This document shows, piece after piece, positions 1 through 64,000 of a stretch of DNA of 64,000 bases (its first letter is position 1; the number at the start of each line of letters is the position of its first letter). The notes beneath the pieces were generated by a model. The model did not search any database. It saw only the letters and a list, made by a program, of their open reading frames with translations, and had not been told where the DNA came from. Both the position numbers and the translations under genes were made by a program. The stretch lies in contig PAAG01000059.1 in assembly GCA_002698785.1 (NCBI GenBank), positions 248,001-312,000 on the forward strand, given 5' to 3'. This DNA is from Verrucomicrobiales bacterium (GTDB lineage: Bacteria > Verrucomicrobiota > Verrucomicrobiia > Verrucomicrobiales > DEV007).

Positions 1-1
1 C

Positions 2-1366
2 TCGCTTGAGAAATCGCTGAAAATCGACAATAAAATCGAGGCGGAGCTATTGAAAATCCCTGAGCTCACAGGAGCCGTTTCTCGAGTTGGTTCCGACGAA
101 CTCAGGCTCGACCCAATGGGTCTAAATGAGAGCGATGTATTCTTCACCACCAAACCCCGCAAAGAGTGGACGGTCGGGTCAATGGAAGAACTGCATGGGA
201 AAATTCGTAAAGTGCTGGATCAGTTTCCCGGCGTTGCCTACGGCTTTACCCAGCCAATTGATATGCGCGTTTCTGAAATGATCTCTGGTGTCAGTTCAGC
301 TGTCGCAGTCAAACTCTCTGGTGACGATCTGGATGTTCTTGAAGAAAAAGCGAAGGAAATCGAGACAGTCCTAAATTCCATTGACGGTGCAGTTGACGTC
401 CAGCGAAGCCCTCTCGGCGGGCAGCTCTATCTAAAACTCAAGATTAAGCAAAGAGAGCTCGGACGTGTAGGAATCAGTGTCGAAGAAATCAATGACCTTA
501 TCTCAGAAGCAATCGCCGGAGAGACGGTTACCGAGGTAATTGAAGGAAACCGGCGAATACCTGTAGTTGTCCGCTACCCGGAAGACATCCGAAACGCATC
601 TGACAAATTGAAACGTGTCCAGGTAATGGGGCCGAACGGTCAGCCCATCTTTTTATCTGAGTTGGCCGAGTTTGTGGAAGTCGATGGCCCGAACTCGATT
701 GATCGTGAAGACGGGAAACGTATCGTGGTTCTCGAATCAAATGTCGAAGGTCGCGATGTGGTGGGATTTGTAGAGGAAATCGAACAGGCTCTCCGCGAAA
801 GAGTAGAACTTCCACCGGGCTACTTTCTGGATTTCGCAGGTCAGTTCGAGAATCAGGCTCGAGCTTCAAAACGCCTCGCGATTGTCGTCCCCTTTTCGCT
901 TCTAGTGATCTTCATGATCCTGCTCAGCACCTTCGGCACAGCCCGCCAGGCCATCTTGATCCTGGCAAACATACCGTTCGCTTTGATTGGCGGAATCATC
1001 GCCCTTTTCTTTTCTCCGTTTTACCTGAGCGTTCCGGCATCCGTGGGGTTTATCGCACTCCTGGGTCTTGCGATCATGAACGGCGTTGTGCTGGTAACTT
1101 TCTTCAACCAGCTTAGGGAAGAAGGTTCATCGATAGACGAAGCGGTGACCGAAGGAGCAGAGCGCCGCGTTCGCCCGGTCATGATGACAGCTATTCTCAC
1201 AGTACTCGGTCTAGTTCCGTTACTCCTGGCAAGCGGACCGGGTTCGGAGATCCAGAAACCGCTCGCCGTGGTTGTCGTAGGGGGAACAATCTCCTCGACC
1301 ATCCTGACACTTCTCCTTCTCCCTGCAATGTATCGAATGTTTGAGAAGAGGACGGAACTGAAATAG
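2..1366 (+). CDS. Heavy-metal RND efflux pump (CusA/CzcA-type), 3' part only
   Basis: The reading frame is open to the left edge of the window (codons begin at base 2), so this is the C-terminal part (about 454 residues) of a gene that begins outside. The segment SRVGSDELRLDPMG followed by NESDVFF matches the start of the second porter half of CusA/CzcA proteins. A porter region follows, then the last hydrophobic helices, including a helix around VPASVGFIALLGLAIMNGVV and the PVMMTAILTVLGLVPL segment typical of RND helices. The family is an inner-membrane proton/metal-ion antiporter that works with an adaptor and an outer-membrane channel; none of these partners is visible next to it here. Substrate is inferred from family resemblance only. 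A strong intrinsic terminator follows the stop codon. Confidence 0.9.
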   Translation, partial: SLEKSLKIDNKIEAELLKIPELTGAVSRVGSDELRLDPMGLNESDVFFTTKPRKEWTVGSMEELHGKIRKVLDQFPGVAYGFTQPIDMRVSEMISGVSSAVAVKLSGDDLDVLEEKAKEIETVLNSIDGAVDVQRSPLGGQLYLKLKIKQRELGRVGISVEEINDLISEAIAGETVTEVIEGNRRIPVVVRYPEDIRNASDKLKRVQVMGPNGQPIFLSELAEFVEVDGPNSIDREDGKRIVVLESNVEGRDVVGFVEEIEQALRERVELPPGYFLDFAGQFENQARASKRLAIVVPFSLLVIFMILLSTFGTARQAILILANIPFALIGGIIALFFSPFYLSVPASVGFIALLGLAIMNGVVLVTFFNQLREEGSSIDEAVTEGAERRVRPVMMTAILTVLGLVPLLLASGPGSEIQKPLAVVVVGGTISSTILTLLLLPAMYRMFEKRTELK

Positions 1367-1375
1367 GCTCAGCGG

Positions 1376-1419
1376 AATAGGGTATGGAGGGACGTCGCCT
1401 CCTACTCTATTTCTTTTTT
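1376..1419 (+). terminator. Rho-independent terminator after the RND gene
   Basis: Left arm AATAGGGTATGGAGG (1376-1390), 7-nt loop, right arm CCTCCTACTCTATT (1398-1411), then TCTTTTTT. The arms pair along 14 positions with one G-U wobble and one bulged T. The right arm overlaps the stop codon (1407-1409) of the convergent sulfatase gene. The T-run is on the plus strand, so it mainly serves the RND gene; the same hairpin lies just past the sulfatase stop. Confidence 0.8.
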
Positions 1420-2861
1420 CCCTTACCTTTCGCTTTCGGTTTTCTAACGACTCCTTGCCTTTCTGCAATTGGAGCGATTGGCGCTCCGTATTCAGAGATG
1501 TATTCGTCAGTTCTTTCACGCATTTGTTGGAGCACCTCTTCATGCTCGGAACTTTGTGCGAGGTTTTTGAGTTGATCTGGGTCGCTCTGAAGATCAAACA
1601 GAAACTCGAAATCATCCTGATCATAATATCGTGCGTAGGTGTAGCGTTTCCCTCTCACGCCTTCCCAACTGATCAGCGGAGCCAGAGGAGCATGTTCGCA
1701 GAGGAAGTCCTCACGCCATTTGATATCGGATCTGTCTTCTAAGACTGGAACGAGCGAGTGCCCGTCATAGTGCTCAGGCACCTCTGCTTTTGCCCACTCA
1801 AGGAATGTTGCAGGGAGATCGACATTCACTGCAAAACGCTCTTCTTTTCTGCCTCGCTTTCCTTTCTCCAAACGAGGGTCGTAGATGACTAGAGGCACTC
1901 GAAGCGACTCCTCGTAGTGAGACCATTTTCCCGCAAACCCACGATCTCCCATGTAGTATCCGTTATCGGCGGTGTAGACTATAATGGTATTCTTTGCTAG
2001 CCCCCGCTGTTCCAGCGCCTCTCGAACTCGGCCAATCACATGATCGACACCACTGATCATTCGATAGTATGCTCGCATGTTTGTCTGATATTTTTCGGGT
2101 GTATCCCATCGCCAGAAAAAGCGTTCACGATTGATGGACTGTTTCAGAAAATCGGGCTGGGAGTTGAAAATCGCGGGATCGTTTAATCGAGGAAGAGGCA
2201 TCTCCTGATCTTCGTACATCCCATCCGTGACTTTAGGCCATGGGAAGTGACCGATTCCAGGACGCTTGTCTCCATCCTCTGCGTGCGCGGCATTGAACCA
2301 AAGGTTGAGCATGAATGGCTCATCGCCTTCGTATCCGTCAATAAAGTCTACGGCACGATCTCCGATGATTTGTGTCTCGTGACGCTTTGTTCCATCAGGC
2401 AATTCATGAAAGTAGGGGTTTCGCCAGATTCTCTCGAAGACATCATAGTGATCCTCAGGTGTAAAATCGGACTCGAACTTGAGATGCCACTTCCCGAAAA
2501 GACCCACCTTGTATCCAGCAGACCGGAGTTGGTCTGGAACGATCCCTTCCAGGGCGACATCCTTTACCCGGTCGGGCTGAGTAGGAGTTGAAAAAGAGCG
2601 AGCTACGCGGCCCGTCAATTGGGTTCCCCGACTTACCCAGCAAACCGAAGTGTTCACAAAACTGTTCGTAAAGTAGACACCGTTTTCGGCTAGGGCATCG
2701 ACATTCGGAGTTTTTACGACGGGATTCCCAGCGCAGCCTAGTGACGTATTGCGCTGATCGTCAGCGAAAAAGAAAATGATGTTCGGTCTATCATCAGCTT
2801 GGATAAATCCTGTGAGGAAAGATAGAGCTGACAGAATAAAAAGTGAGGAACCAAATCGCAT
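1407..2861 (-). CDS. Secreted sulfatase (alkaline phosphatase superfamily)
   Basis: Hydrolysis of sulfate esters, probably on a polysaccharide, is inferred from the family. I place the start at the internal ATG at 2861 because a typical signal peptide (MRFGSSLFILSALSFLTGF, cut near QA-DDRP) begins there; the frame is open another 39 codons upstream. Seen: RPNIIFFFADDQR metal-binding strand, the active-site motif C74-W-V-S-R78 followed by LTGR, the ADNGYYMGDRG metal/catalytic segment and KWSHYEESLRVP. The usual active-site motif is C/S-x-P-S-R, converted to formylglycine after synthesis; here the proline is valine. The C-terminus is a Lys/Gly-rich tail. No formylglycine-generating enzyme is encoded in the window. 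Substrate unknown. Confidence 0.92.
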   Translation of the reverse strand: MRFGSSLFILSALSFLTGFIQADDRPNIIFFFADDQRNTSLGCAGNPVVKTPNVDALAENGVYFTNSFVNTSVCWVSRGTQLTGRVARSFSTPTQPDRVKDVALEGIVPDQLRSAGYKVGLFGKWHLKFESDFTPEDHYDVFERIWRNPYFHELPDGTKRHETQIIGDRAVDFIDGYEGDEPFMLNLWFNAAHAEDGDKRPGIGHFPWPKVTDGMYEDQEMPLPRLNDPAIFNSQPDFLKQSINRERFFWRWDTPEKYQTNMRAYYRMISGVDHVIGRVREALEQRGLAKNTIIVYTADNGYYMGDRGFAGKWSHYEESLRVPLVIYDPRLEKGKRGRKEERFAVNVDLPATFLEWAKAEVPEHYDGHSLVPVLEDRSDIKWREDFLCEHAPLAPLISWEGVRGKRYTYARYYDQDDFEFLFDLQSDPDQLKNLAQSSEHEEVLQQMRERTDEYISEYGAPIAPIAERQGVVRKPKAKGKGKKK

Positions 2862-3175
2862 GCGCGGAGTGTAGCGGTATCGCTTGTCCTCGTCGAGGCC
2901 GCGGATTTGCGTAAGGCTGTATTCCAACGCCTCCGATTCAAAAGGAGAACCCGCTCCGGGAGAGAGGCGAAATGTCATTTATCCTCCCTCCCGGTTACGG
3001 AATTCTCAGAGAGGCTTTCGCCGCTCTCAGGTTGGCATACGAACACGTCTGAACGTCGTGGCTAGTGACTTCAGAGAAAACTTGAGGTTACAAATGGATT
3101 ACCAGAACCCTCCCCATTCGTTACACCTGATTTAGTTTTTTCTGACGGTCGACGGCTCGATCAAAATAAAACGCC
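2862..3175. other. Intergenic region, no gene recognised
   Basis: About 310 bases between the sulfatase start and the end of the phosphatase/ADP-ribosylglycohydrolase gene. It should contain the sulfatase promoter, but I see no convincing -35/-10 pair. An imperfect hairpin (CAGAGAGGC-TTTC-GCCGCTCT, near 3006-3026) lies in it without a T-run. Short open frames here look random. Confidence 0.4.
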
Positions 3176-4648
3176 TCAGACCTTCCACGTTATTTCGGCG
3201 AAGGTTTCGCACATCGACTCGATCTCAAAACGCTTCACTAGGACGTCCAACCATTCCGAAGGGATGCCTTTTTCTCCATAGAGAAGCCCAGCCAATCCCC
3301 CTGCCACACAGCCGGTGGTGTCAGTGTCGTCACCGAGATTTACGGAATGAAGAACGGCGTCGCCGTAGGAATCGTGCTGAGCATTTACCCACAATGCTGC
3401 TTCCAGGGTATCTATGACGTGCCCGCTGGAACCGATCTCATCTTCGCTGCGATTCAGCAATTTCTCCGGGTGAAGCGCGTCGAACCGTGAACGTTCTAAC
3501 TCAGAGAATTTCCAAGCGCGGTCCATTATCTCCCACGCAGTAAATGTAGACTGCTCGATATCAAATCCATGCAGCAGTTCGCTCACAACAAGACAATAGA
3601 ATGCGCAGCAGAAACGCGACCTTTCATGTGCATGCGTTAGAGAGGAAATCTCGCTCGCTTTTTCGATCAACTTGCGATCATCTGCGAAGGCTAACCCAAT
3701 GGGAAGAATGCGCATGAGAGAGCCGTTTCCGTTGCTGTGCTCCTCAATTCCTCCGCACTCGGACAATGGACTCCCCATCGAGAATTTTCGAATGGCACTG
3801 TGAGTAGCATTCCCAATATCGAACACTTCTCCATGTGGCGTGTGGGCGGCATTTTGAACCCAACCTTCGAATTCCCGCATCACACTCTCAGGATCATAGC
3901 CTCCAGCTTTCATCAATCCCTCCATCGTTGCGAAGATCATGGAGCTATCATCTGACCAGGTGCCGGCTCGTTGATGGTGGGTTCCATATTTCCGCATGCC
4001 AGTGACGGGATCTTCTTTCCTTCGTGCTCGATTTTGGAACTCGACGGGAACCCCCAGGGCATCGCCGACAGCTGCACCCAAAATAGCCGAACGAATCGCA
4101 GCTTTTCTGTCAGGCATCATTTTCTCTCCCCAGAGCCGAACATACTGTCTCTGCTCATCCGTCTCGGGACTCTCCGCATACGACGCTTTTGCACATGCCT
4201 GCCATCTCTCTCCCAAGGCGTCCAGGGCGCCGTCGCCAGACTTCCCATTCAACTCACTCAACAGGCACCCGGCTACAGTTCCGGTCCTCCCTTTTCCTCC
4301 CCAGCAATGGATGTATACTGCCTTTCCACGCTGTCTCGCTGAGCGAATCATTCGGAGAGTCTGCTTCATCATCTCTGGAGAATTAGGAACCGATACATCG
4401 CGAATCGGCTGGCGATAAAATTCCAACTCTGCGGGATCAATTCCCAGTGCTTTGGCAGCCTCTCTAGCGATCTGGTCGTATGGCTCCAGTTCGTCAGGCT
4501 CTGTAAGGTTCACGAATACCCGCACCCCTGCCTCTAGCAGAGCAGACATACCCGTGAGATCATCGCGATCGTCGAAATCCTTCGGGTATTCACCACAGAC
4601 GATGTGCCCGTCTTCGAGCCAATAGGAATTCGGGAATGGAGTATTCAT
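3176..4648 (-). CDS. Protein-tyrosine-phosphatase domain fused to ADP-ribosylglycohydrolase
   Basis: Two enzymes in one chain of 490 residues. Residues about 10-180 carry a dual-specificity/tyrosine phosphatase fold with the P-loop H-C115-W-G-G-K-G-R121-T-G (HCx5R signature). Residues about 185-490 are an ARH/DraG-type ADP-ribosylglycohydrolase: AAVGDALGVPVEF, the Mg-binding GTWSDDSSM (D233, D234), NGNGSLMRILPI, and the C-terminal GDDTDTTGCVAGGLAGLLYG. The family removes ADP-ribose from proteins or small molecules using two Mg ions. I start at the ATG (MNTPFPNSYW); a TTG at 4684 in the same frame is less likely. It lies 40 nt downstream of the SRAP gene, probably in one transcript. Physiological substrates of either domain are unknown. 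Confidence 0.9.
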   Translation of the reverse strand: MNTPFPNSYWLEDGHIVCGEYPKDFDDRDDLTGMSALLEAGVRVFVNLTEPDELEPYDQIAREAAKALGIDPAELEFYRQPIRDVSVPNSPEMMKQTLRMIRSARQRGKAVYIHCWGGKGRTGTVAGCLLSELNGKSGDGALDALGERWQACAKASYAESPETDEQRQYVRLWGEKMMPDRKAAIRSAILGAAVGDALGVPVEFQNRARRKEDPVTGMRKYGTHHQRAGTWSDDSSMIFATMEGLMKAGGYDPESVMREFEGWVQNAAHTPHGEVFDIGNATHSAIRKFSMGSPLSECGGIEEHSNGNGSLMRILPIGLAFADDRKLIEKASEISSLTHAHERSRFCCAFYCLVVSELLHGFDIEQSTFTAWEIMDRAWKFSELERSRFDALHPEKLLNRSEDEIGSSGHVIDTLEAALWVNAQHDSYGDAVLHSVNLGDDTDTTGCVAGGLAGLLYGEKGIPSEWLDVLVKRFEIESMCETFAEITWKV

Positions 4649-4688
4649 TGGGAGGAACACTGCCTTCCTCCTCTGGCCTGTCAATGAA

Positions 4689-5306
4689 TCAGAACAACAT
4701 ACCTTCGTTCGGGTCGTCGATCGACTTAGCCAGTTCCTTCAGCTCCATGTCGCCTCCGTATGGAGCGATCAAATCGAAGGGAGGTTCATGGCTTTCCAAA
4801 TAGGCATCAATACTATCAGGAGCAAGAATGGCCGGCATTCGGTTGTGAATGGGAGTCATCAGATCGTTTGGACTGGTCGTGATCATCGAATAGTTCAGCT
4901 TTCCATTCACATCTTCCCACAGTCCAGCCATCCATAAGTATCCACCATCTGGATTTTGGAATGAAAGGATCCGTTTCTTCCCGGATGGAGTGCGCTCGAA
5001 CTGATGCCATTCCACAAACCAACGCACAGGGATGACACACCTTCTTTCTCGAAATGCTTTTCCCCACATACCACCTTTCAACTTGTCGTCCCTTGCGTTG
5101 TTGATAGGGCGATTTGCGAAATCGCGCTCAAATCCCCACTGCATGACTCCAGCCTCAGGCTCGCCATCAACTAAGCGTGCCGTCACCCCACTGTTTCCGG
5201 GGAAAATGCGCTGGGAATCGAGCTCTTCAATCGCATCTCTTACCTGCTTTTCCCAGCGGGTTCTCATGTGTTGAGGAGCAGGTCCTGCGATATACAAATT
5301 ACACAT
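4689..5306 (-). CDS. SRAP-domain protein (YedK/HMCES family, abasic-site DNA crosslinking)
   Basis: Family members crosslink to abasic sites in single-stranded DNA through their second residue, Cys2, once the initiator Met is removed. The start is therefore fixed at the ATG giving MCNLY, although the frame is open 11 codons further upstream. Other family residues are visible: N70 in the INNARDD segment, E99 in RWFVEW, and H154 in TPIHNRMPAIL, matching the Asn, Glu and His active-site residues of YedK. The 205-residue length fits the family (about 200-230). The start is 54 bp from the divergent SRPBCC gene. The downstream ADP-ribosylglycohydrolase fusion is probably co-transcribed. No LexA box was recognised upstream. 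Confidence 0.92.
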   Translation of the reverse strand: MCNLYIAGPAPQHMRTRWEKQVRDAIEELDSQRIFPGNSGVTARLVDGEPEAGVMQWGFERDFANRPINNARDDKLKGGMWGKAFRERRCVIPVRWFVEWHQFERTPSGKKRILSFQNPDGGYLWMAGLWEDVNGKLNYSMITTSPNDLMTPIHNRMPAILAPDSIDAYLESHEPPFDLIAPYGGDMELKELAKSIDDPNEGMLF

Positions 5307-5359
5307 GAAGATGGACTGTGAACCTTCTCCACCTGACAATCAACACGGAACACCCTCCC

Positions 5360-5851
5360 ATGCCAATGATACTTCTCGACACTCGAATCGATGCGCCGAT
5401 CGAAACCGTTTTCGATCTCTCAAGGAATATCGACGCGCATGTTGAGAGCACTCCGGGAACCAGGGAGAAGGCCGTTGCTGGTCGAACAACCGGTCTGATC
5501 GAACTTGGCGAAACCGTCACTTGGGAAGCTCGTCATTTTGGTATCCGCCAACGACTGACATCAAAGATCACCGAGTTCACGTATCCCATCTATTTTGTAG
5601 ACGAAATGGTCGATGGAATCTTTGAAATGATTCGGCACGAACATCATTTCGAATCTTCCGACGGTGGAACCCTGATGAGAGACAAATTTGAGTTTCGTGC
5701 ACCTCTGGGAATTCTTGGGCGGATAGCAGAACGCCTCTTCCTGACACGCTATCTGGAGAAGTTTCTCATTCAGCGGAATAGTATTCTCAAAGAGATGGCA
5801 GAATCAGCTCATTCGGAAGAACCCGACACTTCCACGGATACAGGATCCTGA
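5360..5851 (+). CDS. SRPBCC (START-like) ligand-binding family protein
   Basis: A single compact domain of about 163 residues that opens with LLDTRIDAPIETVFDLSRNID and ends with a long helix (LTRYLEKFLIQRNSILKEMA), the usual order of strands and C-terminal helix in SRPBCC proteins, which bind hydrophobic ligands. I use the ATG at 5360 (another is at 5366); a GTG at 5318 is in frame but precedes the domain. The start is preceded directly by CACCCTCCC and no purine-rich ribosome binding site. The 3' end overlaps the end of the convergent MFS gene by 43 bp. Ligand and role unknown. Confidence 0.75.
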   Translation: MPMILLDTRIDAPIETVFDLSRNIDAHVESTPGTREKAVAGRTTGLIELGETVTWEARHFGIRQRLTSKITEFTYPIYFVDEMVDGIFEMIRHEHHFESSDGGTLMRDKFEFRAPLGILGRIAERLFLTRYLEKFLIQRNSILKEMAESAHSEEPDTSTDTGS

Positions 5852-7176
5852 GGAATCGGAATAATCCTGCGATAGACCATCAAGCCGACGACCACACAAA
5901 CTCCGGCACCAAGGATCACCGCTCCAGGTGCACCGAAAAATCGAGCGAGAACCCCGGTGACAAGGCTCCCTATGGAACTCATACCAAGAAAACAAAGAGA
6001 ATAGAAACTCATGATTCGTCCTCGCAGACGATCAGGAGACCGAAGCTGAGTGGCTGTGTTCGCTGTTGCGAGAAAGATGATCATGAAAAATCCTGCCGCC
6101 AATAGCAGCGCCCAGGAAAGCCAGAACGTTTTCGACAAGGCAAAAAGAATCAGCATTGAGGAACAGCCGAAGAGCCCTAGATAAACCAGCAGCTTTCTCC
6201 TGATTCTCTTTCCGAAAGAAGCGAGTGCGATTCCGCCAAGCAAAGCGCCCCCACCATTCGCAGCCATCAGCAATCCAAAGGACTGCGCGTCTCCATGCAG
6301 AATATCCTTCGTGAATACTGGCATGAGCACGGCGAAACTGACGCCGAAAAGACTGAAGGTTGAGACCAGGATCATGATTGCTCTGAGCGGGCCATGGTCT
6401 GCGATATAGCGAAATGCCTCTCTAATCGCTTCAAAAAATGGTGGATGATCCGTCCGGGGTTCGAATTTTGGCAGCTTGAGTCTGCTGTAGCCAAAGATGA
6501 CCGCGATATAGGAAATCGCGTTGATGAAGAAACATCCGGCGATCCCAATCACACCGATCAACAATCCTGCAATCGCTGGTCCGACAACGCGAGCCAGGTT
6601 AAACATGGAAGAGTTCAGGGCGATGCCGTTTACAAGATCTTCACGACCTACCAACTCCACGACGAAAGCCTGCCTTGCCGGCACATCGAAAGCGTTCACG
6701 GTCCCCAGCAAAAAACCGAGGGCTGCCACATGCCAGACTTCGATGAGATCGAAATAGACCAGAGCAGCGAGCACGAGCGCCAGAATCATCGAGGCTGACT
6801 GGGTGTAAATGAGAATTTCCCGTTTTGACCTTCTGTCAGCTACGATACCACCCCAAAGTGCAATCAATGCGAAGGGAAGCATCGTCGCGAAACGAATGAA
6901 GCCGAGAGCAACGGACGATCCGCTGAGTTCGTACACCAACCAACCTTCGGCTGTTGTTTGCAACCAGGTGCCTATCAGGGAAATGACCTGCCCGAAAAAA
7001 AAGATCCGATAATTCCGATGGCCAAATGCGGCAAAGGTGTCCAACCACCCTCCCCTCTCAATGACCTGCTTTGGCATATCACCGGGGAGGCGGGCCAGAC
7101 CTTCTCTTTGCCTGGGAATTCCGTCTGCCTGGTCTTCCACGGCGGCAACAGGTGCATGTTGTTCGACCGACCTCAT
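5809..7176 (-). CDS. MFS transporter of the MFS_3 / EntS-like exporter group
   Basis: A 12-helix major facilitator protein. It begins FAAFGHRNYRIFFFGQVISLIGTWLQ, the N-terminal signature of the EntS/MFS_3 group, followed by GIVADRRSKR, a form of the loop 2-3 motif. The first helix starts near residue 53, and the 30-40 residues before it are polar, so the true start may be the internal ATG at 7077 (MPKQVIERGG). Members of this group export siderophores or drugs; here the substrate cannot be told. Its 3' end overlaps the SRPBCC gene on the other strand. The HAD/NmrA-like pair lies upstream on the same strand, about 80 nt away. Confidence 0.88.
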   Translation of the reverse strand: MRSVEQHAPVAAVEDQADGIPRQREGLARLPGDMPKQVIERGGWLDTFAAFGHRNYRIFFFGQVISLIGTWLQTTAEGWLVYELSGSSVALGFIRFATMLPFALIALWGGIVADRRSKREILIYTQSASMILALVLAALVYFDLIEVWHVAALGFLLGTVNAFDVPARQAFVVELVGREDLVNGIALNSSMFNLARVVGPAIAGLLIGVIGIAGCFFINAISYIAVIFGYSRLKLPKFEPRTDHPPFFEAIREAFRYIADHGPLRAIMILVSTFSLFGVSFAVLMPVFTKDILHGDAQSFGLLMAANGGGALLGGIALASFGKRIRRKLLVYLGLFGCSSMLILFALSKTFWLSWALLLAAGFFMIIFLATANTATQLRSPDRLRGRIMSFYSLCFLGMSSIGSLVTGVLARFFGAPGAVILGAGVCVVVGLMVYRRIIPIPQDPVSVEVSGSSE

Positions 7177-7255
7177 TTTATTGCGAGAAGCCGCCGAGAA
7201 ATGAGACCTTTCTTCTCCGCGGTTCTCACATTACGACGCCAAGACCTCGAAAGGC

Positions 7256-7948
7256 TTACACTGAACCGGGTCCCCTCGCAGCCAATGCAGATTCGGTCTG
7301 GCACCCAACAATCGCAGGTGCTTCACGAATCAATTCATCACGCTCAAGGGCATCGACCATAAACAGAGCGAAATCGATACGCCTCGTGAGGTTGCTTTCT
7401 AGAATGGGATCCCCGACATGTCGACTCCAAACCGGCACTCCTTGGCTCTCGCCCTCCTCCAAATCGCTACCTCGCACTACCGTCCACTTTCGATCGCTCG
7501 CAAAGATGCGATTACAGGCTTCTACCTGATCATCCAAGTCAGCAAAACGAAACAACCTCGCGATCTTCCCGAACACCGAGAGAAAGATGCGAAATTTTCG
7601 AGAATACACGTCTTTTCCATCCTTCGAGATGTGCCATCCGCAGGAAAAGATCAGGCGTGCGTCCGGTTCTGCAAAATCAAGAACTGCTTGGGCAGTGCCC
7701 GTTGAATATTGCTGAACTCCCCACGGGACCAGAACAGTCAACACACCATCACATCCCTGAACAGCTTTCTGAATGACTTCTCTGTCGTTCGTATCGCCGG
7801 GAAAAATGGTGATGCGATCCGAGAAATCCGAGAGCTTATCCACGCTTTTTTCCCGGCATACACCAATCACCTCATGCCCACGATCAAGGGCATGCTGAAC
7901 CATGTAACGCCCCAGCTTTCCGGACGCCCCTATGATGCAGACCCTCAC
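7256..7948 (-). CDS. NAD(P)-binding atypical SDR (NmrA-like) protein
   Basis: A Rossmann-fold protein starting MRVCIIGASGKLGRYMVQ, with the dinucleotide motif G7-A-S-G10-K-L-G13. The DGVLTVLVPWG and SCGWHISK segments fit later strands of NmrA-like or NAD(P)H-binding proteins; no clear YxxxK catalytic pair is seen, so enzyme activity is uncertain. I choose the GTG at 7948 rather than the open upstream frame, because it makes a GTGA overlap with the stop codon (TGA, 7947-7945) of the HAD gene, a usual sign of translational coupling. Length 230 residues. Substrate unknown. Confidence 0.82.
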   Translation of the reverse strand: MRVCIIGASGKLGRYMVQHALDRGHEVIGVCREKSVDKLSDFSDRITIFPGDTNDREVIQKAVQGCDGVLTVLVPWGVQQYSTGTAQAVLDFAEPDARLIFSCGWHISKDGKDVYSRKFRIFLSVFGKIARLFRFADLDDQVEACNRIFASDRKWTVVRGSDLEEGESQGVPVWSRHVGDPILESNLTRRIDFALFMVDALERDELIREAPAIVGCQTESALAARGPGSV

Positions 7949-8607
7949 TGCGCAGGGATCAGATCGAAAGATTCCCAGACAGGCGCCCAATTGGGCTCCG
8001 TGAAATCACTAATCCACCTGTTTTCACTGGATCGAACCCTGGGGCCGATTCCGATGAAGTCCCATCCCAGTTTCCGAGTTGTTTCCTTATCCCACGGGCC
8101 ATCGCCCACGTAGGTAAATTCGTTATCAGGAATTCGAAGAGCATCTCCACACATGCTGAGAATCATAGCACGATCATGATGATCGTCAGCAGAAACGAGA
8201 GGGATTCCCGACACATCCAGTCCCGCAGAACGAAGTTTCGCGTAGGCAGACTGCCTCCAAGCTCCAGTAGCTATACCCACTGTAACGTCGGGATTATCCT
8301 TCAACTCTCGCAGCAACTCCGGAGCGCCTGCGGTAGGCTTACACGGTTCGTAATGGAGAACCTCCCGAACAAGATTCAAAAAACGCTTCTTTACTCGTCT
8401 AAGGGATTCCTGGTCAGGGAAATAGCCATTGTCTTCGAAAATTTCAGTAAGGATCCCCGTGTCGGTCACATGCATGTAGTGACTCCAGTCTTCTCGCACA
8501 ATCGCCCTCGATCCTAGGCATTCCCTTACAGCTTGAACAAACAACTTTGAGTCCAATTCGTAGGACTGGACCAGCGTTCCATCAATATCAAAAATCACCC
8601 CGCGCAT
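7945..8607 (-). CDS. HAD-superfamily hydrolase (phosphoglycolate-phosphatase-like)
   Basis: All HAD motifs are visible: motif I D-I-D-G-T-L at residues 7-12 (nucleophile Asp in MRGVIFDIDGTL), motif II Thr in GIATGAWRQ, a Lys region around YAKLRSAG, and motif IV GDGPWD. The helical cap between motifs I and II (about residues 15-90) places it with the phosphatase-type HADs (subclass I cap). Substrate is not deducible. Start is the ATG at 8607 (a TTG lies two codons upstream). The gene is translationally coupled to the downstream NAD(P)-binding protein through a 4-nt overlap, and is divergent from the gene at 8706. Confidence 0.88.
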   Translation of the reverse strand: MRGVIFDIDGTLVQSYELDSKLFVQAVRECLGSRAIVREDWSHYMHVTDTGILTEIFEDNGYFPDQESLRRVKKRFLNLVREVLHYEPCKPTAGAPELLRELKDNPDVTVGIATGAWRQSAYAKLRSAGLDVSGIPLVSADDHHDRAMILSMCGDALRIPDNEFTYVGDGPWDKETTRKLGWDFIGIGPRVRSSENRWISDFTEPNWAPVWESFDLIPAQ

Positions 8608-8705
8608 AGCCAAAAGAATTCTCTTTATCCGCAGAATAAGAGAGCAGTTTTCACACCAATTCCGTAAATTGATTTTTCTTTGCTCCCTCTTAATTGGTGA
8701 TTACG

Positions 8706-10160
8706 ATGCTTCTGCTGCTAATGAGACCGTTTCTTCCCATTATTGTTGCTTTGTGCGCAGCATTTCCGCTCTCCGTGTTCTCTGGAAATTACACCGGAGC
8801 TGTCGGAAATTTGGATGCGAAATTCTCGATCGACTGGCACGATGATGGCACCGTATCGGGCGAGTACTCCTACCCATCTCGCCCCGGTACGACTTACCGA
8901 CTAACAGGCAACAACCATACGGAGGGAAAGCTTTATCTCGAGGAGTACACAGGAGGAACGCTGACCGCCAGATGTTATCTCTCCAAGGTTTTGAGTGGCA
9001 GCGTAATCACTTGGAAAGGAGAAATGCAAAACACGGACGGCCGGAGTTTTCCGATGTCCTTCTCCAGAAAGAGGGAAGAGTCCAATCCATCTCAAAACTG
9101 GAATCCCAACCTCACGGGCACAGCATACCGGGGAAATGTCGGAAAACTCACTGCAGTCTTTTTTCTTCACTGGAACGACGATTCCTCCGTCCACGGCAGC
9201 TATTATTATCCGGCGCGAGAAGGAACAGTATACAAGCTGACTGGATCCAACCCTCGGGACGGAGAACTCTATCTTACGGAATTTACAGGGAATGAAGTTA
9301 CCGCAAAGTGTGTCCTCACCAAGAAACTTACGGATGGGAATGTGATCTGGGAAGGCACCATGAACAACACCGATGGCCGCCAGTTCCCGATGACTTTGCG
9401 GCGTGATCGTTCGACAGACTCCAGCTCTACCATGACCAGCAATCAGGTCACGCCCCAGAGATCAAAACTGCCGCAATCCATTAGCTGGAACTCGTTCCCA
9501 AAGTCCGACATGCCAGTGGAAATGGTTCCCATCGCATTAGAAGGGGAATCTTTCGTCCATGCCGTGGTTACCCATTTTCAATCAACTCCCAATGGTCTTT
9601 CTATCAGCATGGACCTCGGAGAAATTGATTGGGAATCTGACGGCCCGGACAGGTTTCAGAAAACAGGAGAATCCATGACCCTGAAAATGGCACGACATGT
9701 TCCGATTCCTGCCAACGAAATTGTCGGCCGCCAACTCTATCTGCAGATCGATGAAAGTGGAGAGCTTTTCTCTGTGTACTTTTGCGGGATTGTTCTCACA
9801 CACGTTCGGAAAGGACCCTCCGAAAAAGTCGAAGTTCGCGGCATTGTAAACGAGGAAATCCTTGCTTCAGAAGATCCTGACAACCTGCGCAACATGACGG
9901 CTGACTTTGTTTCCTTTGTGCCTGACAAAGTAGCACTGAGACTCAATTCTCCCTATGGTTACGAACCTTATGTCCAGACACTTCGCCTCGTTCGAGACTA
10001 CGGAACAGCGATTCAATCGGATTCCGCAGGGCCCGGCATGCTTGAACTCGAATCAATCAGTATCGAGCCTCCGGCCGATACCAATCCCTGGTATTACATT
10101 GGCGACAAAAACATCCCTCTTTCAGTTCCTGTAAGCCAACGAACGAACGAAGCGGGATAA
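8706..10160 (+). CDS. Secreted protein with a tandemly duplicated ~95-residue domain, function unknown
   Basis: A signal peptide (MRPFLPIIVALCAAFPLSVFS) is followed by two copies of one beta-rich domain. Both copies share D-x-x-V-x-G-x-Y-x-YP, a G-T-x-Y-x-LTG-x-N segment, G-x-LYL-x-E-x-TG, TA-x-C-x-L and NTDGR-x-FPM. The rest (about residues 260-480) is unrelated and has no motif I know. Start is taken at 8706; ATG 8721 would give the cleanest signal peptide, and upstream TTG/GTG codons are unlikely. The gene ends 21 nt before the mutarotase gene, so the two may be co-transcribed. The repeat geometry suggests a binding or surface role, which is inference. Confidence 0.7.
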   Translation: MLLLLMRPFLPIIVALCAAFPLSVFSGNYTGAVGNLDAKFSIDWHDDGTVSGEYSYPSRPGTTYRLTGNNHTEGKLYLEEYTGGTLTARCYLSKVLSGSVITWKGEMQNTDGRSFPMSFSRKREESNPSQNWNPNLTGTAYRGNVGKLTAVFFLHWNDDSSVHGSYYYPAREGTVYKLTGSNPRDGELYLTEFTGNEVTAKCVLTKKLTDGNVIWEGTMNNTDGRQFPMTLRRDRSTDSSSTMTSNQVTPQRSKLPQSISWNSFPKSDMPVEMVPIALEGESFVHAVVTHFQSTPNGLSISMDLGEIDWESDGPDRFQKTGESMTLKMARHVPIPANEIVGRQLYLQIDESGELFSVYFCGIVLTHVRKGPSEKVEVRGIVNEEILASEDPDNLRNMTADFVSFVPDKVALRLNSPYGYEPYVQTLRLVRDYGTAIQSDSAGPGMLELESISIEPPADTNPWYYIGDKNIPLSVPVSQRTNEAG

Positions 10161-10181
10161 CCCCCTCCCATACACACTCAA

Positions 10182-10637
10182 ATGCTGAAAAACCTCGACC
10201 CTATTTTGACCGCCGACCTTCTTCACGTGCTCGCTTCCATGGGGCACGGCGATGACATTGCAATTGTGGACGCCAACCACCCTGCTGCGACTGTGGCAGC
10301 CGAGACTACGAGTGGCGTCTTGATCCGCATTCCGGGTGTTACCATGGAACGAGTCGCTAAAGCCGTTCTCTCCGTTCTCCCAATTGACACATTTGTCGAC
10401 GACCCTCTTCGTTGCATGGAGGTGGTTGGAGCGCCGGAGGAAGTCCCTGAAGTTCGCTCCGCTGTGCAGGCTGAGATCGACAATCTTCCAGACTCTCCCC
10501 CTGCTCTCGTTCCTATCGAACGATTCGCATTTTACGACATGGCAAAGTCTTCTTACGCCGTTATTCAAGTGGGCGACCCTCGTCCCTACGGGTGCTTCCT
10601 TTTTAAGAAGGGAGTCATCCCGGGAAAGGTCGAGTAA
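10182..10637 (+). CDS. RbsD/FucU-family sugar mutarotase (FucU-like)
   Basis: RbsD/FucU proteins interconvert the anomers of fucose or ribose so that the right form enters catabolism. The segment LLHVLASMGHGDDIAIVDANHP is the family's hallmark, with the catalytic His in MGHGD; later FAFYDMAKSSYAVIQVGDPRPYG matches the C-terminal part of FucU. Length (151) is that of FucU. No fucose catabolic genes are next to it. The start lacks a purine-rich ribosome binding site; CCCCCTCCC lies 13-21 nt upstream. Its 3' end is 4 nt from the convergent M56 gene. Confidence 0.9.
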   Translation: MLKNLDPILTADLLHVLASMGHGDDIAIVDANHPAATVAAETTSGVLIRIPGVTMERVAKAVLSVLPIDTFVDDPLRCMEVVGAPEEVPEVRSAVQAEIDNLPDSPPALVPIERFAFYDMAKSSYAVIQVGDPRPYGCFLFKKGVIPGKVE

Positions 10638-10641
10638 AGCC

Positions 10642-12528
10642 TTATCCTCTCTGCCGGTTTAGTTCGTCCTGGAGGCGCTCAATTTCGCGACGCAGGTCAC
10701 CCACGATTTCGTGAAGCTCTTTCACCTCGCGCTCCAAACGCTCGGCCCTCTCCCCTGCAGGCAGTCCTTGCTGCTGCCTCCGGGCGTGTAGGGATCTTTC
10801 GATTTCTTCTGCTTGCGCACGATAACGCCGAGACTCGTCCATCAGCCCGGCCTTCTCCAGATTCTCAGCAGCCATGTGTAAATGGCGCAACCTCTGTTCT
10901 GGTTCAACAAGCTCCTTTGGTTCACCCCTACGCGGTTCGTGAGGCACTCCAGCCATTCGTGTATGGACCTCTTGTATCTCCCTCTCTAGTCGGACTGCTT
11001 GATCGATCTCCCCGTTTCGACAGGCTTCGCTGAGCGCCAAGTGGAGTTCTCCCACTCTCTTATTCATTTCCGCATGTCTTGCGAATTGCTCAGGAACATG
11101 CTTCCGCGAGTGAACGCCCCTCTCAGCACCAACACGAGCATCTCTTTCGGGATGAGCACGTGGTTTGTCTCCATCTCGGGGGCGATCCCCGTCCCGTGGT
11201 CTGTCTCCATCTCTTCGAGTTTCCCTCTCAGCTGGTTGCCTATCCCGATCCCTTTCCATGTGTATACGCCCATCTGCCTCTTCGGGCTTGGCAGCGCGTT
11301 CCCCTTCCCGCTCGCCTCTTCGTTCTGGTTGATCACGTGGAAGATCTCCTTCACGAGGCTTCACGAGCTCTTCTCTCTTCGGAGCCTGACTCTCCCTCTC
11401 TTCGTCAGCCTTTGCAGAAGGAAAGGTAATGGCACACACCGTGAGGATGACGGTTGCGCTGAATATATGCATCAATGGATGTATTCCGGGGGTTTTATGA
11501 ATCATAACGATACGATTTTTCAGTTCAGAACTTCGGCTCACAATCGTGGCCAGACCTGGCCGAACGACCGGGCTGTATGACCATCTGTGAGTCGGCGAAA
11601 ATTGAGTTACAAGCTTAAGCAGAGTCCGCGAATAGATTGCCGAATCATTCATCCTCTTGATAGCGGCTTGATCGCAAAGCAGCTCGCGATCGGCCCTGAA
11701 CCGCCGGACAACCAGCCACACAAGAGGATTAAACCAATGCAGAGCCAAAATGAAAGCACTCAGCCAATTCCACCAAAGGTCTCTTCTTCGGAGGTGAGAC
11801 AGCTCGTGGAGAAAGATCCCCTTGATCTCTTCGAGTGAAAAGTTTTGCTCAAGCTCCGATGAAAGTAGCAGGCGAGGTCGAATGAGGCCGAACAAAGCAG
11901 CCGAGTCGACATCACGATCGACAACTAACAATGGAACTCTCTTTCGAACTCCAAGCAATTCACGACACTCATCTAACAAAGCCTCCAAGCTTCGCGATGC
12001 CACCTGGCCTGATCTCCTCAACCTGGTGGAAAGAAACACCTGCCCTCCCACAAAACACAAAACCAGGGCAACTGTCCCTGACAACCATATAGCAGGCCAA
12101 AGGGGAAGGATGTCGGAAGGCAGTTGTTTCTCAAGAGTTACCTCGGTCTCACCTGGCATCTCTTTCACTACTGGAGTCTCCTGAACTTCGGCAACTTCGT
12201 CAAAAGGATCGAAGGTCCAGTCAATGTTCAGATCTGTAATGGAAACCAATTCAGGAAATGCCTGTTCCCGATAAACGAGAGCCTCTTGCAGTTCCACCTT
12301 TTCGGAATTTTCATTCGAAGGAATCAGGTTGAACAGGCTCAATGAACTTTCCCACGAGACGGGGAGCAACAGTCTAAGGAAAACAACGAGGCAGAACGTA
12401 GCACTCCAGAAAGGGCTCACCTTTCCCCTGCAAAGCAGAGCGATCCCGAAGAGCATGATTGCCAGCAGACTTCCTGCAAACGTATTGTCGACCAAACGTT
12501 CGAAGCAGGTTTCCAGGAAGTCTCTCAT
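10642..12528 (-). CDS. BlaR1/MecR1-like M56 membrane metalloprotease with a charged extracytoplasmic tail
   Basis: M56 proteins are membrane zinc proteases that, on sensing a signal, cause cleavage of a BlaI-type repressor. Seen: several N-terminal membrane segments (about 15-60, 145-168), zinc motif H241-E-L-S-H245 and third ligand region DRELLCDQ (E282), a helix around LALHWFNPLVWLV, and a further membrane segment near 350-375. Unlike BlaR1 there is no penicillin-binding domain after it. Instead residues about 375-628 are highly charged, with GDRPRD-type repeats (450-475 region) and a C-terminal predicted coiled coil rich in Glu, Arg and Leu. The stimulus is therefore not a beta-lactam by this evidence. 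Last gene of the BlaI operon, 21 nt after the EF-hand gene. Confidence 0.88.
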   Translation of the reverse strand: MRDFLETCFERLVDNTFAGSLLAIMLFGIALLCRGKVSPFWSATFCLVVFLRLLLPVSWESSLSLFNLIPSNENSEKVELQEALVYREQAFPELVSITDLNIDWTFDPFDEVAEVQETPVVKEMPGETEVTLEKQLPSDILPLWPAIWLSGTVALVLCFVGGQVFLSTRLRRSGQVASRSLEALLDECRELLGVRKRVPLLVVDRDVDSAALFGLIRPRLLLSSELEQNFSLEEIKGIFLHELSHLRRRDLWWNWLSAFILALHWFNPLVWLVVRRFRADRELLCDQAAIKRMNDSAIYSRTLLKLVTQFSPTHRWSYSPVVRPGLATIVSRSSELKNRIVMIHKTPGIHPLMHIFSATVILTVCAITFPSAKADEERESQAPKREELVKPREGDLPRDQPERRGEREGERAAKPEEADGRIHMERDRDRQPAERETRRDGDRPRDGDRPRDGDKPRAHPERDARVGAERGVHSRKHVPEQFARHAEMNKRVGELHLALSEACRNGEIDQAVRLEREIQEVHTRMAGVPHEPRRGEPKELVEPEQRLRHLHMAAENLEKAGLMDESRRYRAQAEEIERSLHARRQQQGLPAGERAERLEREVKELHEIVGDLRREIERLQDELNRQRG

Positions 12529-12549
12529 GACGGAAATTGTGAGCCTATT

Positions 12550-12966
12550 CTATCGATTTCTGGCATCTTCGTCCAGACGGCCGATTTGATACCACCACTG
12601 AAATTCGTCGAAATTCAGAACATCATCGTTGTCTTTGTCTGCCCTATCGACGGCTTTCCGAATCTCTCTCTTCCCTCTGGAATTCTGTTTCCCTTCCATC
12701 ATTGCCACGATCTCCTCGTCACTCACTGATCCGTCCTTATTGGCATCATAGGTCACAAATACCTTTGCGACTTTCTTGTCCTGAGGATTCGCTGGAACCC
12801 CCGCCGCTTTCTTAGGATCTGCATCGGGCTTTTTCTGGTTCGCTTCCGGTGCAGGTCGGTTGCGATCCACTTCCGCAGGCGTAGCCCCGTCTTTATCTGC
12901 AGCATGGGCCGAACTGAGCGCGAGCATTCCTGCGATCGCGAGTACAAACATGGGGTGTTTTTTCAT
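12550..12966 (-). CDS. Secreted EF-hand protein inside the BlaI/M56 operon
   Basis: A signal peptide (MKKHPMFVLAIAGMLALSS, cut near AHA-ADKDG) is followed by a Lys/Pro/Ala-rich linker (about 23-65) and two EF-hand calcium loops: D74-A-N-K-D-G-S-V-S-D-E-E85 and D110-K-D-N-D-D-V-L-N-F-D-E121, each with acidic or Asn residues at positions 1, 3, 5 and 12. Such pairs bind calcium; the protein should be periplasmic or exported. It lies 11 nt after the repressor gene and 21 nt before the sensor protease, so all three are one unit. I infer that it may act with the periplasmic tail of the M56 protein; nothing proves this. Confidence 0.88.
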   Translation of the reverse strand: MKKHPMFVLAIAGMLALSSAHAADKDGATPAEVDRNRPAPEANQKKPDADPKKAAGVPANPQDKKVAKVFVTYDANKDGSVSDEEIVAMMEGKQNSRGKREIRKAVDRADKDNDDVLNFDEFQWWYQIGRLDEDARNR

Positions 12967-12977
12967 TTCTTTTCAAT

Positions 12978-13361
12978 TCACTGGTTTTCAACACTTTCAT
13001 CGACAATGCGTTTCAGCTTTTCCAGTTCCTCTGGATTGAGTGATTCGCGTTCGAGAAAATTCGCAAGAAACGGTGCCAGCTCTCCGCCGAAGACACTTCC
13101 AAGAAAAGAACGGCTGGCGGCATGCTCGCAATCAGCCTCATCTACCGCTGGTGAATAAAGAAATCCTCTACCCGATTTCTTGTGAGAAAGTGCGCCCTTT
13201 TGATGCAGACGACGAATGAGAGTTTGAATCGTCCTCGGTGCCCAGTCTGTCTCACCGGCAAGGGCGTCGATCACGTCCCCTACGCCAAGCTCGCCTTTCT
13301 CCCAGAAAATACGCATTACCGTCCATTCGGCATCGGATATCCTGGGAATTGCATCAGCCAT
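12978..13361 (-). CDS. BlaI/MecI-family transcriptional repressor
   Basis: A 127-residue winged-helix repressor: ISDAEWTVMRIFWEKG at the start, then VGDVIDAL and the recognition helix region APRTIQTLIRRLHQKG, and a C-terminal dimerisation helix region. The pair N101-F102 (in FLANFLERESL) falls in the place where staphylococcal BlaI is cut by its partner protease after Asn101, which supports control by the M56 protein encoded two genes downstream. Start is the ATG at 13361 after two palindromic operators; the frame is open further upstream but would include the operators. Inferred to repress its own operon. Confidence 0.93.
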   Translation of the reverse strand: MADAIPRISDAEWTVMRIFWEKGELGVGDVIDALAGETDWAPRTIQTLIRRLHQKGALSHKKSGRGFLYSPAVDEADCEHAASRSFLGSVFGGELAPFLANFLERESLNPEELEKLKRIVDESVENQ

Positions 13362-13372
13362 ACAGTCTATTG

Positions 13373-13388
13373 GATTACGCTCGTAATC
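13373..13388. promoter_or_regulatory. Operator palindrome 2 (downstream of the -10)
   Basis: The same inverted repeat GATTAC-N4-GTAATC (spacer GCTC), identical arms to operator 1, with centres 24 bp apart. It covers the likely transcription start. Two evenly spaced copies suggest two repressor dimers. Confidence 0.75.
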
Positions 13389-13389
13389 G

Positions 13390-13418
13390 AAAATAGGATT
13401 ACAGACGTAATCAGTCAA
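13390..13418 (-). promoter_or_regulatory. Sigma70-type promoter of the blaI-like operon
   Basis: On the minus strand TTGACT (13418-13413) is followed after exactly 17 nt by TATTTT (13395-13390), a good housekeeping promoter. It lies about 30 nt upstream of the repressor start codon. One operator palindrome fills the spacer and a second begins just after the -10. Confidence 0.7.
13397..13412. promoter_or_regulatory. Operator palindrome 1 (in the -35/-10 spacer)
   Basis: Perfect inverted repeat GATTAC-N4-GTAATC (spacer AGAC on the plus strand). It fills the spacer between -35 and -10, as expected for a site where a BlaI-like dimer blocks RNA polymerase. Confidence 0.75.
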
Positions 13419-13460
13419 TACAAAATTTCAGACCTATCGTCCGATGCAAGACGCTCCGGA

Positions 13461-13700
13461 TTATCCACGTAGCATCTGAATCACATCTTCGAAGCTTGAA
13501 ATACGTGCCGGCAACTCTTCGAGAGCTTTCATCTCCTCGGCTGCTGCTGCGATGATTTGACGTTCTTCGCGAGGCACCTCTGCAAGATACTCCGTGATGG
13601 TCTCAAGAGTCTCGACATCAGTATCTTCGACCTCGATAGGAACGTCCCGGGAATCAATGTAAACGATTGCTTCGATCAGTGCTTTATGTATGGGATTCAT
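13461..13700 (-). CDS. Small acidic protein, unknown function
   Basis: A 79-residue protein rich in Glu, Ile and Ala (PREERQIIAAAAEEMKALEEL), probably mostly helical, without signal peptide or membrane segment. The start has a strong ribosome binding site, GGGAGGTG, 2-9 nt upstream of the ATG, unusual in this window and good support for a real gene. It lies upstream of the BlaI operon on the same strand, but that operon has its own promoter. No family recognised. Confidence 0.65.
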   Translation of the reverse strand: MNPIHKALIEAIVYIDSRDVPIEVEDTDVETLETITEYLAEVPREERQIIAAAAEEMKALEELPARISSFEDVIQMLRG

Positions 13701-13818
13701 AGCACCTCCCTTCTGAGGGACAATAGCACAATGTGAGGACGAAAGTTAGAAAAATCATCCTGCATTCTTGCGTTATCCCGATGAGCAACCTTCTCATATT
13801 TTAACTCGTGTACCTGCC

Positions 13819-14109
13819 ATGGATGAACCTTTAAAACCCTCACCGTTCCAGTTTGCTATCGTCCCTCCCGAGAATTCAAACGATATCCCCTACCCCATCG
13901 TTTTCGTATCGGAAGAAGGAAAGGTTTACGAACTGGAAGAAGGAGACCGACGCTATATGGAAGAGCCCTTTCATCCCGGAGATGGTGCACGTCCCTACAT
14001 GAAATCACGATACGATGAGAAAAACGGTTGGGGGAACTTGCGTGGATTTTTGCGACGAAGCGACCTTCCGAAAGGCATTGAGGTGGCCCCTGCACCCACT
14101 CATGACTGA
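13819..14109 (+). CDS. Hypothetical protein of 96 residues
   Basis: Reads MDEPLKPSPFQFAIVP at its start, then a beta-rich acidic middle (FVSEEGKVYELEEGDRRYME) and a tail containing GWGNLRGFLRRSDLP. No signal peptide, membrane segment or family recognised. I start at the ATG at 13819; an in-frame TTG lies at 13768. No clear ribosome binding site. It ends 12 nt before the end of the convergent GRAM-like gene. Confidence 0.5.
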   Translation: MDEPLKPSPFQFAIVPPENSNDIPYPIVFVSEEGKVYELEEGDRRYMEEPFHPGDGARPYMKSRYDEKNGWGNLRGFLRRSDLPKGIEVAPAPTHD

Positions 14110-14121
14110 CTACAGAAACAG

Positions 14122-14631
14122 TCAAACTTCCCCATCAACTTCACCTTTGATTTCCATGATTCTTGCGACCCAGTCTTTGTTGGCCATAACAACGTATTTC
14201 TCGATTGCCCCTTCCTTCTTCTGAACTCGGAGTCCATTGGGAATAATTCCGAGGGATCGCGCAGGCAACGCTTTTTCAATCTCCGATGTAAGAACGTCGA
14301 AATTGCTGTTCTGCACGTTCATCCCATGAGACCGAAAAGCGAGCCTGGTAGGCGTCAATGTCAGGAACCCGCCTCGTGATTCACGATTCAAAAAGTGATT
14401 CGCAGGCCCCTGAAAGAGAATTTCTTCTCCTTCGAAATTTCCACTCGGAGATTCCATCTTCTTTCTCTGCCATTCCACGAAAGCACTTAAAATAATTCCA
14501 AACGAAACCCCTCCAGCACCCGCGCAGATCGAGCCTGTCTTCGTTCCATATAAAAGAATCAGTAAAGGTGCCATCAAAGCACCGAAAGCGATCCCTGAGA
14601 AAAGAGCTGTTTTGACGGCACGTACGATCAT
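14122..14631 (-). CDS. Membrane protein with GRAM/PH-like domain
   Basis: Two N-terminal membrane helices (about residues 8-28 and 33-52) are followed by a soluble domain from about 70 to 165. The stretch FQGPANHFLNRESRGGFLTLTPTRLAFRSH with a later LPNGLRV-like segment resembles bacterial GRAM/PH-like domains, which often sit at the inner face of the membrane and may bind lipid or protein. No partner is evident in the neighbourhood. Assignment rests on pattern resemblance alone. Confidence 0.6.
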   Translation of the reverse strand: MIVRAVKTALFSGIAFGALMAPLLILLYGTKTGSICAGAGGVSFGIILSAFVEWQRKKMESPSGNFEGEEILFQGPANHFLNRESRGGFLTLTPTRLAFRSHGMNVQNSNFDVLTSEIEKALPARSLGIIPNGLRVQKKEGAIEKYVVMANKDWVARIMEIKGEVDGEV

Positions 14632-14690
14632 GAAAGAAGTATGCGCCTACAAACCATAGTCGCAACATCGAGATCGCCGAGCAAAGCGTC

Positions 14691-17600
14691 TCAATCTGGG
14701 TCAACAAGGATAGAGTAATCGAGTGTCGCCAAATCACTTCCGTTGTTTGCTTTGGGACCGACCGCTACATAAATCGTATCACCAGCCTGGAGATGACCAA
14801 GACCACAGTCAAAATCAATGGTCCCATTTGCGATATTCACGACATGATGTTTCTCAACTCCATTTACCAGAACGAACACCTCGCACCCGTCGCCTGCTGT
14901 TCGCAACTGAGTGAGGACGGAGTCAGCAATGTAGTAATCTCCAGACACTGTTACCGAATATGCGGCGATGGCGCAGCGGTCGTATTCAATACTCCCATCC
15001 GCGCCATCGCCAGGGCAGACCTGAGTCGCTAAAAAGCGGCCCCAATCCAACTCTGTGGCATCGGGAAGTCCATCAACAGCATCCGAATCATACAAATTAT
15101 CTCCATCCCAATTCATGGAGATATAAGAAGTCTCGTCATTCACGGGACCATTCGCATTCCAGAGATACTGCCAACCTTTCTTCGGAGAAACGCCTTGGAA
15201 ATCATCCTGGTAATCAGCGACTACTGTAAGGTCGGCGTGCGCCAGGACATACGTCATGTGATACAAGTCATGTCCCTTATTTCCCTTCGGGCCGACCGCC
15301 ACGTAAATTGTCTGTCCGGATTTCACCCACCCCAGATCGATGTCGAATGTTGAAGACTCCTTCGCCGGGTTGTCGAACGAATAGATCTCGTTGTCGTCGA
15401 TCAGGATTTTGATGTTCGTTCCATTTCCACCGTTCTTATTCACTTGCTCGATGTAGGTGTTACCGAGGTAATAAGCCCCTTCGAGGGTAACCGTGTATCC
15501 CGCAATGGAATACCGATCCTCGCTCTGACCCTGACCTGTTCCCCAACCCGGACGACCTCCATTCAGAAAACGCTCTGCCGTTGTTACCGGTTCGACGTAG
15601 TTGTTACTCGGCCCTGCAGGCAAAGCTACGTAATTCGCTGCTGTCCCGATCGAGCCATTCAGATTTGTCATGTAGACCCATCCCGAAGCGGGAGTTCCCG
15701 TCTGAAAGTCCCCTCTGTAGTCGGCTTGAGTAACCGCAACAAGGTCTGCTACGGTAAAGGTTACGGTCTTCGCGATTCCTGCAGTTCCACCTCCATTCAA
15801 TTGAGTGTACGGCCGAGCAGTCAGCGTATGCGATCCTCCTCCCAGCTCGCCGAAAAGCAATACTTCCGCGACGTCGAAAAGTGCGTACGGAGGTGCATCA
15901 GAGATTTGATACCCAGAGCTACCATCATAATCGAACACCACCGAGCCCTGACTGGCATTCACATTCGCCACGATATTTACGTCGCCATTTCCTAACAAAG
16001 AAACGTCGAGAACACTCCCATCCGTAATCTCCATCAGCTCTACTCCACTCGCAGAATCGACCAGCGAGAAAGAAACCACCTCGCATGTGTGTGATCCGAG
16101 CGAATCGAGTAGCCATGGATCGAACCAAGCCCCAGTCGCACCAAGATCAGTGAAAGAGGACGGACTCCCCGGTATCCAGTTGGCCGGGATGTTTCCACTG
16201 ATAACAGGTAAGGGCTGCGAAGGCTGCCGCCTGAAATCCTGTGCGGCGTTCTCAGATATATCGAGCGTCAGAGCATCGGTAGAAAGCCCTTCCAGGCTAC
16301 TCGAATCGTGACATGTCAGGCAGAATGCATTCTGAATCGACTGTGGCCGTGGGGCATCATGAAAGAGTGGTCCCTCAGGGAAAAGAATATTTTCCCTTAC
16401 TCCCGTAGTGCCCGCTGGGATATTCAACAGGTGCGCTCCGTCATCGACCGTGTAATCGTGCCAATTCGCATAGAAATCGTAGGTCGGTTGTCCCTGTGAG
16501 GCGAGAAATGCACTCAAAGCATCATGTGCCCAAACAGGGTAGAGGGAGGCTTGAGTTGCCAGAGACCCACCACCTCCGGAATTGAAGCCCACTATCGTTC
16601 CACCCGCCTGATTTGCAGTAGTCTCGGGATTCATTGCGTGAGCAAAAACTTTGAAATCATCGAGCCACCCCCGAAACCCAGACTCACCGCCTCCATTGAT
16701 TTTTGCCACCGACAAAGTCCCAGGAGTCATTTGGAAGAGATTCTCGATCGGGTGAGTCCACCGATGATAGAGAAATCCATTCAGGAAGAATTGAACCTCG
16801 TATCCTCCATTCAAAACCTGAACGGCGAGATGCGACCAACCGGTATCAGGCAATGCATTGGGAAGCTGAATGATACTGACATCGCTGCCTCCAGCGTTCC
16901 GATAGACGACATGCGAACGGCCACGTAGATACACGGCAGTTTGATCGGGAAAGCCAAACAACATCCGGTCCGAGCCATCATCTGAAAAGCGGCAATCTAC
17001 AAAGGCTCCGACATACCAATCTGATTCACTGACATCCTGCGGCTGACTTGCAATTGCATACTCGATTCCCGAACTTCCATCCATCCACGCTCCTTTTCCG
17101 TGAACCCCGCCAAGGGCAACCGGCTCAACTCTTACATTACCAAAACCAAGTCCACTTGCCGGTATAGTCCATCGACTGCTAGTTGCACAGGCCGCGTTCT
17201 CATATTTCACCGGAAGCGAAAAGGTGTCTGTGGAGGTATCCCAGCCGTCATGATACGCCATAGTCGCATTTCCCGTGCTGGCAGTCCCAAACGTCAGAGC
17301 ACCGCTCATGTGCGAAACGATGAAGCCGTCGAGATCCACATAATCGTCAAAGGGAAGCTCGTCAGTCATCTTCCCATTGCTGACTCGCCAAACGACGTCA
17401 AAGGGAGAACGCTGTTTCAAATTTCCGTCGTAGTTAAAGAGATTTTCGAGCGAATCGAAGAAAGTAGTATTCGTTGAAGAATTAGCAGGCCAATTCGAAC
17501 CATTAGCCTGACGACCGGAACCAACCCGAATGATTCCCGTTTCGTTTCCGAGTGGACCAGTGTTCGGCTCATATAGCTCCACCATCCGATGCTTATCGTC

Positions 17601-18761
17601 GCCCACACCGAGGCCGAAATCAGTGTTGTTCAAAAGATTGTCCATCATCACCATCTTCCCCTGCGTCCAGAGTCCCATGATGATCTGTCCACGGGTCTTT
17701 CCACCCGCTTCGCCCGTAGTGTCGTCTGCCTGCCCGGGTATCGGTGTGTTTGGATATCGACCACCTGTTCCATCGTGTAATCGCGAACCCACCGCAGTGA
17801 ATCCTATCATATTTCCATCACGTGACACCCAGGGATAGGTTCCCTTGATGTCGGTGTTGTCGGGAATCACATTTCCCTCCGAATCCCGGAAGGGCTGCAT
17901 GGCGAACCCATACTCGTTATTGATCCGAGTATCGTAGGGTGCATGGGCAATTGGGATCACAGCGTCCCAGTCGGCCGGGTCCCCCGTCTCTGAGTAGCTG
18001 TAAACGATGTCCGCGTAACGTGGCCCGTGGGAAATTTGTGTCACCGGATCGGTCCATGTGTGGGAACCGAAAGCAATGCGACCGATGACAAATTTCCCGT
18101 CGTTGCTGACCTGCACTTCAAACATACTGCTCGCCCGAAACGAAGGGCTACCCACTGGTGTGAAAGTCTGAATTGACTCGATGTAGGCTTGATCCGTTTT
18201 GGGATTCGCAACGGTCACCAGAATGGGTGTCTTCCAAAGTCGAATGTAATCGTCAACCCCATCGTTCCAGCGAGCGGAAGAAACCACGACAAGGTCGTAG
18301 TAGTCCTTTCCATCACCAACACTGTAGGGATTTGGCGTCGCCCCTGGGACTTCGGAAGGATCCCAAAGTCCAGTGTGTACAATGGTCCCCTGTCCGGTGA
18401 ACGAACTTGATGAAACATTGTAGGGACTCGAAAGATCGAGAATGGTTACGCCATCCGCTGTATTAGCAAAGTGATCTGCCAGGGACTCAGGTTCCAGAAG
18501 GTAAAAATTTCGTCCCCCACCAAGGCTCTTTAGGGAAAGCGCAATTCGACCATCGGCACTTGTCTTGAAGGGCGGTAGGTGAGGTCGGTCGTACGCCTGA
18601 CTTTCGATACCTGTAACACTTCTGGTGATTGCGGGGTGTTCCGGACTCTGGGCCAGCAGTGGCACAAGCGGAAGCAAATAGATCAGGAGGATCGTTTGCG
18701 CCAGCGGAAGGCGGGATGCAGGCACAGGGGAGCGCCCGCTTCTTTCCAAGCGGTTCTTCAT
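14691..18761 (-). CDS. Giant secreted multidomain protein: propeller-like region, LamG-like domain, CxxCH, duplicated C-terminal modules
   Basis: A 1356-residue exported protein (signal peptide about 1-37, LIYLLPLVPLLAQS). Residues about 40-520 carry repeated D-G-x-I/F-x-x strands suggestive of a beta-propeller. About 537-710 resembles a LamG/concanavalin-like domain (GFRGWLDDFKVFAHAMNP at its end). A single heme-c motif C814-L-T-C817-H818 follows, then an Ig-like region (about 890-1005). Two homologous modules (about 1010-1165 and 1180-1356) end the chain; both contain D-x-x-DFQ, Y-x-V-T-x-x-G-x-YY, and QTIYVAVGPK or DTIYVAVGPK with N-x-G-x-D. It lies downstream of the FecR-CBM9 gene, so it is probably controlled by the ECF sigma factor. 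The substrate is unknown; a cell-surface or periplasmic binding or redox role is inferred. Confidence 0.75.
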   Translation of the reverse strand: MKNRLERSGRSPVPASRLPLAQTILLIYLLPLVPLLAQSPEHPAITRSVTGIESQAYDRPHLPPFKTSADGRIALSLKSLGGGRNFYLLEPESLADHFANTADGVTILDLSSPYNVSSSSFTGQGTIVHTGLWDPSEVPGATPNPYSVGDGKDYYDLVVVSSARWNDGVDDYIRLWKTPILVTVANPKTDQAYIESIQTFTPVGSPSFRASSMFEVQVSNDGKFVIGRIAFGSHTWTDPVTQISHGPRYADIVYSYSETGDPADWDAVIPIAHAPYDTRINNEYGFAMQPFRDSEGNVIPDNTDIKGTYPWVSRDGNMIGFTAVGSRLHDGTGGRYPNTPIPGQADDTTGEAGGKTRGQIIMGLWTQGKMVMMDNLLNNTDFGLGVGDDKHRMVELYEPNTGPLGNETGIIRVGSGRQANGSNWPANSSTNTTFFDSLENLFNYDGNLKQRSPFDVVWRVSNGKMTDELPFDDYVDLDGFIVSHMSGALTFGTASTGNATMAYHDGWDTSTDTFSLPVKYENAACATSSRWTIPASGLGFGNVRVEPVALGGVHGKGAWMDGSSGIEYAIASQPQDVSESDWYVGAFVDCRFSDDGSDRMLFGFPDQTAVYLRGRSHVVYRNAGGSDVSIIQLPNALPDTGWSHLAVQVLNGGYEVQFFLNGFLYHRWTHPIENLFQMTPGTLSVAKINGGGESGFRGWLDDFKVFAHAMNPETTANQAGGTIVGFNSGGGGSLATQASLYPVWAHDALSAFLASQGQPTYDFYANWHDYTVDDGAHLLNIPAGTTGVRENILFPEGPLFHDAPRPQSIQNAFCLTCHDSSSLEGLSTDALTLDISENAAQDFRRQPSQPLPVISGNIPANWIPGSPSSFTDLGATGAWFDPWLLDSLGSHTCEVVSFSLVDSASGVELMEITDGSVLDVSLLGNGDVNIVANVNASQGSVVFDYDGSSGYQISDAPPYALFDVAEVLLFGELGGGSHTLTARPYTQLNGGGTAGIAKTVTFTVADLVAVTQADYRGDFQTGTPASGWVYMTNLNGSIGTAANYVALPAGPSNNYVEPVTTAERFLNGGRPGWGTGQGQSEDRYSIAGYTVTLEGAYYLGNTYIEQVNKNGGNGTNIKILIDDNEIYSFDNPAKESSTFDIDLGWVKSGQTIYVAVGPKGNKGHDLYHMTYVLAHADLTVVADYQDDFQGVSPKKGWQYLWNANGPVNDETSYISMNWDGDNLYDSDAVDGLPDATELDWGRFLATQVCPGDGADGSIEYDRCAIAAYSVTVSGDYYIADSVLTQLRTAGDGCEVFVLVNGVEKHHVVNIANGTIDFDCGLGHLQAGDTIYVAVGPKANNGSDLATLDYSILVDPD

Positions 18762-18768
18762 TATTTTC

Positions 18769-18800
18769 GGGGGTTTGGGATTTAGGGGGGGGAGGTGGGG
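18769..18800 (+). other. G-quadruplex motif just upstream of the giant gene
   Basis: Four G-runs on the plus strand (5, 3, 8 and 4 Gs at 18769-18773, 18777-18779, 18785-18792, 18797-18800) with loops of 3, 5 and 4 nt meet the usual G3+N1-7 rule. The start codon of the minus-strand gene is 8 nt away, so the motif is on the template strand and the mRNA leader is C-rich, with no ribosome binding site. Confidence 0.6.
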
Positions 18801-18812
18801 AAAAGAGCGAGC

Positions 18813-18843
18813 GGAGCCAGAGGTTGGCTGGACCTCCAGCTCC
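18813..18843 (-). terminator. Attenuator-like hairpin between the FecR-CBM9 gene and the giant gene
   Basis: In the minus-strand RNA, GGAGCUGGAGGU pairs with ACCUCUGGCUCC over 12 positions (two G-U wobbles), loop 7 nt. A TTTT follows 8 nt later, so it is not a textbook terminator. It could lower expression of the giant gene relative to the sigma and FecR genes or mark the end of the first unit. Confidence 0.4.
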
Positions 18844-18852
18844 GCCCGAGGC

Positions 18853-20184
18853 CTATGGAGGGCCGGCTCCTGATAGAATCAGGACGCCCATACGATCAGG
18901 TCGGCCAAAATCGCCAGAAACCTTCGGCGTCCAGGTCAACTGGGAACGCCTTTTGCCTTCGGTTTCGTCGGTGTCGTTTGATGCGACATTAAATCCAATC
19001 TCGAATCCCTCTCGTGGTCGAACACCCAGATCGCTCCAGGGTATCTTAACCTCGGTCCGAAAGCCCTGACTCGTCCTGCGAGTGACATGATCCATCCCCG
19101 CAGTCACTTCAACGGAACCTATCCCCGGAAAGATGTCAGTGCGCGACGGGTCGAAGAAGAGTAGATAGTCATTCACTCCATCGAGTTTCTGAGTTCTGCC
19201 ATGATCGGCATCGATGAAAATCTCCGCAGAGTCATTTGACCAAGGCTTGTCATTGCCCCGTCCATCAGCGTTGTCGACCACCTCGATAAGAACGTAGAGC
19301 GCCTCATCATCCCAAACTGCTCTCCAACTTGAAGAGTGATCCTCTTCAGAGTCGATTTCGTTCACCTTGTTCTCGCCAAGGAAAGCATTGGGATGAACTG
19401 GCTGTGATTCCCAAAGTTGGTCCTCAACTCCATCGATTTCCGGGGGCGACGACACACGCCTCGCTCCCGCCACACTGACACCTCTTCCCGAAGCCATCTG
19501 CCACCATCCGGACTCCTGCGAGAGATTTCTCGGCTTGGTAAGGCTTTTCGACAGCACTTCAACGAGTCCCTCATCGACGAATAAGCGCGAACCGCCTTCC
19601 TCTGCATCGACATTGAATTGCGTGCCTAAAACCTTTGCTTCCAAATGGGGAGTAATCACCTCGAGGGCCATCTCCTGCGGAGCCACATCGGCGTCGATTC
19701 GGCCCTTATTCAATCGAACTCTCTTACCACCGGCTTTCGTCTCTTCCAGCTTCATTTCAGAGCCCGGCGAAAACTCGAGATTGGTCTCCTCCCTCGCGAA
19801 TGCGACTCGGAATGGTTTTTCTTTCACTTCAACCATCTTCCCCTCTCGCACCGCAGAAATCATCTGCTTGGCATTCGGATTTCCCCTTTCAGCGATAGGG
19901 GTTCCTACTTCTGGTCGGCTCAACAGGAACCATCCACCTCCTGCCAGCAGAAGGGCAAGCAAAGCAACTCCGCTGGAAATCATGGGAACAAGTATGCGCC
20001 TTCTCAAAGTGCGCTGGGCATCCGCTTTTACTGCGTCATCCCGAATCGCACACTCAATGAGAGCAAGCTCAGCCAGTCTGCGTGACATGGCCGGATTCGT
20101 AGCAAGCTCTCGGCTAAGCCCTGCCGTAGCCGGTTGCCCACCAAGGTAACGCCACAAAACTTCGTCCTGTTCGCGACTCGTCAT
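18853..20184 (-). CDS. FecR-type sigma regulator fused to a CBM9-like carbohydrate-binding domain
   Basis: Residues 1-65 are a cytoplasmic anti-sigma-like segment, 67-89 a membrane helix, about 125-215 the FecR domain (NLEFSPGSEMKLEE, RLNKGRIDADVAPQ, TPHLEAKVLGTQFNVD, VDEGLVEVL), and about 245-440 a CBM9-like domain (PPEIDGVEDQLWE, SSSWRAVWDDEALYVLIEVVD, SNDSAEIFIDADHG, TEVKIPWSDLG, GFNVASND). FecR proteins sit in the inner membrane and hold or activate an ECF sigma factor. CBM9 domains bind sugar ends. The start codon overlaps the sigma gene's stop (ATGA), showing coupling. I infer that the periplasmic CBM9 region senses a carbohydrate ligand. Confidence 0.88.
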   Translation of the reverse strand: MTSREQDEVLWRYLGGQPATAGLSRELATNPAMSRRLAELALIECAIRDDAVKADAQRTLRRRILVPMISSGVALLALLLAGGGWFLLSRPEVGTPIAERGNPNAKQMISAVREGKMVEVKEKPFRVAFAREETNLEFSPGSEMKLEETKAGGKRVRLNKGRIDADVAPQEMALEVITPHLEAKVLGTQFNVDAEEGGSRLFVDEGLVEVLSKSLTKPRNLSQESGWWQMASGRGVSVAGARRVSSPPEIDGVEDQLWESQPVHPNAFLGENKVNEIDSEEDHSSSWRAVWDDEALYVLIEVVDNADGRGNDKPWSNDSAEIFIDADHGRTQKLDGVNDYLLFFDPSRTDIFPGIGSVEVTAGMDHVTRRTSQGFRTEVKIPWSDLGVRPREGFEIGFNVASNDTDETEGKRRSQLTWTPKVSGDFGRPDRMGVLILSGAGPP

Positions 20185-20711
20185 AATTTCACACGATCGA
20201 CGGTGAGCGCAGATGAGACACAGTCTGCGAGCTTCGACTTAGCGCGGTTAATGGTTACAGACACGACGTTCGCGTGAATGTTGAGCTTCAACGCGATGGA
20301 ATTCACCTTCTCCTCTTTCCAGTACCGAAGGTCGAGAATCTTCAGCCATCGCTGGGGCAGCTTTTTCATACAGCCCTGCAGGGCAACAATACGAGAATCA
20401 GAAGGGTCATGGCCAAGATCCTCAAAAGCTGCGAATACTGAATCGAGGGCATCCTCGCTTACGGGAACCGGCTGGTGACGCATATTCCGAATGGCGAGAA
20501 GGGCCTGACGCCTGGCTACTTCCCGGGAAAATGCCCAAAAGTCGTGAATCTCTTCCAACTCCCAACGCTCGGCGACGATCGCCGAAGTATCCTGTAAGAT
20601 GTCTTCGGCGAGATGATAATCCTGCACAATCGTGAGGAGGTAAGCTTTCAGCCCCCGCCGGTGCTCGCTTAGCAACTTTTCAAAACTGGACTCTAGGGAC
20701 TTCTCGCTCAT
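20181..20711 (-). CDS. ECF-type RNA polymerase sigma factor
   Basis: A 176-residue sigma factor. Region 2 is visible as LLTIVQDYHLAEDILQDTSAIVAERW and region 4 as LPQRWLKILDLRYWKEEKVNSIALKLN followed by VVSVTINRAKSKLADC, a helix-turn-helix. This is the short sigma type common in Planctomycetes and Verrucomicrobia, often paired with FecR proteins. It overlaps the FecR-CBM9 gene by 4 nt (ATGA), so that protein is its probable regulator. The likely target is the operon including the 1356-residue protein, by position only. It diverges from the amidase gene with only 14 bp between start codons. Confidence 0.93.
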   Translation of the reverse strand: MSEKSLESSFEKLLSEHRRGLKAYLLTIVQDYHLAEDILQDTSAIVAERWELEEIHDFWAFSREVARRQALLAIRNMRHQPVPVSEDALDSVFAAFEDLGHDPSDSRIVALQGCMKKLPQRWLKILDLRYWKEEKVNSIALKLNIHANVVSVTINRAKSKLADCVSSALTVDRVKL

Positions 20712-20725
20712 AAGTAGGACACACC

Positions 20726-21763
20726 ATGTCTTGCTGTAGTCTAAGTAACGAGGCCCTCAAAAATCTTAACGGGAAAATGAATTTTTTTTCTGATTTGCTT
20801 CAATTTGCCATCAATCGCCTTTCAAAAGTGACTGTCATCCTCCTGTTGTTGGGGGCATTCGGAATTCCAGGGAACGCGAACGCACAGAACACCTCATCGC
20901 CATATCAAGTACCAGAGATATCGGGGACGCCACTCCAAGAGTTGAAAATCGCCCTCGATGTCGGCCATTCGCTTGCGTCTGTTGGGGCAACGAGTGCCAC
21001 AGGAAGAGGCGAGTATGAATACAACGCCGAAACAACCCGCACGATAGCAGGCATTCTTAAAGCGGCAGGAGCAGAGGTCGTGATAATCAATGCCGACGGG
21101 ATGATGAAAAATCTCTACGAAAGAGGTCCGACCGCGAGACAATCTGGTGCAGACTGTTTCATCTCCATCCACCACGACTCAGTAAATAACAAATACCTGG
21201 ATACGTGGACCTACCAAGGTCGAGAACTGAGCTTCAGTGACCGTTTCCGTGGATACAGCGTTTTCGCTTCCACCAAAAACATGGCTCCCAAATCCAGTAG
21301 AACGCTGGCATTGAATGTTGGGAAGGCCCTCTACGAAACCGGAATGCGCCCCACGCTCCATCACAACGAGCCTATCCAGGGAGAAAACCGCCCTCTGATT
21401 GACAAACGCTACGGCGTCTATGAATTCACAGACCTCGTCGTCCTGAAAACATCACCGATGCCAGCTATTCTGCTTGAATGCGGAGTCATCGTTCACCGCG
21501 AGGAAGAGCAACTCGTTCGAAAAAAGGAATATCAAGAGATGATCGGAAAAGCGCTCGTCGTTGCTCTATCCGAATCCATGAAATCTGGTGCTATCTCTAC
21601 AGGGGACAAGAAAGGGATTTTCTCCAAGCAAAAACCGCTGTTCCCATTTTTCCGTCCAAAGTCGGATTCTACGTCGACCACATCCACTTCGGAGCAATCC
21701 CCCGAGAAACCCGAAGAAAAAAAGAATGAACCCGGGGTGCTGAATCGTCTCTTCAAAGACTGA
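20726..21763 (+). CDS. N-acetylmuramoyl-L-alanine amidase (Amidase_3)
   Basis: A zinc amidase that cuts the bond between muramic acid and the peptide in peptidoglycan. Zinc ligands and catalysis are visible: His in LDVGHS, Glu in GRGEYEYN, His in CFISIHHDS, and the catalytic Glu in AILLECGVI. A hydrophobic stretch (about 35-53, VTVILLLLGAFGIPGNANA) is the export signal. The C-terminal about 55 residues are Ser/Thr/Pro/Lys-rich and dispensable-looking. I use the ATG at 20726, preceded by AGGA at good spacing; ATG 20777 would give a shorter signal peptide. Adjacent genes give no clue to when it acts. Confidence 0.9.
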   Translation: MSCCSLSNEALKNLNGKMNFFSDLLQFAINRLSKVTVILLLLGAFGIPGNANAQNTSSPYQVPEISGTPLQELKIALDVGHSLASVGATSATGRGEYEYNAETTRTIAGILKAAGAEVVIINADGMMKNLYERGPTARQSGADCFISIHHDSVNNKYLDTWTYQGRELSFSDRFRGYSVFASTKNMAPKSSRTLALNVGKALYETGMRPTLHHNEPIQGENRPLIDKRYGVYEFTDLVVLKTSPMPAILLECGVIVHREEEQLVRKKEYQEMIGKALVVALSESMKSGAISTGDKKGIFSKQKPLFPFFRPKSDSTSTTSTSEQSPEKPEEKKNEPGVLNRLFKD

Positions 21764-21810
21764 CAGAATTTGGTCTCGTCATCACAAATCAAAAAGGTAT
21801 CCTTGGCGAC

Positions 21811-22251
21811 ATGAAACACGTCGCCCTTCCTCTCGCTTTACTGCTTTCTTTTACAATAGGATTTTCCGCAGACGAGCAGACCGAATCAAAGAAAAAGAAG
21901 AAACCTGATTTTACAGAAGTCGACGCCTCTGAGTTTTCTCAGAAACTTGATGCGGCCAGCACCGAAGGGGAAAAATGGGCGAATGCTCCGGAGACAATCA
22001 TCGTCGAATACGTCGGCCCCTTTATCACTGAGTCTGGCGAGAAAATGGGGCAACGCCGTTCAATCGGAATCCGAACAAAGGGAGAGGGAGTGCCCAAAAG
22101 GCTCAGAGTCACCCTGACTGACGACGGCCTTTTCGATGACGAGACGAAAAAAATCACCACTCGCCTGTACCTGAAACGGGGCAAAAAAGATGGAGCGTGG
22201 AAATTACTGAAAGTGGAGCGGGCAATGGAAAAGTGGGCTCCTCCGGCGTAG
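21811..22251 (+). CDS. Secreted hypothetical protein of 146 residues
   Basis: Signal peptide MKHVALPLALLLSFTIGFSA, a Lys-rich stretch, then a mixed domain ending LYLKRGKKDGAWKLLKVERAMEKW, which reads like a beta-strand-rich fold. No family is recognised. It lies 47 nt after the amidase gene on the same strand and may be in the same transcript. Ends 2 nt before the end of the convergent sulfatase gene. Confidence 0.65.
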   Translation: MKHVALPLALLLSFTIGFSADEQTESKKKKKPDFTEVDASEFSQKLDAASTEGEKWANAPETIIVEYVGPFITESGEKMGQRRSIGIRTKGEGVPKRLRVTLTDDGLFDDETKKITTRLYLKRGKKDGAWKLLKVERAMEKWAPPA

Positions 22252-22253
22252 CG

Positions 22254-23735
22254 TTACTCCTCCCCGGAGACGCTTCTCATCACTGACTCCTGCCAATAGC
22301 GAAGTTCTTTCCCGAGAGCTTCAGCCACCTCGGGTTTCTCGTCGATCAGATTAGTAGTTTCGCCAGGGTCACTTCTGAGGTCGAATAGCGATTTTTCCTC
22401 TTCTCCCGCCTCTCCTACGACGAGCTTATACTGGTTGTCGACAACTGCTCGTGCTCCCGTGTAGTCATTCTCAGAAATCTCAGGCTGCACATAGTTTTCG
22501 AAACTTCGGATGTATTTGCCCTTCAGTTTTTTGACCAGCGGAGTCGTACCGATCAACTCATCAGACGCAAACATCGGCTCCGGTTTTCTCTTTCGCAGAC
22601 TACCAATGTCGTAGGCCCAGAAATATATCGGGTTCTCCCTAAGTTTCACTTTCCCATCAATCAACGGGACCAGGCTCATGCCGTCCAGCGGACGATTCGG
22701 AAAAGGCTGCCCGACCAGGTCGCAAACAGTAGGTAGTAAATCACTCGTTACTGCATTCACACTGCTGGTCATCGGTTTGGGAATCCTGGCGGGCCACTCG
22801 ATCACTCCGGGCACACGAATTCCACCTTCATACATTGTTGCCTTTTGGCCACGCAACGACATTGCTGCGACACCACTCGGTGGCACGCCATTGTCTCCAC
22901 AATAGAAGATAAGTGTATTCTCTTTCAGCCCCTCTTTTTCGAGAAACTCGCGAAGCATTCCAATCGATCGATCCATTGCGGTGATTTCCGCATAACGCTC
23001 GCGCAAGACCGCTCGCAACGGGCGACTCACTTGTTCGCCCGTCTCGTTGCTAGTCAGCTTTACTTCAATTTCCTCATATTCCTCAGGGAGATCGTCATAG
23101 AGAGTCAGATCCTGTTCCAGCCCACTATACGGCTCATGGGGAGAACCAAACCAGACTACCGCGCCGAAAGGCTTTCCTCCTTTCCTAGCCCGACCGATAA
23201 AATCGATAGTCTCTGCGATAAGAATCTCAGAACTCTCTCCCTTCACCATCTCTGGTGCCCCTCCATTTCGTGACATGACAGGGTCGAGTTCAAAGAAATT
23301 GTCATGCGAGAACCATTCATCAAATCCCATCGCCCCGGGATTAGTCGGCGAGCCCTCTTTCACTGGGCCTAAATGCCATTTGCCGATGTGCGATGTGTAG
23401 TAGCCTGCCTGGGAGAGGATGTCCGCGATCGTGATCTCGTCTGGACGAATCGTCCAACCGGGAGCATATGTCCCGACTCGATTCGGATGTCGACCGGTGA
23501 GAAAACTCGTCCGCGTCGGAGAGCAACTTGGATGTGCAGCATAAAACCGATCAAGGCGCAGCCCTGACGCAGCCATTTCATCCAAGACGGGAGTCTTGAG
23601 GTGGGGATGTCCATTATACCCCACTTCGTCCCATCCATGGTCATCTCCCATGAGAAGAAGGAAATTGGGGGGATCAGCAGAGAATGCTGAACAGGAAGAA
23701 AAGAGAACTACGGCGATTATTGCGACACGAGACAT
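22254..23735 (-). CDS. Secreted sulfatase
   Basis: Sulfatase of the alkaline phosphatase superfamily. From the ATG at 23735 (signal peptide MSRVAIIAVVLFSSCSAFSA; AGGT upstream): PPNFLLLMGDDHGWDEVGYNG metal site, active-site motif C71-S-P-T-R75 followed by LTGRHPNRVGTY, GKWHLG, and FYCGDNGVPPSG. The motif keeps the Pro and Arg needed for formylglycine formation. The cysteine at residue 15 is in the signal peptide region, so a lipoprotein is possible but the motif SSCS is poor. An ATG at 23783 is in frame but adds only a polar leader. Likely target is a sulfated sugar, type unknown. Confidence 0.93.
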   Translation of the reverse strand: MSRVAIIAVVLFSSCSAFSADPPNFLLLMGDDHGWDEVGYNGHPHLKTPVLDEMAASGLRLDRFYAAHPSCSPTRTSFLTGRHPNRVGTYAPGWTIRPDEITIADILSQAGYYTSHIGKWHLGPVKEGSPTNPGAMGFDEWFSHDNFFELDPVMSRNGGAPEMVKGESSEILIAETIDFIGRARKGGKPFGAVVWFGSPHEPYSGLEQDLTLYDDLPEEYEEIEVKLTSNETGEQVSRPLRAVLRERYAEITAMDRSIGMLREFLEKEGLKENTLIFYCGDNGVPPSGVAAMSLRGQKATMYEGGIRVPGVIEWPARIPKPMTSSVNAVTSDLLPTVCDLVGQPFPNRPLDGMSLVPLIDGKVKLRENPIYFWAYDIGSLRKRKPEPMFASDELIGTTPLVKKLKGKYIRSFENYVQPEISENDYTGARAVVDNQYKLVVGEAGEEEKSLFDLRSDPGETTNLIDEKPEVAEALGKELRYWQESVMRSVSGEE

Positions 23736-23876
23736 CAGGAGCTTACCTATCGTTTTTCCAATGAGGAATCCAGTTTTTCCCACCCGAATTCACACTTGAG
23801 TTGTGCTCGGAATTGGGCACGAAAATTGCTTGGGAGAGGCAGCCATATACCCCCGTATTAGTTTCGAAATCCCCGA

Positions 23877-25700
23877 ATGGACAACACTATTTCCCTGATC
23901 ATTGCTTCCCTTTTTGAGAAATACCAATCCTGTGATGAGGGAGCACTGGCCGATTACATACCCGAGTTGGCAAAAGCAAATCCAGACTGGTTTGGCATCA
24001 GCATTTTTACCGCAGATGGTCATATCTATGAGATTGGCGAGACGCAGCAAACTTTCACAATTCAGTCGATATCCAAGGCGATCACCTACGGGATGATCCT
24101 TGATGAACATGGCATTGAAGCCGTGGAAAAACGGATCGGAGTCGAACCTTCTGGCGAGGCGTTTAATTCTATTAGCCTGGACAAGGAAACCGGTCGCCCC
24201 CTCAATCCGATGATCAATGCCGGGGCTATTGCCGCTACCGGAATGGTGCCAGGAAAAGGCTTCGACGAAAGATTCAAAACGATTCGAAAGAGGTTCTCCC
24301 AGTTCGCGGGCCGCGACCTTGATGTGGATGAGTCAGTCTACCGTTCTGAAAGCTCCACCGGCTTTCGAAATCGAGCCATCGCCAACCTACTCCGCAATTT
24401 TGAAATGCTGGATGATCCTGTAGACGAAGCTGTCGAGGTGTATTTCAAACAGTGTTCCATTTTGGTAAACTGCCGGGACCTATCCGCCATGGCAGCCTGC
24501 CTCGCCAACAGCGGGATCAATCCCGTTACCCATGAGCGCGTTCTCGAACCGGGCAACGTAGAAAAAGTCCTCAGCGTGATGAGCACCTGCGGTATGTATG
24601 ACTATTCCGGCGAATGGATCTTCAATGTTGGCCTTCCTGCAAAGAGTGGCGTGGGAGGCGGAGTCATGGGCGTCCTACCTGGGCAACTTGGCGTAGCGGT
24701 CTTCTCTCCAAAACTCGACAAAAAAGGAAACAGTGTTCGTGGGGTGAGAGTCTTTCGCGACCTGTCGAAAAAGTTCAACCTGCACCTCTTCAACCTACCT
24801 GTGATTTCGGATCAGGTGATCAGGAGGGTCTACAAGCTTTCAAATGTAGGTTCTCACTGCAATCGACTCCAAGCGCATCATGACATCATCCGCCAACATG
24901 GCGACAAGGTTACAGTGATCGAACTTCAGGGAGATGTGTACTTCTCCGCTCTCGAAAGAGTCATTCGGCGATCAGTAGCGAACGCAGAGACGACGGAGGT
25001 CTTTGTTCTCGATCTGAACCGAGCTGGTCTTTTCGACTCAGCAACGTCCGACTTGCTTATCGATTTAGCCGATCACCTCAAAACTGACGGGAAACGCCTT
25101 CTCATTGTCGACAATTTTAATAAGTTGGACCGACTGGCCTTCGGACAGCTCAACGGAAGTGTTTCCTTCTACGAACAAATCGGGTTTGCCCTGAAAGCCT
25201 GCGAAGATGAAATCATCCAGCAGCACCATAAAGCCTCCATGGTGAACGGCCTTGTACCATTTTATGAGTTCGATCTTTTCTGCGACCTCGGCCCCAAGGA
25301 ACTCTCCGAGATCGAAGGGATATTGGAGATGACAACTTTCGAATCGGGCGAAAAAGTAATCCAGGAAGGAGACGATCCCGACGATATCTATTTTCTCTCA
25401 AAAGGCGAAATTAGCATTTATCAACCAGGATCGCATGAGAGTGGAAAGGGCCGGCTGGTCAGCACCTTCGGCCCCGGGGCTTGTTTCGGAGATATTGCAG
25501 CAATCACTGGCGCCAAGCGGTCGGCAGATGTTTGGGCGGACACCAAAATCACCTGCTACACGCTCTCGATGGAAAAATTCAAAAATCTGGAAACGGAGAA
25601 TCCAAAGATTTACATGAATTTACTGAAGGGGATTCTCATCTTGAACGTGAATCGACTTCGACGCAGAGATCTTGAGGTCGCAGCGCTAAACTCGGGTTGA
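23877..25700 (+). CDS. glsA: Glutaminase A fused to STAS and cyclic-nucleotide-binding domains
   Basis: Hydrolyses glutamine to glutamate and ammonia. Residues 1-310 are the serine-dependent glutaminase: FTIQS64ISK67AITYG carries the Ser-x-x-Lys pair, with PLNPMINAGAIA, STGFRNRAIANLLRNFEML and KSGVGGGVMGVLPGQLGVAVFSP. About 343-445 is a STAS domain (VIELQGDVYFSALE, LDLNRAGLFDSATSDLL) and about 465-590 a cNMP-binding domain (SGEKVIQEGDDPDDIYFLSKGEISI, ACFGDIAAITGAKRSADVWADT; phosphate-cassette-like with Asp for the usual Glu). E. coli-type glutaminases are about 310 residues and lack both extra domains. STAS-bearing forms exist in other bacteria. The domains suggest control by a nucleotide or partner protein. 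Confidence 0.93.
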   Translation: MDNTISLIIASLFEKYQSCDEGALADYIPELAKANPDWFGISIFTADGHIYEIGETQQTFTIQSISKAITYGMILDEHGIEAVEKRIGVEPSGEAFNSISLDKETGRPLNPMINAGAIAATGMVPGKGFDERFKTIRKRFSQFAGRDLDVDESVYRSESSTGFRNRAIANLLRNFEMLDDPVDEAVEVYFKQCSILVNCRDLSAMAACLANSGINPVTHERVLEPGNVEKVLSVMSTCGMYDYSGEWIFNVGLPAKSGVGGGVMGVLPGQLGVAVFSPKLDKKGNSVRGVRVFRDLSKKFNLHLFNLPVISDQVIRRVYKLSNVGSHCNRLQAHHDIIRQHGDKVTVIELQGDVYFSALERVIRRSVANAETTEVFVLDLNRAGLFDSATSDLLIDLADHLKTDGKRLLIVDNFNKLDRLAFGQLNGSVSFYEQIGFALKACEDEIIQQHHKASMVNGLVPFYEFDLFCDLGPKELSEIEGILEMTTFESGEKVIQEGDDPDDIYFLSKGEISIYQPGSHESGKGRLVSTFGPGACFGDIAAITGAKRSADVWADTKITCYTLSMEKFKNLETENPKIYMNLLKGILILNVNRLRRRDLEVAALNSG

Positions 25701-25793
25701 GTGTTTTTCCCTCCAGATTACGCAATCACTGAATCGCACGGCAAAGCTTTGACCAACCGGTGAAATCCGGTATGAATCATCAGGTTATCCTGA

Positions 25794-27245
25794 ATGATGA
25801 AACAATTGGTCTTACTTACTCTCGCCTCTATTCTTGCGGGGACTTTTTCACCCGCATTTTCCGCCCCTTTTGCCGGCCAGGGAATCATGGTCGGAGAAGT
25901 CTCTCCCGATTCCGCCTTTATCCAGGTCCGTCTCACAAAATCGGATAAGCTCGTCGATGGAGAACTTCCCGGAGTAGAGGGCATAGTCGAGTTCACAATA
26001 GAGGAAGAAGGCGATCCAATCCTCGTAGACGCCAAAGCAGAAAACGATTTCATCGCCCGAGCCACCTTTACCGATCTGAAGCCGGGAACGGATTACATCT
26101 GCAAGACTCGAATCGGAGCCTCCAGTGAGTCACTTACGGCGGGCCCGACTGCTACCTTTCGGACAAATCCCGGAGCAGAAAAAGAAGACTCAGTGAGTCT
26201 CGTAGTCGTGACCGGAATGAACTACGCAAAGTTCCACGGTGATAGCCGCATCGATCTCAAGCAGCACCTCATCGAAAACAACACCGAACTTCCCCCGCAC
26301 TACGAAGGCCCAGATAAAGAACTCGGTTATCCTGCATTGGAGGCCATTCTAAAGATGAGGCCAAACCATTTCGTGGGAACGGGAGACAACGTATACTACG
26401 ACACGCCGGACAAACCGCGCGCCGAGACCACGGAAGAGCTCAGGAAGAAGTGGCATGAGCAGTTCGTCCAGCCTCGATACCGCGATCTATACGCGAAGGT
26501 GCCGACCTACTGGATGATCGACGACCACGATTATCGCATCGACGATGGAGACAACTCCGGAGATTACCGTCCCACCCCTGACGAAGGCCGAAACATGATG
26601 CTCGAGCAGCTACCCGTAGCCGCCCAGGGAAACACTGATGCAAAAACCTACCGCACCCACCGCCTCAATCGAGATCTCCAGGTCTGGTTTCCCGAGAATC
26701 GGATGTATCGGGACGACAACGCAAAGCCAGACGGTCCCGACAAGTCAATCTGGGGCAGCGAACAGAAAGAATGGTTGAAGAAAACTCTGAGTGAGAGCGA
26801 TGCAAAATACAAACTACTCATCTCCCCCACTCCCATGATCGGTCCCGATGATAAACGAAAGACTGACAACCACACCAACATCGGCGGTTTTCGTCACGAA
26901 CGAGACGAGTTCTTCGCATGGCTGAAAGAGACCGGACTCGACAAGAAGAACTTCTACATCGTCTGCGGCGATCGACATTGGCAATACCACTCTGTCGACT
27001 CAACGGGCATCGAAGAATTCTCCTGCGGCGCACTTGTCGACGCCAATGCCCGCCTCGGAAGAGAACCCGGTGATCCCGCATCGACAGATCCTGATGGCCT
27101 TATCAAGCAACCATACATGCAGAACCCAGCTTCCGGAGGGTTCCTATTCATCGAGACTATCCCCGGCGATACACCGAAAGACTCGCATCTCGTTTTTTCC
27201 TGGCGTGACGAGCACGGTGAAGAATTGTATCGTACAGAAAAATAA
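25794..27245 (+). CDS. PhoD-like secreted metallophosphatase
   Basis: Signal peptide [25 protein letters not shown], an N-terminal fibronectin-like beta domain (about 30-130, [19 protein letters not shown]), then the catalytic metallophosphoesterase domain of PhoD type: [30 protein letters not shown], and [14 protein letters not shown] near the C-terminus. PhoD enzymes release phosphate from phosphodiesters using Fe/Ca; here a Ca/Fe site is inferred from the motifs. The next gene starts 15 nt downstream, so the pair may be co-transcribed. Confidence 0.85.
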
Positions 27246-27259
27246 TTCCCCTCCTTCCT

Positions 27260-30200
27260 ATGTTGCGCCTGCTTCTCCCTGCCGTGTTTCTCGGTCTGAT
27301 GACCTCCCTTGTTTTCGGAGTCTCGCTTGAGGAACTGAATCAACGATACAAGCCGCTTCCAACCGTCCCGGAGGATGAACTTCCTCCAATGAAGAACAAG
27401 CAGGAACCATTTACGGGCATTATTTACCATCCCGGATTTGAAGGCCACACCTGGGTGCGCTTTCCTTTTGTTGAAAATCCAGGGAGCTTTGGGTTCGACT
27501 ACCAAGGAAGAGTTTACGTGGCAGAAGCGAATCGCTTCTGGCAGGGAGTCCCCGACCTCCGAGGAGCAAACGAACTAATCCGAGGTGACTTTCAATCCGT
27601 AAGCGTCGACGACCGAGCCAAGCTATACGAGTTGTGGGCCACACGTTTCCCCGAAACATTCTTCACTAATACAGCTGATCGAATCATTCGCCTGGAAGAT
27701 AAGGACGGAAATGGTGCAGCCGACCATCGCACACTCTTCTCCGACCATTTCAATCAGCCACTCGATGGCATTGGTTTTTCGCTTCTTGCCGAAGAAAATG
27801 TCGTTTACTTCACCTGCATTCCCAACCTCTGGAAAATCACGGATACCGATGACGACGGAGTCGCAGATGAACATGAAGCCATCGTAGAGGGCTTTGGTGT
27901 CCGGGTATCTTTCATAGGTCACGATCTCCATGGCATCACACGCGGCCCTGACGGCCGGCTCTATTTTTCCATTGGAGACCGTGGATATCACGTAACGCTG
28001 GAGGACGGAACAGTCCTCAACGATCCCGGTCGAGGAGCGATCTTCCGTTGTGAATCGGACGGAAGTGGATTTGAGGTTTTCTGCCGTGGCCTCCGTAATC
28101 CGCAGGAACTTGCTTTCGACGACTACGGAAACCTTTTCACTTTCGATAACACTGGCGATATCGGAGACCTCGCTAGAATGGTATACGCGCTGGAAAACAG
28201 CGACTCCGGTTGGGACATGTCGCATCAGTCAGCCCACCACTACGTCACGATTCTCGACTGGCAGGATTTCCACCCGGAGAAATCGATGTGGGTCGCAGAG
28301 AAGATGTTCGACACTTTCTCCGAGGAACAACCTCAGTGGGTATATCCTCCTGCATCGCACGTCGCTCGTGGGCCATCCGGCGTTACTTATCTGACTGGCG
28401 AATCAATCCCGGAAGATCTGCGGGGACAATTCCTTCTCGCCAACTACAGAGGCCCTTCAGAGAACTGCACTCTGCTCACGGTTGGAGTAGAAGAAAAAGG
28501 TGCCGGATATGTGGCCACTTCAGAGGACGAGCTGGTGAAAGGTGTGGGCGTTAGCGATGTCGAACTCGGCTACGATGGCAACATTTACATCTGCGACTTC
28601 GGTGGTGGCTGGAGTATCAACAACAACGGCTCGATTCAAACACTGGTTCCGACAAACGAAAATCAACGCCAAGCGGGCGCGAAAGTCGCTTCCTATTTTG
28701 CAAAAGGTCTCGCCGACGAATCCGTTGAATCTCTAGTGAATTTGTTAGAGTCCCCTGATAAACGGCTGCGTCAGCTTTCCCAGTTTGAACTCGTAAAACG
28801 CGGGGAGAAAGAGACTCTCGTTAACGTCGCAAACGATACCGCAAAAGCCACGACCACTCGGCTTCACGGAATCTGGGCTCTCGACCAAATGGGGCGCACC
28901 GGCACCGCCGTAACCGAAGATCTACTCGCTTTGACAAAAGACAAAGAGAACGAGATTCGAGCAAACGCCGCACGTGTGCTGGGAAGCATCCGAGCAACTG
29001 AGTCGAAAGATACCTTGATCACTTTGTTGACTGACGAGTCACCCCGAGTGCGTTCCCTCGCGGCGGTCGCTCTGGGTCGAGTCGCCCCTCAAGGTGATAG
29101 CAACACTATCAATGCTCTCTACTCAATGGCTTCCGATACGGGAGAGACTGAAATCGATCCCGTCCTCAGACATTCGGCAGTTTCTGCGCTCGATAGAGCA
29201 GGCACGACCGAAGCAGCAGTGGATCGTGCGGCAGATGAGAATCGAGAGGTTCGCATGACAGCACTTCTCTATCTCCGCCGGCACGAAAGCCCTGAGGCAG
29301 CCAAATTCCTCGACGACAAGGATCCCGTTATTCAGAGAGAAGCAGTGCGGGCCGTTTATGATACGGCTGCCGTTGATAGTCCCGCCGGTGACGAGCTCGC
29401 CGGTATGATCAAAGAAGCATCATCCTTCCCACCAACGGTGCAGCGCCGCATCGTGGCAGCGAATTACCGCCGAGGCGGAGCGCAGCACGCCCGTAATTTA
29501 GTGAGCATGGCAGGAGATTCTTCTCTCGCACCAGCCACTCGAGAGGCTGCCCTCTATGCTCTCAGCATGTGGGAGACAATACTCGAAACCGACCCAATGC
29601 TCGGTCACTATCGCCCCCTTCCAGAATCAAACCGAAGCATGACTTCACTGGGCGACGCTATCGATGCGGACCTTCGAGGGTTATTTGAAAAGGATCTCCC
29701 AGCCAACCTTTCCGCTCTTGCTCTCAAACTCGCCAATGCTTCCGGCGTTTCCCTTGGCGCGCCTATTCTGAAGAACTTCGTCACCGATAAGCATTTCGCG
29801 GATGAGATTCGCGTTGCCGCGCTGGATAGTCTCGCTACTTCGGAAAAAACAGAAGCCGCTTCCATCATCCCGGATTTACTGAGCGATCCTTCAGCGGAGG
29901 TAGCTGCAGCAGCCGTTCGACATGGGTTTGCATTGGAAGTCAATGGCATCAATTCCGTCGCAAAAGAATCCATCCAATCTGGCCCGCTCGTCAAAGCGCG
30001 TGCAGGAATTGACGGACTTGCCTCCACATCTCCAGATGCTATCGCTGATATTTGGAAACATCGGGAGTCGAAGAAAATCCGCAAAGCGCTATGGCTCGAC
30101 GTGTATCTCAATCTCCAGACTTCAACCGAGCCGGCACTTCAGTCACTTGCCACTGAATACGCCTCAGCAGGCCCGGAAGCCGTATACCAGCTAAGTGAGG

Positions 30201-30682
30201 TCGGCGGAGTGCCTAAGAATGGTGAGAAAGTTTTCCAGAATCAAGGGGCATGCATGCAGTGTCACAAAGTAGGCGGAAATGGCGGCATTCAGGGCCCCGA
30301 TCTCAGCAAAATTGGAGATCGACTCAAACCAGACAAACTCGTGGAGTCACTCGTGAATCCAAATGCAGTCATTGCAGAAGGTTATGGAATGGCAACCGTC
30401 TCGCTCAACGACGGCAATGTTGCGATGGGTCGAATCGCGAAAGAAACCGAGAAAGAGATCACTCTAATCACCGTTGATGGAAAGAGCGCTACGATGGCGA
30501 GGAAGGATATTGCGAGCATCGCTCCTCCTATCTCGGCAATGCCTCCTCTGGGAGCTTCTCTTCCTCCACGCGACCTGCGCGATCTTGTCGCCTATCTACA
30601 GAGCCTTTCCGGCAAAGGTGGCAAGAAGGGGAATAGCGACTCCAGTCACGGAGAGGAAAGCGACGAGAAAATTGCGAAGTAA
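27260..30682 (+). CDS. PVC-type heme-binding protein: propeller, HEAT repeats, C-terminal cytochrome c
   Basis: An 1140-residue exported protein typical of Planctomycetes and Verrucomicrobia. Signal peptide MLRLLLPAVFLGLMTSLVFG, a six-bladed propeller region like glucose/sorbosone dehydrogenases (about 60-450; DGIGFSLLAEEN, DLHGITRGPDGRLYFSIGDRG, FCRGLRNPQELAFDDYGNLF), HEAT-like repeats (about 480-900; ENEIRANAARVLGSI, SPRVRSLAAVALGRVA), and a cytochrome c domain near the end with C998-M-Q-C1001-H1002 and GPDLSKIGDRL. It probably passes electrons from a sugar-related oxidation, but no substrate is known. Start is preceded by CCCCTCCTTCCT and no purine site. The C-terminus is Lys/Gly/Ser-rich. 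Confidence 0.9.
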   Translation: MLRLLLPAVFLGLMTSLVFGVSLEELNQRYKPLPTVPEDELPPMKNKQEPFTGIIYHPGFEGHTWVRFPFVENPGSFGFDYQGRVYVAEANRFWQGVPDLRGANELIRGDFQSVSVDDRAKLYELWATRFPETFFTNTADRIIRLEDKDGNGAADHRTLFSDHFNQPLDGIGFSLLAEENVVYFTCIPNLWKITDTDDDGVADEHEAIVEGFGVRVSFIGHDLHGITRGPDGRLYFSIGDRGYHVTLEDGTVLNDPGRGAIFRCESDGSGFEVFCRGLRNPQELAFDDYGNLFTFDNTGDIGDLARMVYALENSDSGWDMSHQSAHHYVTILDWQDFHPEKSMWVAEKMFDTFSEEQPQWVYPPASHVARGPSGVTYLTGESIPEDLRGQFLLANYRGPSENCTLLTVGVEEKGAGYVATSEDELVKGVGVSDVELGYDGNIYICDFGGGWSINNNGSIQTLVPTNENQRQAGAKVASYFAKGLADESVESLVNLLESPDKRLRQLSQFELVKRGEKETLVNVANDTAKATTTRLHGIWALDQMGRTGTAVTEDLLALTKDKENEIRANAARVLGSIRATESKDTLITLLTDESPRVRSLAAVALGRVAPQGDSNTINALYSMASDTGETEIDPVLRHSAVSALDRAGTTEAAVDRAADENREVRMTALLYLRRHESPEAAKFLDDKDPVIQREAVRAVYDTAAVDSPAGDELAGMIKEASSFPPTVQRRIVAANYRRGGAQHARNLVSMAGDSSLAPATREAALYALSMWETILETDPMLGHYRPLPESNRSMTSLGDAIDADLRGLFEKDLPANLSALALKLANASGVSLGAPILKNFVTDKHFADEIRVAALDSLATSEKTEAASIIPDLLSDPSAEVAAAAVRHGFALEVNGINSVAKESIQSGPLVKARAGIDGLASTSPDAIADIWKHRESKKIRKALWLDVYLNLQTSTEPALQSLATEYASAGPEAVYQLSEVGGVPKNGEKVFQNQGACMQCHKVGGNGGIQGPDLSKIGDRLKPDKLVESLVNPNAVIAEGYGMATVSLNDGNVAMGRIAKETEKEITLITVDGKSATMARKDIASIAPPISAMPPLGASLPPRDLRDLVAYLQSLSGKGGKKGNSDSSHGEESDEKIAK

Positions 30683-30715
30683 GAACTTGGTAGATCTTTC
30701 CAGAAATTCGTCTTC

Positions 30716-32518
30716 TCATTCCCCAGAGTTTTTCTTCATCTGCTTCATTTTCTCAAGGTCTTCCGGATACGGTTGTATCGGTTCAAACAATGTCCAGCTC
30801 ACTTGACCAGTCCTATGCTTTCCGGTGAGTTGCCAACCATACTCTGCAGGGTTTTCTTCGAAATGCTTGTATCCGGCATGCTCTACGACCTCCTGACTAC
30901 AAGCTAAGAAGAGTTTCGCTCGACGATCATAAAGCCATTTTCCTAACGCCACGCCCGATTCGAGAGCCGGCAACAACGTATCAACACCCTCGACTTTGAT
31001 CTTCTCTTCGGGATCGAGATATAGTGCCAACGCTTTTGGCTCGTAGACAGGCGCAACAATATGAGTGCCATACTCGGCCATTATTTTTCTCCTTTGTCCC
31101 AGCGCGTCAAAAACCGCTCTGGGAACATCGTACGATTTCTCCTGATATGTCCAGGGGGACGGAACAAAAACGAATGCCAATAACGCAATAACCAACGTCC
31201 ACCCGTTCCATTGCAACCACCACGGGGTACGACGCCAGAGAGCCCATCCGCATATCGCCGTGAGTACGAATAGAGAGCCGATCCCAGACAAATAAAAACT
31301 GGGACGTGCTAGAACTAAAATGGAAACCACCATTGCCTGCACGAGAAAACCAATCAGGCAGATCCATGCAGTAGAATACTTGTGAAACGTTCGTTCTCGA
31401 AAAAATGCGCGATCTCGAATGAGTATCCATCCTCCGAATATCCAAAGGAGCACCAGAAATACCGTTCCTGCGTACGCCAATGCTGGAGCGCGACGCGTTG
31501 GATACATTTCCGGATTTCTCTCTGCACTGCGGATGTTAAAGAACGCGAGTTGAATTCCCGGAAGCAGGTTCTCAAGGTTGGTCCGAAAATGCTTTCCCAC
31601 TGCAACCGGGTTTCTCCTCAGACCGCCCGTGAGAGATACCAATTCCTTTCCAAATTCCTGTTCTGCAATTTTGGGAGCCTCATACCAAACATTCACATCC
31701 GCATTGGGATTTCTCTGAAAATGAGTAAACGAAAAATTTTGAGTGAATGCGATCGCACCTTTCGTTCGAATTGCCGCCAACGTCCCGGGAATACCTTTGT
31801 ACGTCACCGCACACATACAAAGCCAAATCAAAACCACACTTAACGACGGTACCAAATAGGGTAGTAGATTCCGCCTCCAACCTCCTAATTCTCCTTTCCG
31901 CCATTTCATCCATAAACTCCAGAGGATCGCCGCGCTAACGATACCCACGCACACAATTCCCTCTGTTCTGACAAACAACGTGGAGAGAACCAGCACCGAA
32001 AGCGCTGCCCCCTTTCCCCAGGGAGTACGGCTCAAGGCAAATCCGAGTAATGCCGCCAAATTCGTCATGTGGACAAACAAATGAACCGTGTAAAGCGGAT
32101 TCAAATTCGACGGGATGGCCACCCACCAAAGACAGACCAAAAGAGCAGCGCCCATCGGAATCAGCCTGCGGAAAGCCTCGAACATCAAAAAGACCGTGAT
32201 GAAAATGATCACGAACCTGTGAAGGATAGTAGCCACCAAAGCGTTATCCGTCTGCAAAAATACCAAACCAAAATAGTATCGGTATAAGGGAGACCAATCC
32301 ATACAGTTCGCCCGAAAATCCTTCGCACCCCTAACCCCGTTGAAGAAATGTTGCTCTGCTTCGTCCCCCATGGGCCACTCCCAGGTGTCCCACATTCCCC
32401 AGAGCATCTTTGTGACGAATAATAGAAGGATGAGGCGCGCAATCCACAACGATCGCCCCCATGTCTGACACCTGCTAGAAATGCCAGCGAGGGCAGGATG
32501 AATTCTCTTATTCCACAT
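30716..32518 (-). CDS. Polytopic membrane protein, GT-C/GT39-like glycosyltransferase candidate
   Basis: About ten hydrophobic helices in the first 450 residues, followed by a soluble tail (about 455-600). The first loop contains GDEAEQHFF (D52-E53), placed where GT-C glycosyltransferases such as PMT/ArnT keep an acidic pair after helix 1, then ANCMDWSPLYRYYFGL. This suggests a lipid-linked sugar transferase, but the acceptor and donor are not visible. No polysaccharide biosynthesis gene lies next to it. The C-terminal part (EYGTHIVAPVYEPKALALYLDPEEKIKVEGVD) resembles the extracytoplasmic part of such enzymes. Start is ATG 32518. Confidence 0.55.
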   Translation of the reverse strand: MWNKRIHPALAGISSRCQTWGRSLWIARLILLLFVTKMLWGMWDTWEWPMGDEAEQHFFNGVRGAKDFRANCMDWSPLYRYYFGLVFLQTDNALVATILHRFVIIFITVFLMFEAFRRLIPMGAALLVCLWWVAIPSNLNPLYTVHLFVHMTNLAALLGFALSRTPWGKGAALSVLVLSTLFVRTEGIVCVGIVSAAILWSLWMKWRKGELGGWRRNLLPYLVPSLSVVLIWLCMCAVTYKGIPGTLAAIRTKGAIAFTQNFSFTHFQRNPNADVNVWYEAPKIAEQEFGKELVSLTGGLRRNPVAVGKHFRTNLENLLPGIQLAFFNIRSAERNPEMYPTRRAPALAYAGTVFLVLLWIFGGWILIRDRAFFRERTFHKYSTAWICLIGFLVQAMVVSILVLARPSFYLSGIGSLFVLTAICGWALWRRTPWWLQWNGWTLVIALLAFVFVPSPWTYQEKSYDVPRAVFDALGQRRKIMAEYGTHIVAPVYEPKALALYLDPEEKIKVEGVDTLLPALESGVALGKWLYDRRAKLFLACSQEVVEHAGYKHFEENPAEYGWQLTGKHRTGQVSWTLFEPIQPYPEDLEKMKQMKKNSGE

Positions 32519-32524
32519 TAACGG

Positions 32525-32908
32525 TTATTTGGAGGTGACCACGGGCGACGTCAACTTCTTCCCCCCCTCATGAAGCGGTAAAGAGCTAAAATCCAGTGAG
32601 TTCATCCCATATTCCAATCTGCTCGTAACAAACCGTGAAAAAAACGAATAAAGGAAAAAGCCGTTCGTCTCACCACCATGGAACTGATATCCACCAACTT
32701 CGCGATCCCCGGAAAGCCCGAGAAAAAGCGCATCCCTGCGTTCTCGGAGCAGACTAGTTATGGGGTAATTGAACTCGCGGAGAATAAAGCACGCCCGGCG
32801 AATGAGAACTCTTTCGACCACTTTGTTCCATCCCAGTTTCTTGTAGAGGGCTGGATGGTAGTGATCGAAGGGAATCTCGGAAAAAAGAGCCGGTAGTTCT
32901 CCCTCCAT
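32525..32908 (-). CDS. Possible small protein, low confidence
   Basis: A 126-residue frame from the ATG at 32908 ends 6 nt before the GT-C-like gene on the same strand. It reads like a plausible protein (FDHYHPALYKKLGWNKVVERVLIRR), but I recognise no family, and the same bases carry a 72-residue plus-strand frame (32678-32896) followed by a terminator. An upstream extension to 33058 would run through an inverted repeat and is rejected. It may be a real gene, a degraded gene or chance. Confidence 0.3.
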   Translation of the reverse strand: MEGELPALFSEIPFDHYHPALYKKLGWNKVVERVLIRRACFILREFNYPITSLLRERRDALFLGLSGDREVGGYQFHGGETNGFFLYSFFSRFVTSRLEYGMNSLDFSSLPLHEGGKKLTSPVVTSK

Positions 32909-32936
32909 CCTTCTTTGAGATCCTTTATCTCTTTCC

Positions 32937-32963
32937 GGGTTCCCAAGTTTGGGAACCCCTTTT
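32937..32963 (+). terminator. Intrinsic-terminator-like hairpin, plus strand, no clear gene before it
   Basis: GGGTTCCCAA (32937-32946), 2-nt centre, TTGGGAACCC (32949-32958), then CTTTT and further T-rich sequence ending TGTTTTT. Arms pair perfectly. The T-run is on the plus strand, where no well-supported gene ends just upstream. Confidence 0.5.
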
Positions 32964-33058
32964 CGTGTTCTGTTTTTGCAGATAATTTGCAATCCGTAAG
33001 AATCTAATATCATCGAACGGAACACGTTTTTTGAGTCGGAGAGAGATATTGACGACAA

Positions 33059-33079
33059 AGAGAAATTGTAAGTTTCTCT
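33059..33079 (-). terminator. Possible terminator after the methyltransferase gene
   Basis: In minus-strand RNA AGAGAAA pairs with UUUCUCU across a 7-nt loop and is followed by a short T-run (TTG). A second small stem-loop (GGTGAA/TTCACC, 33096-33113) lies between it and the methyltransferase stop codon. Weak T-run, so only suggestive. Confidence 0.35.
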
Positions 33080-33115
33080 CCGCCGCCACTACCTTGGTGA
33101 AATTCTCTTCACCTC

Positions 33116-34198
33116 TTACGCAGTAGCTTCAAGAATGAGATTGAATGGAGTTTCCGCTGCACGGCGACAGCTACTGAATCCAGCCTCGTTTACTATGAGA
33201 TCCTGCAGTCTCTTTTCACCCGCTTGAGCTCCCAGAGCGGCTCCTGTTTCTTGGGCTAGCGATGTGGGAACACAAACCATTGTCGAAGCGCAGTAATACA
33301 TACGGCCTACGGGGTTGAGATTCTCGGAGAGAGAGTCTCCGGCCATCGGCTCGACAATCATAACCTTACCTCCTGGTTTGAGTGCACTGCGGAGAGTCTT
33401 CATTGCGCCCACAGGATCACCCATATCGTGGAGGCAATCAAACATCGTAATCAGGTCGTAACTCCCGGGAAGCTCCTTTGCTTCCTGAATATGAAAATCG
33501 AGATTAGGAACACTATGCTGGTTCGCATGTTTCCTCGCCTCTTCGATCGACCCCTCATGAAAATCAAATCCATGAACGTTCGACTTCGGAAACGCCTCCG
33601 CCATAATCAGGGTAGAGATACCATGACCGCACCCGACGTCCGCAACTTCGGCTCCTGATTCGAGTTTCTCAACGACGCCTTCGAGTGCTGGCAACCAGGC
33701 TTGGATGAGATGATTCTTGTAACCAGGGCGGAAAAACCGCGCAACCGCGCAAGATAGGCACTGAGTCTGGTCTCCCCAGCCAACACCTTCTCCAGTTTGG
33801 AATGCGTTTGTTACCTGCGAAAGGTTTCCCTGAAAGGCCGCTGCTGCACCAAAGGCGGGGGCCAGATAGAAGGGACTACCGGAATTCGCAAAGACAAATG
33901 CCTGCTCGGCGGTCATGTGAAAACTTTCCGAAGCTGCATCATAAGAAACATAATTCGAAGCGGCTTGGGCTGCCAGCCATTCGCGTAAGTAGCGCTCACT
34001 GAACCCAGTTTTTTCGGCAAGTTGTCCTGATGTCGACGGACCGTTCTCGTGCAGCGCCTGATAGAGCCCTAGTTTCTCTCCTATTTGAACGAGGGGCACG
34101 CTGAAGGCGCCGCCCAGGTCTTGCAACACTCCTCCGACAAGTTGGTGGAGTGATTCTTCATTCAGTTCATTTGATGGTTTCTCGATAGACGCAGTCAT
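33116..34198 (-). CDS. Winged-helix plus SAM-dependent methyltransferase (Rv2258c-like)
   Basis: A 360-residue soluble protein. Residues about 25-105 form a winged-helix dimerisation region (LGLYQALHENGPSTSGQLAEKTGFSERYLREWL), and from about 175 on there is a class I methyltransferase: VADVGCGHGISTLIMAE for the SAM-binding motif I, NVHGFDFHEGSI for motif II, and DLITMFDCLHDMGDP for motif post-II/IV. This architecture is like the mycobacterial Rv2258c protein and small-molecule O-methyltransferases. Acceptor unknown. It lies between the ambiguous region and the SGNH-DUF1080 gene, both on the same strand, with gaps over 100 nt, so it probably has its own promoter. Confidence 0.85.
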   Translation of the reverse strand: MTASIEKPSNELNEESLHQLVGGVLQDLGGAFSVPLVQIGEKLGLYQALHENGPSTSGQLAEKTGFSERYLREWLAAQAASNYVSYDAASESFHMTAEQAFVFANSGSPFYLAPAFGAAAAFQGNLSQVTNAFQTGEGVGWGDQTQCLSCAVARFFRPGYKNHLIQAWLPALEGVVEKLESGAEVADVGCGHGISTLIMAEAFPKSNVHGFDFHEGSIEEARKHANQHSVPNLDFHIQEAKELPGSYDLITMFDCLHDMGDPVGAMKTLRSALKPGGKVMIVEPMAGDSLSENLNPVGRMYYCASTMVCVPTSLAQETGAALGAQAGEKRLQDLIVNEAGFSSCRRAAETPFNLILEATA

Positions 34199-34314
34199 CT
34201 TTTTTGTTGGGTTGGAATTTTCCGCGAAAACATTTCGCTCTTTCCCCCACCAACGAGATCTCCCAGCGTTCGTTACACAGAGAGAAACATTTTTTCCAAT
34301 TACTTCTCAGGCGA

Positions 34315-35652
34315 CTACAGACCTGATGCTTTCAATCGAATCCGTCGATACTCCACTTGCCCCCTATCGCCCTCCAAGCCAATAGGGCCCGTCTCGGGAA
34401 CTTCCATCACTTCCTCCAAAACCTCTCCGTTGCATGTAGCGTGTGCAGTCCCGTTCGTTACCGTCACGACAAGCTCATTCCAATCCTGTGGTCGATAGTT
34501 CTTCAAACCGTAGTAAGGTCCGGCCAGTGGATAATCCCGGCATTGCAACTGAGGCTTCCGAATAAACACCCCACTATCCGCATTCGGAGTCGCCCGGAAC
34601 TCCAGCTTCAAGACGAAATCATTCGGAAACTCCTTAGTAGTCCACAACTGCTGAATCCGCCGCCCTTCCGACGGAGTCGTAACCACGAGTCGACCGTTGA
34701 TTACTTGATAGCGACCATCGCTACTTTCCGATTTTCCGTCGAAGATTTCAGCTTCGGATATCTCCACAAAAACTGGGGCATTTGGACGCGGTTTCTTAGG
34801 CTTTTTCCGAGGTTCGGTCGCGCGGAATCCCCAACCTGTCAGATCTTTCCCGTTAAACAGACTGACAAAACCTTCCTCAATTTTAAAATCGTCCGGCTCA
34901 GTCTCCAAGAAACCTAATGTCGCAAAGATAGGCCGGAGCGATGCAGCCCAGCGTTTGTATCCCTCCGGGTTCAGGTGCAGCATATCCTTAAACCACTTTG
35001 GGTCGGCATCATTATCCTCAGCCGCGAACAACGTCCATGTATCGAGAACGGTCACTTGCGAATCACCTTTCACCGCAGCGGAATAGAGCTCGTTTACTTT
35101 CATGATATCTTCACTCGAACGGTTCTTATCCGCTGTGCTGGGAAACACTTGGCAAACCACAATCGGAACCTTTCCATCGTGCGCTTTGATCGCTTGAACT
35201 ATGTCTTCAAAATTTGATGCGACATCCCCCGGCTCAATGTCGACTTCAAGATCGTTCGTCCCGGCTAGAATGACGACGGCGGATGGATTCAACGCCAGAA
35301 CATCTTCTTCGAGACGAATCAGCATTCCCCTCGTGGTATCGCCACCAATCCCCCGGTTCGCAAGCTTCATTCCCGGGAATAATCCCTTGAACTCCTTCCC
35401 CCATCCCTGCGTGATGGAATCTCCCAAGAAAACAACCGCTCCCTGATCCTTTTCCACCTCCTGCGCCCAGCGCTCGCGAAACTCCGGCCAACGCTTCACA
35501 TACCCATCATACCGACGAAGACTACCGAGTCCTGGAAGGCCTCTTTCCTCCTCAACCGTAGGAAGTTCAAATTCCGTCCCCGCCCTAACAAAAGGAGAAG
35601 AAAAGAAAACTAGTAACGTAAAAGAAAACTTCAAGAGAGGCGAGGAATTCAT
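34315..35652 (-). CDS. Secreted SGNH (GDSL) hydrolase fused to DUF1080
   Basis: Start at the ATG 35652 gives a signal peptide (MNSSPLLKFSFTLLVFFSSPFVRA); the frame stays open upstream but without a signal. Residues about 65-250 are an SGNH esterase/lipase-like domain: VVFLGDS79ITQGWG (nucleophile Ser79), NRGIGGDTT, ILAGTNDLE, and DMLHLNPEGY (Asp-His). From about 260 the DUF1080 (3-keto-disaccharide hydrolase-like) domain runs to the end: FVSLFNGKDLTGWG, FRATPNADSGVFIRKPQ, NELVVTVTNGTAHATCNGE and a GPIGLEGD segment. The combination fits removal of an acyl group and binding/hydrolysis of a sugar. Divergent from the next gene (186 bp between starts). Confidence 0.88.
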   Translation of the reverse strand: MNSSPLLKFSFTLLVFFSSPFVRAGTEFELPTVEEERGLPGLGSLRRYDGYVKRWPEFRERWAQEVEKDQGAVVFLGDSITQGWGKEFKGLFPGMKLANRGIGGDTTRGMLIRLEEDVLALNPSAVVILAGTNDLEVDIEPGDVASNFEDIVQAIKAHDGKVPIVVCQVFPSTADKNRSSEDIMKVNELYSAAVKGDSQVTVLDTWTLFAAEDNDADPKWFKDMLHLNPEGYKRWAASLRPIFATLGFLETEPDDFKIEEGFVSLFNGKDLTGWGFRATEPRKKPKKPRPNAPVFVEISEAEIFDGKSESSDGRYQVINGRLVVTTPSEGRRIQQLWTTKEFPNDFVLKLEFRATPNADSGVFIRKPQLQCRDYPLAGPYYGLKNYRPQDWNELVVTVTNGTAHATCNGEVLEEVMEVPETGPIGLEGDRGQVEYRRIRLKASGL

Positions 35653-35837
35653 TGCGGGGAGGGTAACGATCCCCCGATTCTCTTGCAACGACATTCCCAT
35701 TGAATCAGTCACCATGATCCTGTTTCGAAATCGCCGACAAAATATTCGGCATAGACTTCTGTGGCGATTCGTCGACCGAACCAGGCTTTCGAATTCTCGA
35801 AAGTCAAAAACCCCACCAAACAACCAACCCTGATTAT

Positions 35838-37331
35838 ATGAATCGCTCCTTCTTCGTGCGCGGCGCTACCGCTGTGCATGCCTCCCTCGCTGCGCTGTGT
35901 CTTGGCGTTTTCTCAACCTCTCTATTCTCTGCCCCTCACCCACCCACTCCAGAGGAAGTATTCTTTCCCGTCCCGGCCAATCTGGTTAGCAATGACCATC
36001 CCGACCCCACCCCGGAACTCCTCGCCCGCCCAGGCTATGCTCAGGCAGATTCCGACGATGTTCTGACATTGGTCGGTTTTGTCTACAAACCTGAGGAGGC
36101 CGATGACAACGATGTGCTTCCCGCGGTCATTCTACTTCACGGATCGTCCGGCCTCTGGAGCAGTAGCGACATGGACAATGGAGTCAGCTTCCAATACCGG
36201 GAATGGGCAGAAGAGCTCACCGACCTTGGCTATCTAGTACTCATGGCAGACAGCTATCATCCTCGTGGTATTTCCGGAGGATTTGGCGGACGCCGCCCGC
36301 ACTTTGATCCCAGCCTAGATGATAGTTCGTGCTCACCCAACTACGAACGCCCTAAAGACGTCGTCGCCGCTCTCCAGTATCTCGCTTCCCGTGGAGATGT
36401 GGATACGAATCACATAGGCATCTTGTCATTCTCCCAGGGCGCACAAACAGCCCTGAACGCGGTCCTTGATCCTACCATCGATCTCAGTCCCTACGAAGAG
36501 ACCTACATTGATCAAGGCGGATCAACCACCCACCAGGTTGACAGCCCCATCCGCATCCCTAACGGGACACCGTTCCCAAAAGTAGTCGCAGCTTATTATC
36601 CCGGATGCGGCTTCTTCAATTACCACGGCAGCCCGAACAACACAGCCGAGGGTCGCTACATGCCTGACACACGCACAAAGGTAATCATGTTTCACGGAAC
36701 AGAAGACAGTCTCATGGGCGTAGACGATCCAGATGCAACCCCCCTGACTGGAGATCTTTTCCCTTCAAAACTCGTTACTGCCTCACGAGCTCACGCAAAT
36801 GCCAACGGATTCGCAGATCCTTTTATTCACCATTATCTATTCGATCACGCCGATCATTCATTTGATAACTACAGCGTGAAGATAGAACCTGAAGTCAACT
36901 GGGGAACTGATGAGGAATCCCCTGACGAAGCCGCAAAACGCATCGCACGTCGGGAGACGCTCAAACAGTTCGCATGGTTCTTGAAAGGCATACCGATTCC
37001 GGTCACACCTGCCTTTCCGTCTCTTCCTAACGTGAAAGCACCCAATTCCGGAACTGGAAAGGCGGCAGGAACCAAGATCGCCATCGAGTGGAACGGAGAA
37101 ACCGACTTGGGCTACAAAGTTTCTTGGAGCCCCGACGGTCAAAGCTGGGATGCTCTGAGCCCAGTTTTGTTCGACAAAGGTCGAGGCATCAAATTCCACA
37201 TCGACCCAGCCTTCACTCAGCGTGGCGAACTAGCGCTCGAAGTTATTCCTGGGCCCGCCCCTTGGACGGACGCTCGCAACCTCAATTCGATCCGTTTCAT
37301 TGAAGAAAACGTTCGGCATTCGGGTCGATAA
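35838..37331 (+). CDS. Secreted dienelactone-hydrolase-like alpha/beta hydrolase
   Basis: Signal peptide (about 1-32, SLAALCLGVFSTSLFSAP). An alpha/beta hydrolase core covers about 75-390: VILLHGSSGLW for the oxyanion strand, LSFS199QGAQTALN with the nucleophile Ser, KVIMFHGTEDSLMG for the acid, and LFDHADHSFDNY for the His. The first Gly of the GxSxG motif is Ser here (S197). A C-terminal beta domain of about 90 residues follows (GTKIAIEWNGETDLGYKVSWSPDG). It probably cleaves an ester or lactone outside the cytoplasm. The catalytic assignment is from motifs only. Confidence 0.82.
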   Translation: MNRSFFVRGATAVHASLAALCLGVFSTSLFSAPHPPTPEEVFFPVPANLVSNDHPDPTPELLARPGYAQADSDDVLTLVGFVYKPEEADDNDVLPAVILLHGSSGLWSSSDMDNGVSFQYREWAEELTDLGYLVLMADSYHPRGISGGFGGRRPHFDPSLDDSSCSPNYERPKDVVAALQYLASRGDVDTNHIGILSFSQGAQTALNAVLDPTIDLSPYEETYIDQGGSTTHQVDSPIRIPNGTPFPKVVAAYYPGCGFFNYHGSPNNTAEGRYMPDTRTKVIMFHGTEDSLMGVDDPDATPLTGDLFPSKLVTASRAHANANGFADPFIHHYLFDHADHSFDNYSVKIEPEVNWGTDEESPDEAAKRIARRETLKQFAWFLKGIPIPVTPAFPSLPNVKAPNSGTGKAAGTKIAIEWNGETDLGYKVSWSPDGQSWDALSPVLFDKGRGIKFHIDPAFTQRGELALEVIPGPAPWTDARNLNSIRFIEENVRHSGR

Positions 37332-37344
37332 GATCCGTCGTAGC

Positions 37345-37373
37345 GAACCGGGCAACCTCCCCCTGCCCGGTTC
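37345..37373. terminator. Bidirectional terminator-like hairpin
   Basis: GAACCGGGCA pairs perfectly with TGCCCGGTTC (10 bp) around a 9-nt C-rich loop, midway between two convergent stop codons (37331 and 37412). There is no T-run on either side, so it may stop transcription through stem strength or with Rho, or protect 3' ends. Confidence 0.5.
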
Positions 37374-37411
37374 TGCTGCTCCGAAGAGATACCACACCGA
37401 GATCAACTGGA

Positions 37412-40400
37412 CTAAGAAACTAACGGTTGATCGCCGTCCAGCACCTGCCTTACCGTACACAACACCTTTTCACGAGGCGCGGGCTTCTGGAGAAAATTTT
37501 GTCCCTCTTCAAATTCAAGTTCACGACCTGCAATATCAGGGCTGTAACCACTCGTAAAGATTACTTTCAGATCTGGAGTAATCGCTTTGAGTTGATTGGC
37601 CAACTCAAGACCATTGATCCCTCCGGGCATAACAATATCAGTAAAAAGGAGATCAATTTCGTCTTTCAAACTTTCCCACAAGCGAAGAGCTTCCACACCA
37701 CTTGCGGCTTCCTGAACCCGATAACCCGCCCTTTCTAACATGTGGCGAACTAGCAGCCTGACCGAGGTTTCATCTTCCACCAAAAGGATTGTCTCATCCA
37801 GATCGGCACGGTTCCGGATACGCTCCACCGCAGCATTGGAAGGAATTGATCCCTCCGCGACTGGAAGGTAAATGAGAAATTCAGTCCCGCCTTCCGGTTC
37901 GCTCTCCACATACAGACAACCACCGTGCTGTTTCACAATTCCAAACACGGTTGAAAGCCCCAAACCAGTCCCCTTCCCTTGCTCTTTCGTCGTGAAGAAA
38001 GGTTCAAAAATCTTGGCTAAGTTCTCTTCGGAAATTCCAGTTCCGGTATCACGCACACTCAGCACAACATAATCACCAGGCGGAGAATCCATCAGTGAAT
38101 TAACTCGGTTCGTGCCCAGCGTTGTCTTTTCCGACTTTATCGTGAGTTCACCTCCAGACGGCATCGCATCTCTGGCATTTACTACCAAGTTGAGCAAAAT
38201 TTGGTCGATCATCCCCGGGTCGGCATGCGTCGCGAGAGGTACTTCACTGAGATCCAGCTTCAATCCAATATCCTCACCCAGAATTCTGCGCAGCATCTTG
38301 GTTAGATTCCGAACGCTTGCATTGATATCCAAATCCTGGGGCTGCATCACCTGCCTACGACTGAAGGCAAGCAATTGCCGGGTCAGGCTGGCAGCCCGTT
38401 CAGCAGCGTGCACAATTTCCGTTACCGCTTCTCGTGCTTCGCCCGAGGCAGAACGATCCATCATTAATATCGAACCGTATCCTTGTATGATTGTCAGGAT
38501 ATTATTGAAGTCGTGAGCCACTCCCCCTGCAAGCTGGCCAATCGCCTCCAGTTTCTGTGATTGCCTCAGTTCCTCTTCCAATTGACGTCTTCGGGAAACA
38601 TCTTGATTGACTCCTAGAATCCGAACCTTCTCCCCGTCGTCGTCTTTCACTGAGAAAACTCCGACCGCCATGTGACCGGCTTCACCATCTCCATACAGCG
38701 CTCTATGCTCAAACTGAGACGCATGGGAAGCGATTGGACTTCTCCTTAGTCGCGCAATTTCTTCCTCAAGTAACACTCGATCTTCTTCATGGCAAAAACA
38801 CTCAATGAACCTCTTCGAAGTCAATTGATAGCCACCTACCACATCAGCCGTGGAATGGAAAAGTTCGAAAAACGGGTCATTGAGATGAAAGAGGTCCGTC
38901 TCAGGATCGAACTCCCAGTAACAAAGCTGGGCGATTTTCATGGCATTGGACAACTGAGCCTTACTCTTAAGCAGAGCCCGCTCCGCCTGAATTCGTTCTC
39001 GCTCCTTACCATAGAGATCAAGTGCGAAAGAAATGTCAGATCCCAAGCGACCTAGCAATCGCATCTCCTCGTCATCAAAGAATCCGACATCTGATGCATA
39101 GAGATTGAAATTACCGACAATTTCTCCATCAATCTGTAGCGGCAATGATGCGAGAGAGCGATACCCCTTCGAGAGAGCAGCCTCTTTCCAAACCACAGAA
39201 TCCGGTTCAGCTGAAATGTCATTACACACCGCGTACGATCCTGACTCAAGCGCTTCTGCGGTATACTCACACCCCGGTCGCTGTCCCTTTCCACCAAGAA
39301 GAGATCCCACTATCCGCATCGTTTCCTCGGTTGCACCAGCATAAGCAGCTACCCGGTATCGTTCTTCCACATCATCGAACAGACCAATCCATGTAGTAAC
39401 AAATCCCCCTCGATCAACCGCTATCCTGCAAGTTTCGGCGAGCATGGTCTGCGGGTCTTTCTCCCGGACAATCGTCTGATTAATCTCGCTCACCATCGCA
39501 TGAACGCGATTCAAATGACGCACGGTTTCCTCCGCACGTTTCTTCTCCGTGATATCGATCGACGACCCGATGTAGAGCTCGTTTCCATCCGCGTCATGGA
39601 GCAACCTCGCCGCCATCAAAGCTTCAAATGTCGAGCCATCCTTTCGTCTCGCCGTAAACTCGAAGGTGCAACTCCCCAGTTTCTTTATCTCAGAGATGAT
39701 CTTTGCAGGTAGATCAGGATCCAAGCAATGCGATGCTGGAGATTCCCCCTCCAACTCTCTGAGGTTTCCATACCCCCACATATCCAGGTATGCCCGGTTC
39801 GCATACACGAATTTTTTGTCCTCACTTATGATGTCGAATCCATTAAGAGCATGATCCAAGGCTACGGTGCGAAGCAGCAGTTCCTGATCCGCAAGTTTTC
39901 GGTCAGTCACGTCCCTGACGACACCATGCATTCTCACAGCCTTCCCCTGCTCATCGAACACAAACTCACCTCGGCCTGATATCCATCGTACGGAACCATC
40001 TGGAATGTTCACCCGAAATTCATCAACCAGCGGTATTCTCTGTCTCATCGATTCTTCCATCGACAGTAGAAAACGCTGCAAATCTTCGGGAAAGACACGC
40101 TTTGACCATGTCCCAAATCGCCCATCGAACTCTCCGGGAGAAAAGCCAAACAACCGTTCTGTTGTCTCCGGACAAATGACAACATCGTTCACGAGATCCC
40201 ATTCGAAAGGCCCCAAATCTGCGGCTTCAAGAGCCAGGCGAAACCTGGCTTCTCTGTCACCAAGCTGTTTCGCCTGTCGCCCCAGTTCGAACTGCGCCAT
40301 GACCTGCCGACCCACAATCTTAAAAGCTTCTTCCTGATTCTCCTCGAGAGATCTCGGTACTACATCGAGGATACAAAGGCTCCCAACCACCTTGCCATCC

Positions 40401-40744
40401 GAATTGCTAAGGGGGAACCCTGAATAAAACCGAATGCCTAATTCTCCAGTCACAAGAGGACTTTCTGCGAACCGTTCGTCCTCCTGCGCATCGGGGACAA
40501 CGAGCATTTCCCCTTTGCTGATGATATGAGCGCAGAATGAACCCTCGAGTGGGACACAATCAACAGTCACTCCGACCTTAGACTTCAGCCACATTTTGTC
40601 GTCGACCAAAAGGGAAATAGCAGCAATCGGCGCTTCACAAACCCTTGCCGCCAGCGCGGCGAGATCATCCAACGCCTGCTCCGGCACGGCATCATAAAGA
40701 TCGTACGTAGGATTCGCAGCTGCAGCGCGATTTGCGGGGTCCAT
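37412..40744 (-). CDS. Soluble hybrid histidine kinase: GAF, PAS, PAS, GAF, PAS, kinase, receiver
   Basis: An 1110-residue signalling protein with no membrane helices. Approximate order: GAF 25-155 (VCEAPIAAISLLVDDKMWLKS), PAS 165-285, PAS 290-400, GAF 425-575 (WIGLFDDVEERYRVAAYAG), PAS 600-715, HisKA 730-800 with phosphorylated H744 (AGGVAHDFNNILTIIQG), ATPase 840-965 (DQILLNLVVNARDAM, DTGTGISEENLAKIFEPFFTTK, GTGLGLSTVFGIVKQHGG), and a C-terminal receiver with D1036 (LLFTDIVMPGG). It senses an intracellular cue and may hand the phosphate to an unlinked regulator. No response regulator gene lies nearby; the long intergenic region upstream probably carries its promoter. Ligands unknown. Confidence 0.93.
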   Translation of the reverse strand: MDPANRAAAANPTYDLYDAVPEQALDDLAALAARVCEAPIAAISLLVDDKMWLKSKVGVTVDCVPLEGSFCAHIISKGEMLVVPDAQEDERFAESPLVTGELGIRFYSGFPLSNSDGKVVGSLCILDVVPRSLEENQEEAFKIVGRQVMAQFELGRQAKQLGDREARFRLALEAADLGPFEWDLVNDVVICPETTERLFGFSPGEFDGRFGTWSKRVFPEDLQRFLLSMEESMRQRIPLVDEFRVNIPDGSVRWISGRGEFVFDEQGKAVRMHGVVRDVTDRKLADQELLLRTVALDHALNGFDIISEDKKFVYANRAYLDMWGYGNLRELEGESPASHCLDPDLPAKIISEIKKLGSCTFEFTARRKDGSTFEALMAARLLHDADGNELYIGSSIDITEKKRAEETVRHLNRVHAMVSEINQTIVREKDPQTMLAETCRIAVDRGGFVTTWIGLFDDVEERYRVAAYAGATEETMRIVGSLLGGKGQRPGCEYTAEALESGSYAVCNDISAEPDSVVWKEAALSKGYRSLASLPLQIDGEIVGNFNLYASDVGFFDDEEMRLLGRLGSDISFALDLYGKERERIQAERALLKSKAQLSNAMKIAQLCYWEFDPETDLFHLNDPFFELFHSTADVVGGYQLTSKRFIECFCHEEDRVLLEEEIARLRRSPIASHASQFEHRALYGDGEAGHMAVGVFSVKDDDGEKVRILGVNQDVSRRRQLEEELRQSQKLEAIGQLAGGVAHDFNNILTIIQGYGSILMMDRSASGEAREAVTEIVHAAERAASLTRQLLAFSRRQVMQPQDLDINASVRNLTKMLRRILGEDIGLKLDLSEVPLATHADPGMIDQILLNLVVNARDAMPSGGELTIKSEKTTLGTNRVNSLMDSPPGDYVVLSVRDTGTGISEENLAKIFEPFFTTKEQGKGTGLGLSTVFGIVKQHGGCLYVESEPEGGTEFLIYLPVAEGSIPSNAAVERIRNRADLDETILLVEDETSVRLLVRHMLERAGYRVQEAASGVEALRLWESLKDEIDLLFTDIVMPGGINGLELANQLKAITPDLKVIFTSGYSPDIAGRELEFEEGQNFLQKPAPREKVLCTVRQVLDGDQPLVS

Positions 40745-41133
40745 CGTGGCAATTCGTCAACACGCTATTTAACCAGAAATAAAAAGTAAATCCAGCGGGA
40801 AAGGTAATTATCAACTTTTCTTAACAACTCTTCTAGAGGCAACATCCCAAGAGCTTCCTCAACAAATAGAAACTTCCTTCGTTCTACACCTACTGCCTCA
40901 TAAATCACATTGCGTAAGAGCGTGCCACGTATCTCTACCTGGATCTAATATCTGATTTGCAGTATTGCCGCTGAAACGAATTTGTGCAGGAACATTGGGA
41001 GCCAGATAAGGATCAAATCAGAACCTTGGCGTGCACCATCCACTCTTCCAGGATGTGCCCCACACTACAAAAATTTTGCAAAAATAGTTGAATAGACTCG
41101 AACTCCGTTCGTCAACTTGTCCTACATTTTTCT
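40745..41133. other. Divergent promoter region, no gene recognised
   Basis: 389 bases between the start codons of the histidine kinase (minus) and the VWA gene (plus). AT-richer than the flanking genes. I found no convincing coding frame, no clear sigma70 promoter pair and no operator that I recognise. Confidence 0.5.
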
Positions 41134-43269
41134 ATGACTCCGCCAACAGTTTCCCCACTCTCGTGGTGCGCGCTAGCCGTGTACGCATTCGCCTTTGCAT
41201 TGATCGCACCAGCCCAGGAATCGAATAGAAACGCGATCCTCATCCTTGATGCATCGGGGTCGATGTGGGGACAGGTGGAAGGGCGTCCAAAAATCGAGAT
41301 CGCTCGCGATTCGGTAGCAAGTGTCGTGAACAACCTTCCTCCCAACACAAGGCTCGGACTAATGGCATACGGTCATCGTCAAAAAGGCGATTGTGCAGAC
41401 ATCGAACTACTCCTCCCTCCCAAAGAGCTCGATCGAGCCGCCTTTCTGGAGAAGGTCAATTCCATTGTTCCGAAAGGGAAAACCCCTCTAACCGACTCTG
41501 TTCGTCTCGCCGCTGAAAGCCTGAAACTTTCAGAAGCGCCCGCATCGGTAATCCTCGTGACAGACGGCATCGAAACCTGCTATGGAGATCCCTGCGCACT
41601 CGCAAAAGAACTCGCGAACACCGGTATCGACTTCGATGCCCATGTAATCGCTTTCGACCTCGCGTCACAAGAAGCAGCATCCATTCGATGCCTAGCCGAT
41701 GAGACCGGCGGACTATTCCTTGAGGCCGGCGATAGTGCGGCACTCGAACGATCACTCCAGTCGACACTCCAGGCTCTCAAAGAGCAACCTTCTGGCGCAT
41801 CTTTTCGCGCCATGAATGCTACCACAGGAGAAGTAATGAGTGGGGCCACATGGAAAATCCAGGATACAACCAAAGAGAAGGAAGTCGGCACACTCTCTAC
41901 CCCGACAGGAAACGCAAATCTTGCCCCAGGAGACTACGTCGCCATCGCCACCTGGACTGACAAATCAAAGGAAATAACTTTTTCAGTTTCAAAAGGAAAA
42001 CAAACACCTGTCGAAATCTCTTTCGGCCCGGGAACACTCCGTTTGGCAGCAGCAGAATCCAGAGACAGTGAACCAATCGACCGCCACCTGAATTGGAAGA
42101 TCTACACCTTGGGTGAAAACGGAGAAACATCGGACGAACCCGTTGTATCGAAACACGCACGCCAGCCCGAAATTCAGTTGGAGGGAGGAACCTATCGTGT
42201 GACGGTGGATTACGGAAAAGCGACAGCCCAAAAAGACGTAATCCTTGAAGACGGAGCAATCGAGAACGTCCTGCTCTTCACCGGCTCAGGAACCATTTCC
42301 GTCCGATCCGAGAGAGATGGAGTAGCAAGCGAAGAGCACCGCAGCTATTTCGTTTTTCCAATCGGGGCCGACGGCAAACCAGCAGGTGAGAAACTCACTT
42401 CCAGCCATGCCATCGTGGCGACATTCAATATTCCTGCGGGCAAATATCTCATCACCGCAGAGGACGGCCCCATCAAAGCCTCCAAAGAGATCGAGATCAG
42501 CGCGGGAGAGAAAGAGGATGTTGTACTCAATTTTGGAACAGGAACCGTTACTGTTTCAGCGACACGTGGTGGAGAACCACTCACAACTCACCGCACCTTT
42601 TCGATTTTCACTGCCAGCGAACCCGATGGAAAAGCAGTCGAGAAAGGTCATGCCATTTCGAAAGAGTTCATTCTTGGACCAGGCGATTACATCGTGCGTT
42701 CCGAAGATGGAACCCAAACCGTCGAAGACCAATTCACCATCGAGTCCGGAGGCAGCACTGAAGTAGTCCTCAATTTCACCACCGGAACAGTGACCGTTTC
42801 TGCGACTCGGGCCGAAGAACCTCTAAAAGATCATCGGACGTTCTCCATCTATCGGGAAGGAGAAACTGACGGCAAAGCCGTCGAGAAAGGCCACGCCATC
42901 TCAAAAGAATTCATTCTCGATCCGGGAAACTATGTAGTGATGGCGGAAGATGGCCCTCAAGTGGTGGAACAACCTTTCTCGATCGAAACCGGTGGCAAGA
43001 GCACAGTAGTCCTTAACTTCACCACCGGCCTCATCACGATCTCTGCGACTCAGGGCGGGAAGCCGGTGGAAACCCATGGAACAATTTCCGTCCACACCGC
43101 CGATAGCTCGGAGCGAATCGAAGCCAGCTACGCCATATCGAAACAATTTGCTCTGTCTCCAGGCACCTATCAGGTAGGCTTTGATTCCAAGGATGCTAAA
43201 GGAACCGCCGAAATCACCGTAATCACCGGGGATGACAAAGAAGTGGTGATCCCTATTTCACCAAAATAG
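41134..43269 (+). CDS. Secreted VWA-domain protein with six tandem repeats
   Basis: Signal peptide (about 10-28, ALAVYAFAFALIAPAQ). VWA domain from about 33 to 210: ILILD39ASGSMWG for the metal-ion site and VILVTDGIETC for the later strand. Then six beta-rich units of about 80-86 residues run to the C-terminus (about 215-711). Each ends in a VVLNF-x-TGT-x-x-VSATR-like joint, and the two central ones are the most alike. VWA domains bind protein ligands through a metal ion; the repeats may act as a spacer or binding stalk. It is probably surface or periplasmic. The next gene (Skp-like) begins 35 nt downstream. Confidence 0.82.
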   Translation: MTPPTVSPLSWCALAVYAFAFALIAPAQESNRNAILILDASGSMWGQVEGRPKIEIARDSVASVVNNLPPNTRLGLMAYGHRQKGDCADIELLLPPKELDRAAFLEKVNSIVPKGKTPLTDSVRLAAESLKLSEAPASVILVTDGIETCYGDPCALAKELANTGIDFDAHVIAFDLASQEAASIRCLADETGGLFLEAGDSAALERSLQSTLQALKEQPSGASFRAMNATTGEVMSGATWKIQDTTKEKEVGTLSTPTGNANLAPGDYVAIATWTDKSKEITFSVSKGKQTPVEISFGPGTLRLAAAESRDSEPIDRHLNWKIYTLGENGETSDEPVVSKHARQPEIQLEGGTYRVTVDYGKATAQKDVILEDGAIENVLLFTGSGTISVRSERDGVASEEHRSYFVFPIGADGKPAGEKLTSSHAIVATFNIPAGKYLITAEDGPIKASKEIEISAGEKEDVVLNFGTGTVTVSATRGGEPLTTHRTFSIFTASEPDGKAVEKGHAISKEFILGPGDYIVRSEDGTQTVEDQFTIESGGSTEVVLNFTTGTVTVSATRAEEPLKDHRTFSIYREGETDGKAVEKGHAISKEFILDPGNYVVMAEDGPQVVEQPFSIETGGKSTVVLNFTTGLITISATQGGKPVETHGTISVHTADSSERIEASYAISKQFALSPGTYQVGFDSKDAKGTAEITVITGDDKEVVIPISPK
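42295..43266 (+). repeat. Four clearest tandem units in the VWA gene
   Basis: Units at 42295-42546 (84 codons), 42547-42789 (81), 42790-43032 (81) and 43033-43266 (78). Units two and three are the same length and nearly identical over DGKAVEKGHAISKEFIL and VLNFTTGT. The nucleotide sequence also matches closely there, with synonymous differences, so the duplication is not very recent. Two more divergent units precede them. Confidence 0.8.
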
Positions 43270-43304
43270 ACTTCCCGAAACCCGTCCACTCAATCCAAGC
43301 CCCC

Positions 43305-43832
43305 ATGAAGAGGCTCCTACTTTCCCTTCTGACACTGATAGCGTTTAACTCAAACGCAGGCGAAATCGCTTCCGTCAATTTCAGCAAAATCGAGGATGAC
43401 CTCCGAACCTGGTTCCTTTCCCTCCCGGAAAATGTCGCACTGAGCGACCGCTACCAATCAACAGTAGCAGGTGATGAGCAACGGCAGAAAATGCTCAAGC
43501 AGAGCATGGCAAAGGCACGGGAAGAAGGAGAGAAAGCTGACTTGAGCGAGTATTTCCAAGCGAGTTCCAATACTGATGGATACAAGTTCAAACGAGAACT
43601 GAAAGAGCAGTTAAAAAAAGAGCTGTTCCTGCTCACTCAGAAAATGAATCTCGATTACGCATTCATCTACGACTCATCGAGTTCCGATCCGGTCATATAC
43701 GCCGCAGAGGGAATTGATGACATCACCCCTCTGATCAGGCAGCACTTGCTCACTTTGATGAAGGACATTACTGCCACTCTTGAGTCGGACAGGCCTGAAA
43801 GACAGCCAATTGGACCGGAGAAGGTTGAGTAA
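43305..43832 (+). CDS. OmpH/Skp-like periplasmic protein, tentative
   Basis: Signal peptide MKRLLLSLLTLIAFNSNAG, then a polar, coiled-coil-prone middle (RQKMLKQSMAKAREEGEKADLSEYF, KFKRELKEQLKKELFLLTQ) and a C-terminal LDYAFIYDSSSSDPVIYAAEGIDDIT segment. This order resembles Skp/OmpH chaperones (ends with Y-x-x-V-x-x-x-S-x-x-V-x-Y-x-x-x-x-x-DIT), which hold outer-membrane proteins in the periplasm. No bamA or lpx gene is near, so it is not the standard skp locus. Probably co-transcribed with the VWA gene. Confidence 0.55.
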   Translation: MKRLLLSLLTLIAFNSNAGEIASVNFSKIEDDLRTWFLSLPENVALSDRYQSTVAGDEQRQKMLKQSMAKAREEGEKADLSEYFQASSNTDGYKFKRELKEQLKKELFLLTQKMNLDYAFIYDSSSSDPVIYAAEGIDDITPLIRQHLLTLMKDITATLESDRPERQPIGPEKVE

Positions 43833-43900
43833 AACTTTCTTTCTGGCTTGGTTTCAGTTCTTGCAAACTTGCGCCATCGAAACCTCTTGCAGTCTAGCAA

Positions 43901-43926
43901 AGTAAGGTTCACATTAAACCCTTACT
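43901..43926. promoter_or_regulatory. Inverted repeat upstream of feoA, possible operator
   Basis: AGTAAGG (43901-43907) and CCTTACT (43920-43926) are perfect inverted arms separated by 12 nt, about 30 nt before the feoA start. It may be a binding site for an iron regulator, or a terminator for the upstream gene. It does not match the classic Fur consensus. Confidence 0.3.
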
Positions 43927-43955
43927 GAGACAGAGTCGCAATTTCAGACAGACGG

Positions 43956-44210
43956 ATGATAGCCGATAGACAAACCTTTCCCCTTCGTGATCTCAAACCG
44001 AATGTGATCGCAGTAGTCCACGATTTCGTAGAAGGAACACGCAATCGTATTCGTTTTGCCGAGTTGGGTTTGCTTCCAGGACGTGAGATTCAAGTTCTCC
44101 GCAAAGCCCCACTTGGAGACCCCTTGGAAATTCAAGTTGGTGAAACCCTCCTTTCGATTCGCAAGCGCGAAGCAGAGTCTATCGTTGTTAGCCTGGATCA
44201 CGAATCTTGA
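43956..44210 (+). CDS. feoA: FeoA-family SH3-like protein
   Basis: An 84-residue cytoplasmic protein with the FeoA fold: PLRDLKPN, then RIRFAELGLLPGREIQVLRKAPLGDPLEIQVGETLLSIRKREAESI, matching the LGL-x-PG and PL-x-DP-x-x-x-x-V segments of FeoA. FeoA supports ferrous iron uptake by FeoB. Its TGA stop overlaps the TTG start of feoB (TTGA), so the two are coupled. Confidence 0.95.
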   Translation: MIADRQTFPLRDLKPNVIAVVHDFVEGTRNRIRFAELGLLPGREIQVLRKAPLGDPLEIQVGETLLSIRKREAESIVVSLDHES

Positions 44211-46201
44211 GTTCCACAACCCAAGCTCCCTCAAAAGAACGGATCTTTGCACTGGTTGGGAATCCCAACTGTGGAAAGACGACTATCTTCAATGCACTCA
44301 CCGGGATGCGCCAGAAAGTGGCGAACTACCCGGGAGTCACTGTGGAGAGAAAAGAAGGTTGGTTTCTTGATCAACATGGACAGAAGCAGCGCATCCTGGA
44401 TCTCCCGGGAGCCTACAGTCTGAATGCCACATCTCCGGACGAAGAAATCCTCCGCGACGTGATTCTGGGACGGAGAGAAGACACACCCAAGCCGGATGTG
44501 GTCGTGTGCGTGGTCGATGCCTCCAACGCAGAACGCCACTTCTTCCTCGCAACCCAGATCATGGAGCTCGGCATTCCCACGATTGTCGTGCTGAACATGA
44601 CGGACATTGCCAAGACAAAAGGCATTGAATTCGACCCTCAAAAATTGAGCGATTCACTGGGCGTTCCGGTCATCCTCTCGAACGCGTCTGCCCGGGAAGG
44701 CATCCCGCAGTTGAGAGTAGAACTTAGCAACGCTGAGTTGAAGGCCAGCAAGCATCGCGTTCCTCTACCCGAAGAATTGCTGGCAAAATTACAAAAGAGC
44801 GAAGAACCGGAAGACGTTCATTTCCTATACGAGCCAAACCATCCCGACCACGAGTTCGATGAAGAGTGGCAGGACAAACTCGTAGCACTTCGATACGGCG
44901 CGGTTCGTGAGTTATTCCGGGATGTTTCCTACAAGATTGACGAAGGGGCGAGAAACCCCACCGAGGAAATTGATCGCTTCGCCCTCCACCCGGTTTTCGG
45001 CCCGATCCTCGGGCTCGGAATCATGGTAGGCATTTTCTACCTGATTTTCAGTTTCGCATCGATCCCCATGGACGCGATCGACGCGACTTTTGCCTGGCTC
45101 GGTGAGCAGGTAGGAAACTTCATGCCAGAGGGAGACCTTCGCGATCTCATCACTGACGGCATCATTGCAGGAGTTGGGGGGGTCGTCATTTTCCTTCCCC
45201 AGATTCTCATTCTCTTCTTTTTTATTGGCCTCATGGAAGACACGGGATACCTGTCCCGCATTGCCTTCATGATGGATCGGCTCATGTCGTGGGTTGGCCT
45301 TAGTGGTAAGTCCTTCCTCCCTCTGCTCAGTTCTTATGCTTGTGCTGTTCCGGGAATCATGGGAGCACGAACGATTGAGTCGCCGAAAGATCGACTCATC
45401 ACGATTTTGGTCGCCCCACTGACAAGCTGTTCAGCGAGACTTCCCGTTTATCTCCTCCTGATACCTGCGATGGCCCCGAATCTTTCCCCGCTCCAGAAAA
45501 CCGGAGCAATGCTGGGTCTCTACGTCTTGGGCACCGCGGGAGTTTTTCTCTTCGCCGCTATTTTCAACAAAGTATTCAAGAGAGAATCATCAACCTTGGC
45601 CGTAATGGAGCTTCCGACCTACAAGCGCCCATCGCTCCAATCGATCGGCCTGCAGATGTGGGAACGGGGAAAAATCTTCCTTCGCCGTGCCGGAACTGTC
45701 ATCTTGGGGATTTCGATTATTCTCTGGGCGCTGGAAACCTATCCAAAGACAAGTGACGACCCTACAGAGCAACTCGCTAATAGCTTCGCCGGAAAAGTAG
45801 GCCACGCGATCGAGCCTCTCATTGAACCTCTGGGATACGATTGGAAAATTGGTATCGGGCTGGTGACATCTTTTGCTGCTCGTGAAGTCTTTGTCAGTGC
45901 CATGGCCGTCACCTATCATGTCGAAGAAGGCGATGACGATGATTCAACCATGCAGGCTCTCCTGGCAAAAATTCAGGATGCTAAGAGACGAGACGGAACG
46001 CCTGTATTCACTCCCCTCACCTGCCTCAGCCTCCTTGTATTCTACGTCTTCGCCATGCAGTGCATGAGCACCGTCGCCATTGTTAAGCGGGAAACAAACT
46101 CCTGGCGGTGGCCTCTTTTCCAGATTGGTTACATGACAGCTGCAGCCTGGATCGCGGCGTTCATGGTCTATCAGGGTGGTAAATTACTCGGGTTTACCTG
46201 A
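44207..46201 (+). CDS. feoB: Ferrous iron transporter FeoB
   Basis: Inner-membrane Fe(II) uptake protein. The cytoplasmic G domain is residues about 12-175: G18-N-P-N-C-G-K-T (G1), NYPGVTVERKEG (G2), DLPGAYSL (G3), and NMTD (G4). Two Gate regions follow: LLSSYACAVPGIMGARTI and PLTSCSARLPVYLLLIPAM, with their conserved cysteines, and eight or more membrane helices (about 260-660). The start is TTG at 44207, giving a 4-nt overlap with feoA; an ATG in this position is absent. The stop (TGA at 46199-46201) shares its A with the ATG of the next small gene. Confidence 0.97.
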   Translation: MSSTTQAPSKERIFALVGNPNCGKTTIFNALTGMRQKVANYPGVTVERKEGWFLDQHGQKQRILDLPGAYSLNATSPDEEILRDVILGRREDTPKPDVVVCVVDASNAERHFFLATQIMELGIPTIVVLNMTDIAKTKGIEFDPQKLSDSLGVPVILSNASAREGIPQLRVELSNAELKASKHRVPLPEELLAKLQKSEEPEDVHFLYEPNHPDHEFDEEWQDKLVALRYGAVRELFRDVSYKIDEGARNPTEEIDRFALHPVFGPILGLGIMVGIFYLIFSFASIPMDAIDATFAWLGEQVGNFMPEGDLRDLITDGIIAGVGGVVIFLPQILILFFFIGLMEDTGYLSRIAFMMDRLMSWVGLSGKSFLPLLSSYACAVPGIMGARTIESPKDRLITILVAPLTSCSARLPVYLLLIPAMAPNLSPLQKTGAMLGLYVLGTAGVFLFAAIFNKVFKRESSTLAVMELPTYKRPSLQSIGLQMWERGKIFLRRAGTVILGISIILWALETYPKTSDDPTEQLANSFAGKVGHAIEPLIEPLGYDWKIGIGLVTSFAAREVFVSAMAVTYHVEEGDDDDSTMQALLAKIQDAKRRDGTPVFTPLTCLSLLVFYVFAMQCMSTVAIVKRETNSWRWPLFQIGYMTAAAWIAAFMVYQGGKLLGFT

Positions 46202-46362
46202 TGGAGTCCGAAGCAACAAATTGGCAAACATGGGCCGCTCTCGCTGTGGTTGCCATTACCATTGCAGCCTTTGCCTTTCGATCGTTCCGCAGGAAAAAGA
46301 AAGGCAGAAAAGGCTGTGGGTCCAGTTGCGGATGCGGCCCTGACTTCAAAAGAAAGGGCTAG
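46201..46362 (+). CDS. 53-residue FeoB-associated Cys-rich membrane protein
   Basis: Starts at the ATG that overlaps the FeoB stop codon by one base (TGATG). One membrane helix (about 11-27, WAALAVVAITIAAFAF), a basic stretch (RSFRRKKKGRKG), then a cysteine cluster C39-G-S-S-C43-G-C45-G-P near the end. Short membrane proteins with a Cys cluster next to feoB are a known feature of many Feo operons. The stop TAG shares the palindrome CTAG (46359-46362) with the stop of the convergent RND gene. Role presumably in iron transfer. Confidence 0.8.
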   Translation: MESEATNWQTWAALAVVAITIAAFAFRSFRRKKKGRKGCGSSCGCGPDFKRKG

Positions 46363-49300
46363 GCCGAAGCTTTCTTTCCCGAAAGCATTCCTGCGACCTT
46401 CAACACCGTCACCAGAAGTGAGGGCAAGAATGTAAGAGTAATCACCGCGGTGAATGCGAGGCCGAACAAAACGATCGCGCCAAGGCCCCGATACAGTTCT
46501 GTTCCCGCGCCAGGAAGGAAAACCAATGGCGACAATCCCATCAATGTGGTGCAGGTCGTCATGAGGATCGGCCGAAGTCGAGCCGACACCGCTTCCTTCA
46601 CCGCTTCGACTGCAGATAATCCATGGTCTCGAAAATTCTCCATTGTTCGCTCGACGATGAGAATTGGGTTGTTCACTGCCGTCCCGAGTAGAATCAGAAA
46701 CCCTAACATCGTGATCATATCAAACGGTTGGCGAATGACAGAAAGTCCGATAGACGGCAATAACCCACCCACAAAATTCAACAACCACAGACCGACGATC
46801 CCCCCGCTGATACCCAAGGGCACGGTCACTAGAATGAGAAACGGATACCCCCAATGACGATAAATGATCACAAGCTGCAAATAACAGAGCATCACAGCGA
46901 TCCACATATTCTGCCCCAGCGACTGCCTCGTGGCATCCAACTGATCACTGGCTCCCGTGAGATCGATACTCACACCTGCTGGAAGACTGCCATCTTCCCT
47001 CATTGGATAGATAATCTTCTCCCTCACCATCTGGACGGCTGTCTCCAAGGGAAGAGAGCGAGGCGGAATCACGTAAAGAGTCACCGTTCGTTTCCCGTCT
47101 ACCCGACGAATCTGTGCCGTGTCCACAGTCTCTGAAATATCCGCTAATGCACTTAGAGGAAGCACTGTCCCCATAGGCGTATAGACAGGCAGAGTCTCCA
47201 ACTCACCAAGTTCCTGTCTATCCTCTGCCTCACTGAACAGAAAAATATCGATCTTGTCATCGTTGAAATAAAACTCGTCAACGTAGGCACCATCACTCAG
47301 AGCTGAAGCCGCAAAACCGAAACTCTCTGCATCGAACCCCAGCTCTTCGAGCCGTTCCCATTTTGGAGAGATCTCCAGAAGAGGTTGCCCTAATGTGAGC
47401 GATGATGGCACGGAATTGATCTGCGCATTCTCGATCAATTCCTCCGACTTTCGATACACCTCTGAAGCCGTTCTATATATCTCAGGCAGGTCTCGACCAC
47501 TCACATCAAGCGCCACCGCTCTCGTTCCCCCATCATTGCTGGAGATGATTGAACCTCGTGCGGAAAAAGCTCGCATGCCCGGATACTGGCGAAATCGTTC
47601 GTTTATAATCTCGATGTATCGGTCGATATGTTTGGGGTCTTTTGTTACCGCAATGACCCAGAGCGATTCGGGCCGCACAATAAAGGTAATTCTCGCCAAG
47701 GCAGGTATATCCGTCTTGCCCGCATCAAAATCAGCCGGATCATATTCCATTGCCGGCAGGTAATCCTCCTGAATTTCCAACGCGATTCTCTCAATCTCTC
47801 GAAGGCTATACCCGGGAGGAGCGATCATCGTGGAAAAGGCCTTTGCCTCTTCTCCCTCAGGCAGGTATTCGGCAGGAGGCGTGAGAAACAGAAATGCCGA
47901 AACTGTCAGCACCAGGGTCGCGACAAGGCACACTCCCCTCTTCCAACCAGAGTCTAACAACCAGCCAATCGGCCTGAGGAGGCGGGGCGCCTTCACTTTC
48001 TTTTCCTTTTCTTTCTTACTTCGAGGAAGATTCGCAAATGCCACCGGAACAACCGCAATCGCGACCACCATGGAAACGATAATGGATGCAGAGATCGCGA
48101 TACCGATATCGGAGAAAAGCTGTCCCGCCTCTTCCTTCACAAACAAGATAGGAAGGAACACCAAAACCGTCGTCATCGTTCCTGACAAGACAGCTGTCCA
48201 CACGGCTTTCACACCATCGCGAGCGGCTTCGAAACGACTTTTCCCACGTTGTCGCTCCGACTCGATGCTTTCCAGGACCACAATCGTATTGTCTATCGTC
48301 ATTCCTATGGCAAACGCGATACCCGCAAGGGAGATCACGTTGATGGTTCTATCCAGCAGCAGTAGTCCGATGAACCCGGCAACCACACAAACCGGCATTC
48401 CGCACATCCCGATCAACGTGGCATAGCCAGATCTCAGAAAGAGAAACATCACGATCGCCGCCAGAACGCCACCGATGAGAATATTCTGAATCACGTTCGC
48501 AACCGATTGCTGCACATACCGCACATCGTCATTACTCAGGGTCATCTCCAGTCCCGCAGGCTCCAGAACATCCTTGTTCAACCGCTCGACCTCCGGCAGT
48601 GCCTTTTCTTTGATGTCGATCACGTTCGATCCCGTCTGGCGCACGAGACTCACCCGGATATTTGCTTCGCCGTCGCTGTAGGAAAGGCTCCGCAATTCGG
48701 CGTGCTCAAGAGACACCTTGGCAACATCTCCTAGTCGGGTAATTGCATCCCCCCTCCTGATCAGGATGAGTTCTTCGAGATCCTCCAACTCGCTAAACCG
48801 CCCCACCGTTCGCATCAAATAGCGGCGCTTCCCACTGTCGATATCACCTGCCGAAGTATCGATATTTCGATCTCGAATCGCTTCCCTCACTTCAGAAAGA
48901 GTGAGGTTTCTTTCCGCAAGTTTTGCCGCATCTAGTCGAATACGGATTTGCCTTTCTGCCCCTCCACCAAGCCGAACCTGAGAAACCCCCTCGATTCTCT
49001 CCAGGGCAGGCCTCACGTTGTCATCGACAAAATCGAGCAACATATTGATGTCGAGATTCTTCGGATTCCCCGGCAAAGGAACGATTCGAAACGACATGAA
49101 AGGATTGTAGGAGAACGAATCCGTTCGCAGAACTGGCTCATCGACATTCTCCGGATAGGAAGGAACCTGGCTGAGAGCATTGTTCACTTCGAGTAGCGCT
49201 TCGTTGGTATCTGTTCCGAAAGGGAACTCCAGCTCGATCTCCGCACTCCCGGTCGAAGCCAGGGAGATCAGGCGCTGAAGATTAGGCAAACCTCGGAGGT

Positions 49301-49502
49301 ATTCTTCCTGCTCAATCAAGATCTCTTTTTCCACATCCTGGGGAGTCGCTCCTGGCCACCGGGTTTCGATAGAAATAATTCTCGTGTCCAGATCGGGAAT
49401 CATCTGCACCGGGACTCGCGTTGCCGCGACAATCCCCATCAACATGAGCATTGCCACGACAACGGCGACCAGTGTGCCGCGCTTGAGAATTTCGTCGATC
49501 AT
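46359..49502 (-). CDS. RND efflux transporter permease (HAE-1/AcrB-like)
   Basis: A 1047-residue proton-driven efflux pump of 12 helices. Seen: N-terminal helix LVAVVVAMLMLMGIVAATRVPVQMIPD, RWPGATPQDVEKEI, the first porter domain, and helix 4 AFAIGMTIDNTIVVLESI. The helix 4 motif has Asp-Asn where AcrB has Asp-Asp, as in many related pumps. The second half repeats the plan (TAVNNPILIVERTMENFRDHG; SARLRPILMTTCTTLMGLSPLVF). The substrate is unknown, probably organic compounds rather than metals. Stop overlaps the stop of the small Feo gene. The adaptor gene ends 6 nt before its start, so they form an operon. No TolC-type gene is next to them. Confidence 0.95.
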   Translation of the reverse strand: MIDEILKRGTLVAVVVAMLMLMGIVAATRVPVQMIPDLDTRIISIETRWPGATPQDVEKEILIEQEEYLRGLPNLQRLISLASTGSAEIELEFPFGTDTNEALLEVNNALSQVPSYPENVDEPVLRTDSFSYNPFMSFRIVPLPGNPKNLDINMLLDFVDDNVRPALERIEGVSQVRLGGGAERQIRIRLDAAKLAERNLTLSEVREAIRDRNIDTSAGDIDSGKRRYLMRTVGRFSELEDLEELILIRRGDAITRLGDVAKVSLEHAELRSLSYSDGEANIRVSLVRQTGSNVIDIKEKALPEVERLNKDVLEPAGLEMTLSNDDVRYVQQSVANVIQNILIGGVLAAIVMFLFLRSGYATLIGMCGMPVCVVAGFIGLLLLDRTINVISLAGIAFAIGMTIDNTIVVLESIESERQRGKSRFEAARDGVKAVWTAVLSGTMTTVLVFLPILFVKEEAGQLFSDIGIAISASIIVSMVVAIAVVPVAFANLPRSKKEKEKKVKAPRLLRPIGWLLDSGWKRGVCLVATLVLTVSAFLFLTPPAEYLPEGEEAKAFSTMIAPPGYSLREIERIALEIQEDYLPAMEYDPADFDAGKTDIPALARITFIVRPESLWVIAVTKDPKHIDRYIEIINERFRQYPGMRAFSARGSIISSNDGGTRAVALDVSGRDLPEIYRTASEVYRKSEELIENAQINSVPSSLTLGQPLLEISPKWERLEELGFDAESFGFAASALSDGAYVDEFYFNDDKIDIFLFSEAEDRQELGELETLPVYTPMGTVLPLSALADISETVDTAQIRRVDGKRTVTLYVIPPRSLPLETAVQMVREKIIYPMREDGSLPAGVSIDLTGASDQLDATRQSLGQNMWIAVMLCYLQLVIIYRHWGYPFLILVTVPLGISGGIVGLWLLNFVGGLLPSIGLSVIRQPFDMITMLGFLILLGTAVNNPILIVERTMENFRDHGLSAVEAVKEAVSARLRPILMTTCTTLMGLSPLVFLPGAGTELYRGLGAIVLFGLAFTAVITLTFLPSLLVTVLKVAGMLSGKKASA

Positions 49503-49508
49503 ATCCCC

Positions 49509-50624
49509 TTACGGCTGCCCTTTCGATGACGCCGATTCTCTCACTTCTACTGCCTGATCTTCACGCAACCCTTCATTCCCCATCAGGACGATGCTTTCCC
49601 CACCTTCAAGTCCGTCCACCACTTCTACACTCTCACCAAGTGCCCCTGCTGTTTTCACCTCGCGTGACGATACTTTTGAGTTCTCCCCGGCTCCTTGGAC
49701 TACCCAGACCTTTGCCGTGCCGTCCGGATATCGAACGACCGCATCGCGAGGGATTTGCACGCTCGATTTGTCCTTTGGCCTCGTTGAAATCACTGCTTTC
49801 CCGGACATCCCCGGAGCGGCAAGCGAGGCCCCCTCCATCAGAGTTAATCGGGTCAAAAACGTTCGCGAAACCGAATCTTTGACCGGCACCAAAACATCGA
49901 TTTTTGCTTCAAAAGTCCTCTCCGGATAAGAATCCAAAACCACTCGCACCGATTCAGCGTCTCTCACCTGTTCCAGAAACTCTTGCGGCACTTGGATATC
50001 AAATCGCAGATTGTCCATCTCAACCAGCTCAAGAACGGGAGTCCCCGTCTGCACCCATTCACCCTCTTCGGAAATCTTATCACTGATGATTCCACTAAAA
50101 GGCGCCACCAGCTTGTGCCGTTCGATCAATTCGGCCTGCTCCCGCTTCCTGACTTGAAGTTGCTTCAAGCTTGCCTCAGCGATTTGCTCGGCAGCCTGGA
50201 GAGTCTCCGCTTCCGATTTCGCAAAACCACCGGTCTTAGCCAGACCCGTGACCTCTTCTACTCGTCGTTTTGCATCGGCCAACTCTACCTCAGCCTGTTC
50301 GATCTCTGCATCGATCTGTTCCATAGCGATCTCCGCGAGCCGCGTATCCAGCGCCATCAAGACATCACCTTTGTTGACAATGCTACCTGCATCCACGCCC
50401 ATCTTCTCCACCAGACCGGTTGTCCGGGAAGAAAGTCGGGACCGTCGCTTTGCGGTTATGGTACCTGTAAGAGAAAAGTCCCGCGCAATGCCCTCCACCG
50501 TCTTCGCCTCTACAGCGATTACTGGAATAGGAGATTCCTCTCCCCGGGCCCCATCGCTTGCCGCGAAAAGGATCAGGAAGGAGCTAGCAGTCAGGGTGGC
50601 GAATCGCCATGGAAATCGATTCAT
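49509..50624 (-). CDS. RND periplasmic adaptor (membrane fusion protein)
   Basis: A 371-residue HlyD-type adaptor linking the pump to the outer membrane. Signal peptide (about 1-28, FATLTASSFLILFAASDGA), lipoyl-like halves (SLTGTITAKRRSRLSSRTTGLVEKMGVDAGSIVNKGDVLMALD and KLVAPFSGIISDKISEEGEWV), a helical hairpin between them (about 100-165), then a beta barrel (FDIQVPQEF, GASLAAPGMSGKAVI) and a membrane-proximal domain. A spacing of 6 nt to the permease gene supports one transcript. GAGAGAT upstream of its start serves as a ribosome binding site. Divergent from the PhoD-like gene. Confidence 0.93.
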   Translation of the reverse strand: MNRFPWRFATLTASSFLILFAASDGARGEESPIPVIAVEAKTVEGIARDFSLTGTITAKRRSRLSSRTTGLVEKMGVDAGSIVNKGDVLMALDTRLAEIAMEQIDAEIEQAEVELADAKRRVEEVTGLAKTGGFAKSEAETLQAAEQIAEASLKQLQVRKREQAELIERHKLVAPFSGIISDKISEEGEWVQTGTPVLELVEMDNLRFDIQVPQEFLEQVRDAESVRVVLDSYPERTFEAKIDVLVPVKDSVSRTFLTRLTLMEGASLAAPGMSGKAVISTRPKDKSSVQIPRDAVVRYPDGTAKVWVVQGAGENSKVSSREVKTAGALGESVEVVDGLEGGESIVLMGNEGLREDQAVEVRESASSKGQP

Positions 50625-50776
50625 ATCTCTCTAGCAAACATGGTCTGAGACAATCATGCAACCAATCCAGAAACCCGCGAAACAGGCAAAATTCCGCCAT
50701 TGCCCTTGATTGCGGGAATCACTTGCCGCGAGTCAAATTTGCATGATCCCCGATTTACCCCTTCATTATCCATCAC

Positions 50777-53113
50777 ATGATTCAGAAAATCTCCCGTCGT
50801 TTCGGTCTCAAACTTCTCAGTCTGGGAACCTTGTTCGGTTTTGGCAGCCGAATTTCCTCTTTTTCACAGGAGGATAGTGCTGAAAAGAACCTATCCCGCC
50901 TCGACAAATGGGATACGACTCACAACCGCATCTGGGTTGGAGGAGAACTATGGGCAAATCCGATGGAAGACTGGCAAGTCGCAGATGGCTGGGCCGAATG
51001 CATTACTGACAGCCCCAATCGCAGCATCCACTCCCTTACTCGGCAACTGACCAACACAGAAGGAACCCTCCACATGTCGGTTCGCCTCATGCCTCCCGCG
51101 GAAACAAAGAAAGACCTCGGCGGCGGCTTCCGAATTGGAGTAAAAAGCGAGATCGACGAATACCGCAGCAACAGCTTCGCTGGCAATGGAATCGACGCAG
51201 GAATTGCAGGAGACACCCTCCTCCTCTCCTCTACAAAAAAGAAGCTTCAGAAAACGGCAAACGGCGAAGTCACACTAATCCTCAAAGGATCTCCAGATGG
51301 AGACAAATACCCACTGACACTGACAGCAAAAGATTCCGCATCTGGTGAAGTCCTCGGGTCAGTCACTCACCAAGCCCAAAAGCAATACATCACTGGCAAC
51401 ATTGCCCTCGTCAGTCAATTCAAGAGCAAAACCCGCACCCGCAAACCCGACAGCCCTGCAGGTTATCGTTTCACCGAATGGAAGGCCGGAGGTGACGCCC
51501 TGACAGTCACGCCCGAACAAAAATTCGGCCCCATTCTCTGGACCATGTATTCCCTCAGTGATTCACAGGGAGACGAAGGGTTTGTCATGAAACTCAGCGC
51601 CCTCACGGGACCGCTGGGAGAAAAAGACAACCGAACCGTCGAGCTCTTCACTCAAACCGACGGCATGTGGTCCAGTCAGGGAGAAGCCAAACTCGATACA
51701 GATGCCTGGACAGCCACTTTCCGCATCCCAAACTGGAACGAAAAACAAGCAACTCCCTACAAAGTCGTCTACAAAGAAAAACACACCGACGGCACTGAAT
51801 CAGCCGACAATTGGACCGGCACGATCAAAGCGAATCCCGAAGGACGTCCACTTCGCATCGGGGCACTGACCTGCCAGAACGACTACGCGTTTCCTTACGC
51901 ACCAGTCGCTGATAATCTCGTAAAGCTCGATCCTGACATGCTCTACTTTTCAGGCGACCAACTATACGAAAACCACGGAGGCTACGGCATCATTCGCAAT
52001 CCCGCGGGACCGGCGATTCTGAGTTATCTGCGCAAATTTTACCAATTTGGGTGGGCATTTCGTGATGCCATGAAAGACCGCCCGACACTCTGTATCCCTG
52101 ACGACCATGATGTTTTCCAGGGAAATATCTGGGGAGAAGGCGGAGCACCGATGAAAGAACTCGACCAGGGCGCCTCTTCGAAAGGCGGATACATTGAACC
52201 AGCCCGCATGGTCAATGCCGTCCATAGAACCAATACCGCTCACCATCCAGACCCATACGACTCGACACCCTGCCTCCAAGACATCAGCGTCTATTATGGA
52301 ACTATGCTCTACGGAGGGGTCAGTTTTGCAATCATCGGTGACCGTCAATGGAAGAGCGGACCAGAACATGTCGACACAGGCGAAGGTCGCGCCGACCACG
52401 TTTCCAATCCTGACTTTGACACCTCCGCGCTGGACAAAGAAGGCCTCATTCTACTCGGGGAGCGTCAGGAAGAATTCTTAAAGAGATGGTCAAGTGACTG
52501 GGAGGGCCATTCCATGAAAGTCCTTTTAAGCCAGACCGTATTTTCAGGAGTCGCAACCCATCATGGGCAATACGACGGCTATCTCAAAGCGGACCTGGAC
52601 TCAGGTGGATGGCCACAAACAGCGCGTGACCGAGCAATCGAGATCATCCGCCCATCCAAAGCGCTCCACATCAATGGAGACCAGCACCTGACCACTCTGT
52701 CGCAATATGGCGTCAACGAACAGCGCGACAGCAACTGGTCGTTCTGCACCCCGGCAATCGCAGCCGGCTACCCTCGCTGGTGGCGTCCTGATGAATTGGG
52801 CATGCCCCACGAAAACCGGCCCTCACACGGCCACCTGAACACAGGTGAATATCTCGACGGATTTGGGAACAAAACGTATGTCTATGCTGTAGGAAATCCC
52901 GAGGTCGGCACAGAGAAGAACCGCTACGACAAGGCTCATCAAAAAGGCAGCGGCTTTGGCTTGGTCGAAGTGGACAGCGAAAAAGAAACCTATACTCTCC
53001 ATTCTTTCCGCTTTCTTGTCGACGCCACCGAAGACAAAGCTGAGAATCAGTTCCCCGGTTGGCCTGTCACCATTCACAAAAATGAAAACGCAGGAGAGAA
53101 TCGGTTAGGGTGA
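50777..53113 (+). CDS. Large PhoD-like phosphatase with a possible Tat signal
   Basis: A 778-residue secreted protein. The N-terminus [23 protein letters not shown] contains S-R-R-F-G-L-K followed by a hydrophobic stretch, close to the Tat consensus. A large beta-rich N-terminal region (about 40-350) precedes the PhoD metallophosphatase core: [60 protein letters not shown], and [12 protein letters not shown]. It is much larger than the other PhoD-like protein here (483 residues) and shows little similarity beyond the motifs. It probably cleaves a phosphodiester outside the cytoplasm. Its 3' end overlaps the convergent esterase gene by 9 bp. Confidence 0.85.
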
Positions 53114-54064
53114 TTTTATGATCCCTTGCCTGATCAGCCAATCCTCAAACATGTCCGGCCACTGATTGTCGGGGCCATCGTGGATACCTTCCGCATGGCC
53201 TCCCTTTTCATAAATGTGAACTTCCGTGGGTACTCTGCGCTCTCGGAGCAGCAATGCGAAGTGGAGCGATCCAATCGTAAACTTGTCAGTGATGGCAGAA
53301 GCGATAAAGACTGGAGGGGTGATGTTTCGCCTGACCATCTCGTGAGTCAACTCCGGTCGAAGATCAGCCGATTCAATTGGGTCTGTTAGATAAGCAGGCG
53401 CCACCATCGCAATGAAATCAGGACGGCAACTTTCGCGATCAGCTTCATCTACTGGTTCATACATTCGCGCCTCAGATCTGTGGTTCGTCGCTAGCATGGC
53501 ACACAGATTTCCACCTGCCGAAAAGCCGATTGCCCCAATTCGATCTGGGTCGATTCCGAGGTCTTCACCCTGGTTTCGCAATAGGGACACAGCTCGCTGA
53601 ATATCCTGCAGGGGATGATGGTGCATGGGAAATCCCTGATTTCTCTTTGGAACACGGTATTTCATATACACGCCCGCCACTCCCCTTTCGATGAGCCACT
53701 CGACGATATCCATTCCCCCTGATGTTATCCCGAGGGAACCATAACCACCACCCGGACATACCAGAACTGCGGGCACAGGTTCCTCCACGGAAACAGGACG
53801 TACTACCGTCATCGAAGGCTTGGTCACCATCACGATTCGGTTGCTCCCATCGCGCCCCTCTTGGAGCGACTCCTCAGGAAAAGGCCGATCATCATCAGGC
53901 CCCTTTTCAGTCCATAGCCGAATCGTTGTGACGCTACATTCCTCGGAAGGGAGATGCTTTCTAAGCTCCTCTTCCCCAGCAGTCAGATTATCATCCGCTC
54001 CTCTGACGACCTCAAAATGAGAAGCAAACACTGAGAATAACAGGAAAAAACTGCGGAAGCGCAT
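53105..54064 (-). CDS. Secreted alpha/beta hydrolase (BD-FAE/acetyl-esterase-like)
   Basis: Signal peptide [22 protein letters not shown], then a hydrolase domain with oxyanion loop [13 protein letters not shown], nucleophile motif IGAIGFS182AGGN, acid region ASAITDKFT and the catalytic His in [11 protein letters not shown]. This pattern is found in secreted esterases of Planctomycetes and Verrucomicrobia that remove acetyl or feruloyl groups from plant or algal polysaccharides. No glycoside hydrolase gene is next to it. Start is the ATG at 54064, 40 nt after the end of the next minus-strand gene. Confidence 0.87.
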
Positions 54065-54104
54065 CTTCCACTAATAGCGAATTTGGAAACTCAACGCAAA
54101 GAAT

Positions 54105-54683
54105 TCAGCCGCTAACAGCGGTTTCGGCGATCTCCACTTCCGTCGCCCCTTTCCCCACGCTCTGGACAAATTGGTAGAGCCGCTCCATTTGCTGAAGAAG
54201 ATTGAAGCCCTTCTCCTGAGCCAGGATTTTTATCCCGGGAATCAATTCATGCTGACCAAACGCAAACTCCCGGATGTCGATCATTCCACAATAATATTGC
54301 CGCTCAGTGTCTCGATGCCGAATCAGTTCCAAATAGCAATAACCGGGAAACTGCCCGTTGATGGTCGCATCATAGTCCAGAAACTTAAACGGTCCTCCTC
54401 CTCGCGTCGGCTGGGCATCACCGAACTTGACCCAGTAATCGTACGCAAACAAATGCCCGTGAGTTTTTATCACACCCTGCATTTGGCTCAAGGGGCGACT
54501 CAAGGCTTCCAGATTAGCCACCTGGTTCTTGGAGAATAACTGCGCTAACTCTTTCGAGCCCGGCAGCATCCGCTGCTGCCCGATCAAAACCGCCCAATCC
54601 CTTTGAAGAAGATAAAGAGAGTGCACCTCGGTACCGATGCGGATCGAGCAAAGCAGCTTTTCCTCTCCCATTGTTTGCGGCAT
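54105..54683 (-). CDS. Hypothetical protein of 192 residues
   Basis: A soluble-looking protein without signal peptide or membrane helix. Contains TEVHSLYLLQRDWAVLIGQQRMLPG near the start and a beta-rich middle (PFKFLDYDATINGQFPGYCYLELIRH). An acceptable ribosome site (AGGA, about 10 nt before ATG 54683) supports this start; ATG 54671 is four codons on. No family is recognised and its neighbours do not suggest a role. Confidence 0.55.
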   Translation of the reverse strand: MPQTMGEEKLLCSIRIGTEVHSLYLLQRDWAVLIGQQRMLPGSKELAQLFSKNQVANLEALSRPLSQMQGVIKTHGHLFAYDYWVKFGDAQPTRGGGPFKFLDYDATINGQFPGYCYLELIRHRDTERQYYCGMIDIREFAFGQHELIPGIKILAQEKGFNLLQQMERLYQFVQSVGKGATEVEIAETAVSG

Positions 54684-54840
54684 AAGGCGACAGTCCTAAA
54701 GAACCACTAGTACAGGCTCTAATGCATTGGTCAACAAATCTTAAGATTCAATTCTTCAACACTTTTTCTTATTTTCTGGCTGCAATCCGTCGTTAAATTC
54801 TTCAGATTCCAGTCGAGAGTGTGCGTGCATTACCTGAAAT

Positions 54841-56412
54841 ATGACTTTCCGATTCATCCTACTTATTACGACTAGTATTGCAGTTTCGATTCATTCGATT
54901 GCTTTCAGCAGCGACGATCGTCCCAATATTCTATTCTTGATCGCTGACGATGCCTCGAGAGACAGTTTCGGCGCCTACGGTGACACATACGTGAAAACAC
55001 CCGGATTTGATCGCATTGCGAAAGAAGGCGTCCTCTTCACGCAGGCATACAACTGCAATCCAAAATGCGCGCCAGCTCGCGCGTGCCTACTTACTGGTCG
55101 ATACTCATGGCAGTTGGAAGAAGCCTGCAATCACCAACCGTTTCTCTCATCAAAATGGAAGTTCTATCCTTATCTCCTTGAAGACACCGGCTATTTCATC
55201 GGAGTTACGGGGAAGGGCTGGGGTCCAGGCGAATGGCAGGGACATGCCGCAGGCAATGAAAAGACGGAGGACAATCCCGCAGGTCATCCGTGGAACAGTA
55301 AAACCCTGAAAGCCCCCTACACCGGCATCGCGACCAACGACTACGCTGGGAACTTTGGAGAATTCCTCGAAAATGTTCCCGAAGGAAAACCGTTTTGCTT
55401 CTGGCTCGGAACGAAAGAACCACACCGAAAATACGAACTCGATAGCTGGAAAAAGGAAGGGCGAAAACTCGAAGACGTCTCCGTCCCTGCCTATTATCCT
55501 GACAACGAAACCATTCGGGGCGATCTCGCCGACTACGCCATCGAAGTGGAATGGTATGATAAACACATTCGCGAAGCCCTCGATCACCTTGAGAAAGCGG
55601 GAAAACTCGACAACACGATCATCGTAGCCACCTCCGACCACGGCATGCCTTTTCCTCGTGTGAAAGGCCAGATCTATGATGACGGGTTCCACATTCCCTT
55701 CGCCGTTCGCTGGGGAGACAAAGTGAAGCCTGGACGCACAGTCACCGATTTCATCACCTTTCCCGATCTCGCCCCTACCCTGCTGGAAGCCGCCGGAGTT
55801 CCTATCATTGAACAAATGACGGGTAAGAGTTTTCTTCCCCAATTACTGGCAGAGGGTTCCGGTCGCATCGATCCCGATAGAGATCACACACTGCTCGGCA
55901 AAGAACGCCACGATATCGGCCGAACGGACGGAGAAAAGCTCTCCGTCGGCTATCCGGTCCGAGCCATCCGCAATGACAAATTCCTCTACGCGCGTAACTT
56001 CAAACCAAACCGCTGGCCTGTTGGTGATCCTCAATATGACTTCCTCAATTGTGATGATTCCCCAACAAAGAGGTTCCTGATGGAGCTTCCTGTCTCTTCC
56101 TCAGAAAGCGACTTTTACGAAATGAGTTTCGGTAAACGTCCCGCCGAAGAACTCTACGACATGGATAAAGACCCTGATTGCGTTCACAATCTCGCCAGCG
56201 ATCCGGCCTATCGTGAGACTTGTAATCAATTATGGGCTCAATTGGAGACCGAATTAAAAGCTCAAGGCGATCCGCGTGTTTTGGGGAAAGGTGAAATCTT
56301 CGACGACTATCCGAACCGCAGCATTGAACGCCAGCAGAAACTCTACAACCGTCCCGACTTCGATCCGGCTAAGAACTTTGAGGAGAAATATGGAGTTCCT
56401 GCGAAGCAGTAG
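54841..56412 (+). CDS. Secreted sulfatase (heparan-N-sulfatase-like)
   Basis: Signal peptide (MTFRFILLITTSIAVSIHSIAFSS), then RPNILFLIADDASRDSFGAYG for the metal site and active-site motif C76-A-P-A-R80-A-C-LLTGR. The motif keeps Pro and Arg with Ala in place of the usual Ser. Other segments (FCFWLGTKEPHRKYEL, IVATSDHGMPFPRVKG, DFITFPDLAPTLLEAAGV) fit the sulfamidase branch of sulfatases, which act on N- or O-sulfated sugars. The substrate is uncertain. It is preceded by about 160 bp without a gene. Confidence 0.92.
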   Translation: MTFRFILLITTSIAVSIHSIAFSSDDRPNILFLIADDASRDSFGAYGDTYVKTPGFDRIAKEGVLFTQAYNCNPKCAPARACLLTGRYSWQLEEACNHQPFLSSKWKFYPYLLEDTGYFIGVTGKGWGPGEWQGHAAGNEKTEDNPAGHPWNSKTLKAPYTGIATNDYAGNFGEFLENVPEGKPFCFWLGTKEPHRKYELDSWKKEGRKLEDVSVPAYYPDNETIRGDLADYAIEVEWYDKHIREALDHLEKAGKLDNTIIVATSDHGMPFPRVKGQIYDDGFHIPFAVRWGDKVKPGRTVTDFITFPDLAPTLLEAAGVPIIEQMTGKSFLPQLLAEGSGRIDPDRDHTLLGKERHDIGRTDGEKLSVGYPVRAIRNDKFLYARNFKPNRWPVGDPQYDFLNCDDSPTKRFLMELPVSSSESDFYEMSFGKRPAEELYDMDKDPDCVHNLASDPAYRETCNQLWAQLETELKAQGDPRVLGKGEIFDDYPNRSIERQQKLYNRPDFDPAKNFEEKYGVPAKQ

Positions 56413-56424
56413 ATCTGAAGATAA

Positions 56425-58116
56425 CTATTGCTGAACTGGTGTGAAATCCGAAGGCTGTTCTTCTTCTGACCCATCTTCGGGTTTTACATCAGCAGATTCG
56501 GCACCGGACTCCTCGTCAACCTCTTCCGTCTCCCAGACACTTTTCAACTCCTCGTGCAATTGGCTTTCCCACTCGTCCGGCTTTCGCGAATCGACCCATA
56601 CAACAGTTTTATACGCAGCGTCGGTTAATGTAATGTCAGGAGCTGCCCCTACGATGAAGTCACCACCCTTGTCTTCGTCGATATGCGTGACGACCGTTGT
56701 AAGCCAGAAAAATCGACGTTCCCCCGCGATGTCACGAATGAAGGGTCTCTGCTCCGCAGCACTGTTTCGGGACCAGTCGTAGTTTTTCCGACTCTCCATG
56801 ACCTTCGATACTATCGCGGAAACTCCTGTCAGCACCTGCTCTTTTTCATAGTGCCGATACACCAACGAATCACCCTGCCCATCAGCAGGAACAAGAAGAC
56901 TTGTATTCAAGCCCTGCTTATCTTCCTGGAATGGCTCAAGGGCAAAATAGTGATAAAGGCTAGCACTCTCGCCTGTTTCAAAATATCCCGTAAACGGCTG
57001 ATCGTTGAAATCGCCCGGTAGATCAGGAATCCGAATATCCCCTCTGTGGTAGCCCGGCATCGGGGAGAGAAAGCCCTGGCTGAAACGATAACTCTGCGCA
57101 GTAAAACGAGACACCTTTTCCGGAAGTACATTCTGATTCGTGAGGAACTCATGCTTTCCAATCTCACCCGGTGGTATCCATTCTCCCGCTCCCATAACCA
57201 TGCTTTTGAACACACGATCAACACCTGCACCTTGATCAATGATCACAACACCACCAAAAACGGGTCTTGGCAGGAAGAACCCTTTCCACCTCACCAGCGA
57301 AACCATCTGCACCCACTCATCATCGTCATTTCGTATGTAGCGAACCTGAACCGGCTCATAATTCATAAACCTCCAGGGATTCAAACCATTGATGACAGCC
57401 GTTCGGGTATTCCTCGCGGCAAACATTCCTTCACTGGAAAAGAACTCGACCTCATAGCGGTTCTCTCCCGAAAAGTTTAACGCCACCTTGTCGGCCGGTA
57501 CGCTGATGACCTCCTCTACTTTTCCGGTCAACTTTCGCACAGCAAACGCGGGCTCGATTGCCATGGACCATACATAGTCATCCCCAACGCGAACGAACTC
57601 GGGCGCGGAGACTTCCTGCACATCGGAAATGCCCTCCCTCGCCAGCGTTTGAACCGCATTGCGGGGGTGAATCCGTTCGTATTTTGTCAGGGGCAATTCC
57701 TCTAACTGCCGATGTGGATGACTCTTGTAGTGATAGTAGAGCGCAAGGTAGTGCCGAATACCTGTGTGTGGGGAGAACGCCAGAATTCCGAAGACCAGGC
57801 TCAGGATCATAACAATGGCTCCTTCAAGGTACTTCTTCTTGGCCCACACCGCACTTCCCGCTAGAAGCCCTAACAGGGCGATTAAAATCGGGGCAAAATA
57901 CAGCCGTGTCGTGATGGCAAAAGGCTGCAACCAGGCACGGAACAAATACGCCAGGACAACCAGGATAAGAAGAATCAGCAGGAACTTCAATTTGTGCCGC
58001 AGGGCGAAACGCTTGATAGCCCCCACAATATTTCGGGTCAGCCAATACAACTTACTTCCCCAACTCGACTCAGGGATTTCCGGCAGTGGCTTTTTCTCGG
58101 CAGGGCTCTTAGGCAT
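56425..58116 (-). CDS. Large membrane protein of the AAA operon, unknown function
   Basis: A 563-residue protein with three N-terminal membrane helices (about 43-59, 74-92, 97-115) and a soluble beta-rich domain from about 120 to 510. An acidic tail ends it (EEVDEESGAESADVKPEDGSEEE is within the last 50 residues). No family is recognised. It follows the smaller membrane protein by 5 nt and closes this operon as seen here; the convergent sulfatase gene ends 12 nt away. Its position suggests a membrane anchor or channel-like subunit, but this is inference only. Confidence 0.68.
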   Translation of the reverse strand: MPKSPAEKKPLPEIPESSWGSKLYWLTRNIVGAIKRFALRHKLKFLLILLILVVLAYLFRAWLQPFAITTRLYFAPILIALLGLLAGSAVWAKKKYLEGAIVMILSLVFGILAFSPHTGIRHYLALYYHYKSHPHRQLEELPLTKYERIHPRNAVQTLAREGISDVQEVSAPEFVRVGDDYVWSMAIEPAFAVRKLTGKVEEVISVPADKVALNFSGENRYEVEFFSSEGMFAARNTRTAVINGLNPWRFMNYEPVQVRYIRNDDDEWVQMVSLVRWKGFFLPRPVFGGVVIIDQGAGVDRVFKSMVMGAGEWIPPGEIGKHEFLTNQNVLPEKVSRFTAQSYRFSQGFLSPMPGYHRGDIRIPDLPGDFNDQPFTGYFETGESASLYHYFALEPFQEDKQGLNTSLLVPADGQGDSLVYRHYEKEQVLTGVSAIVSKVMESRKNYDWSRNSAAEQRPFIRDIAGERRFFWLTTVVTHIDEDKGGDFIVGAAPDITLTDAAYKTVVWVDSRKPDEWESQLHEELKSVWETEEVDEESGAESADVKPEDGSEEEQPSDFTPVQQ

Positions 58117-58121
58117 GGAAT

Positions 58122-58682
58122 TTAGTGTTTGTCCGTGTAACGGCGCATCATGTCACGTGGATCGTCGGAATCATCGTCTTTTGCCGGCTCGGTTGTTTCC
58201 TTCTCTTCAGGCTTTTCCGCTGGTTCTTCGGATTCCACGACCTCCTTCTTCGGCTCAGACACGACATCGGCCGAAGCTGTTTTTTCACTCTTCGCATTGA
58301 TCTCGTCCAACGCATCATACATCTCGTTCCGCCCTCTCCACAATCTGTATGCCCAGGGACCGATGAGGAATCCCACCATAGTCATGGGGACTTCGACGAT
58401 CCAGAGGATAAGTTCGACAAGAAGGTTGATTGTCTCCAGGGAAAACAGAGCCGCTACCGTCTGCAAGGTAGACAGCAAAGTCGCCATCATGACTTTGTTC
58501 CTCGTCTTCCTGTTGTAAATGAATCCCGCCTCGACGTCGGAAGGCAGCGGATCCTTGTGCGTTAGATTGAACCACACTCGATACCACTTCACCCCAAATC
58601 GCCGGTCGATCACATACCAGAAGGCACCGAGCAGGACGAAGAAGATCATCCAAAAGGTGATGTACGAAGTTAAACTACTCAT
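58122..58682 (-). CDS. Small membrane protein of the AAA operon
   Basis: 186 residues: one helix near the N-terminus (ITFWMIFFVLLGAFWYVI, about 8-25), further hydrophobic segments around 66-110 (MATLLSTLQTVAALFSL, LVELILWIVEVPMTMVGFLIGPW), then a charged tail (about 125-186) rich in Glu, Lys and Pro that ends DPRDMMRRYTDKH. No family recognised. Gaps of 21 nt to the gene before it and 5 nt to the one after make it part of one operon. The tail could be a docking site for a soluble partner. Confidence 0.7.
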   Translation of the reverse strand: MSSLTSYITFWMIFFVLLGAFWYVIDRRFGVKWYRVWFNLTHKDPLPSDVEAGFIYNRKTRNKVMMATLLSTLQTVAALFSLETINLLVELILWIVEVPMTMVGFLIGPWAYRLWRGRNEMYDALDEINAKSEKTASADVVSEPKKEVVESEEPAEKPEEKETTEPAKDDDSDDPRDMMRRYTDKH

Positions 58683-58703
58683 GGTTTATTATTGGGTCGG
58701 GAT

Positions 58704-59975
58704 TTAAAATCGATCAGATTGCGGCAGTCCTCTGCTTTCGAGTTGGTGGATTGCCCACTTCCTTTGACCCGGCCCCCAGTTCTGGTAGAGCCGGTAAAAC
58801 TGTTGCTTGCTGTGACGAAACGTCATCTCCAAATCGAGCGGATTGATCAGGCTCAACAGCTGCCACACGATATCGGTGGTCAACGAATCGAGGCCCGGAG
58901 CAGGCACTAAGGTCGCCTCTTTCGCTGCAGTCGAAAGCCGCAACTTGGGAGGACGAGCCTCGATATCGATCAATCGTTTCAATTCATACAGCTCCTTGTA
59001 ATAGTCCGGGAGAAATTCCTGCGCAGACACGAAGGCTCCTTTTCTTTGTGCCGCAGTCAGTGTTCCCAGGTCCTCCCGAAAGCCCGAATCGTATATGGCT
59101 CTCGTCTGCAGTGCCTCGATTACAATTGAAAGTCTGCGGTTTCTGTCTTCTTCCGACAGACCAGTGAGACGCCGAACCAAACCGGCTTCTTCCAGCATTT
59201 TCAAAACCACGGAAGGTTCCTCTTTGAGAGAGTAAAGATCGTGCCTCCCATTGGGATCTTTCGCCATCTCTCCTGACTCAGCGATCAAAATCGGCTTCTC
59301 CCTTTTGGGACAACTCCGAAAGACAAATATGCCTCCCATCGCTCTGGTGTAGAAATTATTCACTTCGTCAAAAGGCGCTTCCGGGATAAAAAGCGCCTGA
59401 TGGCGTAGATCGCCGTTCTCCCTCGCGGAGGATACTAACTTCTCAACGAGCACGCGATTAGAATAGGCGTCTTCCTCGTGCCGAAATCGTGCGACAAGCT
59501 CCCTCTGTTCTCTTGTCTTTCGCATGATGTGTCCCGGCGTGGACGGCCGGACCACGATGGAATGCAACATGAGCAAATCGAACGGGCTGTGATACGCATC
59601 AATTCCCTGGTCGATATCAAGAATGACACCGCTGATTCCAGTAAGGTTGTGGAGAGCTCTCCGGTGATCCGTGTGAATGGAATCAAGAATCTTCCAATCA
59701 AAAGAGTGCATGGGCATATACACCGGTTTGCCCTTTTGCTCGGGAGTGAGCAGCACGGCGTAAAGATTCGCCTCACCATGACACAGATAATTGGGATCAT
59801 TTCTCTCCGCTGCGATCTGCGGACTCCACCCCGCACCATCAATCGCAAAGCGCTTTCGCTCTGTGGGCTCTTTCCCGATGGCTTTCAGGCAATCATTGTA
59901 ACGATCCACCAACAGCGGAGTAGTCACCGGCACTAAACCGGCACCAAAAAAACCTCGCTCTTGTAGAATCTTCAT
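58704..59975 (-). CDS. Conserved-looking protein of the AAA operon, unknown function
   Basis: 423 residues, no signal or membrane helix. Begins MKILQERGFFGAGLVPVTTP, a hydrophobic N-terminal segment, with later RHEEDAYSNRVLVEKLVSSAREN and VNNFYTRAMGGIFVFRSCP. From memory the start recalls an uncharacterised family I know as DUF6638, also seen next to AAA ATPases, but I cannot confirm this. Start could be the ATG at 59975 or the GTG immediately before it (59978). It lies 16-19 nt after the AAA gene. Confidence 0.65.
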   Translation of the reverse strand: MKILQERGFFGAGLVPVTTPLLVDRYNDCLKAIGKEPTERKRFAIDGAGWSPQIAAERNDPNYLCHGEANLYAVLLTPEQKGKPVYMPMHSFDWKILDSIHTDHRRALHNLTGISGVILDIDQGIDAYHSPFDLLMLHSIVVRPSTPGHIMRKTREQRELVARFRHEEDAYSNRVLVEKLVSSARENGDLRHQALFIPEAPFDEVNNFYTRAMGGIFVFRSCPKREKPILIAESGEMAKDPNGRHDLYSLKEEPSVVLKMLEEAGLVRRLTGLSEEDRNRRLSIVIEALQTRAIYDSGFREDLGTLTAAQRKGAFVSAQEFLPDYYKELYELKRLIDIEARPPKLRLSTAAKEATLVPAPGLDSLTTDIVWQLLSLINPLDLEMTFRHSKQQFYRLYQNWGPGQRKWAIHQLESRGLPQSDRF

Positions 59976-59994
59976 CACTAAAATCAGTTCTCAG

Positions 59995-61938
59995 TTAGTC
60001 CCTCAAAAACCGCTTCTCTGCTTCCGAACGGCAATCCAGTTCAAAGAGCATATTCGAAATCTTCCGCTCACGATCTTGATTGAGAATACGAGACAGGTTG
60101 TTGCAATATTTTACTGCCTCCCGCCAACGCAAGTCAGCAAAAGAGAGGCCTTTCATGTTTCCTCGCATAAGGTCCTTGAGCATTTCGACTTTTGTTTCGT
60201 AGTCCCTGTAAAAAAAGATCTCCGCGTCCTCAAACCACTCATCAGGCATATCGAAATCATTGAGGCGATTGTTCACTGCCTGCTGAATATTCCGCACGTC
60301 CCGGGAAGAAAATGTGGGATAGAGATCCAAAACTCGCTGGAAGAAGAGGGCAAAAAAGTCGTGCTCATCTCTTTCCTTCAAATTGAGCAACTCTTCGACC
60401 GAGCCACGAAGGCGATCATCCTCCAACTGAGGCTCCTCCTTTTCCACCACAGAAAGATCAGACACATCCGCCTGCGAACTCAGATACTCGTAGTCTCTCG
60501 GATCTTTGAGATTCACCACTTTCCCATCAATCTCCCGAATCCCTCTCCACCAAAGGTGATCCTGATCGAGAAAATCTTCCCGCGAATCAGCTCCGTCGAT
60601 GGGAAACCGTGCCTGAACTCGAGACAGCACAGCTTTATCCAGTTGTTCCGGAAGATTGGTAAAGAACTCCACCACGGTATTCCCACGCTTAATGGCATAG
60701 GCACCTTCCGTGTATCGTAGAAAGACTCCAATCACTTCGCGGACACCGGCAGACACTCCCTCTCGACTCCGATCCTCGAAGCAATTCTCCGCATCGTCCA
60801 TTGGAGCATAGACGATCTTGTCGTCATCCTGGAGACGACGCATGAACTCGATCATTCGCTCTGCACTGCCTCCCTGAAACGTAGATACGATATTATCAGG
60901 AAGCGGCCAAAACATAAAAGGCAAACCAAGCCACTCGCAATAGTCGCTCATTTTTGTGGCAGTGGCAGCAATCTGCATGCTCTTACCCGTCCCCGGCTTT
61001 CCATAGCCCATGCGAACCAGGGGAAGGCCTCCAATCTCCAGAAATGGATTCTTCTTCGCTGCCAGATCGTAGCAGACCAGACGCTGCGCGAGACGTCTTG
61101 CCGCATGCTTCGCAGCGCGGTTCCCAACGATATCCTTGAACTCCAGACGATTGAACTCAATTCGCGCTACCGAAACATCCGGCAGTTCATCGAATCCGGA
61201 CAGCATGAACTCGCTGTCTTCCAGCCGATAGCGGTTCTTATCGAAAAACTCTGTATGTTTGAGCGAATCTCTCCGCTCTCTAACCCCGTTGATGAGCTGC
61301 TCGACCCACAATTGGGCAAACCGATACAGGTCATGACCATCGCGAAGCCCCGACTTCGAAGCAAGGTATCCAAAGTGGAAAACCGCACATTCCAGAGACT
61401 TCAGCGGATTTGATAAATCGATCTCCGGGATAGAAGGGCTAGTGATCTGTCGGCTCGCCGTTTCTTCTTCTTCCTTTCTTCCGAGCAACCAGTGAACAAA
61501 TGCCCCGAAAGAATAGAGAGCTATCGCGGCAGACGTGTGATGCTTCTCAAAAAACTCAGCTTTTTGTGCAGAGGAAAGCTGACCGGCACGGTTCTGAGCC
61601 ACCAATCGCTCCAATCCGCCTGCCTGGCCATATGCCTGTGCCAGGTGCATACCAATGCACAATCCATCGCGGAGCGAGTGCATGACAGAATTCACCTGAT
61701 CGGTCAAAAGGAGAGCATCCTCACTCACCATCTTCGCAAACTTGGTCACACTGGTGTGCTCGAGCCCCATGCTTCCATAAGCAGTACTGGGCCTCCACTT
61801 GCCAGAGCCATCATCTTTGGGAACATCTTGCTTCGTGTGTTTCCAACTCGACTTGATCAAGAACTGGTTCGCCCGGTCCCGATACTTGTCCAGATCACCC
61901 GGGCTTATTGGAATAGTAGAAGATATCTTAGTAGACAT
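59995..61938 (-). CDS. Classic AAA-type ATPase with pore-loop-like segment
   Basis: 647 residues. Residues 1-260 are a helical region of unknown fold. The AAA module covers about 265-450: Walker A G313-K-P-G-T-G-K-S320, a Vps4/katanin/FtsH-like pore loop (S-T-F354-Q-G-G-S-A-E, 352-360), Walker B V376-Y-A-P-M-D-D382, sensor 1 T427-N428, and a possible arginine finger in LSR440VQARF. The Walker B ends Asp-Asp where the catalytic Glu is expected. Residues about 490-647 form a helical C-terminal region. Such ATPases pull on or remodel a protein partner through a central pore. The genes before and after it are 24 and about 16 nt away. Confidence 0.85.
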   Translation of the reverse strand: MSTKISSTIPISPGDLDKYRDRANQFLIKSSWKHTKQDVPKDDGSGKWRPSTAYGSMGLEHTSVTKFAKMVSEDALLLTDQVNSVMHSLRDGLCIGMHLAQAYGQAGGLERLVAQNRAGQLSSAQKAEFFEKHHTSAAIALYSFGAFVHWLLGRKEEEETASRQITSPSIPEIDLSNPLKSLECAVFHFGYLASKSGLRDGHDLYRFAQLWVEQLINGVRERRDSLKHTEFFDKNRYRLEDSEFMLSGFDELPDVSVARIEFNRLEFKDIVGNRAAKHAARRLAQRLVCYDLAAKKNPFLEIGGLPLVRMGYGKPGTGKSMQIAATATKMSDYCEWLGLPFMFWPLPDNIVSTFQGGSAERMIEFMRRLQDDDKIVYAPMDDAENCFEDRSREGVSAGVREVIGVFLRYTEGAYAIKRGNTVVEFFTNLPEQLDKAVLSRVQARFPIDGADSREDFLDQDHLWWRGIREIDGKVVNLKDPRDYEYLSSQADVSDLSVVEKEEPQLEDDRLRGSVEELLNLKERDEHDFFALFFQRVLDLYPTFSSRDVRNIQQAVNNRLNDFDMPDEWFEDAEIFFYRDYETKVEMLKDLMRGNMKGLSFADLRWREAVKYCNNLSRILNQDRERKISNMLFELDCRSEAEKRFLRD

Positions 61939-61962
61939 GTTAGTAAATTCTCAATTGGCTGT

Positions 61963-63084
61963 CTAAACTTCAAAGAGTGAGCCGTCTCCCTCAAAGGCGT
62001 AACGGACGGCTTTCTCATACCCCTTCAGCCAGCGGGGATTCTTTTCTGCAAATGTTGTCTGCCAGAGATGGTGCGGCATGAAGAGATACCGCTTCACGTC
62101 GGATAGTTTCCGATCGAAACACTCCGGATCGTCGTGAGGGACCTCGAAAACCTCCTGCAATGTGTCGGGCAGCAGCAACCATCCTCGTTCCTTCACCACT
62201 TGGCGTGAAGACACGATCACCTCGCACTCCATGGAAAACAGGACATCGTCGGGATCGCCAGATCGGCGGAGAAACTTCGCCAGATCACAATCGTCAAAAC
62301 TGAATCGAGTCGAAAGTATCGGACCGAGCCGCAACCGACGAATCGCCTTCGGATGTACGGATGCCAGTTCCCGATCCAACTCGGTAGCGAAAACCGCCAG
62401 AGGAGCGATACGGCGGCCAAGCCTCTCGATCGTCTCTCTTAACTCATTATACGGACTACTCCCCTTCATCATGGGCGAATCGTCCGAATCCTGGTCGAAC
62501 TCCAGCCAGGTCAGGTAGATGAGATTGTCTTCGGTATTGTAACAGGCCCAGGAACAAACGTAACGACGGTTGAACCGACTACCGGAATGCTGCTTCACTT
62601 CTCCGAAGCAGAACGCTCCCATAAACTCCTGCTCAAGGAGAGCTTCGAGATACTTTCTACGGCCGAGATTTTCGAGCATTGCCAGCGGAGTTGTGTTCTC
62701 ATTGAAAACAACGTCGAGAGCTTCTTCGATAAGGATGGGGCGTGGCGGAATTCGCTTCAGAGTGTCTTCGGCATGTTCAGCATCATTTTCCAGCCGAACG
62801 ATCTCGTTCAAATGTGGAAAACCGGACTCGTTCAGGTCGAGCTTCATCCGGTCATCTACGTCGACAAGATATTTCAGCCGCAACAATTCGATGCTCTGGA
62901 GAATGCGGTTTCCGAATAATCCGATGCACTCGCCTTCCGGAGAGGAACTTCCTATCTCCGACTCAGACCAGTTACGGAGCACTTCGCACACCCGACGCAT
63001 CTGGTCGAAGTAGATGCGATAGTGCTCCTCGTCCGGCAGGGATACGTAATCCCCGCTGGCGGTCAACTGAACGACATTTTCCAT
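61963..63084 (-). CDS. Unknown protein of the AAA operon
   Basis: A 373-residue soluble protein. It has a polar helical first half (YFDQMRRVCEVLRNWSE, LENDAEHAEDTLKRI) and a mixed second half (RRYVCSWACYNTEDNLIYLTWLEFDQ; FMPHHLWQTTFAEKNPRWLKGYEKAVRYAF). No motif of a known enzyme is seen. The start has an excellent ribosome binding site (GGGAGGGA, 4-11 nt upstream), unusual here, so it is well supported as a gene. It lies 20 nt after the coiled-coil gene and 24 nt before the AAA gene. It may be an adaptor for the ATPase, which is inference. Confidence 0.7.
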   Translation of the reverse strand: MENVVQLTASGDYVSLPDEEHYRIYFDQMRRVCEVLRNWSESEIGSSSPEGECIGLFGNRILQSIELLRLKYLVDVDDRMKLDLNESGFPHLNEIVRLENDAEHAEDTLKRIPPRPILIEEALDVVFNENTTPLAMLENLGRRKYLEALLEQEFMGAFCFGEVKQHSGSRFNRRYVCSWACYNTEDNLIYLTWLEFDQDSDDSPMMKGSSPYNELRETIERLGRRIAPLAVFATELDRELASVHPKAIRRLRLGPILSTRFSFDDCDLAKFLRRSGDPDDVLFSMECEVIVSSRQVVKERGWLLLPDTLQEVFEVPHDDPECFDRKLSDVKRYLFMPHHLWQTTFAEKNPRWLKGYEKAVRYAFEGDGSLFEV

Positions 63085-63104
63085 CGAGTCCCTCCCTTAT
63101 CCGA

Positions 63105-63998
63105 TCACTGGGACTCAGTGGAACCTTCGTCTTCCGTATAAGTAAAGAACGACGAATCCAATGGATCGATGTTGTACTTATCCCGAAACTGTGCCAGAGC
63201 TTCATGCTCCCGCTCGCGAATACGAGCCTGAGCTTCTGCTTGAGCAGCGCGAGCTTCTTCGATCTTCTTGATCCGCTCTGGCTGGCTTTCCACCATCTCC
63301 ATACGGCGACGATCAGAAGCAGATCCTACCTTTGCCATGAAATCCACATTGCTCTTGTCGATCGCTGTTCCAAGGTTGTCGAGATTCTGAGCCACATCCT
63401 GGTCGCTCATCGCCTTCATTGCTTCCAAACGGCTGCGGAAGGTAACGAGACGCTCTTCCGTGTCAGACTTGAGCAAAGTGATCCATGCATCCTGGTTGTC
63501 GCGCAGCTTCATCTGGCTCTTTTCATGCACATCGAGTTCGGCGGCAAACCGCTCCTTCGACTGGAAAAGAACCAGAGCCTGATTCCGACGACCGCGAATT
63601 TCTTCCACCTTCTTCCGAAGAGCCGAGATGTCCTTCTCTGCAGCAACATACTCTGGCGAACCATTCACCATGGTATCAAGTTCTGCCTCACGAGACTGCA
63701 ATTCGCCTTCTGACTCATTCAGTTCGGCATCGAGTTTCTCCAGGAGTTCAGCAGCCTGCTCTTTCACCCGGAAAGCCTCACTCTTACGATTACTCACCGA
63801 CTCGAGCTGCTTCTGCACTTCCTTGCGGCGCTCTTCCATGATCTCGATGGTCTTTTCCACCTTGAACATGAACTGCTGCAGGCTCTCTTCGATAGAAGCC
63901 TTCATCAGCCGATCTCGAGCCATCTTTTTGACCCGGATTTGAGCTGTTTCGACACCCGTCTGTGCTTTCTCCAGACCAGCACGTGCTTCACGAAGAGC
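63105..63998 (-). CDS. Long coiled-coil protein of the AAA operon, 5' end outside the window
   Basis: The frame is open to the right edge, so only the C-terminal 297 residues or so are seen. Almost the whole visible chain is predicted alpha-helical coiled coil (EESLQQFMFKVEKTIEIMEERR, LLEKLDAELNESEGELQSREAEL, EEARAAQAEAQARIREREHEAL), with a short acidic end (FTYTEDEGSTESQ). No globular domain is visible. Membrane-binding coiled-coil families such as PspA/Vipp1 or ESCRT-III are possible, but I could not align it convincingly. As first visible gene of the operon it is the most likely partner of the AAA protein. Confidence 0.75.
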   Translation of the reverse strand, partial: ALREARAGLEKAQTGVETAQIRVKKMARDRLMKASIEESLQQFMFKVEKTIEIMEERRKEVQKQLESVSNRKSEAFRVKEQAAELLEKLDAELNESEGELQSREAELDTMVNGSPEYVAAEKDISALRKKVEEIRGRRNQALVLFQSKERFAAELDVHEKSQMKLRDNQDAWITLLKSDTEERLVTFRSRLEAMKAMSDQDVAQNLDNLGTAIDKSNVDFMAKVGSASDRRRMEMVESQPERIKKIEEARAAQAEAQARIREREHEALAQFRDKYNIDPLDSSFFTYTEDEGSTESQ

Positions 63999-64000
63999 CT

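Follow-up and report, generated by a model that had tools for sequence, protein, structure and literature searches.

We identified, in a Verrucomicrobiales bacterium, a six-gene operon in which the genes for a coiled-coil protein (COIL), a soluble protein (G2), an AAA ATPase (AAA) and a DUF6638 protein form what sequence comparison supports well as a conserved, co-inherited unit. This protein set, centred on a motor driven by ATP and on a long coiled-coil protein, is apparently uncharacterised. Our preferred reading, to which we give a probability of roughly 40%, is that the operon encodes one membrane-anchored AAA machine that remodels COIL, probably for envelope protection or in phage conflict.

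The operon lies at the right end of the window, that is, the stretch of 64,000 nucleotides that was analysed. Its six ORFs follow each other on the minus strand, in the order BIG, SMALL, DUF6638, AAA, G2 and COIL by rising coordinates, COIL being the first gene, and the intergenic gaps from COIL to BIG are 20, 24, 16, 21 and 5 nt. Genes were called with a simple ORF script and membrane helices with a hydropathy window. The first-pass annotation had described six minus-strand genes spaced by 5-24 nt, with a classic AAA, a coiled-coil partner and two membrane proteins; the ORF coordinates bear out the spacing, and each of these components was recovered. It had also supposed that an upstream part of the operon might add genes. 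Extending the window to the right completed COIL (438 aa, L002:9106-10422, up to window position 64421), and the next long ORF (L002:10678-11316) lies on the opposite strand, so the operon most likely ends at COIL and gains no genes. A 132-aa minus-strand ORF with a GTG start (L002:10525-10923) overlaps that opposite-strand ORF and is probably spurious. The operon is compact, without cargo slots or inserts, and its GC content (0.514) equals the background (0.514), giving no sign of foreign origin.

At least 502 relatives of the AAA gene were found among at least 590 pattern matches in GTDB genomes, and the loci of the best 80 of them, mostly Rhodobacterales, were studied. COIL, G2, AAA and DUF6638 were complete, in the same order and on the same strand, in 79 of 86 AAA-bearing loci; exceptions include an AAA gene without any partner (L060), a locus without DUF6638 (L058) and one without COIL (L021). 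The distance matrices of the four core proteins agree (Spearman 0.94-0.96) and their trees are congruent. The linkage of these genes is thus more than chance, and the neighbours are conserved together, on which the first-pass annotation had made its idea of a system depend. That the genes stand together without any relation, or through an assembly artefact, is a reading for which no support was found; as far as gene linkage goes, it is refuted by the shared order, the occurrence of that order in at least two phyla and the congruent trees, and its probability is close to nil. Most occurrences of the set are in Alphaproteobacteria, and one is in a giant bacterial virus; its distribution in the window's own family is patchy, with 2/74 genomes positive, one of them the window's own. 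When related genomes are compared, conservation is highest for COIL and AAA: at an AAA identity of 75-80%, COIL averages 79%, G2 67% and DUF6638 65%, the identity and GC pair comparisons being drawn from 20 loci, almost all of them from Ruegeria or its near relatives, so that pairs share loci and are non-independent. As a side observation, OmpA domains were present in 8/8 bearers, and the OmpA search showed nothing beyond this.

In the mechanism that we propose, COIL, with its long helices probably folded as a hairpin, would be the structural partner, and AAA, presumably a hexamer, would by analogy grip and pull it through an aromatic pore loop. ATP use would then dismantle or rearrange COIL assemblies. 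G2 and DUF6638 may act as soluble adaptors or regulators of this remodelling, and a lineage-specific membrane module, here SMALL and BIG, would anchor the machine at the inner membrane. Its likely use would be to protect or remodel an envelope that is being attacked, notably in phage-host conflict, at which the slot genes of relatives and the phage-borne core hint. As a counterpoint to pulling, COIL may serve as a scaffold and not be a substrate.

AAA (59995..61938, minus strand, 647 aa) carries one classic AAA domain behind a long N-terminal region without a known family; the domain matches PF00004 over residues 312-446 (E 3.5e-9, above the cut-off). The Walker A motif GYGKPGTGKS (60979..61008, minus strand, residues 311-320) includes G311, G313 and P315-K319, all invariant in 40 sequences. 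The first-pass annotation had pointed to a pore-loop-like FQGGSAE segment, which is indeed present, in the pore-loop-1 segment STFQGGSAER (60856..60885, minus strand, residues 352-361). There Q355 and G356 are invariant in the 40 sequences, whose consensus is S-Y-Q-G-K-S, and F/Y-Q-G fits the aromatic-x-G pattern. Walker B (60787..60813, minus strand, residues 376-384) contains two aspartates, D381 and D382, both invariant in the same 40 sequences, instead of what we take to be the usual Asp-Glu. The sensor-1 Asn (N428) is likewise invariant, as are R440 and R444 that follow it (60607..60621, minus strand); together, these residues presumably belong to the second region of homology. Judged by its Walker A and B motifs, sensor-1 Asn, paired arginines and pore loop, AAA is a genuine classic AAA.

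The first-pass annotation had likened the operon in kind to Vps4 and ESCRT-III, while noting that no homology of the components was shown. The general likeness stood, as an AAA, a coil and membrane genes occur together; specific kinship was not supported. Like Vps4/ESCRT-III and CdvB/C, the operon sets a classic AAA with an aromatic pore loop beside a helical protein in a membrane context, and NCBIfam gave a single match for AAA, to the archaeal Vps4 homologue CdvC (E 0.0063), albeit at 15.5 bits where the cut-off is 650. When the AAA domain was compared with PDB profiles, Vps4 was among the matches (29.5 bits, 2.7e-6) but was surpassed by Rpt4 (38 bits) and VAT (37), and the three AAA members scanned, those of the window, S. 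meliloti and Vibrio, showed no MIT domain at E<=1. Unlike Vps4/ESCRT-III, the operon has G2 and DUF6638 as extra core proteins. In some bacteria, PspA/Snf7 genes are reported to adjoin AAA genes (PMC11237479), and these operons resemble the present one in pairing a coiled-coil gene with an AAA gene and membrane genes. In the text consulted of that paper, the AAAs are VPS4-like or are double AAAs with an inactive first copy, unlike here, and DUF6638, DUF1523 and DUF2333 are not named.

COIL (63105..64421, minus strand, 438 aa, cut by the window edge at 64000) belongs to a conserved family of its own, and its AF2 model is all helix (mean pLDDT 75). Its PDB sequence-profile matches are designed or generic coiled coils only (best E 0.0029). 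An hhalign comparison with ten PspA proteins gave 11% (E 0.0026), against 100% for the phage-borne COIL by the same method, and kinship with PspA was rejected; so was kinship with TelA (PF05816), at 0.9% against nine TelA proteins, a set of low diversity. Neither PspA_IM30 nor Snf7 appeared among the Pfam matches of the window COIL at E<=10, nor among the matches listed for 42 COIL members (25 of 81 families), and the window's own genome carries a separate PspA gene. No ESCRT-III chain was among the 50 VIA matches listed for COIL, an absence that is uninformative. It is therefore improbable that COIL truly belongs to the ESCRT-III/PspA family and that AAA is a bacterial Vps4, even though the operon may possibly work in an analogous way. 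Another reading takes COIL as a membrane-acting effector under AAA control, like the helical pore-formers of the AhlC, MakA and XaxA type. AhlC chains indeed occupy VIA ranks 1-2 (Z 12.5/12.4, rmsd 3.7/4.6, 207/221 aligned), and COIL has a weak Pfam HBL match (E 0.027). However, helical models often reach such Z scores, which places the AhlC match in the helical background; the model had no Foldseek match at E<=1e-3 and the hydropathy window found no hydrophobic stretch in COIL, leaving this reading very improbable.

G2 (61963..63084, minus strand, 373 aa) is soluble and has no Pfam family; it is helical in its N-terminal part and rich in beta structure in its C-terminal part. Its AF2 model is confident (pLDDT 90, pTM 0.87), and 49/50 VIA rows fall within residues 157-358 (best Z 8.3); going by their names, we take these to be T-fold enzymes. 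The C-terminal part of the model thus weakly resembles a T-fold, with no match at E<=1e-3 in Foldseek or against viral structures. The DUF6638 protein (58704..59978, minus strand, 424 aa, GTG start) matches PF20343 with 138 bits against a cut-off of 27. PDB sequence profiles gave nothing significant for G2 (best E 1.1) or DUF6638 (0.37). The core proteins are no obvious duplicates, as an hhalign-type profile comparison gave 0.3% for G2 against DUF6638 and 0.1% against AAA. DUF6638 is named in no paper of the open-licence PMC literature, against four papers for DUF1523 and one for DUF2333, subscription journals and preprints lying outside this scope.

The last two operon genes form a membrane module, which varies from lineage to lineage. 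SMALL (58122..58682, minus strand, 186 aa) has three hydrophobic stretches by hydropathy and an acidic C-terminal tail, with relatives in Pelagicoccus and a MAG. BIG (56425..58116, minus strand, 563 aa) has three hydrophobic stretches within residues 36-113 and a remainder of ~440 residues without a known family; it has relatives of 54% and 42% identity, and further ones are haloarchaeal. Rhodobacterales and others carry a DUF1523 module instead, mostly with a small membrane protein, and Rhizobiales carry DUF2333. In 10/86 loci no known membrane module was found; two of these are from Vibrio and one is from R. leguminosarum, and the rest are in part cut contigs. By hhalign, the three modules are mutually unrelated (0.2-2.2%), BIG scoring 0.2% against DUF1523 and 2.2% against DUF2333 with only three BIG rows and hence low power; PDB profiles were not significant for BIG (best E 3.7) or DUF1523 (0.44). 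The Pfam entries DUF6638 (PF20343), DUF1523 (PF07509) and DUF2333 (PF10095), which name one core member and the membrane modules of two groups of relatives, are themselves domains of unknown function. In the parts of the sources consulted, a Pseudomonas T6SS locus includes DUF2333, described as uncharacterised (PMC5256989), and a DUF1523 protein appears in a proteomics table (PMC10783040), in both cases with no function given.

Three unrelated membrane modules would also suit a machine for quality control or assembly of membrane proteins, in which AAA would act at the membrane to extract or fold its clients, with COIL as a scaffold. The nearest AAA domains of solved structure are those of proteasomal and Cdc48/VAT-kind unfoldases; unlike these, AAA has a single AAA domain, another N-terminal region and no protease partner found in the operon, and its patchy distribution argues against housekeeping, so we regard this reading as rather unlikely.

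Alphaproteobacterial relatives have two slots between core genes that hold extra genes, mostly for membrane proteins. These slot genes are atypical, low in GC3, unrelated and different even among near-identical operons, and all 22 inserts in the COIL/G2 slot (22/22) have a hydrophobic helix. A few inserts are restriction (Mrr), Fic or PIN genes, and PADLOC matched some to SoFic, PDC-S02, PDC-S04 and, weakly, a 2TM effector (0.0034). The slots suggest that the operon could itself be an anti-phage or inter-element defence, with a core that senses or is triggered and the variable short membrane proteins of relatives as effectors or cargo. The PADLOC TRIP13 model also matches 35/40 AAA members (best 1.1e-7) and IetA 8/40, and the scarcity in the window's own family fits such a role. 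However, likeness to TRIP13 (CBASS type III) and IetA is limited to the AAA domain, any classic AAA could produce such matches, and for the AAA of the window there was none at E<=0.001. The window operon and many others lack inserts, which could be passengers of a recombination hotspot, and ~61/69 inserts have no Pfam family (a count of inserts of at least 75 aa covering at least 45% of the gap, from loci other than L010 and L013). Among the six window proteins, the best PADLOC match was DruC, to the window-cut COIL (E 0.024), and no nucleotidyltransferase (cyclase), HORMA or protease family was detected at E<=1. We consider defence as the operon's own function possible but doubtful.

The core is also carried, with a DUF2333-like gene, on a jumbo-phage contig of ~359 kb. 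Terminase PF03237 was not found in this contig or in the Vibrio record; named phages gave no match to the window AAA, and partial AAA-domain matches only to the phage-borne one. Beyond the preferred reading of a membrane-anchored, COIL-remodelling machine, we tentatively suggest that the set may be a categorically new kind of ATP-driven membrane machine, with a motor, a coil polymer, a T-fold-like ring protein and DUF6638, that uses interchangeable modules and swap-in cargo on both sides of the phage-bacterium conflict, the jumbo phage included. The pairing of AAA motors with helical polymers that remodel membranes is a central theme of cell biology, and a bacterial set of like kind without demonstrated kinship would test whether evolution reached this design repeatedly; a battleground between host and virus is a possibility to which the hypervariable slots and the phage-borne copy point. 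In the phylum and family of the Ruegeria locus (L022), 26/398 and 90/198 genomes, respectively, were positive. An ordinary physiological role would likewise agree with the family count, and this prevalence is wide enough for the set to be studied in harmless marine bacteria.

The first-pass annotation had placed six minus-strand genes at the end of the window, from position 56425 onward, and this layout was confirmed, with gaps of 20, 24, 16, 21, and 5 nt. In the order of transcription, the genes encode a coiled-coil protein (COIL), a soluble protein (G2), a classic AAA ATPase (AAA), a DUF6638 protein, and a small and a large membrane protein (SMALL and BIG). COIL, truncated at the window edge, is complete in the genome region to the right of it (438 aa, L002:9106-10422). 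Further upstream genes had also been considered possible. However, the first long ORF upstream of COIL (L002:10678-11316), which looks by eye like a candidate D-Ala-D-Ala dipeptidase, is on the opposite strand, and the 132-aa ORF with which it overlaps on the minus strand is likely to be a spurious call; the operon therefore most likely consists of six genes. Pfam assigns only two of the six proteins, AAA (PF00004, 3.5e-9) and DUF6638 (PF20343, 5.4e-40), with no convincing Pfam match for COIL, G2, SMALL, or BIG. A 192-aa ORF near the operon (54105-54683, minus strand) had no family match in either Pfam (E<=1) or NCBIfam (E<=0.1).

A genome scan with an AAA alignment revealed at least 502 relatives, and protein searches found DUF6638 and AAA relatives together in the same ten plasmid records (Sinorhizobium, 4; Vibrio, 4; Shinella, 1; Rhizobium, 1). 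We compared 86 AAA-bearing loci, namely the best 80 of these genome relatives, the window, and five plasmid loci. The order and strand COIL-G2-AAA-DUF6638 were kept in 79/86. Among the exceptions, the absent core part falls at a contig or locus end in L013, L025, L055, and L089, while in L021 COIL is missing and G2 lacks its first third, L058 has no DUF6638, and L060 has AAA alone. The distance matrices of the four core proteins agree (Spearman 0.94-0.96), and the window, Pelagicoccus, and a MAG labeled Doudnabacteria cluster in each of the four trees with support of 1.0, joined by L013 in the DUF6638 tree. We regard the linkage of the core genes as established. The core set is rare in the phylum of the window: DUF6638 was found in 1/240 genomes, its own, and AAA in 2/74 genomes of its family, its own and one of the same genus. 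In the phylum of Ruegeria the core set was present in 26/398 genomes, and in the Ruegeria family in 90/198. In the same-genus relative, a small MAG contig, the AAA gene is split into two overlapping frames (L013:809-2757), by decay or by assembly error. The contig binned as Candidatus Doudnabacteria (L015) carries an operon of the verrucomicrobial type, with an AAA identity of 43%, and is probably misbinned.

The membrane proteins differ between these loci. A DUF1523 protein was found in 66/86, 58 of which also encode a membrane protein of ~90 aa, and a DUF2333 protein in six (L009, L010, L078, L083, L087, and L092); these calls were made with locus-derived models, and the members tested match PF07509 and PF10095. 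SMALL and BIG are present in the window, Pelagicoccus, and the Doudnabacteria-labeled MAG, and the same-genus contig stops within SMALL. Ten of the 86 loci had none of the three modules; they include Vibrio (2), R. leguminosarum (1), and several cut contigs. On two Vibrio plasmids (882 and 925 kb), a gene annotated as mfd (transcription-repair coupling factor) follows the core in place of a membrane module (L008:11097-14558 and L012:11097-14558). Comparison of the three modules with hhalign, using few sequences, detected no kinship (0.2, 2.2, and 1.1%). Since the membrane partners vary by lineage, a conserved soluble core is combined with different membrane proteins. Of the 26 genomes with DUF6638 in the Ruegeria-phylum sample, 16 also have DUF1523, and another 21 genomes have DUF1523 but not DUF6638. 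Five records from haloarchaeal plasmids contain BIG relatives, at 22.6-31.3% identity (E 1e-7 to 2e-5). In three of these regions (L149, L150, and L151), whose gene tables are incomplete, neither AAA nor DUF6638 was annotated next to them.

The proteobacterial operons also carry extra genes between the core genes. A gap of 150 nt or more separates COIL and G2 in 33/82 loci, G2 and AAA in 7/84, and AAA and DUF6638 in 55/80. These slots contain 69 clear inserts, which group into 15 families (22 inserts), 4 families (5), and 28 families (42), respectively. By hydropathy, 22/22, 2/5, and 27/42 of them have a membrane helix. Examples from the alphaproteobacterial loci L022-L087 are L072:6160-6528, L072:9712-10587, L084:9680-10414, and L078:7139-7933. 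Few inserts were recognized by Pfam at E<=0.001: Fic (2), PIN (1), DUF4279 (1), a cytochrome oxidase subunit IV-like protein (1), and Mrr-type nuclease models, the Mrr assignment, which includes an insert in L072, being made by eye. An HNH-like insert was also seen by eye; with the Fic, PIN, and Mrr-like ones, it is among the few inserts that resemble defense genes. The stretch between AAA and DUF6638 in S. meliloti Ak57 pSymB holds an ISRm16 element and a gene resembling DUF559 endonucleases (L009:9869-11614). Operons whose AAA proteins are 95% or more identical were compared in pairs; the pairs draw on 20 shared loci, nearly all Ruegeria or close to it, and are not independent. Here, the AAA-DUF6638 inserts were unrelated in 84/90 pairs (4 related, 2 without inserts) and the COIL-G2 inserts in 62/89 (2 related, 23 one-sided, 2 without). 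As a control, the downstream neighbor was recovered in 178/178 ordered pairs of the same loci and the upstream neighbor in 90/178; inserts were missing from the partner operon in 163/176 and 144/151 cases. At 85-90% AAA identity the contrast was smaller, with 6 unrelated and 3 related AAA-DUF6638 inserts in 23 pairs. The GC3 of the inserts (0.53, 0.62, and 0.51 for the three slots in operon order) is below the 0.74 of the AAA genes in those loci, which gives them the appearance of recently acquired genes. The operons of the window, Pelagicoccus, and the MAG have no inserts, judging from coordinates. Such turnover brings to mind a defense system with variable membrane effectors, an explanation that we regard as rather unlikely. 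Among the window operon proteins, PADLOC matched only truncated COIL, to DruC (0.024).

The core was also found on an IMG/VR contig of 359,044 bp (IMGVR_UViG_3300035698_035310), where a DUF2333-like gene (3.9e-13), COIL, G2, AAA, and DUF6638 lie on one strand (L136:3502-10986), with small ORFs occupying ~0.9 kb between G2 and AAA. The contig's AAA shares 49% identity with the AAA of a Hellea MAG. The gene content supports a jumbo phage: a peptide deformylase, a weak Rz-like match (1.2e-4), and an exonuclease are near the core, and rIIA, rIIB, an anti-restriction protein, and an NAD synthetase-like protein are elsewhere on the contig. The exonuclease matched 58 named phage records at ~34%, and 9/10 of those listed are 310-353 kb, such as 121Q and PBECO4. 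A search of the contig for a PF03237 terminase was negative, and a second viral scan gave this same contig only.

Judged by its motifs, AAA is a classic AAA ATPase without an assigned subfamily. In 40 sequences, Walker A, the sensor-1 Asn, two arginines, and the Q and G of the F/Y-Q-G pore loop are invariant, and Walker B ends in Asp-Asp in 40/40; no named domain was found in the N-terminal region. The PDB profile matches were, in order, Rpt4 (6e-9), VAT, Cdc48, and only then Vps4 (2.7e-6), and the NCBIfam match to CdvC was sub-threshold (E 0.0063, 15.5 of 650 bits). We consider true kinship with ESCRT very improbable.

COIL shows no hydrophobic stretch by hydropathy and is predicted to form long helices (3-23, 29-44, 49-99, 103-128, 136-174, 177-250, 256-378, and 380-416; mean pLDDT 75, best near residues 221-280). 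It is ~80 residues longer than the proteobacterial COILs, mostly through an insertion near residues 109-155 plus smaller ones. Truncated COIL had sub-threshold NCBIfam matches to coiled-coil proteins of a generic type, among them SMC (0.0043). In the fold searches, Foldseek returned nothing at E<=1e-3, and the top VIA match, AhlC (Z 12.5, with 207 residues aligned at rmsd 3.7), was under the trust level of VIA for helical proteins; these predicted fold matches are of the sort that any long helical protein gives. Profile comparison gave 100% for the phage COIL but did not support kinship with PspA (11%) or TelA (0.9%). The genome has a separate PspA_IM30 gene outside the window (G000:C2:426939-427598, E 3.8e-13), so the PspA role is not vacant. 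TelA (PF05816) was over the cut-off in 6/6 DUF6638-bearing genomes of an 80-genome sample (G316, G370, G371, G375, G387, and G391) versus 7/74 others, and in only 2/8 DUF6638 bearers picked via the loci; this co-occurrence may follow lineage only.

The G2 model is confident (pLDDT 90, pTM 0.87). By name, 49/50 of its VIA rows are T-fold enzymes (urate oxidase, 6-pyruvoyl tetrahydropterin synthase, QueD, QueF-like, GTP cyclohydrolase I, and dihydroneopterin aldolase), which presumably all share this fold. The matches fall mostly over residues 169-333, the best having Z 8.3 and rmsd 3.4 over 105 residues, and Foldseek found nothing at E<=1e-3; the modeled likeness is coherent but weak. T-fold proteins form rings with a tunnel, and we speculate that such a G2 would suit the AAA ring as a partner.

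The system keeps a pulling motor and a long helical protein constant, and the parts that it exchanges are in the membrane. In our main reading, which is the simplest machine of this kind and has a probability of about 0.4, AAA would dismantle or move assemblies of COIL at the inner membrane, G2 and DUF6638 serving as adaptors. A machine for quality control of membrane proteins seems improbable. Carriage by a jumbo phage beside rII genes, the atypical slot genes, and the patchy distribution suggest a role in encounters between cells and phages, perhaps to protect the envelope. In the open-licence papers searched, DUF6638 was not named and combined searches on the system were likewise empty, and the parts seen of the literature on DUF2333 and DUF1523 gave no function. 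An AAA remodeling machine with a coil is of a known kind; its set of partners is new as far as this literature goes.
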